The notes under the pieces were generated by a model that was not told the origin of the DNA, searched no databases, and worked only from the letters and a program-made list of their open reading frames with translations. From an uncultured Planctomycetaceae bacterium (lineage in GTDB: Bacteria; Planctomycetota; Planctomycetia; Planctomycetales; Planctomycetaceae): a DNA stretch of 50,299 nt. Location of the stretch: assembly GCA_937916515.1 (NCBI GenBank), contig CALFSX010000268.1:1-50299 (forward strand), read 5' to 3'. Positions 1-50,299 of this stretch are shown piece by piece (the stretch's first letter is position 1; the number at the start of each line of letters is the position of its first letter). The position numbers and the translations under genes were made by a program.

Positions 1-357
1 AAGAGCGAGTCATAGAATTATCTGCGTTTTTAGGCAAGTGCGACTGTAGTACTAGGGCGTTGATGGGTGACGGGGATTGAAGCGAATGCGAGCGGAACTC
101 CGGGGTTTCCTTCGCAAGCTCAGTCCAACCCCGGCCACCCTTGGTAAATCGCGTGCTGATTTTTGATGCGGAGACATCTGGAATTCTGGGATCGCAGTAT
201 CGCTGCCGGTGGAATCTCGATCCAACGGGACGATGTTTTGTGGCTGGCATCTGTTTTCAATGGCAGTTTGCCAATATTCTGCAACTCCTGATTGAGTTTC
301 CGGGGTTAAGTTGGCGTTCACGCGTCGAGAGAAGTTTTGCGACTGAAGTCTTTTTAT
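1..357. other. Left-edge spacer without a convincing gene
   Basis: No reading frame here has recognisable protein features. The stretch holds one copy of repeat family R2 (listed separately) and otherwise unremarkable sequence leading to the dioxygenase gene. The short frames on either strand are translations of the repeat or lack a plausible ribosome binding site. Confidence 0.6.
65..140 (-). repeat. R2 hairpin repeat, copy 1
   Basis: Member of a dispersed palindromic family seen five times in the window. The core inverted repeat is CCGGGGTT at 100-107 and AACCCCGG at 127-134, and an outer GGGTG (65-69) / CACCC (136-140) pairing closes the element. Read on the minus strand it has the shared order GGTGGCCGGGGTTGG, then GAGCTTGCGAAGGAAACC. 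Translation of this repeat in one frame yields a false Met/Val-Ala-Gly-Val-Gly-Leu-Ser peptide. Confidence 0.8.
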
Positions 358-1110
358 ATGAACGGGAATTCTATGTCAGGCATCTGGACACCGAACAGAC
401 GATCCGTACTTCGAACTCTGACGGGAACTGCTGCCGCAGCTGCATTTTCCGGTAGTCTGTTTCGACAGGAAGCATTCGCTGAGGAACTACTGAAGACTCC
501 CGCAATGACGGAAGGCCCGTTCTATCCGGACAAACTGCCGCTGGATACGGACAACGACTTGCTGATCATCAACCATTCGATCACTCGAGCGGTCGGCGAG
601 ATCACTCACTTAACGGGTCGAGTTCTAACCGCCACGGGCAGTCCAATCCGAAACGCATTTGTCGAGATCTGGCAGGTTGACAACAACGGCGTTTATCTGC
701 ATTCCGGCAGCAGCGACAAAGGCAAAGAAGACGCCAACTTTCAGGGATACGGTCGCTTTCTGACCGATCACAAAGGCCAGTATTACTTCCGAACGGTAAA
801 GCCGGTCACTTATCCCGGAAGAACTCCACACATCCACGTGGGAGTAAGCCGCGGCGGCAAACGCATTTTCACAACTCAGCTATTGATCAACGGGCATCCC
901 GGCAACGAAAAAGACGGACTGTACAAGAGCATCACAGATCCGTTGTTGCGAGAAACCCTGCTTGTCGACTTCAAGCCATTGCCGGATTCAAAGATTGGCG
1001 AGCTGACGGCCAACTTCGACATGGTTCTGGGAGTCACCGCTGAAGAACTGGAAGACGGCAACACCATGGGGGTGCCTCAGCCAGATCGAGTAACTCGCCG
1101 CCGAAGATAG
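358..1110 (+). CDS. Intradiol ring-cleavage dioxygenase, Tat-exported
   Basis: Protein of the protocatechuate/catechol intradiol dioxygenase superfamily, which opens catechol-type rings between the two hydroxyls using non-haem Fe(III). The N-terminus carries a twin-arginine motif (NRRSVLRTL) followed by an Ala-rich hydrophobic stretch, so export in folded form is likely. The mature part opens with TEGPFYPD, as is usual in this family. It then has a GRV...GSPIRNAFVEIWQVDNNG strand block and the FRTVKPVTYPGRTPHIHV block, which supplies a Tyr and two His iron ligands. The first possible start is a TTG at 337; ATG 358 or ATG 373 is more natural, and 373 places the Arg pair close to the N-terminus. 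It stands alone in its strand block. True substrate unknown: many planctomycetal homologues are isolated genes with no aromatic pathway around them. Confidence 0.85.
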   Translation: MNGNSMSGIWTPNRRSVLRTLTGTAAAAAFSGSLFRQEAFAEELLKTPAMTEGPFYPDKLPLDTDNDLLIINHSITRAVGEITHLTGRVLTATGSPIRNAFVEIWQVDNNGVYLHSGSSDKGKEDANFQGYGRFLTDHKGQYYFRTVKPVTYPGRTPHIHVGVSRGGKRIFTTQLLINGHPGNEKDGLYKSITDPLLRETLLVDFKPLPDSKIGELTANFDMVLGVTAEELEDGNTMGVPQPDRVTRRRR

Positions 1111-1156
1111 TCCGACGAGCTTTGTCCGTCGCGTGGCGGTCGTGAACTGATAAACG

Positions 1157-1205
1157 TGTGGCCGGGGTTGGATTGAGCTTGCGAAGGAAACGCGGTGGTT
1201 CGCAT
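1157..1205 (+). repeat. R2 hairpin repeat, copy 2 (decayed)
   Basis: Contains the left arm CCGGGGTT at 1162-1169 and the spacer GAGCTTGCGAAGGAAAC. The right arm has drifted to AACGCGGT (1189-1196), so the stem is only partly preserved. It lies about 50 bp after the dioxygenase stop and just before a degenerate R1 copy. Confidence 0.65.
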
Positions 1206-1217
1206 TGCCGCATTCGA

Positions 1218-1295
1218 GCAAAGGCTTCGCCATTGACTCAGTGGCGTGGCATGAGGCACGACGTGGAAATGTTCCAGCCGCCGAGACGCTACCAG
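1218..1295 (-). repeat. R1 repeat, degenerate copy F
   Basis: Resembles the end of the R1 family in reverse orientation: a decayed terminal hairpin (GCAAAGGCTTCGCC), then GTGGCGTGGCA, then a GCCGAGACGCT block corresponding to the GCCGAGCCGCT block of the good copies. It supports R1 as an old, still recognisable dispersed family. Confidence 0.5.
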
Positions 1296-1340
1296 CCGTA
1301 GGGGCGCACCGCCCGCCAGACGTGACAACACAAATGAATT

Positions 1341-1357
1341 GGTGGGCGACGCCCACC
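1341..1357. repeat. Tight hairpin abutting a stop codon
   Basis: Perfect 7-bp inverted repeat GGTGGGC / GCCCACC with a 3-nt GAC loop. It sits directly against the stop codon (1358-1360) of the leftward 92-residue gene. It could act as a 3' mRNA stabiliser or weak terminator; there is no T-run, so factor-independent termination is not well supported. Confidence 0.5.
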
Positions 1358-1636
1358 CTACTCAGGATTGGAGTCGGCGTTTTCGGCCTTCATTTGTTCC
1401 AGGGCTTCCAGTTCCGCCTTTTTGGTCATGCGGTATAAGCTGACGCCGAAGCCTGTGAAGATTGTCGCGGGCATGCCGATCATGAACAGAATGCTGTACA
1501 TGTAGGCCTTCGGGCGATTGCTTTCCGATTCGTTGGCGAACTTGCAGTTCGGGCATGCCATCGCCTCAGAACCCAATCCCAATGCGGCGGTGAATGCGAC
1601 CAGCATGGCAGTTTTGGCAAGGTATCGACGAATCAT
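1358..1636 (-). CDS. Small exported CxxC membrane protein
   Basis: 92 residues. The N-terminus looks like a signal peptide (hydrophobic run ending ...GSEAMA), then comes CPNCK, a possible metal- or redox-active CxxC pair near the mature N-terminus. One clear transmembrane segment follows (YSILFMIGMPATIFTGFGV), and the tail is charged and Glu/Lys-rich. No family recognised. It lies downstream of and in the same orientation as the Sco1–DUF420 gene, across a 231-bp gap, which suggests but does not prove a role in cytochrome oxidase assembly or electron transfer. The start at 1636 is an ATG; its ribosome binding site is weak. Confidence 0.7.
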   Translation of the reverse strand: MIRRYLAKTAMLVAFTAALGLGSEAMACPNCKFANESESNRPKAYMYSILFMIGMPATIFTGFGVSLYRMTKKAELEALEQMKAENADSNPE

Positions 1637-1867
1637 GAGGAAGCCTTATGGCAAGCAGAATTGAGTTAGCGGTCGGTGGATGGACGACGAGTTGATCGCT
1701 CCGCCATCGACCGCAGGTGCACTTGAATATTCTAGATTCAGTATCGTCGGGGAAACAGAGCCGAACTGACGGAAAAACGATGATTCTCAATCCCGGATTG
1801 ACCGTTTTGCAGACTTTTGCGAGTACATGCAGCAGGTCTTGAACGGATTTTGGGGCCAGTCTGCCGC

Positions 1868-3373
1868 TTATCCGGCTGCTACCGGGGCTGGCGATGGCAG
1901 CGGCCAGTGATACAACATTGCGTAAATCACCACACCTGTGACTGAAACGTACATCCAAATGGGAAATGTGATTTTCGCCAATCGCTTGTGAGCATCCCAG
2001 CGACCAGCAAACGCGTGCTGGAAAACTCGAATCGCCAAAAACGGCACAAACGTCGCCAGAATCACATGAGGCACCAGCACCAGCGGATAGATGGTTGCGG
2101 CAAGTCCAGCGCCAGGAAACTTCTTGCCGTGCATTCCCGTGTGTTCACCCAACTGCTGATGATACAGCAAATAGCATCCCAGAAAGGCAACTGAGGAAAT
2201 GAACGCTGAAATCATCAAATTGCGATGCACGTTCTTGTGGCCCTTTTTGATCGCCACGTAACCCAGCATCAGCAGAATTCCGGCCAGAGTGTTCAAGCTG
2301 GCATTGATGGACGGCAGAGACTTTGTCCACGCGGGCATTTTCTGATCGATTAAAGCGTTGTGCTGAATAGCAGACAATGGCTGAACTTCATCGTCTTTGC
2401 TGACGCCGTTTTCGGAACCGCCCCCGTTACCAGAATCATTGTTGGCATCTTTGTCAGAATCATCGCTGACAATGACCGGTGCAGCGGATTCCTCTTTGGT
2501 GGCTGACGTTTCATCGTTTGCTTCAGAGTTCTCACCGGTCGCAGGTTGTTCGGGTTGCTCCTTAATTGGCTGCAGTTCGAATTTGATGTCCAGCGGGCTA
2601 CCGTCTGACGTGGAAAAGCTTAACGCCGGACCGGCAGCTGGAAAGTCTTCTGCGCCGGACAGAATTCTTCGCAGCTTCACCATGTCTTCGTCGCGCGTTC
2701 CTAAAAACGTGCCGACGGGAATGCCTTCTTCGTTCACCAGTACAACGCGATTGGAATGAGCGACCTCGAATCCCGGCAAGCGAGCTTCGCCAAGATTTTC
2801 CTTCACATAAAGTCCGAATCCGTTAACCACCAGTTCAAAGATTTCCTGCTGACCTCCAGTGACGAATTTCCAGCGATCGCGATCGGGGCGAAACGTTTCT
2901 GAATAGGTTTTCAGGATTTCCGTCGTGTCAAATTTCGGGTCAACGGTGATCGTCAGAAACATCACGTCTTTGTTTTTGTCTTTGACGCTATCGTGCAGCC
3001 GCATCATCGAAGTGGTGATCATTGGGCACGTGCTTTGGCAGCGAGTAAAAACAAAGCTGGCGACCCAGGGCTTGCCTTTTAAGTCTGCAATTCCAAACTT
3101 TCCTCCCAGACATTCGTCGAATTCGAAGTCGGGCAAAGTTCTGGCCGGGAAGCTCACATTAGCGGAGTCCTTGCGGGTTTCCGGCTTAATGACAGCGGCT
3201 TCCGCGGAGCTTTGTTCTGCCGGGGCAGCGGTCTGTGCCGGGTCGTCTGCTTCGGCATCCGGGCGTTGCTGCCAAATCATCGCCACAAAACCGAAGACAG
3301 CCGTCCACAACACTGCTCCGAAAATCAGAGAATTTCTTGACATGCCACGTCGATTGATGGAATTCGATTTCAT
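1868..3373 (-). CDS. Sco1/SenC copper chaperone fused to DUF420 membrane domain
   Basis: 501-residue fusion. Residues about 12-34 form a membrane anchor. Residues about 75-230 are a Sco1/SenC thioredoxin-like domain with the copper-binding pair C112/C116 in TRCQSTCPM and the later His ligand H206 (VAHSNRV). Sco proteins deliver copper to the Cu-A site of cytochrome c oxidase. After an acidic, Ser/Glu/Asp-rich linker (about 265-335), the C-terminal third has four hydrophobic segments with conserved-looking His residues (KKGHKNVHRNLM, YHQQLGEHTG). This matches DUF420, a family usually encoded among cytochrome oxidase genes. Having both in one chain points to one assembly factor acting at the outer face of the membrane. 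Alternative start M11 at 3343. No oxidase structural genes are visible in this window. Confidence 0.88.
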   Translation of the reverse strand: MKSNSINRRGMSRNSLIFGAVLWTAVFGFVAMIWQQRPDAEADDPAQTAAPAEQSSAEAAVIKPETRKDSANVSFPARTLPDFEFDECLGGKFGIADLKGKPWVASFVFTRCQSTCPMITTSMMRLHDSVKDKNKDVMFLTITVDPKFDTTEILKTYSETFRPDRDRWKFVTGGQQEIFELVVNGFGLYVKENLGEARLPGFEVAHSNRVVLVNEEGIPVGTFLGTRDEDMVKLRRILSGAEDFPAAGPALSFSTSDGSPLDIKFELQPIKEQPEQPATGENSEANDETSATKEESAAPVIVSDDSDKDANNDSGNGGGSENGVSKDDEVQPLSAIQHNALIDQKMPAWTKSLPSINASLNTLAGILLMLGYVAIKKGHKNVHRNLMISAFISSVAFLGCYLLYHQQLGEHTGMHGKKFPGAGLAATIYPLVLVPHVILATFVPFLAIRVFQHAFAGRWDAHKRLAKITFPIWMYVSVTGVVIYAMLYHWPLPSPAPVAAG

Positions 3374-3767
3374 TGGATCGCGCCCGATATCCGCACCCGG
3401 ATTGGAAAAAGTTCTAAACCGCTTCTGACTTCATCGCTTCAAAGTCCCACACTTCGTGGCCCATCAAAAAGAGCGGGCGAGGAGGAAGCAGTTCGAGCGA
3501 TTGGCCAGCAGCAGCATTGCCCCAATTTTACGCGTCGTCTATCGAATATGCAGACAGTATTGCAGATCCCACAGGAATCTCTCAGCTTCGGGAAGCCAAT
3601 TACGCGTTGCTTGGAAAGCGAATTTTCCGAACGCGCCAGCTCTGCCAGTGAAGTTCAGGGTATGTTTTCAATGCAGCCGTGTGCCGATTGCGTGAATTAA
3701 AAAAAGCTCGGCCCTTTGGAAAAGGCCGAGCTTCAAGTTGTCAACAACGTGAATGTTTGTCGCTAAA
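3374..3767. other. Spacer between TlpA-like and Sco1 genes
   Basis: No gene supported. It contains the TlpA-gene terminator (3697-3733) and presumably the Sco1-gene promoter, which I could not locate with confidence. Confidence 0.55.
3697..3733 (-). terminator. Rho-independent terminator of the TlpA-like gene
   Basis: Perfect 10-bp stem AAGCTCGGCC (3704-3713) / GGCCGAGCTT (3724-3733) with a 10-nt loop. On the minus strand it is followed by a T-run (the A-run at about 3699-3705 on the plus strand). It lies about 35 bp past the stop of the leftward TlpA-like gene, a textbook arrangement. Confidence 0.85.
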
Positions 3768-4952
3768 TCAGTTGGTGTTTGCTGCTTTAGCTTCTGCAGA
3801 CTTTTCGGTCAGCAGGGCTTCGATAACAGCAGCCATGAAAGCTTCTTCGTGGAAGCCAACAGCTTTCATTCTCACCTTGCCGTGATGGTCAATAAACAGA
3901 GTGGTTGGGAAGCCCTGGAATTCAGGGATCTGAGCCATCACTTCGTCTGAGATCATGGCACACGGGTAGTTCATGCTGTTGTTAGCCATGAATTCCGTAA
4001 CCGTGGCGGCATTAGCTTCTGCACTTGGGCCACGCTCCTGATTCAGGCCGATCATCTTGAAGCCGTACTTGCGGTACTTTTCCTGGAGCTTCACGAAAAT
4101 CGGAATTTCCTGACGACACGGTGGACACCATGTTCCCCACACGTCAACGATGCAAACCTGCCCCTTCAGGTCGGCCAGCTTCAGTGGCTTGCCGTCAACG
4201 TCTACCAGATCAAAGTCGAACGGGAATGACTCGCCCTTGGCAAGTTCTTCCTGAGCATGCTTCACAAGCATCTCTTCGTGTTGTTTCTTCAGTTCTGCAA
4301 AGCGAGCTTCCCATTCGGTCAGCTTGGCTGAGTATTCCGGAAGAGCTCGAACAGACTCAAGTTCCTCATCCGCCTTCAGCTGATCAACGTTGCTGAATCC
4401 CGCTTTCACAGCTTTGTCCAAAATTGCCAGACCTTCGGCAGCTTTGTTGGTCTTACCAAGCACGCAGGCGTGGTTATAGAAAACAACAGCTGGAAGTGGA
4501 TCTGCGTCGATAGCGACGTTGGCATCCAGAGCTTTAGTGAGCACTTGGCTGGCACGAATAAAGGCAGCGTCTGCGACGTCCTTGTTGCCGCGTTGGCCCT
4601 GCATCATGCCCAGGTTTTCAATGGTGTTGACGTAGACAGCAACAGCTTCCGGATCAGTTGGCTTGGCTTCGTATGCCTTCTTGATTTCAGCGAACTCACC
4701 GGGCAGGTCTTCAAACTCTTCTGTGAGTCCGACCAAAACCGGATCCAGGTTGGTTGCTGCAGGTGCAGCAGCCGGGGCCGTAGTCGCAGTGTCTGCAGTT
4801 GCGGTGCTGGCAACTTCCATGGTCGCCGCTGATTCTGTTGCAGTTGAGGCTGCAGAATCAGATCCTGCAACAGGCGCGTCTTTCGATTCGCCGCATCCAA
4901 CCACGACACTTCCGCACAGAAGCAATGACAGCATTTGCCGGGAAAACTTCAT
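3768..4952 (-). CDS. TlpA-like thioredoxin-fold lipoprotein
   Basis: 394 residues from the ATG at 4952. The preceding in-frame GTG at 4955 is less likely, because AAGGA lies about 8 nt before the ATG. Positions in the chain are counted from the GTG. A lipoprotein signal ends VVVGC (Cys at about 21), followed by a long Ala/Thr/Ser-rich linker. The middle (about 70-240) is helical and TPR-like. The C-terminal domain is a TlpA/ResA-type thioredoxin fold with active site WGTWCPPC (Cys about 277 and 280), EIPIF, and the cis-Pro region GFPTTLFID. Such proteins reduce disulphides or copper-site cysteines on the outer side of the membrane. The same-strand Sco1 gene downstream fits joint work in oxidase maturation, but the terminator between them shows they are separate transcripts. 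Confidence 0.88.
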   Translation of the reverse strand: MKFSRQMLSLLLCGSVVVGCGESKDAPVAGSDSAASTATESAATMEVASTATADTATTAPAAAPAATNLDPVLVGLTEEFEDLPGEFAEIKKAYEAKPTDPEAVAVYVNTIENLGMMQGQRGNKDVADAAFIRASQVLTKALDANVAIDADPLPAVVFYNHACVLGKTNKAAEGLAILDKAVKAGFSNVDQLKADEELESVRALPEYSAKLTEWEARFAELKKQHEEMLVKHAQEELAKGESFPFDFDLVDVDGKPLKLADLKGQVCIVDVWGTWCPPCRQEIPIFVKLQEKYRKYGFKMIGLNQERGPSAEANAATVTEFMANNSMNYPCAMISDEVMAQIPEFQGFPTTLFIDHHGKVRMKAVGFHEEAFMAAVIEALLTEKSAEAKAANTN

Positions 4953-5825
4953 CACAATACATCCTTGAACTTCGGGGCCAGTGTTTGATTGGCAATTTGA
5001 ATTGGTGGCAGAGCCGTTAAACAGGTTGTTCTTCGAACGCGGACAACCGCGTCAAACAACATTTCATGATCAATCCGCAAATTCTACCTAAACCATACAA
5101 TCTGCCAAGCTGAATATTTTGGTAAGCCACGCCAGATCGGCAGATTGCAGCATTTATGGTGCTGGAAATAGCGAAGACGTGCAGCGTGACTTTGCCAGAG
5201 AAGGCCCTTAAGTAGCGAACGCAGTTTGGTAACGAGTGCCTGTCGCTGAACGCTGAAATCTTGAATTTCTTGCAGCGTTGGTTATGCGGAAATCTTCACG
5301 AATTTGCCGCCCGAAATTGTCGTTTGCGACTCTGCGATGACGGCTTAAGTGCAGCTTCAACTGAGTATTTGAGAGTCGAATTTGTCGGTGGCCATGATAT
5401 TCGCTTCGAAGTCAGCAACGATTGGCGATATTCACGGCGAAATCGATGTTATCGTCGTCGAGCTGAGTCAGCAAAACGCTGCGAATTGATTCGCTTAACA
5501 GCTGTACATTTTGCGAAGACTGCTGTTAAATGATATCCAGCAGGGGTTAAAGCGGTGCATTGCACACTTCAGAAGAGGTAAAGAAACACGGCGAGTTGAA
5601 CGCAGCGAAAATCAATGCGAAGGAATTCAGCAACGGCACCAGCCGCACTGCTGCATTCAACCGGCATCGGTGTCGTTCGATTTTTCCTGCGATGAGGCGT
5701 TTTGGCAACATGCATGATGTTGCGATTTTCGTTCATCAATTCACGTTTTGAATTCCGCATGCTACAGTTTTTGAAACTTTTGTTTGCAAGTTGAGGGAGC
5801 GATTTCTGCAGGTGGGCCGAATGGA
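4953..5825. other. 870-bp spacer, no gene supported
   Basis: No reading frame shows convincing protein features. Visible structure: an 8-bp inverted repeat AATCTGCC (5099-5106) / GGCAGATT (5139-5146), and a 7-bp hairpin GCAACAT (5705-5711) / ATGTTGC (5717-5723) followed by a short T-rich run. The 90-residue frame at 5261-5533 has no recognisable domain, and I do not call it. Confidence 0.5.
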
Positions 5826-5958
5826 GTTGGAGTCTTACTCAATAAGATGCGTGCACGGTGTGCGCATCATTCACGTAGCGACAACGGAGCGGCTCGGCGC
5901 TTAGGACTTTCCCGGTTCTTTCGCATACCACGCCACCGGGTCAAGGGCGAAGCCCTTG
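5826..5958 (+). repeat. R1 dispersed repeat, copy A
   Basis: Full-length R1 element. In order: GGAGTCTTACTCAA; an imperfect palindrome around GATGCGTGCAC / GTGCGCATC; the invariant block GTAGCGACAACGGAGCGG followed by CTCGGCG; a variable region; CCACGCCACCGGGT; and the terminal hairpin AAGGGCGAAGCCCTT. The element ends about 18 bp before the start codon of the kinase gene and so lies in its 5' leader. Confidence 0.85.
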
Positions 5959-5976
5959 CAGGTTGAATGAAGGCTG

Positions 5977-7692
5977 ATGAAGGCACCAACTGTCGCCAAC
6001 CAGTTTCTTGAACTGCTTCAGAAAAGCGAATTGCTTTCTGCGGGGCAGGTGCGCAAGGCGGTTGAACAGTTTGAGCTCAGCGATTCGCTGACTCCTGAAC
6101 AGGTTGCTCGAAAGCTGGTGAAAGCTCGAGTGCTCACGCCCTTTCAGGCTGAACGGCTGTTGGAAGGTCGTTATCGCGGATTCGTCATCGACGGTTATCG
6201 GGTGCGAGAAGTGCTGGGCGTCGGCGGAATGGGCTGCGTTTACATCGCCGAAGATCGCGATCGTTCGCGGAAAGTCGCTTTGAAGGTCATGAGTAGTCAG
6301 CATTCGCTGGATCCAGGCATGTTGACTCGCATGAAACTGGAAGCCGAAGCGGGAATGTTGATCAAGCATCCCAACGTTATCGAAACTTACGGGATCGATA
6401 CGACGGGAGCCGTTCATTACATGGTGATGGAACTTGTTCGAGGAATCAGTCTTCACGAACTTGTTGCCATTCACGGACCGTTAAAGTGGGGCATGGCCAG
6501 CGACATGTTCCGCCAGATCGCGAAGGCTTTAAAAGCGTCTCATGACAAGCATGTTATTCATCGCGACATTAAGCCAGCTAACATTCTGGTGTCTTCCGAT
6601 GGAATCGCGAAGCTGCTGGACTTTGGTCTGGCGAAAATTGACAAAGGCGCGGGGGCCGAAGGTGACGAGTTTTCATTAGCGATGATTTTCGGCCACGACT
6701 GCCTTGGCACGCCCGACTATATCGCTCCTGAACAAGCTGACAACAGCAACGACGTCGATGCAACCGCTGACATTTACAGCCTTGGCTGCACGTTTTATGT
6801 GGCGTTGACCGGGCGAGTTCCTTTTCCGCAAAAGCCAAACTCTGCCAAAATCGCGGCTCACAAAACCCTGACCGCTCGGCCCATCGGCGAACTTCGTCGA
6901 GACGTTCCGGACGAGCTAATTGCCATCATTGAAAAAATGATGGAAAAGAAACCGCAGGATCGGTACCAGTCGGCTCAGGAAATTATCGACGCGTTAAAGC
7001 CGTACGCCAAACGTCGGCCGGTTGAGTTTGATTTTCGCCAGCTGGTAACTTTGCGAGCAAAGCAGGCTCGCGACAAGGACGCTTCGGTTGAAAAGCGACG
7101 CGAACGACCGGCCAATTCTTCAATCACGTCTGCGGCTGCGTGGCTGAACAATCCCAGCCACCATCTGCGTTCCGAAGTTGATACGTTTGCCGCCGAAGAC
7201 ACGCCGGCCGTTCGTCAGTTTGCTCCACCCCGAAAAAAGATCGCTCCCCGACAACCCGCTCCGGCGGCTCCACGAATGGAATCTGGTGGCAAAGCCAACG
7301 TTCCGCCGGGCTGGGTGCTGCAAAACGTGAAGTCAAAACGGCAAACGCCTATCAATCGAGTTAAGACGCGCATCGGAACGGCGGCGGAATGTGAAGTTAA
7401 GCTGAACGGATCCGCTGTCGACGACCGTCAGTGCTATGTCGAATTCGATGGTGTCGGTTGGAAGTTCCATCAGGAATCTCGCAAGCACGCCACATTCGTC
7501 AACGGCAAGTCAGAAGCTCACAAAGACGTGAAGCACAAGTCCAAAATCACATTTGCCGATGGCAATGGGTTTGAGCTGATCTGCCTTCCTGAATTGGAAG
7601 CAGCCAGTAAACGCAAACGCACAATGTTGATCGTACTTGCGGTCGCCGCCGTTGCCGCAACGGCAACAGTGCTGGCAATGTCGTACCTGTAG
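5977..7692 (+). CDS. Membrane-anchored Ser/Thr kinase with FHA-like domain
   Basis: 571 residues. Residues 1-70 form a helical N-terminal region (LTPFQAERLLEGRY) typical of planctomycetal kinases. The kinase domain is about 73-350, with the Gly loop GVGGMG (81-86), Lys103, the catalytic loop HRDIKPAN (H195-D197), DFG (D215) and LGTPDYIAPEQ. All catalytic residues are present, so activity is expected. A Pro/Arg-rich linker (about 360-435) leads to an FHA-like region (about 437-535: TRIGTAAECEVKLNG...VDDRQCYVEFDG), a fold that binds phosphothreonine. One transmembrane helix (about 547-570) ends the chain, putting the kinase in the cytoplasm. The ATG at 5977 has GAAGG only 3 nt upstream, which is short. 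An R1 repeat forms the leader. Substrate unknown. Confidence 0.92.
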   Translation: MKAPTVANQFLELLQKSELLSAGQVRKAVEQFELSDSLTPEQVARKLVKARVLTPFQAERLLEGRYRGFVIDGYRVREVLGVGGMGCVYIAEDRDRSRKVALKVMSSQHSLDPGMLTRMKLEAEAGMLIKHPNVIETYGIDTTGAVHYMVMELVRGISLHELVAIHGPLKWGMASDMFRQIAKALKASHDKHVIHRDIKPANILVSSDGIAKLLDFGLAKIDKGAGAEGDEFSLAMIFGHDCLGTPDYIAPEQADNSNDVDATADIYSLGCTFYVALTGRVPFPQKPNSAKIAAHKTLTARPIGELRRDVPDELIAIIEKMMEKKPQDRYQSAQEIIDALKPYAKRRPVEFDFRQLVTLRAKQARDKDASVEKRRERPANSSITSAAAWLNNPSHHLRSEVDTFAAEDTPAVRQFAPPRKKIAPRQPAPAAPRMESGGKANVPPGWVLQNVKSKRQTPINRVKTRIGTAAECEVKLNGSAVDDRQCYVEFDGVGWKFHQESRKHATFVNGKSEAHKDVKHKSKITFADGNGFELICLPELEAASKRKRTMLIVLAVAAVAATATVLAMSYL

Positions 7693-8226
7693 TTTCCGGC
7701 AGAAGTACACGTGAAGACTGGCCCACCGCCAAACTGGAAGCAGTCCGGTTAATTGGCTCGACTCGCCCCACGAAGGCAACGCGGAAATTATTTGGAGACG
7801 GTTCCTTCGTTTTCAACCGGGCACAGGCCGGAGGGCCTGCGTTACATTTCGCTGGCAGTCGAATAGCTGGCAATCGAAGCTTCGACGTTTCGTTGGTGCC
7901 TTGCTGCAACTCCCTTCGCCGTCATTCAAGCGAACAGTGGCAATGCTGAAGACAGCGCGCTGGTCACGTACGTGATCGCCCGGAGCAAGCTCTGCTTCTC
8001 TTCTGTTGCACTACCGACTTTACAAAATCGCAGCGCGTAATTGCAATTTTGTCAAAATGACAATGCTTTGAAGTCCGTTTCAGCCGTGAGTTGCAAACAA
8101 TTCTTTGCCCCATCTACTGATCAGTGCAACTTTTGCTAACCGGTAGTGTTTTCCGAACGGATTAAGTGCTTTGCTGAATTGCACTTGCGGAACAAAACAT
8201 GTGGTTTGGAACGCTTGAGTCAGTTT
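7693..8226. other. Spacer between kinase and csrA
   Basis: No gene supported. It holds a perfect hairpin CAGGCC (7824-7829) / GGCCTG (7834-7839) whose 4-nt loop is GGAG. There is no T-run after it, so it is not a classical terminator. A GGA in a hairpin loop is the shape CsrA proteins bind, but with csrA 500 bp away this may be chance. Confidence 0.45.
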
Positions 8227-8242
8227 TGGCACACCATTGGCT
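8227..8242 (+). promoter_or_regulatory. Possible sigma-54 promoter for csrA
   Basis: TGGCAC (8227-8232), five bases, then TGGCT (8238-8242). The GG and GC dinucleotides are spaced as in the -24/-12 consensus (TGGCAC-N5-TTGC), with one mismatch in the -12 element. Transcription would start near 8253 and leave a leader of about 80 nt before csrA. No activator site was identified and no sigma-70-type pair with 17-bp spacing stands out. Confidence 0.4.
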
Positions 8243-8332
8243 ATAGTCATATCACAGTGACAACAAAAGATTCTGTTCAACAAAGACAGAATTGGACTTC
8301 TGGTCGAACAACTAAAACAAGGGAATGAAATC

Positions 8333-8563
8333 ATGTTGGTACTTACACGCAAAGCTACAGAAACCATCCAGATTGGCGATGACATTGTTATCAAAGTGAT
8401 CAAGACCGCAAAGGGGACTGTGAAGATCGGAATCGAAGCTCCTGACGACATCCGCGTTATGCGTGGCGAGTTGGCGGAAAGCGTTGTTGTGCCGGAAGCA
8501 CTGGTCGCCAAGCTGGCAGAACGATTCAGCGTACTGTCTGACCAGTACCCGCACGTTGCCTGA
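8333..8563 (+). CDS. csrA: CsrA/RsmA carbon storage regulator
   Basis: 76 residues and full length. The start MLVLTRKATETIQIGDDIVI, followed by GTVKIGIEAPDDIRVMRGEL, is the CsrA signature. CsrA dimers bind GGA motifs in mRNA leaders and alter translation or stability. It has a 12-15-residue C-terminal tail beyond the five-strand core. The ATG at 8333 is preceded by AAGGGA (8319-8324) at a normal 8-nt spacing. This ribosome binding site itself contains GGA, and TTGGACTT lies at 8293-8300, so autoregulation is plausible. The S41 protease gene follows on the same strand after 123 bp. Confidence 0.95.
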   Translation: MLVLTRKATETIQIGDDIVIKVIKTAKGTVKIGIEAPDDIRVMRGELAESVVVPEALVAKLAERFSVLSDQYPHVA

Positions 8564-8672
8564 TTGGCCACCGGCAAATCCAGGAAGTTGATTTAGAACG
8601 CATGGGAGTCTGAAAGGACTCAGAACAATTTTCAAACGGGCTGCTTTGAAAGCCGCCTGACAAATGCTCAAG

Positions 8673-8678
8673 AAGGAG
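8673..8678 (+). promoter_or_regulatory. Ribosome binding site deciding the S41 protease start
   Basis: AAGGAG sits 2 nt before the ATG at 8681 and 8 nt before the ATG at 8687. The second spacing is normal, so translation probably starts at 8687 (MMTRTYKLL) and not at the first ATG. Confidence 0.65.
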
Positions 8679-8686
8679 TAATGGAC

Positions 8687-11113
8687 ATGATGACCCGAAC
8701 ATACAAACTTCTGACTCTGGCCGCTTTGGTGCTGACTGCATCAGTAGCTGCCGCTCAGTCTTCCAATTCACCTTACCAATGCCCGAACGGCCAGTGCAGC
8801 CTTGATAGCAATTCAGGTTCTGGCTACCAGCCTTACGGTAACAGCTATCCGTCCGCAAACCAGCTGAGCCAGGATCGCTACAACTATCCAACTCAGCAGT
8901 ACGATCAGCGAAGCTATTCGCCTTCAGACTATAACATGCGAATCAACGATGTTTACCCAACATCACGCAACAGCCAGCTTGACTATCCACAATTTCGCGA
9001 CGAACTGAGAAGCCGTTTCGAAGAAGGTTTTAGTCCACTTAGCCGCGGAGTTGATGACTATCAGTCGCGACTGAATGGGGCAGTGGATAGCTCGTTCCGC
9101 ACTCCGATTGTCAACGACTATCGGTATCGCGGCGGCGAACTTGATCGAGGATATAACTCCGGTTATGGCAGCAGCAACGCAGGGTACAGCAGCAACGTTG
9201 GCTACGGCAGCAACGTTGGCTACGGCAGCAATGCGGGCTATGACAGCATGAACAACAGTTACCGGGGGCGATTGGACGACCCGTTTCGACTTCCAAACTA
9301 CGACCGTTCTCGCAACGATCTGCAGTACCAGAATGCTCCTTTATCACGAGACAATCGTTCTGGTGCGGACTTTGACAGTCGATACCGAGTTCCCGCTGGT
9401 CCAGTTGACTACTCAAACCCACGAGAGAACTTTGATCCTCGATTCGATTCGCGACCTCTGTCACAGGATCGTCGTCCAGCCGGATACTCACCAACTGGCT
9501 ATTCTTCATCAAACGACTATCGCACACCAGTTGCTCGTCCGGAAGAACGGTTGCCACGAGGCATTGACCCGCTGACTCCGCCACTGCCACGCAGAGACGA
9601 CGGTAACGAAACAGAAGCAATCTATAAGGAACTTTCAGCTCGCTATGGCAACCCGGTGAATGTTCGATCGGTACAGGCGATGAACAGCACTCAGGCACTT
9701 CAGTTGTACCGAGAAGTTTCGACTCAAACGGACCAGCGTCACCTGGAACCAAGCAGCTACGACCTGCGAATTCGCCGAGGAATCCGCAACATTGGACTGG
9801 CTTTGGAGAACCCCGCGTTTACTCGAGCCATGGGAATTTCAGCCGACTCTTTCCGCGTCGACGGGTTTCGCACAACACTGTCACGAATTGCTGAACAGAT
9901 GCGAGTCACCGACTACAACAGTGCACAGAACGTTGTTCAAACAGTCATGCAGGAAGCTCAGAATGTTCCGGGTTTGTCGCCAACAGTGGTCGCTTTCGAG
10001 TTTGCGAACGCCACCATCGACACTCTGGATAAGTTCTCTGCTCTTGAGCCCAAGGAACCTGGTCGAGGTGCTTCTTTAGATCTGCTGCAGGCAGAAAAGA
10101 AACAAACAGCCGGACTTGAAACGGAAATTGTGGGTGTGGGTGTGGAAGTGAAAATTCACGACGACGGCCTGCTGATTATGAAGACTCTTCGTGGTGGACC
10201 AGCTGCTGAAGCAGGACTGCAGTCCGGAGACGTCATCACAGCCATCGATCGTCGAAGTATCGTGGGAATGCCCATGGCCAACAGTGTGGATCTGATGAAG
10301 GGAACTTCTGGAAGCACAATGACTCTGCAAATTGTTCGCAACGGTTCACGTCCCAGCGAAGTGCGACTTGTGCGACGTCGAGTACAGCTTTACACGGTCA
10401 ACGATGCAAAGCTTCTGCCCAACACCAACAAGGTGGCTTACATGAGCCTAAGCCAGTTTGGACCGAAATCGACCGAAGAACTGGATCAGGCTTTGACTCA
10501 ACTGCACAAAAGCGGCATGGAATCTTTGGTTCTGGACCTGCGAGGCAACCCCGGTGGACTGCTGAACGTGTGTGTTGACATCACCAACCGATTTCTGCCT
10601 TGCGGAACGATTGTTTCAACGAAAGGACGACTCTCTGCAGACAACATGCTGGAAACAGCCACCTTTGAACGTACCTGGAGCACACCGATTGTGGTTCTGA
10701 TCGACGGCGACAGTGCCAGTGCCAGCGAAATCTTTGCGGCTGCTATCCAGGACAATCAACGAGGCATTGTGGTTGGCGAAAAGAGCTACGGTAAGGGAAC
10801 GGTTCAAACTCACTTTCCCCTTAGCAGCATCAGTGGCAACCTGCGATTGACGACGGCTCGGTTCTATAGCCCCAATGGAAAAGCCATGTCTGGTGCCGGT
10901 GTGACTCCCGACGTAAGAGTGACCGACGCGGATGGCCCTGCCAATGGAGATCTGGTTCTGGAAGAAGCATTAAAGATTGCTCAAAGCCAGCGTCTGCGAG
11001 ACATCGCTCAGGCCGCCAAGCAATGCCGACCTTCAGCGACAAGACCAGTTCAAAGAAACAGCTTCAACGACGATCTGTTCGACATGGTTTCTCCTAAGAC
11101 GGTTATGAGATAG
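8687..11113 (+). CDS. Exported S41 C-terminal processing peptidase with PDZ domain
   Basis: 808 residues from the ATG at 8687. A signal peptide (LLTLAALVLTASVAAAQ) is followed by about 290 residues of low-complexity Tyr/Ser/Asn/Arg/Gly sequence, including near-exact GYGSNV repeats. A helical region (about 310-450) precedes a PDZ domain (VGVGVEVKIHDDGLLIMKTL...GPAAEAGLQSGDVITAID). The S41 peptidase domain contains LDLRGNPGGLL and the nucleophile region DGDSASASEIFAAA, then the Lys of the Ser-Lys dyad in GEKSYGKGTVQT. The enzyme should cleave substrates at C-termini in the periplasm. The long disordered N-terminus is not part of the usual CtpA/Prc architecture and may bind the cell surface or be a linker. 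An intrinsic terminator lies 136 bp downstream. Confidence 0.9.
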   Translation: MMTRTYKLLTLAALVLTASVAAAQSSNSPYQCPNGQCSLDSNSGSGYQPYGNSYPSANQLSQDRYNYPTQQYDQRSYSPSDYNMRINDVYPTSRNSQLDYPQFRDELRSRFEEGFSPLSRGVDDYQSRLNGAVDSSFRTPIVNDYRYRGGELDRGYNSGYGSSNAGYSSNVGYGSNVGYGSNAGYDSMNNSYRGRLDDPFRLPNYDRSRNDLQYQNAPLSRDNRSGADFDSRYRVPAGPVDYSNPRENFDPRFDSRPLSQDRRPAGYSPTGYSSSNDYRTPVARPEERLPRGIDPLTPPLPRRDDGNETEAIYKELSARYGNPVNVRSVQAMNSTQALQLYREVSTQTDQRHLEPSSYDLRIRRGIRNIGLALENPAFTRAMGISADSFRVDGFRTTLSRIAEQMRVTDYNSAQNVVQTVMQEAQNVPGLSPTVVAFEFANATIDTLDKFSALEPKEPGRGASLDLLQAEKKQTAGLETEIVGVGVEVKIHDDGLLIMKTLRGGPAAEAGLQSGDVITAIDRRSIVGMPMANSVDLMKGTSGSTMTLQIVRNGSRPSEVRLVRRRVQLYTVNDAKLLPNTNKVAYMSLSQFGPKSTEELDQALTQLHKSGMESLVLDLRGNPGGLLNVCVDITNRFLPCGTIVSTKGRLSADNMLETATFERTWSTPIVVLIDGDSASASEIFAAAIQDNQRGIVVGEKSYGKGTVQTHFPLSSISGNLRLTTARFYSPNGKAMSGAGVTPDVRVTDADGPANGDLVLEEALKIAQSQRLRDIAQAAKQCRPSATRPVQRNSFNDDLFDMVSPKTVMR
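9161..9250 (+). repeat. In-frame 18-bp tandem repeats in the S41 gene
   Basis: Units at 9161-9181 (21 bp, one extra codon), 9182-9199, 9200-9217, 9218-9235 and a partial one to 9250. Each encodes a variant of Gly-Tyr-Gly-Ser-Asn-Val/Ala. Near-identity at DNA level between the third and fourth units suggests recent duplication by slippage. Confidence 0.8.
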
Positions 11114-11648
11114 TGATTGAAATGAATATCGGCCATCAACACCTGAACCACGATGGTTCAAGGGCCACTACCTTTAACACCCCGGTTCTCAAGAGGAGAC
11201 CCAATCGTGATCGCAAAACAGCCAGACGGCAAATCTGAAAACCTATGACCGGTTGATTTTCGAAAGAAGATCAACCGGTTTTGCGTTTGCGGATAAACGG
11301 CGTGCCTGTCACGACAGAACTTTGGACCTGGAACTGGACTTCTCTGGTTTGCTGAAGCTTAGAAATGAGTAAGCATCGTGGGTGGCATGCGCCACGCGAT
11401 GAACTCAACCAGATACAGGCGAGCAGACCGCCCCCCATTAATAGATCCACGGCCTCTTCGGGACTATTCGGTTTGATTCAATCCGTAGCCCAATGGACTG
11501 GCGTCCAGATCTATTGCATTTCGCTACTTCGTGGCCGGTGTGCGTGTCCCGATCGTGCGATTGCGTGCTCATCGAATGAGTTTGCTGCAGATTGCCGATG
11601 TTCAGGCGACTATTCGGGCGCACACTTTTCGGTGGATGCGGCAAGTCA
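11114..11648. other. Spacer after the S41 gene, structured but without a gene
   Basis: Contains a 7-bp hairpin TGAACCA (11144-11150) / TGGTTCA (11154-11160) and the S41 gene terminator at 11249-11284. Nothing recognisable follows up to the convergent aminopeptidase gene. A small RNA ending at the terminator is possible but unsupported. Confidence 0.45.
11249..11284 (+). terminator. Strong intrinsic terminator of the S41 gene
   Basis: ACCGGTTGAT (11249-11258) pairs perfectly with ATCAACCGGT (11271-11280). The pairing extends inward (TTTC with GAAG) to a GAAA tetraloop at 11263-11266, giving about 14 base pairs, and TTTT follows. This is the clearest terminator in the window. Confidence 0.9.
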
Positions 11649-13148
11649 TTACACAGATGTGTTGTTGGACTGGATCTGCAACCATTCTACAAGAGTTCTC
11701 AGGGGATCGGCGGTGGCTCCGGCGTCGCACCAGGCTTTACTGGAATCGGTCCATGATGGGCCAGCGATGTCCAGGTGCACCCATTTCGTGTCGGCAACAA
11801 ACTTCTGCAGAAACTTGGCCGCCGTAATGGCGCCGCCCCAACGCGGGCCGACGTTTTTGCAATCGGCGACCGAACTTTTCAGAAGTGGTTCGAAGTGTTC
11901 ATGCATAGGCATGGGCCAAACGTATTCACCGACCGATGTTGCAGCAGTGGTGAGTTCCGCGGCCATCTGTTCGTTGTTCGGAAACATGCCCGTCACTTCG
12001 TCGCCCAACGCCACCACGCAGGCTCCGGTTAGCGTTGCCAGATCGATAATTTTTTGAGCACCTTCGTCCACGGCGTATGTTAACACGTCTGCCAAAACAA
12101 GTCTGCCTTCTGCGTCGGTATTGTGAATTTCGATCGTGGTGCCGTTGCGAGCCGTCAGTACGTCGCCAAGTCGGTAAGCGTTTCCGCTGATCATGTTTTC
12201 AGCAAGGCCCAGGTAAGCTGACACGTTAACAGGAAGCTTCAGCCTGGCCGCCGCTACGATGGCTGCAAGTGCCGTGGCGGCACCGGCCATGTCTGACTTC
12301 ATGGAAATCATGCTGTCGCTGGGTTTGATCGAATAGCCACCGGTGTCAAATGTGACTCCCTTACCAACCAACGCTATTTGTTCGCCTTCTTTACCGGCTC
12401 CATTCCACGCCAGCTTCACCATTCTGGCCGGACGCGAACTGCCTTGCGCAACCGCCAGCAGTGCTCCCATGCGTTCGGCTTCAAGCTGTTTTTCATCCAG
12501 AACGGTCACTTCCAGTCCGAACTGCTTCGCAAGCTTCGATGCTTCGTCGGCAAAGGTTTCGGGGTAGATGTCGTTGGCTGTACGATTTACCAGGTCCTTC
12601 ACAATCACGCACGACTGTCCGGTGATGCTGCCGCGCGACAGTGCCGCCAACGCATCGTCGGACGCCTGAGGCAGGCACAACGTAGCCGATGCGAATCCCG
12701 AACGTGCTCGCTTGCTTTTGTAGATGTCTGTGTCTGTGGCCGCAACTTCCACAGCGTCTGCGAAAACTTCCGCCACCGTCACAGGGCCCAGCAGGTTCAC
12801 CACCGAATCTTCAACAACCACGGCAACTGTTTGATTCGCTTTGCAGCAGCACAATCTTAGCGCCGCCAGCAGGCTGTGCCGCAGCTTCCGAACGCTGCAT
12901 GCCTGCACTTCGCCCAAGCCCGCCAGCACCACGTTTTTAGCGGTCACTCCCGCACAACGTGGCAGAACGAGCGTCTCCAATGCCTTGCCGGAAAACTGTT
13001 CCGTTTCGAACAGCGAAGAAATGGTTCCAGACGCAGCGCTGTCAAGATCCAGAATCGGCGAAGTCAGTGGTTGCGAATCGCTGAGCAAAACGACAAGCCA
13101 ATTGGCCGCAACAGAAATAGAAGAGTCGGTGGAGATTGTGGAGTTCAT
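11649..13148 (-). CDS. pepA: Leucyl aminopeptidase (M17 family)
   Basis: 499 residues from the ATG at 13148. An upstream in-frame GTG at 13235 would add 29 residues with no family resemblance. The N-terminal half is the divergent macro-like domain of M17 enzymes. The C-terminal catalytic half has GKGVTFDTGGYSIKPSDSM, MKSDMAGAA and NTDAEGRLVLADVLTYA, which supply the metal-binding Lys/Asp/Glu set and the bicarbonate-site Arg. It is a cytosolic, two-metal, hexameric enzyme that removes N-terminal residues. Length is normal for the family. It is convergent with the S41 gene and monocistronic by spacing. Confidence 0.93.
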   Translation of the reverse strand: MNSTISTDSSISVAANWLVVLLSDSQPLTSPILDLDSAASGTISSLFETEQFSGKALETLVLPRCAGVTAKNVVLAGLGEVQACSVRKLRHSLLAALRLCCCKANQTVAVVVEDSVVNLLGPVTVAEVFADAVEVAATDTDIYKSKRARSGFASATLCLPQASDDALAALSRGSITGQSCVIVKDLVNRTANDIYPETFADEASKLAKQFGLEVTVLDEKQLEAERMGALLAVAQGSSRPARMVKLAWNGAGKEGEQIALVGKGVTFDTGGYSIKPSDSMISMKSDMAGAATALAAIVAAARLKLPVNVSAYLGLAENMISGNAYRLGDVLTARNGTTIEIHNTDAEGRLVLADVLTYAVDEGAQKIIDLATLTGACVVALGDEVTGMFPNNEQMAAELTTAATSVGEYVWPMPMHEHFEPLLKSSVADCKNVGPRWGGAITAAKFLQKFVADTKWVHLDIAGPSWTDSSKAWCDAGATADPLRTLVEWLQIQSNNTSV

Positions 13149-13352
13149 CGACAACGGCCTGAAAAAATACCTACAAACGGGCTGCGTACTAAACGGTTGA
13201 CGAGTTGCAAATTGATGACGCAGCACCCGACACACAAAAAGCCAAGACGTTACAAACCTGGTGATTGCAACAATAGCTTAGGTCCGGTTCACGCCAGCCA
13301 TGACCAACGCTCGGCCGGTGGGAACCGGCCCTACTTTGATCCGATCCGAATT

Positions 13353-13481
13353 AGAGTCTTACTCAAAATGATGCCACGCGCGGTGTGCACGTTGTACGTA
13401 GCGACAACGGAGCGGCTCGGCGATCTTAGCGTTCCACGTCTTTTTACGTGCCACGCCACTGGGTCAAGGGCGAAGCCCTTG
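13353..13481 (+). repeat. R1 dispersed repeat, copy B
   Basis: Full-length R1: AGAGTCTTACTCAAAATGATG, a GCGCGGTGTGCACG palindromic part, the invariant GTAGCGACAACGGAGCGG block followed by CTCGGCG, then CCACGCCACTGGGT and the terminal hairpin CAAGGGC/GCCCTTG. The hairpin end is 6 bp from the stop codon of the DUF3467 gene. Confidence 0.85.
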
Positions 13482-13486
13482 TTAGG

Positions 13487-14125
13487 TCAGTTGTTTTCCG
13501 GATGGTAGCCATACGGAGGCTCGTCGATGGGTGGTTCCGGCGGGCTTGGTGGAGCGTTGGGGCGTTGTTGAGCCTGATTGAACGCGTGTTTCAACGAATC
13601 CAGCAAACGCTTGGCATTTTGAGCTGCCAGGAAGACTCGACTGGAAACCGCTGACCTCGGAAAGAACGTTGTGATGAAGTCGAACGAAAATTCAGACGCT
13701 GTGTGTCCGATCATTACGGCGTTGGCATATACGCCAGATAGAGTTTCTTCCGGCAGCTTCAGTTGATCGTAAAGATCCTGAGCTGACTGTTTCGGAGCAT
13801 CAGGTGCTGGCACGGGGCTTGACGGTAGTGTGATTTGCCCGAAACGATCTTCGTGCTTTTTGATGTTTTCGTTCAACGCCTGAATGAACTGTGAAACCAC
13901 GGCGGGCGGCATCACAATTCTGGCGGCAACCTGTTGAGGTTGTTGCATTCGCAGCAGAAAATCCACGATAAATTCGTGCTGTCCCTGCAACACAACTGCT
14001 CCCGTGCTGAAAGTACCTCGAGCCACGTGAGCTGGAACCAAGGCGCCTACATGGCTGTGCCTGACTTCCTGGCTTTGAGGCATGTCGGCAGAGTTTTCTT
14101 CAGGATCCTGAGGATCATCAGACAT
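13487..14125 (-). CDS. Tandem-DUF3467 protein
   Basis: 212 residues, soluble. After an acidic, Pro/Gln-rich start there are two similar units. Unit 1 (about 30-95) has FSTGAVVLQGQHEFIVDFLL...AARIVMPPAVVSQFIQALNENIKKHEDRFG. Unit 2 (about 130-190) has GVYANAVMIGHTASEFSFDFI...SSRVFLAAQNAKRLLDSLKHAF. Both show the DUF3467 pattern (xN/G-V, xEFxxDF, ARV, AKRLLxAL), so this looks like an internal duplication of a domain that is usually single. Function of the family is unknown. The gene is flanked by two R1 elements in inverted orientation with their hairpin ends facing it. The ATG at 14125 is the natural start. Confidence 0.8.
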   Translation of the reverse strand: MSDDPQDPEENSADMPQSQEVRHSHVGALVPAHVARGTFSTGAVVLQGQHEFIVDFLLRMQQPQQVAARIVMPPAVVSQFIQALNENIKKHEDRFGQITLPSSPVPAPDAPKQSAQDLYDQLKLPEETLSGVYANAVMIGHTASEFSFDFITTFFPRSAVSSRVFLAAQNAKRLLDSLKHAFNQAQQRPNAPPSPPEPPIDEPPYGYHPENN

Positions 14126-14150
14126 CGGTTATCGCTTCCATAGATAAACA

Positions 14151-14225
14151 CAAGGGCTTGGCCCTTGACCCAGCGGCGTGGCACGAAACAAAACGTGGGG
14201 CGTTCGCACCGCCGAAACGCTCCGA
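14151..14225 (-). repeat. R1 repeat, truncated copy E
   Basis: Reverse-orientation partial R1 with the terminal hairpin (CAAGGGCTTGGCCCTTG), GCGGCGTGGCACG and a drifted GCCGAAACGCTCCG block; the distal half is missing. Its hairpin end is 26 bp from the start codon of the DUF3467 gene, mirroring copy B on the other side. Confidence 0.65.
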
Positions 14226-14354
14226 GAACACTAAATCAAAGTGAAGATGTTTCGATCAATTAGAACTGCGTAACGATGGTAGCAGGGTTTTGGCTGAAAA
14301 AAAACCGAGCTGGCCAGGCTGCACCCAGCAGCTCGAACGTGGCGCTGTGTAGGC

Positions 14355-14525
14355 AAATGATTATTGAATAATGGAGAATGTAAATTGCAAATTGAGCGGA
14401 AGTTCGCGAGCTTTGAGCGTCCGCGAGCTCCTGTTGTCTCTCAGCCAAAAAGCCCCGGAACTCGGTTTCGGACAACTCCCAGATCCTCCATTTTGCATTT
14501 TTCAATTTCCATTAATCATTTTTAT
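14355..14525. repeat. AT-rich imperfect inverted repeat
   Basis: The left arm (about 14355-14395: AAATGATTATTGAATAATGG...) and the right arm (about 14485-14525: ...CAATTTCCATTAATCATTTT) are imperfect reverse complements sharing ATGATTA and AATGG blocks. The internal part is GC-richer, with two GCGAGCT motifs. It could be a small non-coding mobile relic or a structured RNA. Confidence 0.35.
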
Positions 14526-15063
14526 TGCTCACCAGGCCTAAACATCTCCCGCGTCAGGCAGGCATCTGCCGTCATCCCCCTCGTCGCGGGGTGAATCCGT
14601 GTGCTCACCGATTTCCACCTTCAAGCCAACGATCAGCCCAATTCGGACTAAGCTTTCGCAGGCAGTCCAGAGTTTTGATCCGACACGGCGACAACTTCGG
14701 CGGCGTCCATAAATTTCGCAATCGTTTAACAACGCGACTGGTCAATTCCAGCAGTCCGCTGGCGTTTTAATGAGTAGCTGTTACGCTTTCCGCAAGTTTT
14801 TGAAGCATGAAACCAGCGTGACGGTAAATTTTTGGGAAATCTAACAGCGGCGCGGCGGATTTTCGCAGACGGGATCGCTTCGTGGACGTCGATCGGCAGT
14901 CGGCCAGAACGATTCGTTCACCAAGCGGATTTCCGGTGTTATACGTCGGCCACAGTCCATCAACTTACAAAATCGAACCGACAATGCGGCTAAAAATTGG
15001 CTGACGCAAAGCTGCAGCGACGCTAACCAGCATTCGAAAGATAAATTGGGTTAACAAACTGAC

Positions 15064-15399
15064 GTGACAATTTTCACCAAGATCATCAATCGAGAAATTC
15101 AGGCAGACATCGTTTACGAAGACGATGTGTGTCTGGCTTTTCACGACGTAAGTCCTCAAGCCCCCGTCCACGTTTTGCTGATCCCCAGGAAACCCATCGT
15201 GTCGCTGGACGATCTTTCAGAAGACGACACTGTTTTGGCTGGCCACCTGATGATGACGGTGCCCAAAATTGCCGCTCAACTTAAGCTTTCAGACGGCTAT
15301 CGTACGGTCGTTAACACGGGTGAAAAAGGCGGGCAATCCGTGTTTCACCTGCACATCCATATTTTGGGTGGCCGCAATCTGTCGTGGCCTCCCGGATAA
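15064..15399 (+). CDS. HIT-family nucleotide hydrolase (HinT-like)
   Basis: 111 residues with a GTG start at 15064. The sequence begins TIFTKIINREIQADIVYEDD and ends with the histidine triad HLHIHILGGRNLSWPPG, both typical of HinT. Members hydrolyse purine nucleoside phosphoramidates, with the central His of HxHxH as nucleophile. Full length, soluble. It precedes the DUF3500 gene by 57 bp on the same strand; a shared transcript is possible. Confidence 0.93.
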   Translation: MTIFTKIINREIQADIVYEDDVCLAFHDVSPQAPVHVLLIPRKPIVSLDDLSEDDTVLAGHLMMTVPKIAAQLKLSDGYRTVVNTGEKGGQSVFHLHIHILGGRNLSWPPG

Positions 15400-15456
15400 T
15401 CCTCAACCTTCCGCGTTCTCCAAACTTTTCAACTTGCCTTAACGAGACCCCTTTCC

Positions 15457-16500
15457 ATGCATTCAATTCGATCTCTGATTCCAGCTTCCCTTGTTTCATC
15501 TGTGTTGCTTGCGGCCTTGGCGGCGACTTCACCTGCGAGTTCCGCCTTCGAAGACACAACTTCTCCCGGCACCGCCATGGGGCAGGCGGCGACTCGATTT
15601 GTGGAAGTACTGGATCACAGCAATCGCTTGAAGGCCGTCTTCAAGTACGACGATCCGGAACGATTGAACTGGCACTTCATTCCTCGCGAACGCAAGGGAC
15701 TTGGCTTGTGGGACCTTGATGGAGCGGCCCTGGAAGCTGCCGAAAACCTGGTGCGTTCTGGTTTGTCGACAGCGGGCTATCACAAGGTGCTGGAAGTTCG
15801 CAGTCTGGAAGAAGTGCTGTATCTGTTTGAAGGCGGCGAAGAAGAAGCTCGACGACAAAAGCGACATCCTCACAAATATTACGTCAGCATTTTTGGAACT
15901 CCCGGACCAAAAGGGCTGTGGGGATGGCGATTCGAAGGTCACCACCTTTCACTGAACTTCAGCGTCCAGGATGGCCGAATTGTCAGCACGACTCCAGAAT
16001 TTTTCGGAGCCAACCCAGGCTTGATTGACGCTGGCCCCGGCCGATCGCTGCGAGTTCTGGGAGCTCGCGAAGATATCGCTCGATCGATCCTGAAGGCGGC
16101 TCCGGAAGCTCAGACTGCGAAGATCTGGTTGTCAAAAGAAGCTCCTGGCGACATTCGCGGTGGTGGAGTTATCCAGCCAGTGGTGGCCGACGCTGAAGGT
16201 GTTCGCTATGCCGACATGACACCAGAACAACAGCAACTGATGAAGAAACTGATCGCCGAATATCTGGCGGCTGTGCCTGCGACTGTTGTTCGAGAACGAA
16301 TGAAGATGATTGAAGCCGATGGAATGGACGATATCCACTTTGGCTGGTGGGGCGGTTCTGAACGCAACGAGCCTCATCACTATGTGGTGCAGGGAAGTTC
16401 GTTCATTATCGAATACAATAATACTCAGAACGAAGCCAACCATGTTCACGCAATCTGGCGAAATCTGGCTGGCGACTTTAACGTAAAAGTGCAAAAGTAA
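15457..16500 (+). CDS. Exported DUF3500 protein
   Basis: 347 residues. A signal peptide (SLVSSVLLAALAATSPASS) precedes a single domain with RLNWHFIPRERKGLGLWDLD, SIFGTPGPKGLWGWRFEGHHLSLNFSV and, near the end, HFGWWGGSERNEPHHYVVQGSSFIIEYNNTQ, followed by NHVHAIWRNLAGDF. These match DUF3500, a widespread family without assigned activity. The many conserved His, Trp and Glu residues suggest a metal or ligand site. It would act outside the cytoplasmic membrane. A 12-bp hairpin terminator follows. Confidence 0.87.
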   Translation: MHSIRSLIPASLVSSVLLAALAATSPASSAFEDTTSPGTAMGQAATRFVEVLDHSNRLKAVFKYDDPERLNWHFIPRERKGLGLWDLDGAALEAAENLVRSGLSTAGYHKVLEVRSLEEVLYLFEGGEEEARRQKRHPHKYYVSIFGTPGPKGLWGWRFEGHHLSLNFSVQDGRIVSTTPEFFGANPGLIDAGPGRSLRVLGAREDIARSILKAAPEAQTAKIWLSKEAPGDIRGGGVIQPVVADAEGVRYADMTPEQQQLMKKLIAEYLAAVPATVVRERMKMIEADGMDDIHFGWWGGSERNEPHHYVVQGSSFIIEYNNTQNEANHVHAIWRNLAGDFNVKVQK

Positions 16501-16587
16501 GCGAGTTGGCGACCGCTGCGAACCTTCGTTTCAAAAACCAGCGTTCGTTGTGTTCGTTTCAACATGCAGCGGTATTTCCGCGTTTGA

Positions 16588-16624
16588 ATCGGCGAAGCAA
16601 TCATGCTTCGCCGATGTAAGTTTT
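16588..16624 (+). terminator. Terminator after the DUF3500 gene
   Basis: Perfect 12-bp stem ATCGGCGAAGCA (16588-16599) / TGCTTCGCCGAT (16604-16615) with a 4-nt loop, followed by GTAAGTTTT. It ends the HIT–DUF3500 transcript just before the first M16 gene. Confidence 0.75.
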
Positions 16625-16645
16625 GGATAGGTTTTAAAGGACGAA

Positions 16646-17908
16646 ATGGCAACTCAACAGTTTGAGTCGTTTTCGCTGGGCAATGGACTGCGTGTCATTG
16701 TTCAACCGATGTCGGCTGTTCAATCAGCGGCGTTAACATTAATGCTTCCCGGCGGCAGCATCTACGACATTCCGGGTAAGTTTGGCACAGGTGCCATCCT
16801 TGCAGAAATGATACCGCGCGGAGCCGGACAGTTTTCAGCACGAGAATTGTCTTCGGCAATGGACAATCTGGGACTGCAGCGAGGCGTGTCGGGCGGTGTC
16901 GGTTACATCACGGTTTCAGCCGCCACGACGGCCGACCGGCTGATGGACGCGATTCCGCTGATTGCCACCATGGTGTTGCAGCCGCATCTGGCAGAAGATC
17001 AGTTTGAGCCCGCTCAGGAATTGGTTTTGCAGGGCCTGCACGCTTTAGAAGACGAACCGAAGCAGAGACTTGGCCATTATCTTCGAGCGTGTTCGTATGC
17101 GGCTCCCTGGAGCAATCCGGCAGAAGGCATTTTGGCAGACGTTGAATCGATTCAGTTGGCGGACGTCGTCAATCACCACAAATCGCTGATTCTGCCAAAC
17201 GAAACCGTGCTGGGAATCGCCGGAAACGTCGACGTTCCGGCAGTCAAGGAAGCGCTGACGGCGGCACTGGGAGACTGGCAGGCCGGCGATCTGCCAGCGT
17301 TGGTAACGGGTGGCACCGATGCTTCGCCAAAGCATGTCGAACACGATTCGACTCAAACGCATATCGGCGTCGCCTGGGAAACGGTTCCATACCGTCATGA
17401 ACGTTACTTTGAAGCATGGGCCACGGTCAGCCTGCTAAGCGGTGGCATGAGTTCTCGGTTATTCACGGAAGTGCGTGAAAAGCGTGGCCTGTGCTATGAA
17501 ATTTCTGCGTCGATCAATACTCAGCGAGATCAGGCACGCGTGTTCGCCTACGCGGGAACAACCAACGAACGTGCTCAGGAAACTCTGGACGTGATGGTCG
17601 CCGAAATTCGACGAGTTCACGAAGGCATTACCACCGACGAATTGGACCGCTGTAAAGCTCGCGCCAAAAGCACGCTGATTATGCAGCAGGAATCAACCAT
17701 GTCGCGCAGCAGTTCGTTGGCGCGTGACACTCTGCACCTGGGCAGAGTGATGCCGATGGAAGAACTGCGTTCTAAAATCGACGCTCTGACCGTGGATCAG
17801 GTGCGGGATTTTGCTCTGGAGTTCGCTTCGGAAAAGATGGCGCTGGTCACTATTGGACCGCAGCAACTTGATCCGTCGTGTATCAACAGCGTGTCGGTTG
17901 CGTCGTGA
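16646..17908 (+). CDS. M16-type peptidase subunit lacking the zinc motif
   Basis: 420 residues, no signal peptide. The overall M16 fold is recognisable from FSLGNGLRVIVQPM, PGGSIYD at the N-terminus and SSRLFTEVREKRGLCYEISAS in the C-terminal half. The place of the inverted zinc motif HxxEH reads AEMIPRGAG, with no His or Glu ligands, so it should not hydrolyse by itself. The RVFAYAGTT stretch corresponds to the Arg/Tyr substrate-binding segment of non-catalytic partners. It is followed at 119 bp by an M16 gene with an intact motif. The two probably form a heterodimer like mitochondrial processing peptidase or other bacterial M16 pairs. Confidence 0.88.
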   Translation: MATQQFESFSLGNGLRVIVQPMSAVQSAALTLMLPGGSIYDIPGKFGTGAILAEMIPRGAGQFSARELSSAMDNLGLQRGVSGGVGYITVSAATTADRLMDAIPLIATMVLQPHLAEDQFEPAQELVLQGLHALEDEPKQRLGHYLRACSYAAPWSNPAEGILADVESIQLADVVNHHKSLILPNETVLGIAGNVDVPAVKEALTAALGDWQAGDLPALVTGGTDASPKHVEHDSTQTHIGVAWETVPYRHERYFEAWATVSLLSGGMSSRLFTEVREKRGLCYEISASINTQRDQARVFAYAGTTNERAQETLDVMVAEIRRVHEGITTDELDRCKARAKSTLIMQQESTMSRSSSLARDTLHLGRVMPMEELRSKIDALTVDQVRDFALEFASEKMALVTIGPQQLDPSCINSVSVAS

Positions 17909-18027
17909 TTTCGGCGATCGAAAATCTTCGAGCATAAAGTGCCATCCAAACCGTGCGTCCGTTTTGCTGATTCGTTTATTCACAAGGCTTCTACAGCCAG
18001 TCACTGATATTCTGAGCATCTTGTCCT

Positions 18028-19263
18028 ATGCAATTTTACGAACACACTTTGGATAACGGGCTGAAGATCGTTGTCGAGCTGAATTCATCTGTTTACAGCG
18101 TCGCCGCCGGTTTTTTTGTCCGTACTGGTTCGCGAGACGAAACGCCTGAAGTGTCTGGCGTGAGTCACTTTCTTGAGCACATGGCATTCAAAGGTAACGA
18201 CAAATATTCTGCCGATGACGTGAATCGAATCTTCGACGAAATCGGAGCCAACTATAACGCGTCAACCGGCGAAGAAGTCACCATGTATTACGCATCGGTG
18301 CTGCCGGAGTATCTGGACAAAACTCTGGAACTGCTGACCGTGTTGATGCAGCCTTCGCTGGCGCAGGAAGACTTCGACATGGAAAAGAACGTCATCCTTG
18401 AAGAGATTGGGATGTACGACGATCAGCCCGCCTTCACCACCTACGACAATCTTATGGCGACGCACTTCGCCAACCACCCGCTGGGAAAAAGCGTGCTGGG
18501 AACACGGGAGAGTATCACCGCTTTAACGTCTGAACAGATGCGAGCCTATCATGCCGACCGCTACAAGGCTGGCAACATTACTTTGGCAGTCACCGGCAAT
18601 ACAGACTTCGATACGCTGATCAAGCTTATTGAAAAGCACTGTTCCAGCATTCCCGCAGGCACCTGCGATCGAGATCTGCCAGACGTTTTTGCAACGGAAA
18701 AAACGGAAATGATTACTCGCGAATCCAGCGTGCAACAACACGTGATGCAGATGGGGCAGGCCCCCAAGGGCAAGGACTCGTTGCGGTTTGCCGCCGAATT
18801 GCTGGGCATCGTGGTGGGTGATGACTCGGGCAGCCGTTTGTTCTGGGACGTTGTCGATCCTGGCCACGCCGATTCCGCCGAACTAAGTTACAACGAATAC
18901 GACGGAGCAGGAACGTGGATGACGTATCTTAGCTGTGCTCCGGAGGACGTTGCTGCCAACATTGCTCGCATGAAAACGGTGTTTGAAGAAGTCAACAAAA
19001 ACGGAATCACGGCGGAAGAACTGGAACAGGCAAAGAATAAAGTCGCGTCCAGAATTGTGCTGCGAGGCGAACGTCCGATGGGCCGGCTTTCGTCGTTGGG
19101 AAGCAACTGGGTTTATCGCAAAGAATACTGTTCTGTTGCCGATGACCTGAAAACCGTTCGAGCGGTAAGTTTGCAGGACATTGACGCGTTGTTGAAGCAA
19201 TTTCCAATGCGTCTGATAACCACTGTAGGAGTTGGCCCGCTTCAGGAATTAAGCTTGAATTAA
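18028..19263 (+). CDS. Catalytic M16 zinc peptidase
   Basis: 411 residues. The inverted zinc-binding motif HFLEH is in SGVSHFLEHMAFKG (about residues 51-55), and the distal Glu ligand falls in VILEEIGMYDDQP. The C-terminal half has SGSRLFWDVVDPG and an Ala/Glu-rich helix. No signal peptide, so it is cytosolic or exported by another route. It is the active partner of the preceding inactive M16 protein. The ATG at 18028 agrees with the usual family start (FYEHTLDNGLKIVVE). Confidence 0.92.
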   Translation: MQFYEHTLDNGLKIVVELNSSVYSVAAGFFVRTGSRDETPEVSGVSHFLEHMAFKGNDKYSADDVNRIFDEIGANYNASTGEEVTMYYASVLPEYLDKTLELLTVLMQPSLAQEDFDMEKNVILEEIGMYDDQPAFTTYDNLMATHFANHPLGKSVLGTRESITALTSEQMRAYHADRYKAGNITLAVTGNTDFDTLIKLIEKHCSSIPAGTCDRDLPDVFATEKTEMITRESSVQQHVMQMGQAPKGKDSLRFAAELLGIVVGDDSGSRLFWDVVDPGHADSAELSYNEYDGAGTWMTYLSCAPEDVAANIARMKTVFEEVNKNGITAEELEQAKNKVASRIVLRGERPMGRLSSLGSNWVYRKEYCSVADDLKTVRAVSLQDIDALLKQFPMRLITTVGVGPLQELSLN

Positions 19264-19297
19264 ACGCTTAGCACCAAAATTAGAGCGCAGTTCTGAT

Positions 19298-19369
19298 GTG
19301 GGTGGCCGGGGTTGGACTGAGCATGCGAAGGAAACCCCGGAGTGTCGCTCGTACCTCGGTGCAACCCAC
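19298..19369 (+). repeat. R2 hairpin repeat, copy 3
   Basis: Best-preserved copy. The core stem is CCGGGGTT (19306-19313) / AACCCCGG (19333-19340), enclosed by an outer stem GTGGGT (19298-19303) / ACCCAC (19364-19369). It lies between the M16 and mannose-1-phosphate guanylyltransferase genes. Confidence 0.85.
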
Positions 19370-19461
19370 GCTTTTCATCACGCCACCATTTCCACAAGAT
19401 CTATTTAGCGATTCGCACATGAATTTTGTGCGTCACAGATTGAAGACCAGGGGATTCGAAA

Positions 19462-20535
19462 ATGCTGCATGCGATTGTAATGGCTGGTGGAAGTGGGACT
19501 CGTTTCTGGCCTCAAAGCCGACAGGAAATGCCGAAGCAGCTGCTGAAGCTGGCCGGAAATCGGACCATGATTCAGCAGACCATTGACCGCTGCCACGGCA
19601 TGATTGCCGCCGAACATTCGTGGGTTGTGACGAACGCCGTGCAGGTTGAAAAAACCAGACTGCAATTGCCGGAACTTCCGGCGGAAAACATTCTGGTAGA
19701 ACCTCAGGCTCGCAACACAGCTCCGTGCGTGGGCCTGGCCGCCATTCACGCTTTGCACCGCGACCCGGATGCCATCATGTTTATCATGCCGGCAGACCAC
19801 GTGATTTCACCGATTGAATCGTTTCAAGCCGCCGCGCGGCAAGCGGTTGCCGTGGTGGAAGAAAACCCGGAACGCCTTGTTCTGTTCGGAATTACTCCCA
19901 CGTTTCCATCAACCGGTTACGGCTATATCGAATGCGGCGACGCCATTGCTGACCAAAGCGGCGTGTTCGACGTAAAGGCGTTTCGAGAAAAACCGCAGCT
20001 GGAACTGGCTGAACAATATATCGCTGCGGGCAATTTTTATTGGAATTGCGGAATCTTCTGCTGGAAGGCGGAAACGATTCTGAATCAACTGAAGCAGCAC
20101 GAAGCGGACACGCACGCCAGATTGATGAAGGTGATGTCGGCCATTGGAACCGACGACTACGATGCCGTGCTGAACGCTGAGTTTCCAGCAATGAACAGCA
20201 CGTCGATTGACTACGCCGTGCTGGAACGAGCCACCGGTGTGTCCGTGATTGAAGCACCGTTTACCTGGGACGATGTCGGCAGTTGGCTGGCCGTTCCTCG
20301 ACTTGCCGGACAGGACGATTGTGGCAACACGGTCGATGGCGAATTTGTCGGCATCGACACAAAAGACTGCATCATCAGATCCAGCGGCAATCACCTGATC
20401 GCCACTCTAGGCGTTGACGATTTAATTATTGTCCACACAGAAGACGCAACTCTGGTGGCTCGCAAACAGGACTCAGAACGTATCAAGGAAATTCTGGCGG
20501 AGCTCAAAGCCAAAGGCCGCGACACTTACCTGTAA
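19462..20535 (+). CDS. manC: Mannose-1-phosphate guanylyltransferase
   Basis: 357 residues, nucleotidyltransferase domain only; the C-terminal isomerase domain of bifunctional ManC/AlgA enzymes is absent. The nucleotide-binding N-terminus reads VMAGGSGTRFWPQSR...PKQLL, followed by EPQARNTAPCVGLAA, MPADHVI, GYGYIECG, KAFREKP and WNCGIFCWKAETIL, all standard for GDP-mannose pyrophosphorylases. It makes GDP-mannose from mannose-1-phosphate and GTP for glycans and exopolysaccharide. The start ATG is preceded by AGGGGA at a normal distance. No other sugar-nucleotide genes are adjacent. Confidence 0.93.
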   Translation: MLHAIVMAGGSGTRFWPQSRQEMPKQLLKLAGNRTMIQQTIDRCHGMIAAEHSWVVTNAVQVEKTRLQLPELPAENILVEPQARNTAPCVGLAAIHALHRDPDAIMFIMPADHVISPIESFQAAARQAVAVVEENPERLVLFGITPTFPSTGYGYIECGDAIADQSGVFDVKAFREKPQLELAEQYIAAGNFYWNCGIFCWKAETILNQLKQHEADTHARLMKVMSAIGTDDYDAVLNAEFPAMNSTSIDYAVLERATGVSVIEAPFTWDDVGSWLAVPRLAGQDDCGNTVDGEFVGIDTKDCIIRSSGNHLIATLGVDDLIIVHTEDATLVARKQDSERIKEILAELKAKGRDTYL

Positions 20536-20662
20536 CGCGGCATTTTTTTGATGCCACAAAACATCACTTCACCGTGACACAGCTTGGCTGAACTCCATTT
20601 TGTGATCTACATACGACGACTTCGCTTCTGCTATTTCCAAAGGTCGGTATCATGCGGGAAGC

Positions 20663-21970
20663 ATGAGCGAACATTCATCTAAACTGCCTGAAGCACAGCC
20701 CGAAAACAGCGGTACGCAACCACCGGCGCCCGCGTCTACGGAAACGACCGTGTCGTTGTCGAAGGTTGGTCCGACAGCGTATCATCGCAACGTCCGGGAA
20801 TGCCTGAAGCTTCATTACGCGGATCTATGGGACTGGTTCGCCGACCACTCACGTCGTCCGGAAGCGGCTGAAGCGGAACGAGTCGACCTGCTGAAAGCGG
20901 CAATTCGACTGGATCGCGATTCGTCGGCAGGCTTGTACTCTGTTGTTGACTTCGTGGCACAGCAAATGGGGCTTCACGCCACGTTCACACTGTATCAGGC
21001 ACAACACTCGGTGGGGCTGAACGCATCCATGTTCTGCCTGCCGGGTGAGGGGCATCTGGTGTTTCACGGGCCTGTTCTGGACCTGCTGGATTCAGAACAG
21101 CTGGCCGCTTTGGTGGCTCACGAACTGGCTCATTTTGAGCTCAACAATCTCAACGGCGGCAGCTTCGAGATTGCTGAACAGGTTCTGCTGGCTCTGGCGA
21201 CCGACGCTGCGGCAGACAATCCGCAACTTCGCACGCTGCGGTCGTATCGGCTATACACAGAACTGTACTGCGACCGCCGCGCCGCAGAAGTGACGGGCGA
21301 TTTTTCTGCCTGCGTGTCTGCACTGGTGAAACTGGAAACCGGACTGAAACAGGTGAGCGTTCAGTCCTATATCAAGCAGGCCGACGAAGTGCTGGAAGCT
21401 GCCGCCGCCCAAAATACGCCCGTCGAAAGCAGTGGGACCACCCACCCCGAGATGTATATTCGAGCCAAAGCTCTGCAAATGTGGACGGTGAATCCCGGAA
21501 ACGTAGACGATTTGGTGCGTCCGTTTGTGGAAGGGCAATGGAACCTTCAACAGCTGGACATCATGCGGCAGCGTCTGCTGTGCGAGGCAACTTTGGAATT
21601 TCTGAATGCGTTTCTAAAACCAAAATGGTTACGAACGAACATCATGCTGGGCCATCTGGCCAGATTCGAATCCACCACGGTTTCCACTGCCAGCACTGCC
21701 ACGGAACTCATGAAGCTGTGGCTGGCAGAATGCGATGAATCGATCCGGTCTTACTTCTGCTATCTGTTGCTGGACTTTGTCACGTGTGACGCAGATCTGG
21801 AGGAAGCTCCTTTGGCTGCGGCATGGCTGTTTGCTGAAAACATGGGGCTGGGCGAAGAGTTTCAGAAGCAATGTGCGGCTGAGTTAAAGCTGGGCAAGCG
21901 AGCTCTGGAAAAAGTGTTTCGCGAAGCCGCCGATATCGTATTGCTGGCCGAAAAGGAGTTCGCTGAATGA
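20663..21970 (+). CDS. Soluble M48-family metallopeptidase, coupled to the helicase-nuclease
   Basis: 435 residues. The zinc site is HELAH (H153-H157), in LAALVAHELAHFELNN. The likely third ligand is E200, in YTELYCDRRAAEVTG, the equivalent of the ExxxD segment of Ste24/HtpX-like peptidases. Unlike HtpX or Ste24 there are no transmembrane helices, so it is predicted cytosolic. The first about 35 residues are Pro/Thr/Ser-rich and disordered. The C-terminal about 180 residues are helical and unassigned. Its stop codon overlaps the start of the next gene in ATGA (21967-21970), implying translational coupling and equal dosage. That points to joint function with the giant helicase-nuclease, perhaps as protease effector or processing factor. 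The pairing is inferred, not known to me. Confidence 0.85.
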   Translation: MSEHSSKLPEAQPENSGTQPPAPASTETTVSLSKVGPTAYHRNVRECLKLHYADLWDWFADHSRRPEAAEAERVDLLKAAIRLDRDSSAGLYSVVDFVAQQMGLHATFTLYQAQHSVGLNASMFCLPGEGHLVFHGPVLDLLDSEQLAALVAHELAHFELNNLNGGSFEIAEQVLLALATDAAADNPQLRTLRSYRLYTELYCDRRAAEVTGDFSACVSALVKLETGLKQVSVQSYIKQADEVLEAAAAQNTPVESSGTTHPEMYIRAKALQMWTVNPGNVDDLVRPFVEGQWNLQQLDIMRQRLLCEATLEFLNAFLKPKWLRTNIMLGHLARFESTTVSTASTATELMKLWLAECDESIRSYFCYLLLDFVTCDADLEEAPLAAAWLFAENMGLGEEFQKQCAAELKLGKRALEKVFREAADIVLLAEKEFAE

Positions 21971-24900
21971 TCTCATTCCTTGAATTTCTAAGACAGCAAA
22001 TCAGCGCTGATGGGTTTTCTACAGAAGACGTGCTGGTTTCGTTTTTGCCGCTGATGCAGCAGGTCATCGCGACTCACAACAATGGTCAGGTCGCTCCGTT
22101 CGATGGTGTTGGCAAGCTGCAGGTTGTGGGCGTGAATATTGTCTATGCGGAAGCCGACGCAATGCCACAACGCTGGAATCTTTCCGGCGTGAAGCGTTTG
22201 CTGCAGTCAAACACCAAAGCAGTGCAGGTTGTCGGTGAAAGCCGCGTGCTGATCGACGTTAACACTGGAGACTGGCAACAGAAAGATCTGCAGATTGCAG
22301 ACGACCAACACAACATTTCGCGCCCTGTGTATCTGGCGGGCTATGTCTGCTGGGAACACCTGCTGGGCCACCACGATCCCGCGAGCGACGTGTTTTGTTT
22401 GGGACTGATTTTGGCGAGTCTGGCGTGTGGCCTGGATTTAACAGAACCGAAGCAGCTGGAGCTATTCGTCACGAATCGAACGAATCTGTTTCGAGTCAAC
22501 TCGAAGCTGCATCCGGTGTTGGCCCGAGCCATCAGCGTGATGACGGAACTGGATCGCAATAAACGTCCTCAGGATTTGCAGGCTCTGTTTGCCACGTTGG
22601 ACAACTATCGAGATCAGGAAGTTGATTTCGAAACGGATCTTGCAAGCACAGCCGACCTGCAGAATCAGAATCGTTCTGGCAAGCGTAAGGTGATTCTAAG
22701 CAAGCTGCAGGAACGATTGTTTGAGATCAGTCGGCGAAATCGTTTGCTGCATTTTCGCAGCACGTTGCTCACTATCAATCTCACTCAGGCTTCTATTCCG
22801 ATTTCTTTTGACGTAGCCAACATTCGCGAAAGCCAGGTGCTGACGTGGAATGCTGGCTTCCGGGATGCAATCGCCAAACAGAAGCCCGTGCAGCTGAATT
22901 CCACATTGAACTTTCGAGAAGCCTTGTACCTTCCGGGAGCTCTGGACCGACTGCGGTCGGAAGCGAGACGCGACGAAAACGAGTATGGTTTTGCCGAACT
23001 GAAACTGGTGATTTGCTTTCTGCGTTGGGCAGATCTGAAAGCAACGCCGGCCGAACGTTATGAATCGCCGCTGCTGCTGGTTCCGGTAAAGCTGGATGTA
23101 AAGAAGGGAATTCACGATCGCTATTTCTTAACGTCGCAGGATCCCGCTGCAGAAGTAAATCCTGTTGTCAGACATCTGTTCAAACAGCTTTACAATATCG
23201 ATCTGCCGGAACAGGTGAATTTGGCCAATAATGGCGTCGCCCAATTCTATGATGACATCAAGGCAAAAATCCACGCCAGCGATGCCGCTGTGGAACTCAC
23301 GCGAATCGATCGACCTCGCATTAAGCTGATTCACGAAAAAGCCAAACGCAGACTGGATCAGTTCCGCAATCGAGCCCGATTGTCCGGGCGAGGAATTCAA
23401 CACTTCATGGATCTGGACTATTGCTACGATCCGATCAACTACCATCCGCTGGGATTTCGAATATTCGAATCCTTTGTTCGTCCGACGCCAACTCACCTGG
23501 AAAGAATTACTCAAACAAAGTCGCCCACCCGCCGCAATGTGATTGCGCAATCGGAAGACGACGCAGCCGATTCCAATACTGCTCAGGCAGAACAACAGTT
23601 TTACAGCCTTGAATCCGAAAACGACGACAACCCATACAACTGGGAATTCGATCTGTGCAGCGTGACTTTGGCCAACCTGAAGTATCGTCGCATGTCTTTG
23701 GTGCGAGACTACACACGACTGGTCAACGACAACACAGAAAACGCGGCCTTTGAAGCAACGTTTTCGATTGCTCCCGCAGAACGTCTGCCAGACACCGCAG
23801 AAACTGTTCCGCTGACAGACCGATTTCACGTCGTCGCCTGCGATCCAACTCAACAGGAAGCCATCGCCAGAGCTCGCAGTGGACAAAGCTATATTATTCA
23901 GGGGCCACCCGGTACTGGTAAGTCACAAACAATTACCAACCTGATCGCCGACTTCATCGCCAGAGACAAGCGGGTGTTGTTTGTGTGCGAGAAGCGAGCC
24001 GCCATTGATGTAGTATATCACCGCTTGAAGCAGGAAGGTCTGCACGAAATTTGCTGCCTGATTCATGATTCTCAATCGGATAAAAAGCAGTTCGTGCAGG
24101 ATTTGAAGAAAACCTACGAAGCTTTTCTTTCGGAAGCTTCCGCCGTTCGTGACGGAGTTCGTCATCGCAGAAACGAACTGGTCGAGAAGCTGGAAGCTGC
24201 CCTGGCTCCTGTTGCTGGTTTTAACGCTGCCATGACCAGCCAACCTGCAGAAGCGGGAATTTCTGTGCGAGCTTTGCTGAACAGGTTAATTGAACTGCAG
24301 CAGCACGTACCGGAACTGGTGCCACGCGATTGGGAACGAGTTTGCAGCTACGCCGATTGGCGTGTTGATGAAGCGGCGGTGCGAGAATTTTCCGCAAGGC
24401 TGCTGCAACTACAGCCTGACGGCATCTTCGCGAAACACGTGTTGTGTTTGCTAAGCGAAAAAGTTCTTGACGCCGATCAGCCCGTGGCACTGGTAACCGA
24501 ATGCGTGAAAGCGTGTGTGGGAGAAGGCGACAACCCCAAAGCGGGGCGTCTGACTCAACTGCTGGACGCAATTCAACAACTGCAGCTGCCCACAGAAGTC
24601 GTCAGCAGCCTTGATCAATTGCGACAGGCCGTGCAGTATGCGGCGCAAAGTCTGTTCTTGTCTGAACACAAGCTGTTTGACCTGCTGGATCCTAATTCCG
24701 ACGTGTCAAAAAAATACAGCAAGTTCATGAAGCGGCTGGAGAAAGCTGAAAAGGCCGTCGCGGCAGCACAAAAAGACACCGTCAACTGGAAGACAAAGCT
24801 ATCCTCCGGCGACACTCAGGCTGCTCTGCAAATTGCCGCAAAACTGGACGGCAACTTTACTGCGGTGTTCAAGCCGGCCTGGTGGCGCCTTCGAATAGTG

Positions 24901-27147
24901 CTGCACAAATCTTATGATTTCTCCCAACACGCGGTTAAACCGACGTGGGTTCACATACTGACGCAACTTGACCAGGAACACGATCAACTGGCTGCCAGAT
25001 ATTCAGCCGTGCAAGCCATCAGCGACGAGTTTCTGATTCAATGGGACGCTGAGAAGTTCCACCAGGATCTGCTTCAACTGCGACAGGATCGGCAGAAGCA
25101 AAGCGGCCCAATTCTTACGCTGATTGAATATTTGTTTGCCGACAAAAACGGCAGCCGCAAAGCTCGCGAACTTGCCGCATTGCAGGAACCGCTGAACGAA
25201 CTGGTGCTGCAACTGGAACGTTTCGTGGATGACTACGAACACCAAAGCCTTGAGACCCTCGTTGATTCTCTGCAACAAATTAAATCCGCGATCCCGCAGT
25301 TGCCCGACTTTTTGCATTGTTTGGCGGCATTGCGTCCGTTGCCTCAAAAGCTGCGGCAGTCAGTGCGTTCTTTGCCGCTGACGTTGATTCAGCTGGAAGC
25401 TGCTGCAGCGGAAAAGACGCTGCAGGACATCTATCGCAGCAACCGCGTCATTGCGGAATTCAACGGCAACGTGCGTTCAAAACAGATTGCCGAAGTGGCT
25501 GAATCCAGCAATAGGTTGCGACAGGCCAACGCCGCTACCGTGCGAGAAAACGTCAGACAGCGATTCAACGATCATGCCAACCTGGCGGAAAAGTCTGCGA
25601 CGGTACTGGCTGCTGAGGAGAAGGAGTTCAAAAAGCTGTACAGTCGCGGACGTCGAGAGCTGGAACGCGAATTCAGCAAGTCAATGCGCTATCGAGCGAT
25701 TCGCGAACTTGCCGACGGAGATTCCGGCGTGGTGTTGCGAGACCTCAAACCGGTGTGGCTGATGAGCCCGCTTAGTGTATCGGATACTTTGCCGCTAACC
25801 GCTCATCACTTTGATGTGGTCATTTTTGATGAAGCCAGTCAGATTACTCTGGAAGAAGCGATTCCGTCTCTTTTCCGAGCCGAACAGACCATCGTTGTGG
25901 GCGACGAAATGCAACTGCCGCCCACCAGCTTCTTCGCCACAAAGCGAGAAGACGACGAAGACCTCGCTTTTGAAGAAGCTGGTGAACTGGTGCAGTACGA
26001 TCTGAACAGCAACAGTTTTCTGAATCATACGTCTCGCAACCTGCCGTCGCGGATGCTGGGGTGGCACTATCGCAGCCGGTCGGAATCGTTGATCAGCTTT
26101 TCCAACCATGCGTTTTATGGCGGTCGCCTGTTGACCGTTCCGGAAGAACGACTTAGCCCGCAACAACAAACTGGACTTCTGATTGCACAACCATCTGATG
26201 GCAAACAGTTTGCCGCAGAACTGCTGAATCGCCCGGTCAGCTTTCATTTTCTGGAAAACGGCATCTACGACAAGCGTCGCAATATAGGCGAAGCGCAGTA
26301 CATCGCGGAACTTGTTCGCGAACTTTTGCTTAACGGCGATGGTCACAGCATCGGCATTGTTGCTTTTTCGGAAGCTCAGCAGGAAGAAATTGAACGAGCG
26401 ATCAGAACTCTGGCCGCAGACGATGCTCAGTTTGCTGAACTTCTGGAAGCCGAATGGGAACGCGAACAGGATGGGCAGTTCATCGGTTTGCTGATCAAGA
26501 ATCTGGAAAACATCCAGGGCGATGAACGTGACATGATCATTCTAAGCGTTTGCTACGGCCCGGATCCGGAAGGAAAAATCCGCATGAACTTCGGCCCCAT
26601 CAACATGGCCGGGGGCGAAAAACGTTTGAACGTGGCATTTTCACGAGCGAAGCAGTTTATGGCATTGGTGTCATCCATGCGATCAACGGCAATTACCAAC
26701 GACTATAACGATGGGGCGAACTGCCTGAAGAATTATCTGCGATATGCGGAATGCTGCAGCATCGGGCAATCCACCAGCGTGCTGTCAGTGCTGCAAAGCC
26801 TTAGTGGTCGCGATGATGCAGCCAGATTTCAAACGAACCATGTGGAACTGTTGGCGGACGAAATTTCAGCGGCAGTGCAGGAACTGGGCTTCTGTGTCGA
26901 TCGACACATCGGGCAGTCGCAGTTCCATTGCGACCTCGCCATCTATCAACCGACCGATATTGAGTACCGCTTGGGAATCATGATCGATGGAGATCAATGG
27001 TATTCTCAAACCGATCTACTGGAACGAGAATTAATGAAGCCGCAATTGCTGGAAGCATTTGGCTGGCAAATGATGATTGTTCTGGCGAAGGACTGGTACC
27101 ACGACAAAGCAGCGGTCATCGCATCCATCGCCAATGCCTTGTCTTGA
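21967..27147 (+). CDS. Giant pseudokinase–DUF4011–SF1 helicase–Vsr-like nuclease
   Basis: 1726 residues, no membrane segments. Residues 1 to about 215 resemble a protein-kinase C-lobe without catalytic residues. HNNGQVAP (37-44) stands where HRDxKP should be, an APE-like YVCWE ends at 130, SDVFCLGLIL (140-149) matches helix F, and R200-P201 matches subdomain XI. From about 239 the DUF4011 signature appears (LFEISRRNRLLHF). The SF1 helicase has Walker A GPPGTGKS (646-653), motif II DEAS (D1288-E1289), GDEMQLPP (from 1312) and VAFSRAK (S1559-R1560). A long helical insert (about 700-1250) separates motifs I and II. The C-terminus (about 1610-1726) looks like a Vsr/MTES_1575-type nuclease with D1656 and D1674 in IDGDQWYSQ, then GWQMMIVLAKDWY. 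DUF4011–helicase–Vsr proteins are reported in anti-phage systems (I recall Hhe). This version adds a kinase-like head and an M48 partner. Confidence 0.88.
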   Translation: MISFLEFLRQQISADGFSTEDVLVSFLPLMQQVIATHNNGQVAPFDGVGKLQVVGVNIVYAEADAMPQRWNLSGVKRLLQSNTKAVQVVGESRVLIDVNTGDWQQKDLQIADDQHNISRPVYLAGYVCWEHLLGHHDPASDVFCLGLILASLACGLDLTEPKQLELFVTNRTNLFRVNSKLHPVLARAISVMTELDRNKRPQDLQALFATLDNYRDQEVDFETDLASTADLQNQNRSGKRKVILSKLQERLFEISRRNRLLHFRSTLLTINLTQASIPISFDVANIRESQVLTWNAGFRDAIAKQKPVQLNSTLNFREALYLPGALDRLRSEARRDENEYGFAELKLVICFLRWADLKATPAERYESPLLLVPVKLDVKKGIHDRYFLTSQDPAAEVNPVVRHLFKQLYNIDLPEQVNLANNGVAQFYDDIKAKIHASDAAVELTRIDRPRIKLIHEKAKRRLDQFRNRARLSGRGIQHFMDLDYCYDPINYHPLGFRIFESFVRPTPTHLERITQTKSPTRRNVIAQSEDDAADSNTAQAEQQFYSLESENDDNPYNWEFDLCSVTLANLKYRRMSLVRDYTRLVNDNTENAAFEATFSIAPAERLPDTAETVPLTDRFHVVACDPTQQEAIARARSGQSYIIQGPPGTGKSQTITNLIADFIARDKRVLFVCEKRAAIDVVYHRLKQEGLHEICCLIHDSQSDKKQFVQDLKKTYEAFLSEASAVRDGVRHRRNELVEKLEAALAPVAGFNAAMTSQPAEAGISVRALLNRLIELQQHVPELVPRDWERVCSYADWRVDEAAVREFSARLLQLQPDGIFAKHVLCLLSEKVLDADQPVALVTECVKACVGEGDNPKAGRLTQLLDAIQQLQLPTEVVSSLDQLRQAVQYAAQSLFLSEHKLFDLLDPNSDVSKKYSKFMKRLEKAEKAVAAAQKDTVNWKTKLSSGDTQAALQIAAKLDGNFTAVFKPAWWRLRIVLHKSYDFSQHAVKPTWVHILTQLDQEHDQLAARYSAVQAISDEFLIQWDAEKFHQDLLQLRQDRQKQSGPILTLIEYLFADKNGSRKARELAALQEPLNELVLQLERFVDDYEHQSLETLVDSLQQIKSAIPQLPDFLHCLAALRPLPQKLRQSVRSLPLTLIQLEAAAAEKTLQDIYRSNRVIAEFNGNVRSKQIAEVAESSNRLRQANAATVRENVRQRFNDHANLAEKSATVLAAEEKEFKKLYSRGRRELEREFSKSMRYRAIRELADGDSGVVLRDLKPVWLMSPLSVSDTLPLTAHHFDVVIFDEASQITLEEAIPSLFRAEQTIVVGDEMQLPPTSFFATKREDDEDLAFEEAGELVQYDLNSNSFLNHTSRNLPSRMLGWHYRSRSESLISFSNHAFYGGRLLTVPEERLSPQQQTGLLIAQPSDGKQFAAELLNRPVSFHFLENGIYDKRRNIGEAQYIAELVRELLLNGDGHSIGIVAFSEAQQEEIERAIRTLAADDAQFAELLEAEWEREQDGQFIGLLIKNLENIQGDERDMIILSVCYGPDPEGKIRMNFGPINMAGGEKRLNVAFSRAKQFMALVSSMRSTAITNDYNDGANCLKNYLRYAECCSIGQSTSVLSVLQSLSGRDDAARFQTNHVELLADEISAAVQELGFCVDRHIGQSQFHCDLAIYQPTDIEYRLGIMIDGDQWYSQTDLLERELMKPQLLEAFGWQMMIVLAKDWYHDKAAVIASIANALS

Positions 27148-27627
27148 CACACAGATCTGAATTGCCAAGTGTCAACTTCGGGCCAAAGACCTATCAATTT
27201 GCCTGGCCCAGCTTTGCCCCGCAAACAAAACAGCCAACGTATTTGCTGGTGGCCATCAAAGTAGTTGTGGATAACGACATGTCGCCAATGCTGTGGGAGC
27301 AGCCAGGCCTGAATAGAGCAATTTGCATTCAGATATGGGCGTTTTGCGAGGACTGACTGTGAGTCGATGGAGTGCGGTGGTTTGACATCGCTTTTCTTTG
27401 CAGCGCATCAGGCTGACTTGCGACAGGGGTGGCTGTGGTTCGAACGACGTACCAGAGAGACTCCAGGGTTTCCTTCGCAAGCTCAGTCCAACCCCTGCCA
27501 CTCGTCGTAGGCTTTGCGGCGTTGGCGATGCTCAGGATGCTGTTTTAATATTCAGCCAAAGCGTGTTATGCGCGGCTCATCGGGGCGGAGTGTGATGGTT
27601 ATTTTAGATGCCTTGCCCACAGGCTGG
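27148..27627. other. Spacer between convergent genes, holds one R2 copy
   Basis: No gene supported. Contents are the R2 copy at 27425-27502 and plain sequence. The helicase gene and the leftward gene at 27628 converge here, but no clear intrinsic terminator was found for either. Confidence 0.5.
27425..27502 (-). repeat. R2 hairpin repeat, copy 4 (partly decayed)
   Basis: Reverse-orientation R2. The arms are CCAGGGTT (27463-27470) and AACCCCTG (27490-27497); the inner five pairs hold, with one wobble and one mismatch outside. The spacer TCCTTCGCAAGCTCAGTCC matches copies 1 and 3. Confidence 0.75.
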
Positions 27628-28860
27628 TCAGGATTGAATATCCGTTGGAGCAAACTGAATGTCTACCAATGTGGTCACTCCGTTGCCCGAAGACCGATTT
27701 ACGCCTTTTCGAAATTGTACTCGCCAACGATAGCTGCTTACGCCGTCATCTTTGATATCTGAGATTGCTCGGCTGCACGCCAAAAAAGTCTGCAAAGAAT
27801 CTCCGGGCTGCAGAATTTTGCGGCTGTTCTGTCCGGCCAGGTCATAGCTGCTGCTGGTCGAATGCAGCAGATTCAAAACTCGCAGTTCATCGCCTCCAGT
27901 CGCCTGTTTAACCATCAACCACGAATTCGCCTGCGTGCTGTCGTCCGTACCTTCATCCGGACTTCGACTGCACATCAGCCCCAGTTCGTACGGAGGAAAC
28001 GCTGCATCGGTTGATGCGTTTTCCATCTTCAGCCACAACTTCAGAACCGGACCGGTTGCCATATCCGGGGCTTCTGCGCCGCTGGTCATGTGAGCAAACG
28101 TAACGGGTTCTCGGGTCACTCGTTCCGCCGTTAAGATCACATCGCCAAATCGGCGAGATTCCCCCAACTTCAAAGTGTGCCCCGCAGGCAAAGCAGCATT
28201 CGTTGGCACCTTTTGGAATTCGTTATTCTGCAGCGGGCGAATATCGGGCAGACTTTCCAATGTCGAATTCCCGAATAACGAAACTCTGCCCAGCACCAGC
28301 AAAATGAGAGCCAGCAGCGTCAATGCGGCCGCGTATCCGGCCACAAGTGAAAAGGTTTTCTTCGAAACCATTTCGGAATTCAAATCGGCCTCACTGCCCT
28401 TCGCATCTGAACGGGCTTCCGCAGCGGCGGCCTTCTGCTTAGTTGGCCTTTTTGAAGCACTGCCTTCGTCTGAGGACCTTGATGTTGGCAGTTCTGCGGA
28501 CTTGTCCGGAGTCAACTTTCGAGTTCGTTCGCCTGGTTCAGGTTTTGCTGTTGCTTCAGTATTCGCAGCGACACGTGGTTTTGCCTTGTGTACTTCACTG
28601 GCTGGTGCGGCGGTATCTCGGGGCACAACCTTGGGCGGACTTGCCGCGGGGGAAGGGAAATCAGGGACGTCAACGTCTTCCACACCGAACCCGGCTGGTT
28701 CTGAACCGGGTTCTGCACCAGTTGCATCGACATCCGCGAAATTGAACATTTCGCTGCTGTCAGCGGGCATGTCGTCTGGGCCGTTGTCGAACGAATTCTG
28801 GTCGTTTCCCAGAAAGCTAAAGTCCGGTGAATCGTCCGCAGGGTTTGAGTTGCCAGCCAT
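27628..28860 (-). CDS. Single-pass membrane protein with disordered acidic N-terminus
   Basis: 410 residues from the ATG at 28860 (MAGNSNPADDSPDF). An upstream in-frame start at 28953 adds a Cys/Arg-rich stretch unlike the rest. The first about 170 residues are acidic, then Lys/Ala/Pro-rich and disordered. One transmembrane helix follows (YAAALTLLALILLVLGRV, about 178-200). The outer domain (about 215-410) is rich in beta strands: RRFGDVILTAERVTRE, VLKLWLKMENASTDAAFPPYELGL, GDSLQTFLACS, SYRWRVQFRKG. This resembles DUF4352-like immunoglobulin-type domains that carry small ligands or partners, but I do not claim the family. It sits just left of the cyclophilin gene on the same strand, so the two may be co-transcribed. 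Confidence 0.7.
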   Translation of the reverse strand: MAGNSNPADDSPDFSFLGNDQNSFDNGPDDMPADSSEMFNFADVDATGAEPGSEPAGFGVEDVDVPDFPSPAASPPKVVPRDTAAPASEVHKAKPRVAANTEATAKPEPGERTRKLTPDKSAELPTSRSSDEGSASKRPTKQKAAAAEARSDAKGSEADLNSEMVSKKTFSLVAGYAAALTLLALILLVLGRVSLFGNSTLESLPDIRPLQNNEFQKVPTNAALPAGHTLKLGESRRFGDVILTAERVTREPVTFAHMTSGAEAPDMATGPVLKLWLKMENASTDAAFPPYELGLMCSRSPDEGTDDSTQANSWLMVKQATGGDELRVLNLLHSTSSSYDLAGQNSRKILQPGDSLQTFLACSRAISDIKDDGVSSYRWRVQFRKGVNRSSGNGVTTLVDIQFAPTDIQS

Positions 28861-28982
28861 ATTTTTGTCTCGCCAATCTTTCACGATGAAGCCGATGCGC
28901 TGACATTCACAACGTCTCGCAGACGGTGAACGCAAAAGCGTAATTGAATTCACTGCAGGGTTTGCCTCAGCAATTCAAGACA

Positions 28983-29828
28983 CTATTCAGTTGGAGCGTC
29001 GGATGATGGAGCGTCAGGTGCAGGCAGTTCAGACACTGGCCCTGGAGAAGGACTTGTCGCTGTCTCCGCTGCGACATCGTTTTTGATAAAGGTCACTGAT
29101 TTCACGTAGTCGAGGTTTGGGAAGAAACGCTTCAGATAACTTGATCCCTGCTGTTCAATGGCCTGCTGATCTGGCTTTTCACGATATTCCGCATTGATCT
29201 TATCAACTACGTCCATGCCTTTGATGACTTTTCCGAAGGGAGCAAACCCCTGATCATCAAGACGGCTGTTATCGCCGTAGTTGATGAAGATTTGAGTTGT
29301 GCGTGAATCTGGAGCACCTGTTTTCGCGAACGTGACGTAGCCGCGAGTATTGCTTTTCACAACAGGATCATCCTGGATTTCATTACTCCACTTCGCGTGT
29401 TTCACGGGGTCTGCGGCAATGCCAAATTGCACCATAAAGCCCGGCACTACTCGAAAGAAGCCAGCGTCATCATAGAAGTTGTCCGACACCAGGCTATGGA
29501 AGCGATCAGCTCCCTTTGGCGCCCACGAGCGATCAACTTCAACAGTGAATTTTCCAACGGTCGTATCAAACTCGACGACAAAGTTGCCAGTCTCTTTAAC
29601 AGATTCGCCGTCGTTACCTCCTGCAGCTTTTCTGGCGGCCGCAGCTGCCTGGGCGGCCTTTGCTTTGGCCAGATCTTCCTCAATCGTCCTGGCTTCCTGC
29701 AACGCTCTCATATCACCAATGGCGCTCATGACGGGAGGCGTGGTGCCATCATCTGCCGAATCACTACAACCTGCGATTAGTAGAGTTACTAACGCAACAC
29801 GAAGGATAGAAAATGAAGGAACGTTCAT
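28983..29828 (-). CDS. Cyclophilin-type peptidyl-prolyl isomerase lipoprotein
   Basis: 281 residues. The lipobox LLIAGC (Cys about 21) directs it to the envelope as a lipoprotein. A charged Ala/Lys helix (about 45-75) precedes the cyclophilin domain (about 85-245), with VVEFDTTVGKFTVEVD, APKGADRFHSLV, FYDDAGFFRVVPGFMVQFG (the catalytic Arg-Val-Xaa-Pro region), SRTTQIFINYGDN and FAPFGKVIKGMDVVDKI. It catalyses cis-trans Pro isomerisation in exported proteins. A Pro/Ala/Ser-rich tail ends the chain. The next gene on the strand starts 123 bp downstream. Confidence 0.93.
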   Translation of the reverse strand: MNVPSFSILRVALVTLLIAGCSDSADDGTTPPVMSAIGDMRALQEARTIEEDLAKAKAAQAAAAARKAAGGNDGESVKETGNFVVEFDTTVGKFTVEVDRSWAPKGADRFHSLVSDNFYDDAGFFRVVPGFMVQFGIAADPVKHAKWSNEIQDDPVVKSNTRGYVTFAKTGAPDSRTTQIFINYGDNSRLDDQGFAPFGKVIKGMDVVDKINAEYREKPDQQAIEQQGSSYLKRFFPNLDYVKSVTFIKNDVAAETATSPSPGPVSELPAPDAPSSDAPTE

Positions 29829-30293
29829 TGGTAACTAATCTCTTAATCAACTCACAAAAACGATCGGCGAACACAACAAATGGGCTTAGGAAACGTGCGT
29901 CACAGTCAACGACAATCGCTGTTTCCCGGCTTCGACGCAGATTTTCACGGCGACACACCATTGTGAACTCTACTTCCATTGTGCACAAGACATCAGGCGG
30001 ACGAATTCCCATGGAAACCAAGGCGGTCCAGTTATAGCGATCAGCCACACTACTGCCGCAACGCTGAATCATTCCGTGGAATTTTCTTTCGCTTGCCAAT
30101 CGCATTCGAAATGATGCACGCACGATGCGCATGTTGGTCGTAGCGACAACGGAGCGGCTCGGCGGTTAGAGTGTTCCATGTCTTGCTGCGTCCCACGCCA
30201 CCGGGTCAAGGGCGAAGCCCTTGTTGCGTGAAAGCTGGGGCAAAATGCGGTTGAAGTAGGAACTTAGCCAAACTACCGCTATCTTTCCGCATT
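29829..30293. other. Divergent spacer with an R1 copy
   Basis: Separates the leftward cyclophilin gene from the rightward NifV/LeuA-like gene, so both promoters should lie here. R1 copy C occupies 30108-30222. No coding frame is supported. Confidence 0.5.
30108..30222 (+). repeat. R1 dispersed repeat, copy C
   Basis: R1 lacking the first GAGTCTTACTCAA part: AATGATGCACGCACGATGCGCAT, GTAGCGACAACGGAGCGG followed by CTCGGCG, a variable region, CCACGCCACCGGGT, and the hairpin CAAGGGC/GCCCTTG. It ends about 70 bp before the start of the NifV/LeuA-like gene. Confidence 0.83.
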
Positions 30294-31526
30294 ATGGCAG
30301 GTCCTCTACAACAACTTCATTCTCACATCAGAAACACAATTCGCGACGCCGTGATCCGTCATCACAAGCGTTCGGGAGTTGTGCTGTTCAGCGACACAAC
30401 GCTGCGCGACGGCGAACAGATGCCCGGCGCAACGCTGGAACCTCACGAAAAGCTGCAGATCGCGAAGGCTCTGGAAGCGGCGGGCGTGCACAGTCTGGAC
30501 GCCGGTTTTCCCGCGTCGTCAGAATCTGACGTGGCAGCGATTCGCAGCATGATCGGCGTGATTCGCAAACCGGTTTTGACCGCGTTGTGTCGCACGGTGA
30601 ATTCAGACATTGATGCCGCTCAACGTGCTTTGGACGGAAACCCCGTTCACAAAAAAGGGGTCAGTCTGTTTTGTGGGACCAGCCCGTTGCACCGGACAGA
30701 AAAGCTTCAAAAGAACAAAACAGAAATCATCCGCACCATCACGGATGCGATTCAATACGCGTCCAACAACTTCCGTATTATTGCCTTCAGCCCGGAAGAC
30801 GCGAGTCGTACAGAGCGAGACTTTTTGTGTGAGTGTTATCGTGAAGCGATCGACGCGGGAGCAACCACTGTCGGATTTCCAGACACCGTGGGCGTGCTGA
30901 CACCGGAGAAGACCGCAGACTTTATCAAGACAATTCAAGATAACGTGCCGAACCTTAACAAGGCACTGCTGGCCGTTCATTTTCACAACGATCTGGGGCT
31001 TGCCGTCGCGAACACTCTGGCCGCCATTCAGCAGGGAGCCAACGTTGTGCAGAGTACGGTTAACGGTATCGGCGAACGAGCTGGCAATGCGTCGATGGAG
31101 GAAATCGTGATGGCGCTTTCGCTGCATGGCGATCAGTACAAACGTTCGTTTCGCATCGACACCACCAAATTGGCTCCGCTGTGTCATTTGGTGGCAGAGC
31201 TGACGGGAGTCGCAATTTCGCGGATGAAGCCGATCGGCGGACAAAACATCTTCGCCACGGAAGCTGGAATTCATCAGGACGGATTGCTGAAGAATCCCGA
31301 TACCTACCTGCCGTTTCGCCCGGAAGTCGTTGGTTCTTCCGGCATACAATTTGTTTTGGGACGTCATAGCGGCCGCAAAGCGGTGGCTCACCGATTGAGC
31401 GCGATCGGCTTAAGCAGCGACGAAGACCGCGTGAATGCGATTGTTGCGTTAATCAAGTCGCAGCCGAAGGGAACGGTGGTGGACGATGCCATGCTGAAGC
31501 ATTTGCATGAAGGGCTTTCGTCATGA
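30294..31526 (+). CDS. Isopropylmalate/homocitrate synthase-family enzyme, short form
   Basis: 410 residues. A TIM-barrel of the DRE-metallolyase type: DTTLRDGEQ (from residue 35; D34/R38 region), HFHND (H229, H231, metal ligands), and the glycine-rich [18 protein letters not shown] subdomain follows with [19 protein letters not shown] and [10 protein letters not shown]. These enzymes condense acetyl-CoA with a 2-oxoacid. The chain stops before the C-terminal leucine-feedback domain of standard LeuA, as in NifV-type homocitrate synthases and citramalate synthases, so the exact 2-oxoacid is open. Its TGA overlaps the ATG of a cysteine-desulfurase-like gene in ATGA (31523-31526), which links it to sulphur or cofactor chemistry more than to leucine synthesis. 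Confidence 0.88.
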
Positions 31527-32707
31527 AACCGAGCGGCAATTCACGAATCTATCTGGACAACGCGGCCACCAGTTTTCCAAAGCCTGACTGCGTTTACGAT
31601 GCCGTCGAGCAGTACATGCGCAACAACGGCTCGCCGTTTGGACGAGGAAGCCACGCAACGGGCGATGCGGCGACTCAGCTGGTGGTGCAGTGCCGTCACA
31701 GGCTGGCCTTAATTCTGGGAGCCGCGTCCCCTTCTGAAATTGCGTTCACCTTCAACTGCACAGATGGCCTGAACCTGTTGCTGCGAGGTTGCTTGTCTGC
31801 TGGCGATCGAGTGGTCACATCAACGCTGGAACATAATTCCGTGTTGCGTCCGCTAACACAGCTGCAGGATGAACTGCAATTGGAAATTGTGAACGTCGGC
31901 TTCGACGTAAATTCCGGACTGGTGGATGAATCTGAAATGATTCGGCAGCTATCCAGCAAACGAACAAAGCTGATGGTGCTGAATCACGCGTCGAACGTAA
32001 CGGGAATTGTTCAGCCAGTGAAGCGACTGTGTCAGGCAGCTCACGAAAAGAAAGCGTTGTTTCTGCTGGATGCGGCTCAAACGGTCGGTCACCTGCCCTT
32101 CAGCGTTGCGGACTTACAGATCGACATGTTGGCTTCCGCCGGACATAAGGGGTTGCTGGGACCGTTGGGAACTGGCGTGGTTTACATTCGCAGCGGGCTG
32201 GAAAGCCAACTGAAACCGGTTCGCTGCGGAGGAACGGGGACGCAAAGTGAATCGCTGCAGCAGCCCACCACAATGCCAGCCATGCTGGAAAGCGGAAACC
32301 ACAACATGCCCGGCCTTGTGGGACTTGCCGCTGCATCTGAATGGTTGCTGCAGCACGACATCGCCGCCATGCATCGCCAAATCGCAGCACACACAAAACG
32401 CTTGAAGTCAAAGCTGACCTCAATTGCCGGAGTGACCGTGCATGTGGCAGACAGCGTGGCTGAAAACGTAGGTATCGTTAGTTTTGTGATTGCCGGAATG
32501 GATAGTCGAGAAGCGGCCGTTATTCTGGATCAGTCATTCCAGATTCAATGTCGAGCCGGTTTACACTGTGCTCCACTGGTTCATGAAGCATTGAAGACCA
32601 GCAGTTCCGGAGGCAGCATCAGGCTGAGCCCCGGCGTTTTCACAACCGACAACGACATCGAAACAGCCATCGACGCGATTGAACAACTTACCGCCGCCGT
32701 CGCGTGA
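31523..32707 (+). CDS. Cysteine desulfurase-like class V aminotransferase
   Basis: 394 residues. A PLP enzyme with an N-terminal [13 protein letters not shown], substrate His H104 (TLEHNSV), D183 ([10 protein letters not shown]) pairing with the cofactor ring and Schiff-base Lys K209 ([11 protein letters not shown]). The probable persulfide Cys is C349 in [15 protein letters not shown]. The RAGLHCAP form places it in the NifS-like branch of stand-alone desulfurases rather than IscS or SufS. It would release sulphur from cysteine for Fe-S, thiolation or selenium chemistry. Translationally coupled to the NifV/LeuA-like gene upstream. No Isu scaffold or nif genes are nearby. Confidence 0.88.
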
Positions 32708-32813
32708 GTTCCACTGTGTAATTTGTGTTTCCACTACACCTGAAATCGTGCGAAGCAAACGCCTCACGCGGACGCTGTGCCAGCCAGGCCGGCAGCCAGG
32801 TTCAAGTTTTCCT

Positions 32814-33386
32814 TCACGGCGTTGCCTTATCCGGCTGCCACAATACATCGGCCTTGCCACTGTCGTTGCAGCTTCTGGCCAGCACGAACAGCAGGTCGGA
32901 AAGTCGATTCATAAACACGGCGATCATCGGGTTAATCGTCAGTTCCTGTTGCAGTCGAATGACATCCACTTCGGCTCGCCGGCAAACACTTCTGGCAACA
33001 TGCACGGCGGCGGCCAAAGCGGTTCCGCCCGGCAGAATAAAGCTGGTTAGAGCTGACAGATCAGCGTTGATACGGTCGATCTGCTGTTCCAGCCAATCGA
33101 TGTGCCGTTTCGCAATGCGCGGACAACGGTCTTCGCTGGCATCAGCAATCCACGGAACAGTGATGTCAGCACCCAAATCAAACAACCGCTGCTGAATTGC
33201 TTCAATCAGCTCTTTGATCGCCACATCCGAGCAGCTTGCCGCAGCCACCCCCAGCAGGCTGTTCGTTTCATCCACGCTGCCGCCGGCGATTATACGAGCG
33301 TCCAGTTTGGAGACGCGACTTCCGTCACCGATGCCAGTTTCTCCATCGTCTCCGGAGCGGGTGTAAATTTTGTTAAGAACGACCAT
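32814..33386 (-). CDS. Cob(I)alamin adenosyltransferase (PduO type)
   Basis: 190 residues from the ATG at 33386; an upstream frame opening at 33491 adds 35 unrelated residues. MVVLNKIYTRSGDDGETGI, GSVDETNSLLG, FDLGADI, and RCPRIAKRHIDWLEQQID with FILPGGT...VARSVCRRAE are hallmark PduO-type segments. The enzyme transfers the adenosyl group of ATP to Co(I) cobalamin, giving coenzyme B12. Normal length for a single-domain PduO. It is 111 bp upstream, on the opposite side, of no B12-dependent enzyme in this window; the DUF952 gene lies just upstream on the same strand. Confidence 0.92.
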   Translation of the reverse strand: MVVLNKIYTRSGDDGETGIGDGSRVSKLDARIIAGGSVDETNSLLGVAAASCSDVAIKELIEAIQQRLFDLGADITVPWIADASEDRCPRIAKRHIDWLEQQIDRINADLSALTSFILPGGTALAAAVHVARSVCRRAEVDVIRLQQELTINPMIAVFMNRLSDLLFVLARSCNDSGKADVLWQPDKATP

Positions 33387-33497
33387 TAAGCTGCTTTCTA
33401 AATCATTCGAGCATAGCTCGGCGAACGGCAAGTTTGCTCGCACGCTGAAGTGCTTGCGAACTGTCGTCTTGCCCACACCGACTGCAATCAAGCTCAG

Positions 33498-33842
33498 TCA
33501 GTTTGCATCCGAAAGATCAGGGAATTCGTGAACACCCTGTTCATTCAGCGTTAGCGGATAGACGCCGTTGACATCTGCCACCTGAAGTTCGTTATAGAGG
33601 TGCGGAAACAGATCACCACCCCGCGAAACTTCCCATTTCAGGTCGTCGCCCAAAGTCGTTTCGTCGACAGCAATCAACAGCAGGTTGCTTTGTCCCGCAA
33701 AGTGTCTGGCTGCCGTTTCTCGCATTTGTTTTGACGTTGAAAAATGAATATAGCCGTCCTGCAGGTCAATTCCAGCGCCCGCAAACACGCCTTGTTGCAC
33801 GGCATTTTCCCAAATTGCTTTTGAACAAATCTTAAAAATCAT
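33498..33842 (-). CDS. DUF952 protein
   Basis: 114 residues, soluble. MIFKICSKAIWENAVQQG, DLQDGYIHFSTSKQMRETAARHF, LLLIAVDETTLGDDLKWEVSRGGDLFPHLYNEL form the complete DUF952 pattern, a small domain of unknown role whose fold is related to ADP-ribosyl-handling proteins by distant similarity. The conserved IHFST and FPHLY segments are intact. It is followed 111 bp later on the same strand by the adenosyltransferase, so a two-gene transcript is likely. Confidence 0.87.
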   Translation of the reverse strand: MIFKICSKAIWENAVQQGVFAGAGIDLQDGYIHFSTSKQMRETAARHFAGQSNLLLIAVDETTLGDDLKWEVSRGGDLFPHLYNELQVADVNGVYPLTLNEQGVHEFPDLSDAN

Positions 33843-33968
33843 GGTAGGCCTGCCTGTTTACGTGAATCCCCAATCAAGCGATGCTCGTAAAGCGTTATGC
33901 TGCCACATCATGGCAACATCGGGCAAAGCTATGTAATGTGAAGCAATAATTGGTACATCTTTGTCGTT

Positions 33969-33996
33969 TGTTCCGGACTGTATGTTCCGGACTGTA
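33969..33996. repeat. Perfect 14-bp tandem duplication
   Basis: TGTTCCGGACTGTA occurs twice head to tail (33969-33982 and 33983-33996). Each unit contains the palindrome TCCGGA. It could be a slippage product or a pair of operator half-sites upstream of one of the two divergent genes. Confidence 0.75.
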
Positions 33997-34112
33997 GAAG
34001 ATGAGCAAAATCGGAACGGCAGTTCCCGTTGCATTTGTGCTCAGATTTTTCGGAATTCATATTCATTACCATGGAATTGTCATGACACACAATCTGTCGA
34101 GGCTGTGCCTAA

Positions 34113-34244
34113 CAAGGGCTTCGCCCTTGACCTGGTGGCGTGGTTGGCTGCAAGACATGGAACGCTGGATCGCCGAGCCTCTCCGTTGTCGCTACGACCA
34201 ACATGCGCGCACCGTGCGCGAATCATTTTGAGTAAGACTCCAAC
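34113..34244 (-). repeat. R1 dispersed repeat, copy D (reverse)
   Basis: Full-length R1 in reverse orientation. It runs from the terminal hairpin CAAGGGC-TTC-GCCCTTG (34113-34129) through GTGGCGTGG and CGCCGAGCCTCTCCGTTG + TCGCTACG to the GCGCGCAC/GTGCGCG palindrome and TGAGTAAGACTCCAAC. The central block differs from copies A-C by one base. Confidence 0.85.
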
Positions 34245-34302
34245 GAGGCTGTGCCTCAGACCATTTGAGCTACCGCTCAGAAATGCGACTACGTCGCTCT
34301 GA
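34245..34302. repeat. Cluster of short perfect hairpins, cloverleaf-like
   Basis: Three consecutive perfect hairpins: GAGGC-TGT-GCCTC (34245-34257), TGAGC-TACC-GCTCA (34266-34279) and GCGAC-TAC-GTCGC (34285-34297). The last two are enclosed by TCAGA (34256-34260) / TCTGA (34298-34302), which would give a three-way junction if transcribed. It directly follows R1 copy D and ends about 100 bp before the large membrane protein gene. Confidence 0.6.
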
Positions 34303-34405
34303 AAACTTGACTCAATGTGAACAGGTTTGCGGCAATAAGTAGTCAATCAGTGAAGCGTCAGGCTACAGACATCGCCGCCACGCATGCAGAACCGGGAATA
34401 GCTGA

Positions 34406-36541
34406 ATGAACGCCCAAAGTCACTGGAAGCCGATACTTGCCGTCACACTTGGCTGCCTGATTGTGCTGTTTGCAAGCATGTTTGGTGGTCTGGACGGTTC
34501 TGTCGCCACCTGGTCCGCGTGTGCGGGAGCATTGATCGCTCAATCCAGCGTGTTGTTTTTACTGAACTCACGTGCATCCGAACCGCAGGATAATTCAGCG
34601 CCCGACGAACTGGAACAACGTCGTCTGGAATTCGAATCGTGGCAGGTTGAACGAGCTGAAGAACTGCAGCAGCTAAGCCACCGCCTGAATGAAAAGCATC
34701 GTTCGCTGGCACAACAGTCAGCTCGCTTTCAGGAGTTCGCAGAATATCCGATCGCCACCGACGCCATCACAAACGATATCGATGAAGAAGTGCGACTTTC
34801 GGAAAAGGATCGGCAGGTTCATGCGCTGCTTGAGAAAGAAGCGGAGCTGGTTTACGAACGAATTCGCAACAACGAATATTCACTGAATGGGACTCTAAAC
34901 ATCGACAAAGTTCGTGAAGACGCCCTGAATCTTGTTCAGCAGGTGGCCAGAATCTATTCGCCCAACAGCGCCTATCCGCTGCTGGAAACAAGCTTCGAAC
35001 AACTGGCAAGAGCCGCCAGTCGAATTTGCCTGCATTCGCTGGTGCTGCTGGAACAGTTGCCGTTAAACGTGAAATCGTACAACGTCAACGAAATGTACGG
35101 CTATATCCGCAAGGCCGTTCAGGGCTATGGAGCGTACCAGCAGGCAGCCCCATGGATTAAGCGTTTGTCTCGCGGAGCCTACTTTGGCCGATTCGCAGCG
35201 GGCGCTAATCCGGTGTCGCTGGGAGCATGGTGGGTGGCCACAGAACTGGGGCGACGTGGTGCTCAAAAGGTTGTGGAGAATATTGTTGACCGCCAAACTG
35301 TGGCTGTGTTGCACGACATCGTCACCGTTGTCGGCGTCGAAGCGGCCAACATTTATGGGCCCGGATTTCGTCAGCGGGATCCGGCGTGGATCTACGGAAC
35401 GGAGCTTACCGAACTGCTGGTCAGGTTTCCGATGTCGCGTGAATCGCTAAGCAAAGGACTGCTGCAGATTACTTCGTTGCCGTTGCGCAGTGAGTACGAT
35501 CGAATCTATCTGTATCGCTGTCTGGCTGGCAGAAAATCCGCCGGTCTACAATTGTCTGACCCGTCCGTTCTGACTCGCAAAGACAGGGAACACGTGGCCG
35601 CTCAGTTGGAAGCGTTTTACGAAGCACACATTCACGGCATCACAGAAAAGGATAAACTTGCGTGGCAGGAAGGCGTTGAATCGCGGCTGGATATGAAGCT
35701 GAAGTTTGGCAAAGCCAGCGCCGTACGGCCGCTGGAAACTCAGGCAACCGCTGCCATTGCCGCCGTGCATGCCTTTCTGACATCAGTTGCAGCAGTGCCC
35801 GTTAGTCGTGCGACAGAGTGGATCGGTCAGTGCAACCTGATGAAGCACGTTCCGCTTAACAACCGAACCACGGTATTGGAAACCTTAGACACAGACACAT
35901 TGAATTCCCGCTTTGAGCCCCCGGATCTCGATCCCGATTCAGACACGACTGAGGAATTCCTGAGCTGCCTGTTTGAAGGTTCGATTGACTGCGGTTTAAT
36001 TGATGACAACATCCAGACGCTGCTGCTGGAAACAGCAGCGTACTTTCGAAGATCGCAGGTTGATGGGCTGGCACTGTTGGATGCGTCGATCGAAAACTGC
36101 CTGAATCGCAGGAAGACGGCCGACTTTAAAGGGCCAAGACTTAGTCGCCAGTGTTCAATATCAGTTCTGCGCAATCTAAAGCCAGACGATCAACTTGCAG
36201 CCACCTTCAGCAGTCTGTCCATCTCGAACGACCAGAATCGAACTGAGCTGCCAGATTCGGTGATGATACTGGTGCAACCCAAACAAGGCAGCCTTCGCGC
36301 ATGTGTCGCAACGGGCGAAGACCATGCGTTACCGATCTGGGAATCCAATTCTGACGTCACCGTCAGTCGCAGAAAAGGCTACCTGATTGACGATTGCGAC
36401 GTACAGGGTGGCACCTGGCAAACTAATATTCAAGCCGACTCAATCGTAATCGCCGGATCACTTACCGGCGGAGGCTTCCGAAAAACATTCGGTTCTCTGC
36501 AGAAGGCGTTTCCCGGAAAACAAGCGGCCTCAGACGCCTGA
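34406..36541 (+). CDS. Large membrane-anchored protein of unknown function
   Basis: 711 residues. Two hydrophobic helices at the N-terminus (about 10-28 and 33-53) form a hairpin anchor. A Glu/Gln/Arg-rich coiled coil (about 62-110) follows, then a mostly helical soluble part. The most distinctive stretch (about 225-330) has YGYIRKAVQGYGAYQQAAPW, GANPVSLGAWWVATELGRRG and VVENIVDRQTVAVLHDIV; its aromatic/Gly-rich character hints at a membrane-associated segment. The C-terminal quarter looks globular with beta strands (SVMILVQPKQGSLRACVATG). I do not recognise the family. It is alone on its strand block between two repeat-rich spacers. Confidence 0.7.
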   Translation: MNAQSHWKPILAVTLGCLIVLFASMFGGLDGSVATWSACAGALIAQSSVLFLLNSRASEPQDNSAPDELEQRRLEFESWQVERAEELQQLSHRLNEKHRSLAQQSARFQEFAEYPIATDAITNDIDEEVRLSEKDRQVHALLEKEAELVYERIRNNEYSLNGTLNIDKVREDALNLVQQVARIYSPNSAYPLLETSFEQLARAASRICLHSLVLLEQLPLNVKSYNVNEMYGYIRKAVQGYGAYQQAAPWIKRLSRGAYFGRFAAGANPVSLGAWWVATELGRRGAQKVVENIVDRQTVAVLHDIVTVVGVEAANIYGPGFRQRDPAWIYGTELTELLVRFPMSRESLSKGLLQITSLPLRSEYDRIYLYRCLAGRKSAGLQLSDPSVLTRKDREHVAAQLEAFYEAHIHGITEKDKLAWQEGVESRLDMKLKFGKASAVRPLETQATAAIAAVHAFLTSVAAVPVSRATEWIGQCNLMKHVPLNNRTTVLETLDTDTLNSRFEPPDLDPDSDTTEEFLSCLFEGSIDCGLIDDNIQTLLLETAAYFRRSQVDGLALLDASIENCLNRRKTADFKGPRLSRQCSISVLRNLKPDDQLAATFSSLSISNDQNRTELPDSVMILVQPKQGSLRACVATGEDHALPIWESNSDVTVSRRKGYLIDDCDVQGGTWQTNIQADSIVIAGSLTGGGFRKTFGSLQKAFPGKQAASDA

Positions 36542-37126
36542 AAACACGGCCCGAGACCGACACATCGAACTAAAACCTCGCCGTATTAAATGTTCCCGCG
36601 CCAATGTTTTACAGCATCGCCGCTGCCTGATTGATCACTCACGGCCGACTTTCGATTTCGAGAGGGTGGCCGTGGTTGGAGCGAGATACGAGCGAAACCA
36701 CGGAGTCGCCACCTGGAGCTCACCTCAAACCCGACCAACCCCGTTCGCGAAAACCGAAGTCCGTGAACGCACCCGTTCCGTGAACAGGCCTGGTTGGCCC
36801 TGACTGCAACAGAAAACAACGCTACTGCCGAGAACCAGAACCGCTCGGCCGCTCTCATGTTTTTGAAGAAGCAAGCCCCGTTCTGAAATTTGTGGCCTAT
36901 TTTCCCCTCTTCCCGCCGTCCCTTTGCGTGATTGTCAGAATGCATGCGGCTGGCCTTTCCTGAGTGGTTTCGGCAAATACTGCCGCAGTGTTGTGCTGTT
37001 GTTCCCATAGAAGCGTCGATGGAAATCGGGGACGTCGTTGCCCTGGGAAGTTCACCCAAGGGCCGGTGAAGATCCTGTTGTTGCTTACTTTCTGTCACCC
37101 TGTTTCTTGAATGGGTATGATTCTGG
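36542..37126. other. Spacer before the rhomboid gene, holds an R2 copy
   Basis: No gene supported. R2 copy 5 occupies 36664-36712, with related sequence to about 36745. The leftward 170-residue frame here is largely translated repeat. Confidence 0.5.
36664..36712 (+). repeat. R2 hairpin repeat, copy 5, compensatory variant
   Basis: Core stem CCGTGGTT (36669-36676) / AACCACGG (36695-36702). Against copies 1 and 3 one G-C pair is replaced by T-A, so both arms changed and pairing is kept. An additional outer stem GGTGGC (36664-36669) / GCCACC (36707-36712) is perfect except that it shares one base with the core. The loop sequence differs from other copies. Confidence 0.78.
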
Positions 37127-38020
37127 ATGGGGAATTACAACCGCAACTTCATGGATTCGCCCCCAATGCCCCCGGCCAAACAGCCGATGTCGATCGTCGT
37201 TAAGCTCATATTGGCTACCGTCGGCGTATTCCTGCTGCAACTGCTGACGATGCAGCCGGGCGGCACAGAAGATTCGCTTGTGTTCAATTGGTTGGGCGCC
37301 GAACGTAATCTAATTCTGAAATACGGCCAGGTCTGGCGCTTGCTGACATATGCATTCTGTCACAGCGAAACGCACCTGACTCACATCGTTTGCAACATGG
37401 TGGCGTTGTTCTTTCTGGGACGCCTGGTTGCTAGAACATTAGGTGAACGCGAATTTCTGTGGATGTATCTGGCGGCCGCCTTCTTTGCGGGCATCGTGCA
37501 GGTTTGTGCGATGGCACTATCTGGCGGCGAAGGTCCTCAATGGACGTTGGGGGCTTCCGGTGCCGTCAGCGCAGTCTTTGTGTGGTTTGCGATGCACTAC
37601 CCAAGATTGAAGCTGTACATCTTCGGAATTGTGCCCGTTGAAGCTCGCGTTTTGCTGATGGTGGCTGTGGCTTACGACACAATCGGTTTCCTGGGGCTTG
37701 TGCCCAGCATCTTCCTACCGGAAGGTGCCAGCGTCGGCCATGCAGCTCACCTTGGTGGAGTGATCTTTGGCTTCCTGTATTTCCGCTGGGACATGAATCT
37801 GACTCGCTGGTGGGACGACTTTGCCGGCAGAGCTCGCAAGCTGGATCTTCCCAAGACGAATCTTCGAGTTTACAACCCAGGCATTCAGCCAGAGATTGAT
37901 GACTCCGATAAGATCGACGACATTCTGGCTAAAATCAGCCGCGAAGGCGAAAGCAGCCTGACTGCAAGAGAACGCCGCATTCTGGTGAACGCCAGCGATC
38001 ATATGAAGAACTCACGATAA
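37127..38020 (+). CDS. Rhomboid intramembrane serine protease
   Basis: 297 residues. Six hydrophobic segments make up residues about 22-222. The catalytic Ser is S144 in LGASGAVSAV, and the catalytic His is H208 in VGHAAHLGG. HSETHLTHIVCNM (about 79-91) supplies the conserved His/Asn of the oxyanion region, and QVWRLLTYAF is the usual helix 1-2 motif. It cleaves transmembrane helices of membrane proteins. A charged C-terminal tail of about 75 residues stays in the cytoplasm. The ATG at 37127 and an in-frame ATG at 37151 (MDSPP) are both possible starts. The gene is followed after 2 bp by a large nested palindrome. Confidence 0.93.
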   Translation: MGNYNRNFMDSPPMPPAKQPMSIVVKLILATVGVFLLQLLTMQPGGTEDSLVFNWLGAERNLILKYGQVWRLLTYAFCHSETHLTHIVCNMVALFFLGRLVARTLGEREFLWMYLAAAFFAGIVQVCAMALSGGEGPQWTLGASGAVSAVFVWFAMHYPRLKLYIFGIVPVEARVLLMVAVAYDTIGFLGLVPSIFLPEGASVGHAAHLGGVIFGFLYFRWDMNLTRWWDDFAGRARKLDLPKTNLRVYNPGIQPEIDDSDKIDDILAKISREGESSLTARERRILVNASDHMKNSR

Positions 38021-38022
38021 GC

Positions 38023-38163
38023 GTTCGTTAGTAAGACCACTGCAGCAAGCCGCCATCTGCACGGCGGAGCGTGACGGCTACTTTTCAGCCAGCCAATGTA
38101 GCCATCACGCTCCGCCGTGATGTAAAGCCGCAGATGGAACGTTTGATTTACTAACCGACGAAC
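38023..38163. repeat. Nested imperfect palindrome, MITE-like, 141 bp
   Basis: Three nested inverted pairs. The ends are GTTCGTTAGTAA (38023-38034) with TTACTAACCGACGAAC (38148-38163), the second carrying 4 extra bases. The middle pair is CCATCTG (38053-38059) with CAGATGG (38131-38137). The centre is a 22-bp arm at 38060-38081 (CACGGCGGAGCG...) with its partner at 38098-38119, having only one G/T-type mismatch. It begins 2 bp after the rhomboid stop codon. It could be a transcription terminator, a non-autonomous mobile element, or both. Confidence 0.75.
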
Positions 38164-38440
38164 CTGCTAACAACGCTCGCCGATCACTCTACTTTGCGAA
38201 GCGGGCTAGTTGGAGCGTCAGATTTCGATTTTTTGTCCTTTGCCCTGTTGCATTCATCACACTACGGCGAAACGCAACTGGGATGAACCAAACAACGACG
38301 TCCCCCGGGCGGCAAATACCCCGACGTCGCCATCAAATTCCCAATTGCGTGCCCCTTGGCAGTCAAATCAGAGTTGACGGGCATCAGCAAGGACCGGTCT
38401 AATAGTGGTGCCTCACAGCCGCAACCTGGGAGTTTTCACA
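38164..38440. other. Spacer before a small gene
   Basis: Nothing recognisable apart from a ribosome binding site (GGGAG, about 38428-38432) for the small gene at 38441. Confidence 0.4.
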
Positions 38441-38770
38441 ATGCTGGAACCAAAGAACTTCAACGAACTTTCTCTCGACGAACGCTTGAGCAAGGCAAAC
38501 TACCTTTCAAGAGAACTTAGCGAGCACCTTCGTCAAAGCTATCTGCCAAAGCTGGCGACACTAAGAAGCGACTCTAAGGTGTACGATCCGGTTGAAGTCA
38601 CTGACCAGCGAATACTGGACGGAGCGCTGGCGGTTCTGGAAGCAGAGCAATTTGCCGACGACTTGTATGCTCAGCTGCACACACTCATGGACAGCATCAC
38701 AGATCAAATGCGAGATATGGTGTACGGCAGCACCACAGACCTGCCATCCAGCGTGCATCCGCCCACATAG
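38441..38770 (+). CDS. Small helical hypothetical protein
   Basis: 109 residues from the ATG at 38441, which has GGGAG about 9 nt upstream; the longer frame from 38405 starts with GTG and has no such site. The sequence is soluble and strongly helical, with heptad-like Leu spacing (LDERLSKANYLSRELSEHLRQSYLPKLATL and ALAVLEAEQFADDLYAQLHTLMDSI). A short polar tail ends in Pro/Thr. No family recognised; a small helical-bundle adaptor is one possibility. It stands alone between the palindrome and the ATP synthase region. Confidence 0.6.
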   Translation: MLEPKNFNELSLDERLSKANYLSRELSEHLRQSYLPKLATLRSDSKVYDPVEVTDQRILDGALAVLEAEQFADDLYAQLHTLMDSITDQMRDMVYGSTTDLPSSVHPPT

Positions 38771-38910
38771 AACGCGGACAGCGGTGCTGCAGCTATCGCC
38801 GCCGCGACAGCGACCAACTGCGCGTTGAGATTGCTTCTGTATCTAAACCGAATGATCGCAGAGACAGAGGCTGCGTGGAAACGGCTGCGGCCAGTCAGCG
38901 ACATTCCAAC

Positions 38911-39144
38911 CTACGACTCTTTCGATAGGTACAGTCGTTGGATGTCTTCCAGCGTAACGGTGATCAGTCGAGTGAACCCGGTGTGGCTTCGTTCGTAGCT
39001 GATGTTGCTGGCAGCTTCCGGGTGCTTATGGATTTCTGAGGCAACCCAACGACGATCTTCTTCGGCCAATTCGCCGACAGATGGGTCCCACAGCGTGCGA
39101 GTTTCCATCACAAGATTGTCAACTCGAGCATCAAATTTTGCCAT
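38911..39144 (-). CDS. Small hypothetical protein downstream of the ATP synthase operon
   Basis: 77 residues from the ATG at 39144 (MAKFDARVDNLVMETRTLW); the longer frame from 39186 runs through the operon terminator and is unlikely. Mixed charged, probably alpha/beta, no signal peptide or membrane segment. Contains EEDRRWVASEIHKHPEAASNISYERSHTGFTRLITVTLEDIQ. No family recognised. It follows the atpC terminator by about 20 bp and may be read by readthrough or from its own promoter. Confidence 0.6.
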   Translation of the reverse strand: MAKFDARVDNLVMETRTLWDPSVGELAEEDRRWVASEIHKHPEAASNISYERSHTGFTRLITVTLEDIQRLYLSKES

Positions 39145-39165
39145 TGTCGTGTCTCGCTTATCAAT

Positions 39166-39198
39166 GAAAGCCCGGCACTTCCACAATGCCGGGCTTTC
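39166..39198 (-). terminator. Terminator of the ATP synthase operon
   Basis: Perfect 12-bp stem GAAAGCCCGGCA (39166-39177) / TGCCGGGCTTTC (39187-39198) with a 9-nt loop, 28 bp past the atpC stop. The U-tract on the minus strand is short (TTTC, partly inside the stem), so some readthrough into the small downstream gene is plausible. Confidence 0.78.
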
Positions 39199-39226
39199 GA
39201 ATTTTAATCATTGCCTGTCGCAGAGT

Positions 39227-39625
39227 CTAATCGACAGTTGCCATCTTGACCAGTTTGCGAGCCCGTTCAAGTTTTCGAGCCTGAATTGCTGCCTCTTCGT
39301 CAGACGAAGCTTTCTCAGCAGTTGCCTTTTCCAGTTCTTCAGCCGCTGACTTACGACTGATCTTCGCGGCATCAATGGCCGCCCCAGTCAGTACCGAAAC
39401 CTGCTCGCCTTTGATCTGAATGAAACCGCCTTCAATGAAGTACGATTCATTCACACCATCGTTGCCCAGCAGCCTAAGTTCGCCAATTCCCAGACGTCCG
39501 ACCAAGGGAGCACGACCGGGATAAATCCCCGCACTACCGTCAAACATAGGAACACGAATCGATGCGACTGGTCGATCGAACAGTGTCTTTTCTGGAGTTA
39601 CTAAAACTAAACGTAGGTCAGCCAC
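39227..39625 (-). CDS. atpC: ATP synthase F1 subunit epsilon
   Basis: 132 residues. The N-terminal beta-sandwich (LRLVLVTPEKTLFDRPVASIRVPMFDGSAGIYPGRAPLVGRLGIGELRL) and the C-terminal helical pair rich in Ala/Glu/Lys are complete. Epsilon sits on the central stalk and can inhibit ATP hydrolysis. Last gene of the atp operon, 156 bp after atpD. Confidence 0.95.
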   Translation of the reverse strand: MADLRLVLVTPEKTLFDRPVASIRVPMFDGSAGIYPGRAPLVGRLGIGELRLLGNDGVNESYFIEGGFIQIKGEQVSVLTGAAIDAAKISRKSAAEELEKATAEKASSDEEAAIQARKLERARKLVKMATVD

Positions 39626-39781
39626 AACGGTGTCCTGTACTTATCGTTGAACAATCATCGCTTGACGAATTGCTCGATCGTTCCTGTTTCATTTCCCGAA
39701 CGTCGGGCACCACACCAGCATCAAAGGCTAACACCAACAATCGAACCAATAGTGGCTGTCAGTGTACTAAGCCTTCCAATG

Positions 39782-41314
<1,533 letters not shown>

Positions 41315-41319
41315 TCAAT

Positions 41320-41336
41320 TCGAAGCTTAGCTTCGA
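41320..41336 (-). other. Hairpin in the atpG–atpD spacer
   Basis: Perfect 7-bp stem TCGAAGC-TTA-GCTTCGA in the 176-bp gap between atpG and atpD. There is no T-run. It may stabilise the upstream mRNA segment or slow decay so that subunit dosage differs. Confidence 0.5.
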
Positions 41337-41403
41337 GGCTTCTGTCCGTTACCGCGATTTGAAGAACTTAGACAAAGGCCAATGTTCAATTACTAAAACG
41401 CTG

Positions 41404-42291
41404 TTACTCCAGAGCCGCCGCACCGCCAATAATTTCGGCAAGTTCCGAAGTAATCCCGGCCTGTCGAGCTCGGTTGTACTGCTGTTTCAAACTGCCCGCC
41501 ATTTCGTCCGCGTTTTCTGTCGCACCCTTCATGGCGACCATTCGAGCAATCTGCTCGCTGACCGCAGCGTCCAGAAAACACTTGAACAGTTTGGCACGAA
41601 ACGCTGCAGGCACAATCTCTGCCAGAATTTCTTCCGCTGATGGATGAAATTCGTAGTCGGGACCTAAACCTGATCCAGACGCCACTTCCTCCGTTGAGCC
41701 TTCAGACAAACTGGAAAGAGGCAATAATGTTTCGATCACTGCTGTCTGTCGAGAAATCGTTTGAAACGACGTGTAAGCGACGTCCAAACGGTCTATTCGT
41801 CCTGCGATATAATCTTCCACATAGCGACTGCCGATTTCGTCCACTTGAGCGAACGTTGGGCTGTCTTCAAAATGTGTGTACGACTCTTCCATCGCGATCT
41901 TCTGGAAGTTCAGAAACTTAATTCCACGCTTCCCGGAGACTTCCATTGAGTAGTCAACGCCATCCTGATTCAACTGCCTGATGTGTCGCAACGTGTTCCG
42001 CAATACGGCACCGTTGTATCCGCCACATAAGCCGCGGTTCGACGTCAGAACAAGCAGGACACTCTTTTTGGTCTCAGTGCGTTCCTGCAGCAACGGATGC
42101 GAAAACTTCAGGTTCGCCTTTCCAAGATCGCCAACGATCTCAGAAATCTTCTTTGTGTATTCGGCAGCCTCTGTGGCACGATCCATCGCTTTCTTAAAAC
42201 GACTTGTCGCAATCAGTTCCATTGTCCGCGTGATTTTGCGGATGTTACGGACTGACTTAAGTCGTTTTACAAGTAATCTTGCGTTGGCCAT
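41404..42291 (-). CDS. atpG: ATP synthase F1 subunit gamma
   Basis: 295 residues. The N-terminal helix (RLKSVRNIRKITRTMELIATSRFKKAMDRA), the central Rossmann-like part (LVLTSNRGLCGGYNGAVLR) and the C-terminal helix (EMAGSLKQQYNRARQAGITSELAEIIGGAAAL) are typical and complete. Gamma is the rotating shaft. A YEFHPSAEEILAEI segment precedes the C-terminal helix as usual. It follows atpA after 135 bp. Confidence 0.97.
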   Translation of the reverse strand: MANARLLVKRLKSVRNIRKITRTMELIATSRFKKAMDRATEAAEYTKKISEIVGDLGKANLKFSHPLLQERTETKKSVLLVLTSNRGLCGGYNGAVLRNTLRHIRQLNQDGVDYSMEVSGKRGIKFLNFQKIAMEESYTHFEDSPTFAQVDEIGSRYVEDYIAGRIDRLDVAYTSFQTISRQTAVIETLLPLSSLSEGSTEEVASGSGLGPDYEFHPSAEEILAEIVPAAFRAKLFKCFLDAAVSEQIARMVAMKGATENADEMAGSLKQQYNRARQAGITSELAEIIGGAAALE

Positions 42292-42398
42292 GAGTTACGT
42301 CTGTTTGAATTTGGCTGTCCGCTGAAACCAGCGTTTGCCTTCGACGATCAGATTTAACAGCTACTTAGAACTGAACAAAGTCTTCGGTGAACCAATCA

Positions 42399-42418
42399 CC
42401 AGTTGCCGGAGCAACTGG
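42399..42418 (-). other. Stable UNCG-type hairpin after atpA
   Basis: 8-bp perfect stem with arms CCAGTTGC and GCAACTGG. On the transcribed strand the loop is UCCG closed by C-G, a UNCG tetraloop. It begins 8 nt past the atpA stop codon. No T-run follows, so mRNA 3'-end protection or partial attenuation is more likely than termination. Confidence 0.6.
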
Positions 42419-42426
42419 CAACTCAA

Positions 42427-44530
<2,104 letters not shown>

Positions 44531-44672
44531 AACTTCCTCAGCTCAACCGCAATGCGGTTCTGCGACGCACAGGTCAATATTCTCTTCAGCACAAACCCGA
44601 GGAATGCACTGCACTTCAGGTCATCAAACACATGGCAACCGACCAACACAGTGGCAGCGACCACCACGAAAG

Positions 44673-45392
44673 CTAGCTGGAAATTTCAGCCAGAGCTTCC
44701 TGAATCAATCGTTCCTGATCATCATCATTCAACGCACGACCAAGAACTCGTTCCGTCGCTGCCGCCACCTGAGAATTCACAGATGAAAACACTTCCGCCA
44801 AAGCTGTGTTCTTTGCCTGACTAATGTCCGAGGTTGCTCGGTCACGCAGGGCAGTTACGTCAGCTTCCGCTTTTGCAACAATATCCTGACTTGTACGTTC
44901 AGCATCACGCTTTGCTTCGGCCACCATTTCGGCAACCGTCTTTTCGGCGTCTTTCAGCTTCTGTTCGTAGTCAGCCAGTAAAGCGTGAGACTTGCGTTGA
45001 TTCTCCTGAGCTTCAGCAATTGCAGACCGAATTCCGGCCTCTCGCTGATCAAGCCCCTGAATCATCGGCCCCCACGCCAACTTCTTCATAACGAAAAGGA
45101 ACAGCACGAATGTTATCAAAGACCACAAAGCCAGATCGGCTTTGAAATCCATAGGAACACCGGTCTCATGACCGCCGTCTCCATGCCCGCCTTCTTCGTG
45201 CCCGCCTTCTTCGTGACCGTCGCCTGCATCCGCATCTGCGTCACCCGCAGCGTCAGAATGCTCATGTGAATCGGCTTTCTCCGCAGGCGGATGAGCCTCA
45301 TCAGCGTGGCTGTAACTGGCAACTGTCGACAGGCAGAATAGACCTGCAACGACAGCCAGAGCCGTTCGATTTCTATAGGTAAGCTGCATCAT
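44673..45392 (-). CDS. atpF: ATP synthase F0 subunit b with signal peptide and His-rich insert
   Basis: 239 residues from the first of two adjacent ATGs (45392; the upstream TTG at 45431 is unlikely). The N-terminus looks like a cleavable signal peptide (ALAVVAGLFCLSTVASYSHA) and is followed by about 45 residues rich in His, Asp, Glu and Gly (GHEEGGHEEGGHGDGGH). The true b-subunit membrane helix then appears (LWSLITFVLFLFVMKKLAWGP), and the usual long charged helix (IRSAIAEAQENQ...EVFSSVNSQV) ends the chain. The insert would lie outside the cytoplasmic membrane. b forms the peripheral stalk. Confidence 0.93.
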   Translation of the reverse strand: MMQLTYRNRTALAVVAGLFCLSTVASYSHADEAHPPAEKADSHEHSDAAGDADADAGDGHEEGGHEEGGHGDGGHETGVPMDFKADLALWSLITFVLFLFVMKKLAWGPMIQGLDQREAGIRSAIAEAQENQRKSHALLADYEQKLKDAEKTVAEMVAEAKRDAERTSQDIVAKAEADVTALRDRATSDISQAKNTALAEVFSSVNSQVAAATERVLGRALNDDDQERLIQEALAEISS

Positions 45393-45447
45393 CGACACAA
45401 TCGCATGAAGGAACAACAAAACGCAATTCAACCGTGTACAAGATCAA

Positions 45448-45741
45448 TTACTTGATCAGACAAACGATCAGACCAATAACAGCAGCACCTTCGATCATCG
45501 CCGCAACGATAATCATACCACCGCGAACGTCACCAGCAACTTCTGGCTGACGAGCCATGCTTTCGAAAGCAGCTGAAGCCAGCTTGCTGATACCCAGACC
45601 AGCACCGATAACTACCAGACCCGCACCGAAGGTTGGAGTCAGGTCGATCAGTGGCTGAGCAACGTCCTGAGCCATGGCTGAAACAGAAGTCGCCAGAAAT
45701 GCACCAACCACCAGCATGGCAAGCTTGAAGAACCGATTCAC
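45448..45741 (-). CDS. atpE: ATP synthase F0 subunit c with N-terminal signal sequence
   Basis: 97 residues with a GTG start and a strong GAGGAG site upstream. Residues 1 to about 24 look like a signal peptide (LAMLVVGAFLATSVSAMAQ), an addition seen in some bacteria. The two-helix hairpin has the RQPE polar loop and ion-carrying E84 in AMIEGAAVIGLIV. A Na+-type Glu-Ser/Thr pair is missing, so proton use is the better guess. Forms the rotor ring. Confidence 0.96.
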   Translation of the reverse strand: MNRFFKLAMLVVGAFLATSVSAMAQDVAQPLIDLTPTFGAGLVVIGAGLGISKLASAAFESMARQPEVAGDVRGGMIIVAAMIEGAAVIGLIVCLIK

Positions 45742-45842
45742 AGGATAACTCCTCGTTTTTTTGTGTGCTTAAGACACTCAGTTGAAAGCCTCGCTACAAC
45801 AAAAGAGCGAGTGATATTAGTTAGCCAAATTCTTGGCGATTT

Positions 45843-46742
45843 TCAATGCTTGTGAACTGAACCAGCAATGAAGATTGTCGCCAGAAAACTGAACACATAA
45901 GCCTGCAGCACGGCCACAAGCAACTCAAGCAACCCAATTCCGATTTGACCGGCGACACTGCCAACAGTGACAACACCCCACAAAGCGGTACTTTCGTGCG
46001 AAGCCTGAGCAATAAAGGCCAACATCACGCCCAAGGCCGTGTGTCCACCCATTATGTTTCCAAAAAGTCTTAGAGCCAAAATGGCGTGTTTAATCAGAAA
46101 ACCCAGCAGCTCAATCACGAACATTAGTCCGCCCAACGCCAGTCCTCCAAAACCGCCGACTCCTGTATCAGGAATCAGGTTTCCAAAGAAACCGCCGACT
46201 CCCATTACGTTAACACCAAAGATAAACGTGGCTGCCATGGCGGTACCCGCCAATGCGAACGTCACGTTAGGATTGCCAGTTGCCGAACCTAGAAAAGGCA
46301 GAGCGCCCAACAGGTTGCAGATCAACACATAAAAGAAGCAGCTCCAGATAAACGGCAGATACTTATCCGCCGCATGACCTGAATGGGCGGCAACTGCGTG
46401 ACCATGACTTTCGCCATGTGCACCGTGGCTATCTGAGTGGCCATGATCATCATGATGGTGATCGTCACCAATTGTGGGGCGAACAACTTCGTCCCGAATA
46501 AACAGAGCCAACGCTTCCCAGAAATTCCAGAAACGTCCTTTCACTGGTTCGCCGGACGCAGCACGTTTTGCGACGCCTCGAAAAACGAACAGCGTGAACG
46601 CAGCCGCAACCACCTGCAACACCATAAATTTGGTGAGTTGGAATCCAAACAGGTTCGGCAACTCGACCTTCAAACCCATGGGCAGTTCGAAGAACGGAAA
46701 GTCCCGTACGTGATGGAAATTATCTGTGTGCTCTGCACTCAT
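45843..46742 (-). CDS. atpB: ATP synthase F0 subunit a with His-rich loop
   Basis: 299 residues. The proton-path Arg is in HAILALRLFGNIMGGHT, and the last helices (IGIGLLELLVAVLQAYVFSFLATIF) are standard. Between the first helix and YLPFIWSCFFYVLICNLLGALPF there is an about 35-residue insert dominated by His, Asp and Gly (DDHHHDDHGHSDSHGAHG...). In the accepted topology of subunit a this loop faces the cytoplasm. Subunit a forms the half-channels next to the c ring. Confidence 0.95.
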   Translation of the reverse strand: MSAEHTDNFHHVRDFPFFELPMGLKVELPNLFGFQLTKFMVLQVVAAAFTLFVFRGVAKRAASGEPVKGRFWNFWEALALFIRDEVVRPTIGDDHHHDDHGHSDSHGAHGESHGHAVAAHSGHAADKYLPFIWSCFFYVLICNLLGALPFLGSATGNPNVTFALAGTAMAATFIFGVNVMGVGGFFGNLIPDTGVGGFGGLALGGLMFVIELLGFLIKHAILALRLFGNIMGGHTALGVMLAFIAQASHESTALWGVVTVGSVAGQIGIGLLELLVAVLQAYVFSFLATIFIAGSVHKH

Positions 46743-46818
46743 ATGAAATCAGAAAGCGTTCCAGCTGTAATCTGAAGTTGAATCGGTTTGGAATAGTTGC
46801 CGAACGAAGCCGACGTCA

Positions 46819-47205
46819 CTACCCCTTAAATTGACTCTGTAGAACACGAACTTCAATGATCAGTGCCAGGCAATAAAAGCCCATCACCCATCCATAGAAT
46901 TCTGCAATCCCCAATTCGGGGTGCAGCCACTTTGTCAGCAACACAACGGCCACCACGGAGGTGAATCGGACTGTCATCTGAGCCAGCATCTTGTCAATGT
47001 CGTTACGGAAGATACTGAGTGTTGTCAGGAACACAACCAGCCACCCCGGTATGAGACAGCAGATTGCCGCAATTGACAACCACTTAACCCCGACCTCTCC
47101 ATTCATCGCCCTGGCAGGCCAAAAACAGATCGCCCATCCCGCCGCAATTGCAACCGTCAGAAACAAAGCCGGACTTCGTAATTTTTTCTTATCTTCGCCG
47201 CTCAC
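46819..47205 (-). CDS. ATP synthase subunit I-like membrane protein
   Basis: 128 residues with four hydrophobic helices (ALFLTVAIAAGWAICFWPA, WLSIAAICCLIPGWLVVFLTTL, VRFTSVVAVVLLTKWL, FYGWVMGFYCLALIIEV). By position, second in the atp operon before atpB, and by topology it corresponds to the AtpI/UncI group that helps c-ring assembly or Mg2+ uptake. Sequence similarity to AtpI is weak by eye, so I leave the symbol blank. Confidence 0.75.
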   Translation of the reverse strand: MSGEDKKKLRSPALFLTVAIAAGWAICFWPARAMNGEVGVKWLSIAAICCLIPGWLVVFLTTLSIFRNDIDKMLAQMTVRFTSVVAVVLLTKWLHPELGIAEFYGWVMGFYCLALIIEVRVLQSQFKG

Positions 47206-47239
47206 TCTTCTGGCTTATCACCCTTTTGGTTTTGTTCAA

Positions 47240-47533
47240 TCAGCGAGCTTCACTGTCCGGCTTTGCCTTTTCCAGTTCTTCTCGCTTCTGTTTTGAACGC
47301 CGATCCAGTTTCAACAAAAACTGCTTTAAGGAAACCGCCGCCAGAAGGCAACCGACTACCAACCCACAGATCGTCAAAACGGGAGTCCAACGATACTTTG
47401 AATCCAACCAAAAGCCGCCTCCCGCAAAAACTGCGATTGATAAGACAATCGACATCACTTCGTGAGAATCTCGATACGCCTGAGCAATCCCACTGGTGCT
47501 TCGACGGCGTTGTGAAGTTCGGTCGTCGACCAT
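47240..47533 (-). CDS. atpZ: AtpZ/AtpI-family F0F1-associated membrane protein
   Basis: 97 residues. After a polar Arg/Ser-rich start there are two helices (MSIVLSIAVFAGGGFWLDSKY and VLTICGLVVGCLLAAVSLKQFLL) with the FxGxWLD motif typical of the AtpZ/AtpI family, then a charged Lys/Glu tail. First gene of the atp operon. The operon promoter should lie just upstream (above 47533) but no clear box stands out. Confidence 0.85.
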   Translation of the reverse strand: MVDDRTSQRRRSTSGIAQAYRDSHEVMSIVLSIAVFAGGGFWLDSKYRWTPVLTICGLVVGCLLAAVSLKQFLLKLDRRSKQKREELEKAKPDSEAR

Positions 47534-48011
47534 TTTCGCTCCGCCTTTCCGCTGCCAGCTAAGTCACTCAAGTGAGTTCTAAACTTCGGCTGCGGGAGCA
47601 TAGCCGCGCGTTTTCATGTTTCAAAGCGGCGATCTAATGTGATGTTCATTTCCCACAAACGGGAGCTTTAAATCCCGTGCCTGGCACAATATCGAGCCCG
47701 AATACTTTACCTCACTTGCTAGACCGCGTTCGCCGCTGCAACGCAACCTCAATGAATGCCTGCATCCATACAGCTCAAGCCGCCCATGAACCTCAAGAAC
47801 TGATAAGTCGCCCTGATGCTAACGCAGCAGCAGATAACAATGAAACAACTTCCCCCAAGGTTCAAGAACCCCACAAACCAGTCGTCCCAATTGATGAGGC
47901 AACGCCTGCACAGCGAAGCCGCTTATCACAATCGACGTCCATCAAGAGAATTTGAATTTGCTGCACATGTCGCGGCAGGGGGCCAGTTCTTACGGCATCG
48001 CGATTCCAGCC

Positions 48012-48071
48012 AGGAAGCAGTCCCGAGATAACTTCCGGATCGCTGTAGCGAAACTCTTTCGGGGCAGGTCC
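48012..48071 (+). repeat. R3 direct repeat, first copy
   Basis: Its best-conserved 44 nt (48028-48071) match 48185-48228 at 41 positions, with weaker similarity continuing leftward. It contains the small palindrome TCGCT-GT-AGCGA and the CTTTCGGGGCAG block. In the reverse frame both copies read Asp-Leu-Pro-Arg-Asn/Lys-Ser-Phe-Ala-Thr-Ala-Ile, probably an artefact of the repeat. Confidence 0.8.
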
Positions 48072-48169
48072 TTAAACCACAGATGACACGCTCGGGTGCG
48101 TTTTGGCTTTTGCAATTTTATCCGTATCCATCTGTGATATCTGTGTGCCAAAATTAATGCGTGGCATTT

Positions 48170-48228
48170 AGGAACAGTGCAGAAATAACTTCTGGATCGC
48201 TGTAGCGAAACTGTTTCGGGGCAGATCC
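48170..48228 (+). repeat. R3 direct repeat, second copy
   Basis: Second copy in the same orientation, 157 bp after the first, ending about 205 bp before the tRNA-Arg 3' end. Three substitutions and one indel separate it from the first copy. Confidence 0.8.
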
Positions 48229-48434
48229 GAGGAACATCGCCAACACAGTGTGGTGGCAACTTTCGCCTCGCAGCTTTGACATAGCAGCCGGGCGAGACGG
48301 TGAACCAGTTGAAACAAGGTGAGTGGATTAGCGGGCGATGTCACCCCAACTTGATTCTGGCACGCAAAGCCTGAAAAGAGCGGGGCAGCGGAGCAATCGG
48401 GATGCTCAACGACGGCCTTCAAGCAAAAAGAAAA

Positions 48435-48508
48435 TACGCCTGATTGGATTCGAACCAATGACCTGCGGTTTAGAAGACCGCTGCTCTATCCAGCTGAGCT
48501 ACAGGCGC
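48435..48508 (-). tRNA. tRNA-Arg (anticodon TCT)
   Basis: 74 nt. The acceptor stem GCGCCTG pairs with CAGGCGT (last pair G-U), discriminator A. The D-arm contains TAGCTCAGCTGGATAGAGCA, the anticodon loop is CTTCTAA with anticodon TCT (reads AGA/AGG), and the T-arm is TTGGTTCGAATCCAA. CCA is not encoded. The mature 5' end is at 48508. Confidence 0.96.
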
Positions 48509-48635
48509 TTATCTCTAACACTGACACTTCGACTAGTGTTTTTGCTTGTTTTTGACTCGTTTCCATCTCAGTCATGTCGTGGCTGAATAGAGCCCGACGG
48601 ACCTGCGACACCCAACCATCCATGGAAACACCTCA

Positions 48636-49792
48636 ATGGCCAAGTCAGACAAGCTACGCAAACCATACCCGGAATTCCCGCTCTTCCCTCACTCAAATGG
48701 CCAATGGGCCAAAAGATTCGGGGAAAACCTCACTACTTCGGAAAGTGGGACGATCCAGACGCTGCCATCAAACGATTCAAAGAACAGGTCGATGACCTCC
48801 ATGCAGGACGCAAACCTTATCGGCCCGACACCACGACACCTGTAATTATTCTCGCCGACGTCGTCAATGTTTTCCTAAATGCCAAAGCCGACCAACGCGA
48901 CGCTGGAGAAATCACCGCACGACACTGGCAGGACTACTACGAAACTTCGGCACATATCATCAAATTCTTCGGACGTGCGACACCCGTTCGACACCTCAAA
49001 CCAAGCGACTTCACCCAACTACGAGCATCGTTCGCCGAACGCTGGGGACCGACTAAGCTCGGAAACGAAATCCAGAGAATACGAACCATCTTCCGCTGGG
49101 CCTATGAAACCGACCTAATCACGACGCCAATGAAATTCGGGCCAGACTTCAAACGCCCCGCCAAGGCTATCTCACGACGCGCACAGCTCGAACGACAAGC
49201 CATCCACGGAACACTGGACTTCAACGCCGCTGAACTCACCAGCCTGCTCGCTGAGGCCTCCGGATGGCTCAAGGCCTGTATTCTCCTCGGAATCAATGCA
49301 GGCTTCGGAGCCGCCGACTGTGGACGCCTCCGGAAGCAAAACGTCGACTTCGTCAACGGCTGGTATGACCTACCACGGCGCAAGACCGCTGTTCCCCGCA
49401 GATTCTACATGTGGCCGGAAACACGTGAAGCCATCGCCGCTGCCATCAACGCCAGGCCGACACCCACAAACCCCGCCAATAAAGACCTTTGTTTCCTCAC
49501 CTCACACCGCAGGCCCGTCTGGTGGGAATCCACCAAAGGCACAAAAACCGATAGCGTCGGAAAGGCCTTCTCTAAGCTGTGCGTCAAGCTCGACATAAAA
49601 AAGCCCGGTCGAAGCTACTACGCCCTGCGCCGTACCTACGAAACCATAGCCGGAAATTCGATGGATCAAATCGCTGTGAACTTCGCCATGGGCCACGCCG
49701 ACACTTCCATGGCTGCTGTCTATCGCCAGGGAATCGATGAATCCCGGTTGGTCAATGTCGCCATGCATGTCCACAAATGGCTGTTCAGTTAA
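48636..49792 (+). pseudogene. Tyrosine recombinase/integrase with a frameshift near its 5' end
   Basis: The main frame runs from an ATG at 48704 to 49792 (362 residues). The missing N-terminus is in another frame: from 48636, MAKSDKLRKPYPEFPLFPHS leads into GQWAK, and the sequence continues as KIRGKPHYFGKWDDPDAA in the main frame. The switch lies at the A-run 48711-48714; one more A would join the two parts. Residue numbers refer to the 48704 frame. The catalytic domain has R309 (YALRRT, with Tyr in place of the box II His), H331 (GHAD) and nucleophile Y340. The first catalytic Arg of box I is replaced by Gly (INAGFGAADC, G202), as I recall from other planctomycetal integrases. It may be a decayed gene, a sequencing error in a homopolymer, or translation may begin at 48704. 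It lies beside tRNA-Arg but on its 5' side. Confidence 0.8.
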
Positions 49793-49837
49793 CGCTCAGG
49801 CTCAGTCATAATGCCACCGAGCAGGCCAGAAAAACGC

Positions 49838-49855
49838 CCGCGCAGGTCTGCGCGG
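49838..49855 (+). terminator. Possible terminator of the integrase gene
   Basis: Perfect 7-bp stem CCGCGCA (49838-49844) / TGCGCGG (49849-49855) with a GGTC loop, preceded by AAAAACG and followed by CCTCTCATTTT. The T-run is delayed, so termination strength is uncertain. Confidence 0.5.
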
Positions 49856-49999
49856 CCTCTCATTTTCCTACGATTGCCCCGTCACGGACCATGGCTGGAT
49901 GTCTCAGACACATTGCCTCTGAGTAGGCGATTCACAGGAACTTAGCTCAGTTTAACTGGCAACGGATTGCCATTCTGAGCAACTCCGTTAAGTCGTCGT

Positions 50000-50016
50000 C
50001 CCTGAAAAAGTCAGGG
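50000..50016 (-). terminator. Hairpin downstream of the transposase
   Basis: Stem CCCTGA (50000-50005) / TCAGGG (50011-50016) with loop AAAAG, 50 bp past the transposase stop. It may be its terminator or part of the insertion-sequence end; no T-run follows on the minus strand. Confidence 0.35.
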
Positions 50017-50065
50017 CTGTCTTGACACGCGGAATTTGGATGATCGCGATGGGCCGCTCTTAGTG

Positions 50066-50299
50066 TCAGGCGGTGGCAATGGCGAGTCGCTGTGTGCTGC
50101 TTTGCAGTGAAATGCGGGACTCAAGCTGCGTGATAAGCCAGAATATCAGCGCATGCGCAATCGCGCGCAGCAGCTTCTGTAAGTTTGATCCGGCGGCGGT
50201 CAGAACCGCGTTCATGTGGTCACCCGACAGGCCCTTCAGAAAACTGAAGTTCCGTAGAATTAGTGGGCGCGGGTTAAGGATATTTGAGACAGGTCTTCT
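50066..50299 (-). mobile_element. IS5-like transposase, C-terminal part, cut by the window edge
   Basis: An open frame with no start in the window runs from the right edge to a TGA at 50066-50068 (77 codons). Its translation includes LRNFSFLKGLSGDHMNAVLT and AAGSNLQKLLRAIAHALIF, the form seen at the C-terminus of IS5-group DDE transposases (Lys-Gly, Gly-Asp...Asn, then a Leu/Ala-rich helix). The catalytic Asp/Asp/Glu residues would lie outside the window. Family assignment is by memory of this pattern. An insertion next to an integrase is consistent with a mobile-element boundary at this end. Confidence 0.75.

Follow-up and report, generated by a model that had tools for sequence, protein, structure and literature searches.

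R2, a REP-type family of paired hairpins in a planctomycete genome, and the paired stem change in one of its copies

The REP rule published in PMC6006769, in the part that treats these elements, places a GTAG or GTGG foot 0–2 nt ahead of a stem-loop, and the short REP hairpins described there have loops of 2–5 nt. The passages of PMC3733652 on tagged REPs report REP dimers lying within larger palindromes in A. variabilis and H. neapolitanus, a GTGG variant of the tag (GTAG-20 of O. terrae) and CGTC REPs that occur without transposase genes. In REPINs, compensatory changes in the hairpins are common, according to the pertinent part of PMC3116915.

We studied R2, a dispersed repeat in the DNA of an uncultured Planctomycetaceae bacterium. 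The window is the whole analysed stretch of 50,299 nucleotides, and its contig is one of 343 that make up an 8.33-Mb assembly. No paper on the R2 repeat was among those listed by searches of an open-access literature collection. We lean towards the reading that R2 is a REP family spread as hairpins by a Y1 transposase, with source copies keeping their pairing and scattered copies drifting. A transposase of the RAYT/TnpA-REP type would recognise the foot and the folded hairpin on single-stranded DNA, and only source copies with intact hairpins would spread. Stem changes in the source line would then persist only when both arms change. The scattered copies would drift, and many of them would now lie within MITE-like shells.

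Anatomy and distribution of R2

The R2 unit consists of a G[G/T]GTGG foot, followed directly by an 8-bp GC-rich stem with a conserved loop of about 18–20 nt. The full R2 is a 75-bp pair of two unlike hairpins, a and b, which face each other: arm a is followed by the reverse of arm b, and a central CCCCGGGG is common to both. In the 75-nt numbering, the outer stem occupies positions 1–7/69–75, hairpin A 8–13/33–38 and hairpin B 39–44/63–68. Most copies fetched from this genome are heterodimers of a and b units with unlike loops and with their feet outward. The window contains five copies, listed here with their parts:

66–139, minus strand: R2 copy 1, two hairpins, a to b
1157–1203, plus strand: R2 copy 2, left half, the right half lost
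19267–19296, plus strand: left half of the S-II-like shell of copy 3, flank class II, limits approximate
19301–19375, plus strand: R2 copy 3, two hairpins, right end degenerate
19376–19408, plus strand: right half of the S-II-like shell of copy 3, with the S-II end pattern, limits approximate
27428–27502, minus strand: R2 copy 4, two hairpins, with uncompensated stem changes
36664–36713, plus strand: R2 copy 5, a b-type one-hairpin copy with an outer GGTGGC/GCCACC stem
36664–36669, plus strand: 5' foot of copy 5, GGGTGG (the G[G/T]GTGG foot is invariant in a relative)
36670–36677, plus strand: left stem of copy 5, CCGTGGTT, with the changed base T36673
36696–36703, plus strand: right stem of copy 5, AACCACGG, with the matching change A36700

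None of the five copies falls within the longest ORFs, but shorter mechanical ORFs overlap copies 2 and 5, as judged from an ORF list made without a gene caller. A gapped pattern for both arms matched three times in the window versus 0.00 expected from shuffles, and the 16-base arm, with at most two mismatches, gave 91 matches in the genome versus 4 for the reversed pattern. These two counts rule out a chance origin of R2. Many of the arm matches face each other about 75 bp apart, and the fetched stretches contain 67 distinct two-armed copies from this genome.

The window carries other repeats as well. A dispersed repeat of at least 109 nt, 73–84% alike, lies at 5852–5960, 13375–13483 and 30117–30225 (with 5817–5850 and 13341–13374); it can fold into several hairpins and is unrelated to R2 by eye. 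A 54-nt direct repeat at 48018–48071 and 48175–48228 is 89% alike, its copies being 157 bases apart.

At an E value of 1e-6, R2 matched 7 of the 8 genomes examined in the genus, 1 of the 28 others in the family and 0 of 22 in the class. The match totals come from scoring up to 150, or up to 83, candidates per genome, with both strands of a copy often listed, and are not copy numbers. Named matches from the collection that carry R2 are planctomycete MAGs, Fuerstiella sp. included; five of 65 collection stretches, from Verrucomicrobia, Spartobacteria, Chthoniobacterales and Pyrinomonadaceae, were set aside, being alike among themselves and coding-looking by eye. The two hairpins are often set apart in relatives by a spacer whose sequence varies. 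In RI_301 and bin120 it measures 14–30 nt and differs from copy to copy (L096, L120, L139, L283–L290, L316–L324). Copies of 77 nt in G001 (L297, L298, L299, L303) form a subfamily with one additional base on both outer arms (GGYGG/CCRCC), often without a standard pair there.

The foot was assessed in the relative IP29b_bin.70 with a search pattern that excluded it. The pattern gave 45 matches and its reversed form 5; fetching 30 loci yielded the 28 distinct copies used here. It turned out that G[G/T]GTGG stands directly before the a-hairpin stem in 28/28 of them, with no clear conservation beyond the foot. Only five of these copies have two hairpins; the other 23 are lone hairpins, so the foot persists even where it has nothing to pair with. 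The comparison with REP-type elements made in the first-pass annotation is supported: R2 has a conserved foot beside a hairpin and many dispersed copies, often dimers, and it shares the inverted REP doublet with REPINs. The R2 loop is longer than the 2–5 nt of short REP hairpins; REPs can also form a compound stem-loop, and for R2 the inner stem of such a form is plausible in some relatives only.

Larger inverted repeats around R2

Many R2 copies lie within larger inverted repeats, of which this genome has at least three kinds. The S-I shell has the terminal inverted repeats (TIRs) GGGTGCAGTMA, and 8-bp target duplications accompany it both here and in two relatives. The duplications match in 7–8 of 8 bases in 5 of 40 elements (2 exact) versus 0.13 expected. 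A wider scan, in which the ends were required to lie at least 10 bases outside the core, found them in 16 of 180 copies versus 0–8 (mean 3.4) with shuffled flanks. By its TIRs and target duplications, the latter present in a minority of copies, the R2-bearing S-I shell is MITE-like. A coreless S-II-like shell was found once in this genome (L169) and may be a deletion.

It nevertheless appears unlikely that R2 is a mere MITE interior, moved by a DDE transposase that would use the TIRs of the shell while the hairpins stay idle. The S-I ends and duplications fit such movement, but 35 of the 40 S-I elements have no such duplication at the threshold used, and duplications are established for S-I, not for S-II or S-III. 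Shells of at least three unlike kinds enclose R2, and it is also found as lone footed hairpins that have no paired outer end. Moreover, S-I shells contain other cores too: in G001, S-I also encloses other palindromic cores, including one GTAG-tagged pair (L394). Finally, with one mismatch allowed, no inward pair of S-I ends lies at transposon distance among the matches listed in three genomes, and an autonomous transposon with S-I ends was rejected for these matches.

We looked at the centres of S-I in 20 stretches picked mostly where no R2 match was listed, which do not estimate the R2 occupancy of shells. The centres (L375–L394 of G001, L297, L298 and L156) hold R2 or other palindromes, one with GGGACAATGGTCCC, one GTAG-tagged and one with GCTAGCCGC.

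A tentative reading, to which we give a minor chance, makes R2 one layer of a two-layer system. REP heterodimers, as single-stranded hairpins, would enter MITE palindromes at their centres, and the cut-and-paste route of the MITE would then carry the composite. If this were true, two unrelated kinds of transposase would spread cores and shells and exchange them.

Pairing of the arms within and across genomes

The first-pass annotation had noticed that copy 5 differs from copies 1 and 3 in one base pair, with both arms changed, and this difference was confirmed. Copies 1 (139–66, minus strand) and 3 (from 19301, plus strand) carry CCGGGGTT/AACCCCGG, and copy 5 carries its own pair of arms, in which the changed pair is T36673–A36700. 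The loop of copy 5 is 18 nt long; the right stem is followed by AGTC and then by GCCACC (36708–36713), so that the copy ends at 36713, one base past the end first given. An outer stem had also been ascribed to copies 1, 3 and 5. It is complete in copy 5. Copy 1 pairs its foot with a distal GTCACC. Copy 3 has a degenerate sequence at the regular distal place and a GCCACC farther along, at 19382–19387. The remaining copies do not bear out the idea that pairing is kept by compensation: the hairpin A arms of copy 4, CAGGGGTT/AACCCTGG, contain one mismatch and one G–T, both uncompensated, and copy 2 has no right half at all.

To quantify pairing, 240 arm pairs were reduced to 184 by removing strand doubles, to 181 by removing equal sequences and to 180 with long enough flanks. 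Complete helix columns were available for 172 copies (61 from this genome and 111 from relatives), and 59 a-to-b copies (27 and 32, respectively) were free of gaps. Within this genome, pairing in hairpin A is no better than shuffled (265 Watson–Crick pairs versus 260.8; 318 of 2000 shuffles as high), and in hairpin B it is slightly better (249 versus 240.1; 80 of 2000). Overall, the Watson–Crick fraction is 0.702 versus 0.671 expected under independent decay, and identity to the consensus is 0.816 in stems versus 0.870 in loops. Most arm changes are uncompensated, and the clearest exception is the originally noted pair in hairpin B. There, 8 of 10 copies with T have A facing it, and 11 copies have A without T. 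At the same pair in hairpin A, 14 copies have T, of which 2 have A and 12 do not (2 of these are T–G). One-sided Fisher tests, which ignore shared descent, give 0.050 for hairpin A and 0.0008 for hairpin B. Selection of each copy in this genome as a fold is therefore unsupported overall, given the stem and loop identities and the near-shuffled pairing. Arm mutations without compensation, which had been named beforehand as the observation that would speak against selection of the fold, occur in most copies, though not at that pair in hairpin B.

Across genomes the picture is different. In all 172 copies, hairpin A has 811 Watson–Crick pairs versus 760.2 in shuffles and hairpin B 857 versus 804.0, and none of 2000 shuffles was as high in either case. 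In the 111 copies of relatives alone, hairpin B remains above all shuffles (608 versus 576.3), and hairpin A is weaker (102 of 2000 as high). The rival fold is one long 75-nt hairpin, which is the lowest-energy fold of the consensus under RNA and DNA parameters. Its two helices show no excess pairing in the 172 copies (204 and 267 of 2000 shuffles as high). In the 59 gap-free copies, the three-stem fold has a covariation of 0.154 versus 0.118 (0 of 500 shuffles as high), and the long hairpin 0.118 versus 0.115 (182 of 500). Thus, the long hairpin was rejected as the conserved fold despite its low energy.

The main signal comes from helix position 5. It is mostly T–A here; among the 111 copies from relatives, 78 have C–G at this position in hairpin A and 22 in hairpin B. 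The counts of doubly changed pairs (123 of 500 shuffles as high) and of pair types (215 of 500) are ordinary, so the covariation signal leans on few pairs. Since it lies mainly at pair 12–34, where this genome and its relatives differ, few events may be involved. Both versions of the pair coexist within IP29b_bin.70, where 28 copies comprise 16 T–A, 10 C–G, 2 C–A and 0 T–G (Fisher 5e-6). This coexistence, together with the covariation of the local hairpins and its absence in the long one, bears out at the level of the family the earlier suggestion that the folded form mattered for spread. We read the cross-genome covariation, taken with the decay seen here, as a sign that source copies kept their pairing and scattered copies lost it. 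The paired change of copy 5 is real, but what it reflects seems to be the past of the R2 family and not selection acting on every single copy.

Template switching at a hairpin copies one arm into the other. Such neutral repair of imperfect palindromes would change both arms in one step with the fold unselected, and we consider it an improbable source of the paired changes. A change from G–C to T–A cannot pass through a G–T pair, and T and A do occur together in the eight hairpin B copies counted above; both points agree with repair. However, most changed pairs here are still mismatched, which indicates that arm correction is not general. In addition, the main cross-genome change, T–A to C–G, has its T–G and C–A intermediates present, and repair leaves the conservation of foot and loop unexplained. 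Selection of the copies in place as RNA or DNA structures, at 3' mRNA ends, as terminators or similar, is very improbable: copies 2, 3 and 5 do sit 47, 38 and about 123 bases past the stop of a long ORF, but stems here are less conserved than loops (an objection that weakens in gap-free relatives, where the two are about equally conserved), pairing is close to that of independent decay, and Rfam at gathering thresholds yields only a tRNA in the window.

Y1 transposase genes and comparison with known systems

We also assessed whether R2 accompanies Y1 transposase genes, as its earlier comparison with elements moved by RAYT-like transposases implies. Y1_Tnp matches occur at 6 places in this genome and in 46 of 58 relatives. 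The fetched set covers 30 of 37 Y1 places in relatives. No R2 arm was found in the fetched flanks of the 6 places here. In a RAYT-associated family the same REP flanks the Y1 gene; no pair of REPs with R2 stems does so at any fetched Y1 gene. Among 36 Y1 loci of seven genomes, an R2 element lies near one (L338) versus about 1.4 expected by chance, by our own estimate. This element (1230–1333) is 60–110 bp beyond the 3' end of a GGGTGG-clade Y1 gene (frame 1441–1926) and is the only one found close to a gene of that clade. In the complete genome G011, 7 of the 8 Y1 loci were fetched, and an R2 arm lies within 3 kb of none of these 7. The Y1 search gave no match in R2-bearing G014 (same places as G002) or in G010, which has one R2 match. 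One of the Y1 genes of the present genome (L001, G000:C216) has a REP of its own, which is unrelated to R2 and stands in its flanks in four copies (CCACCGGCTTCAGCCGGTGG and variants).

The foot of R2 does recur beside Y1 genes. GGGTGG-footed hairpins with non-R2 stems occur at seven of 43 Y1 loci; as a control, the 50-kb window gave one non-R2 GGGTGG-footed hairpin match and one with a GAGTGG foot. The seven loci share one clade (support 97/98), which also includes L343, in a tree of 39 of the 43 loci (no frame was found for L005, L350, L425 and L427). A later tree, also without L351, L356 and L362, has no bootstrap. With a profile of this clade (clade 1), 12 further high-scoring loci were fetched, and 8 of them have GGGTGG-footed hairpins; L454, L455, L460 and L461 are clade members by profile score only, and 5 of the 8 tree-placed loci have the hairpins. 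GGGTGG hairpins were also seen in 6 of 13 other Y1 loci, 4 of which group together (97, SH-aLRT only).

One of these other loci is L466 of G018, a genome of the same family. At 1400–2141 it holds a Y1 gene with three REPs whose loops are nearly those of the R2 a-hairpin; the flanking REPs are inverted, with GGGTGG and GTGTGG feet and a stem unlike that of R2. In a loop test of 28 comparisons with uncorrected p-counts, an L466 loop scored 14.5 against the G011 a-loop versus a shuffled maximum of 11.0 (0 of 5000), and L466 loops scored 10.0 and 8.0 against the a-loop of this genome (1 and 4 of 5000 shuffles as high). The b-loop has no likeness to the L466 loops (967 and 1533 of 5000 as high). 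Clade-1 Y1 genes above 150 bits occur in 5 of 12 R2-bearing genomes and in 11 of 28 others, an absence of association that rules them out as a predictor of R2. This genome has no Y1 gene above 150 bits in clade 1, its best scores being 60.0 and 44.5 bits.

Spread of R2 by a Y1 (RAYT) transposase is likely, although the link is indirect: the foot and the a-loop resemble those of REPs beside Y1 genes of other genomes, yet no fetched Y1 gene is flanked by R2. Overall, the interpretation in the first-pass annotation is supported in part. The transposase step would have been carried out by an enzyme whose gene was presumably lost or never present here; its absence could reflect gene loss, action in trans or an assembly gap.

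If R2 is such a REP family, its copies from several genomes show that even a genuine compensatory change in a REP may reveal little about selection on the copies under study, because the signal belongs to the source line. The foot and loop of this planctomycete REP appear tied to Y1 clades, which makes the recognition rule testable. R2 is also a case of REP dimers centred in several unlike larger palindromes.

The comparison with described systems is as follows, for those parts of the cited papers that concern these elements. Like the GTAG-tagged REPs and REP dimers of PMC3733652, R2 consists of short tagged stem-loops in many copies, often dimers with unlike loops. R2 differs from them in its G[G/T]GTGG foot, its long loop and the lack of an R2-flanked Y1 gene among those found, and also in that one type of R2 shell has target duplications, which the sections of PMC3733652 on those REPs do not mention. 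With the REPIN (PMC3116915) R2 shares an inverted REP pair able to fold; the REPIN pair makes one long hairpin, whereas R2 covariation favours two local hairpins. TnpA-REP class 3 (PMC6006769) includes planctomycete Y1 genes flanked by unusual, possibly high-copy hairpins, as here, but its foot is CnGA, and the R2 loop is longer than in the short REP hairpins of the same paper. The S-I shell resembles MITEs in its TIRs and 8-bp target duplications. Unlike MITEs, R2 is not bound to one shell and is also found as lone hairpins.
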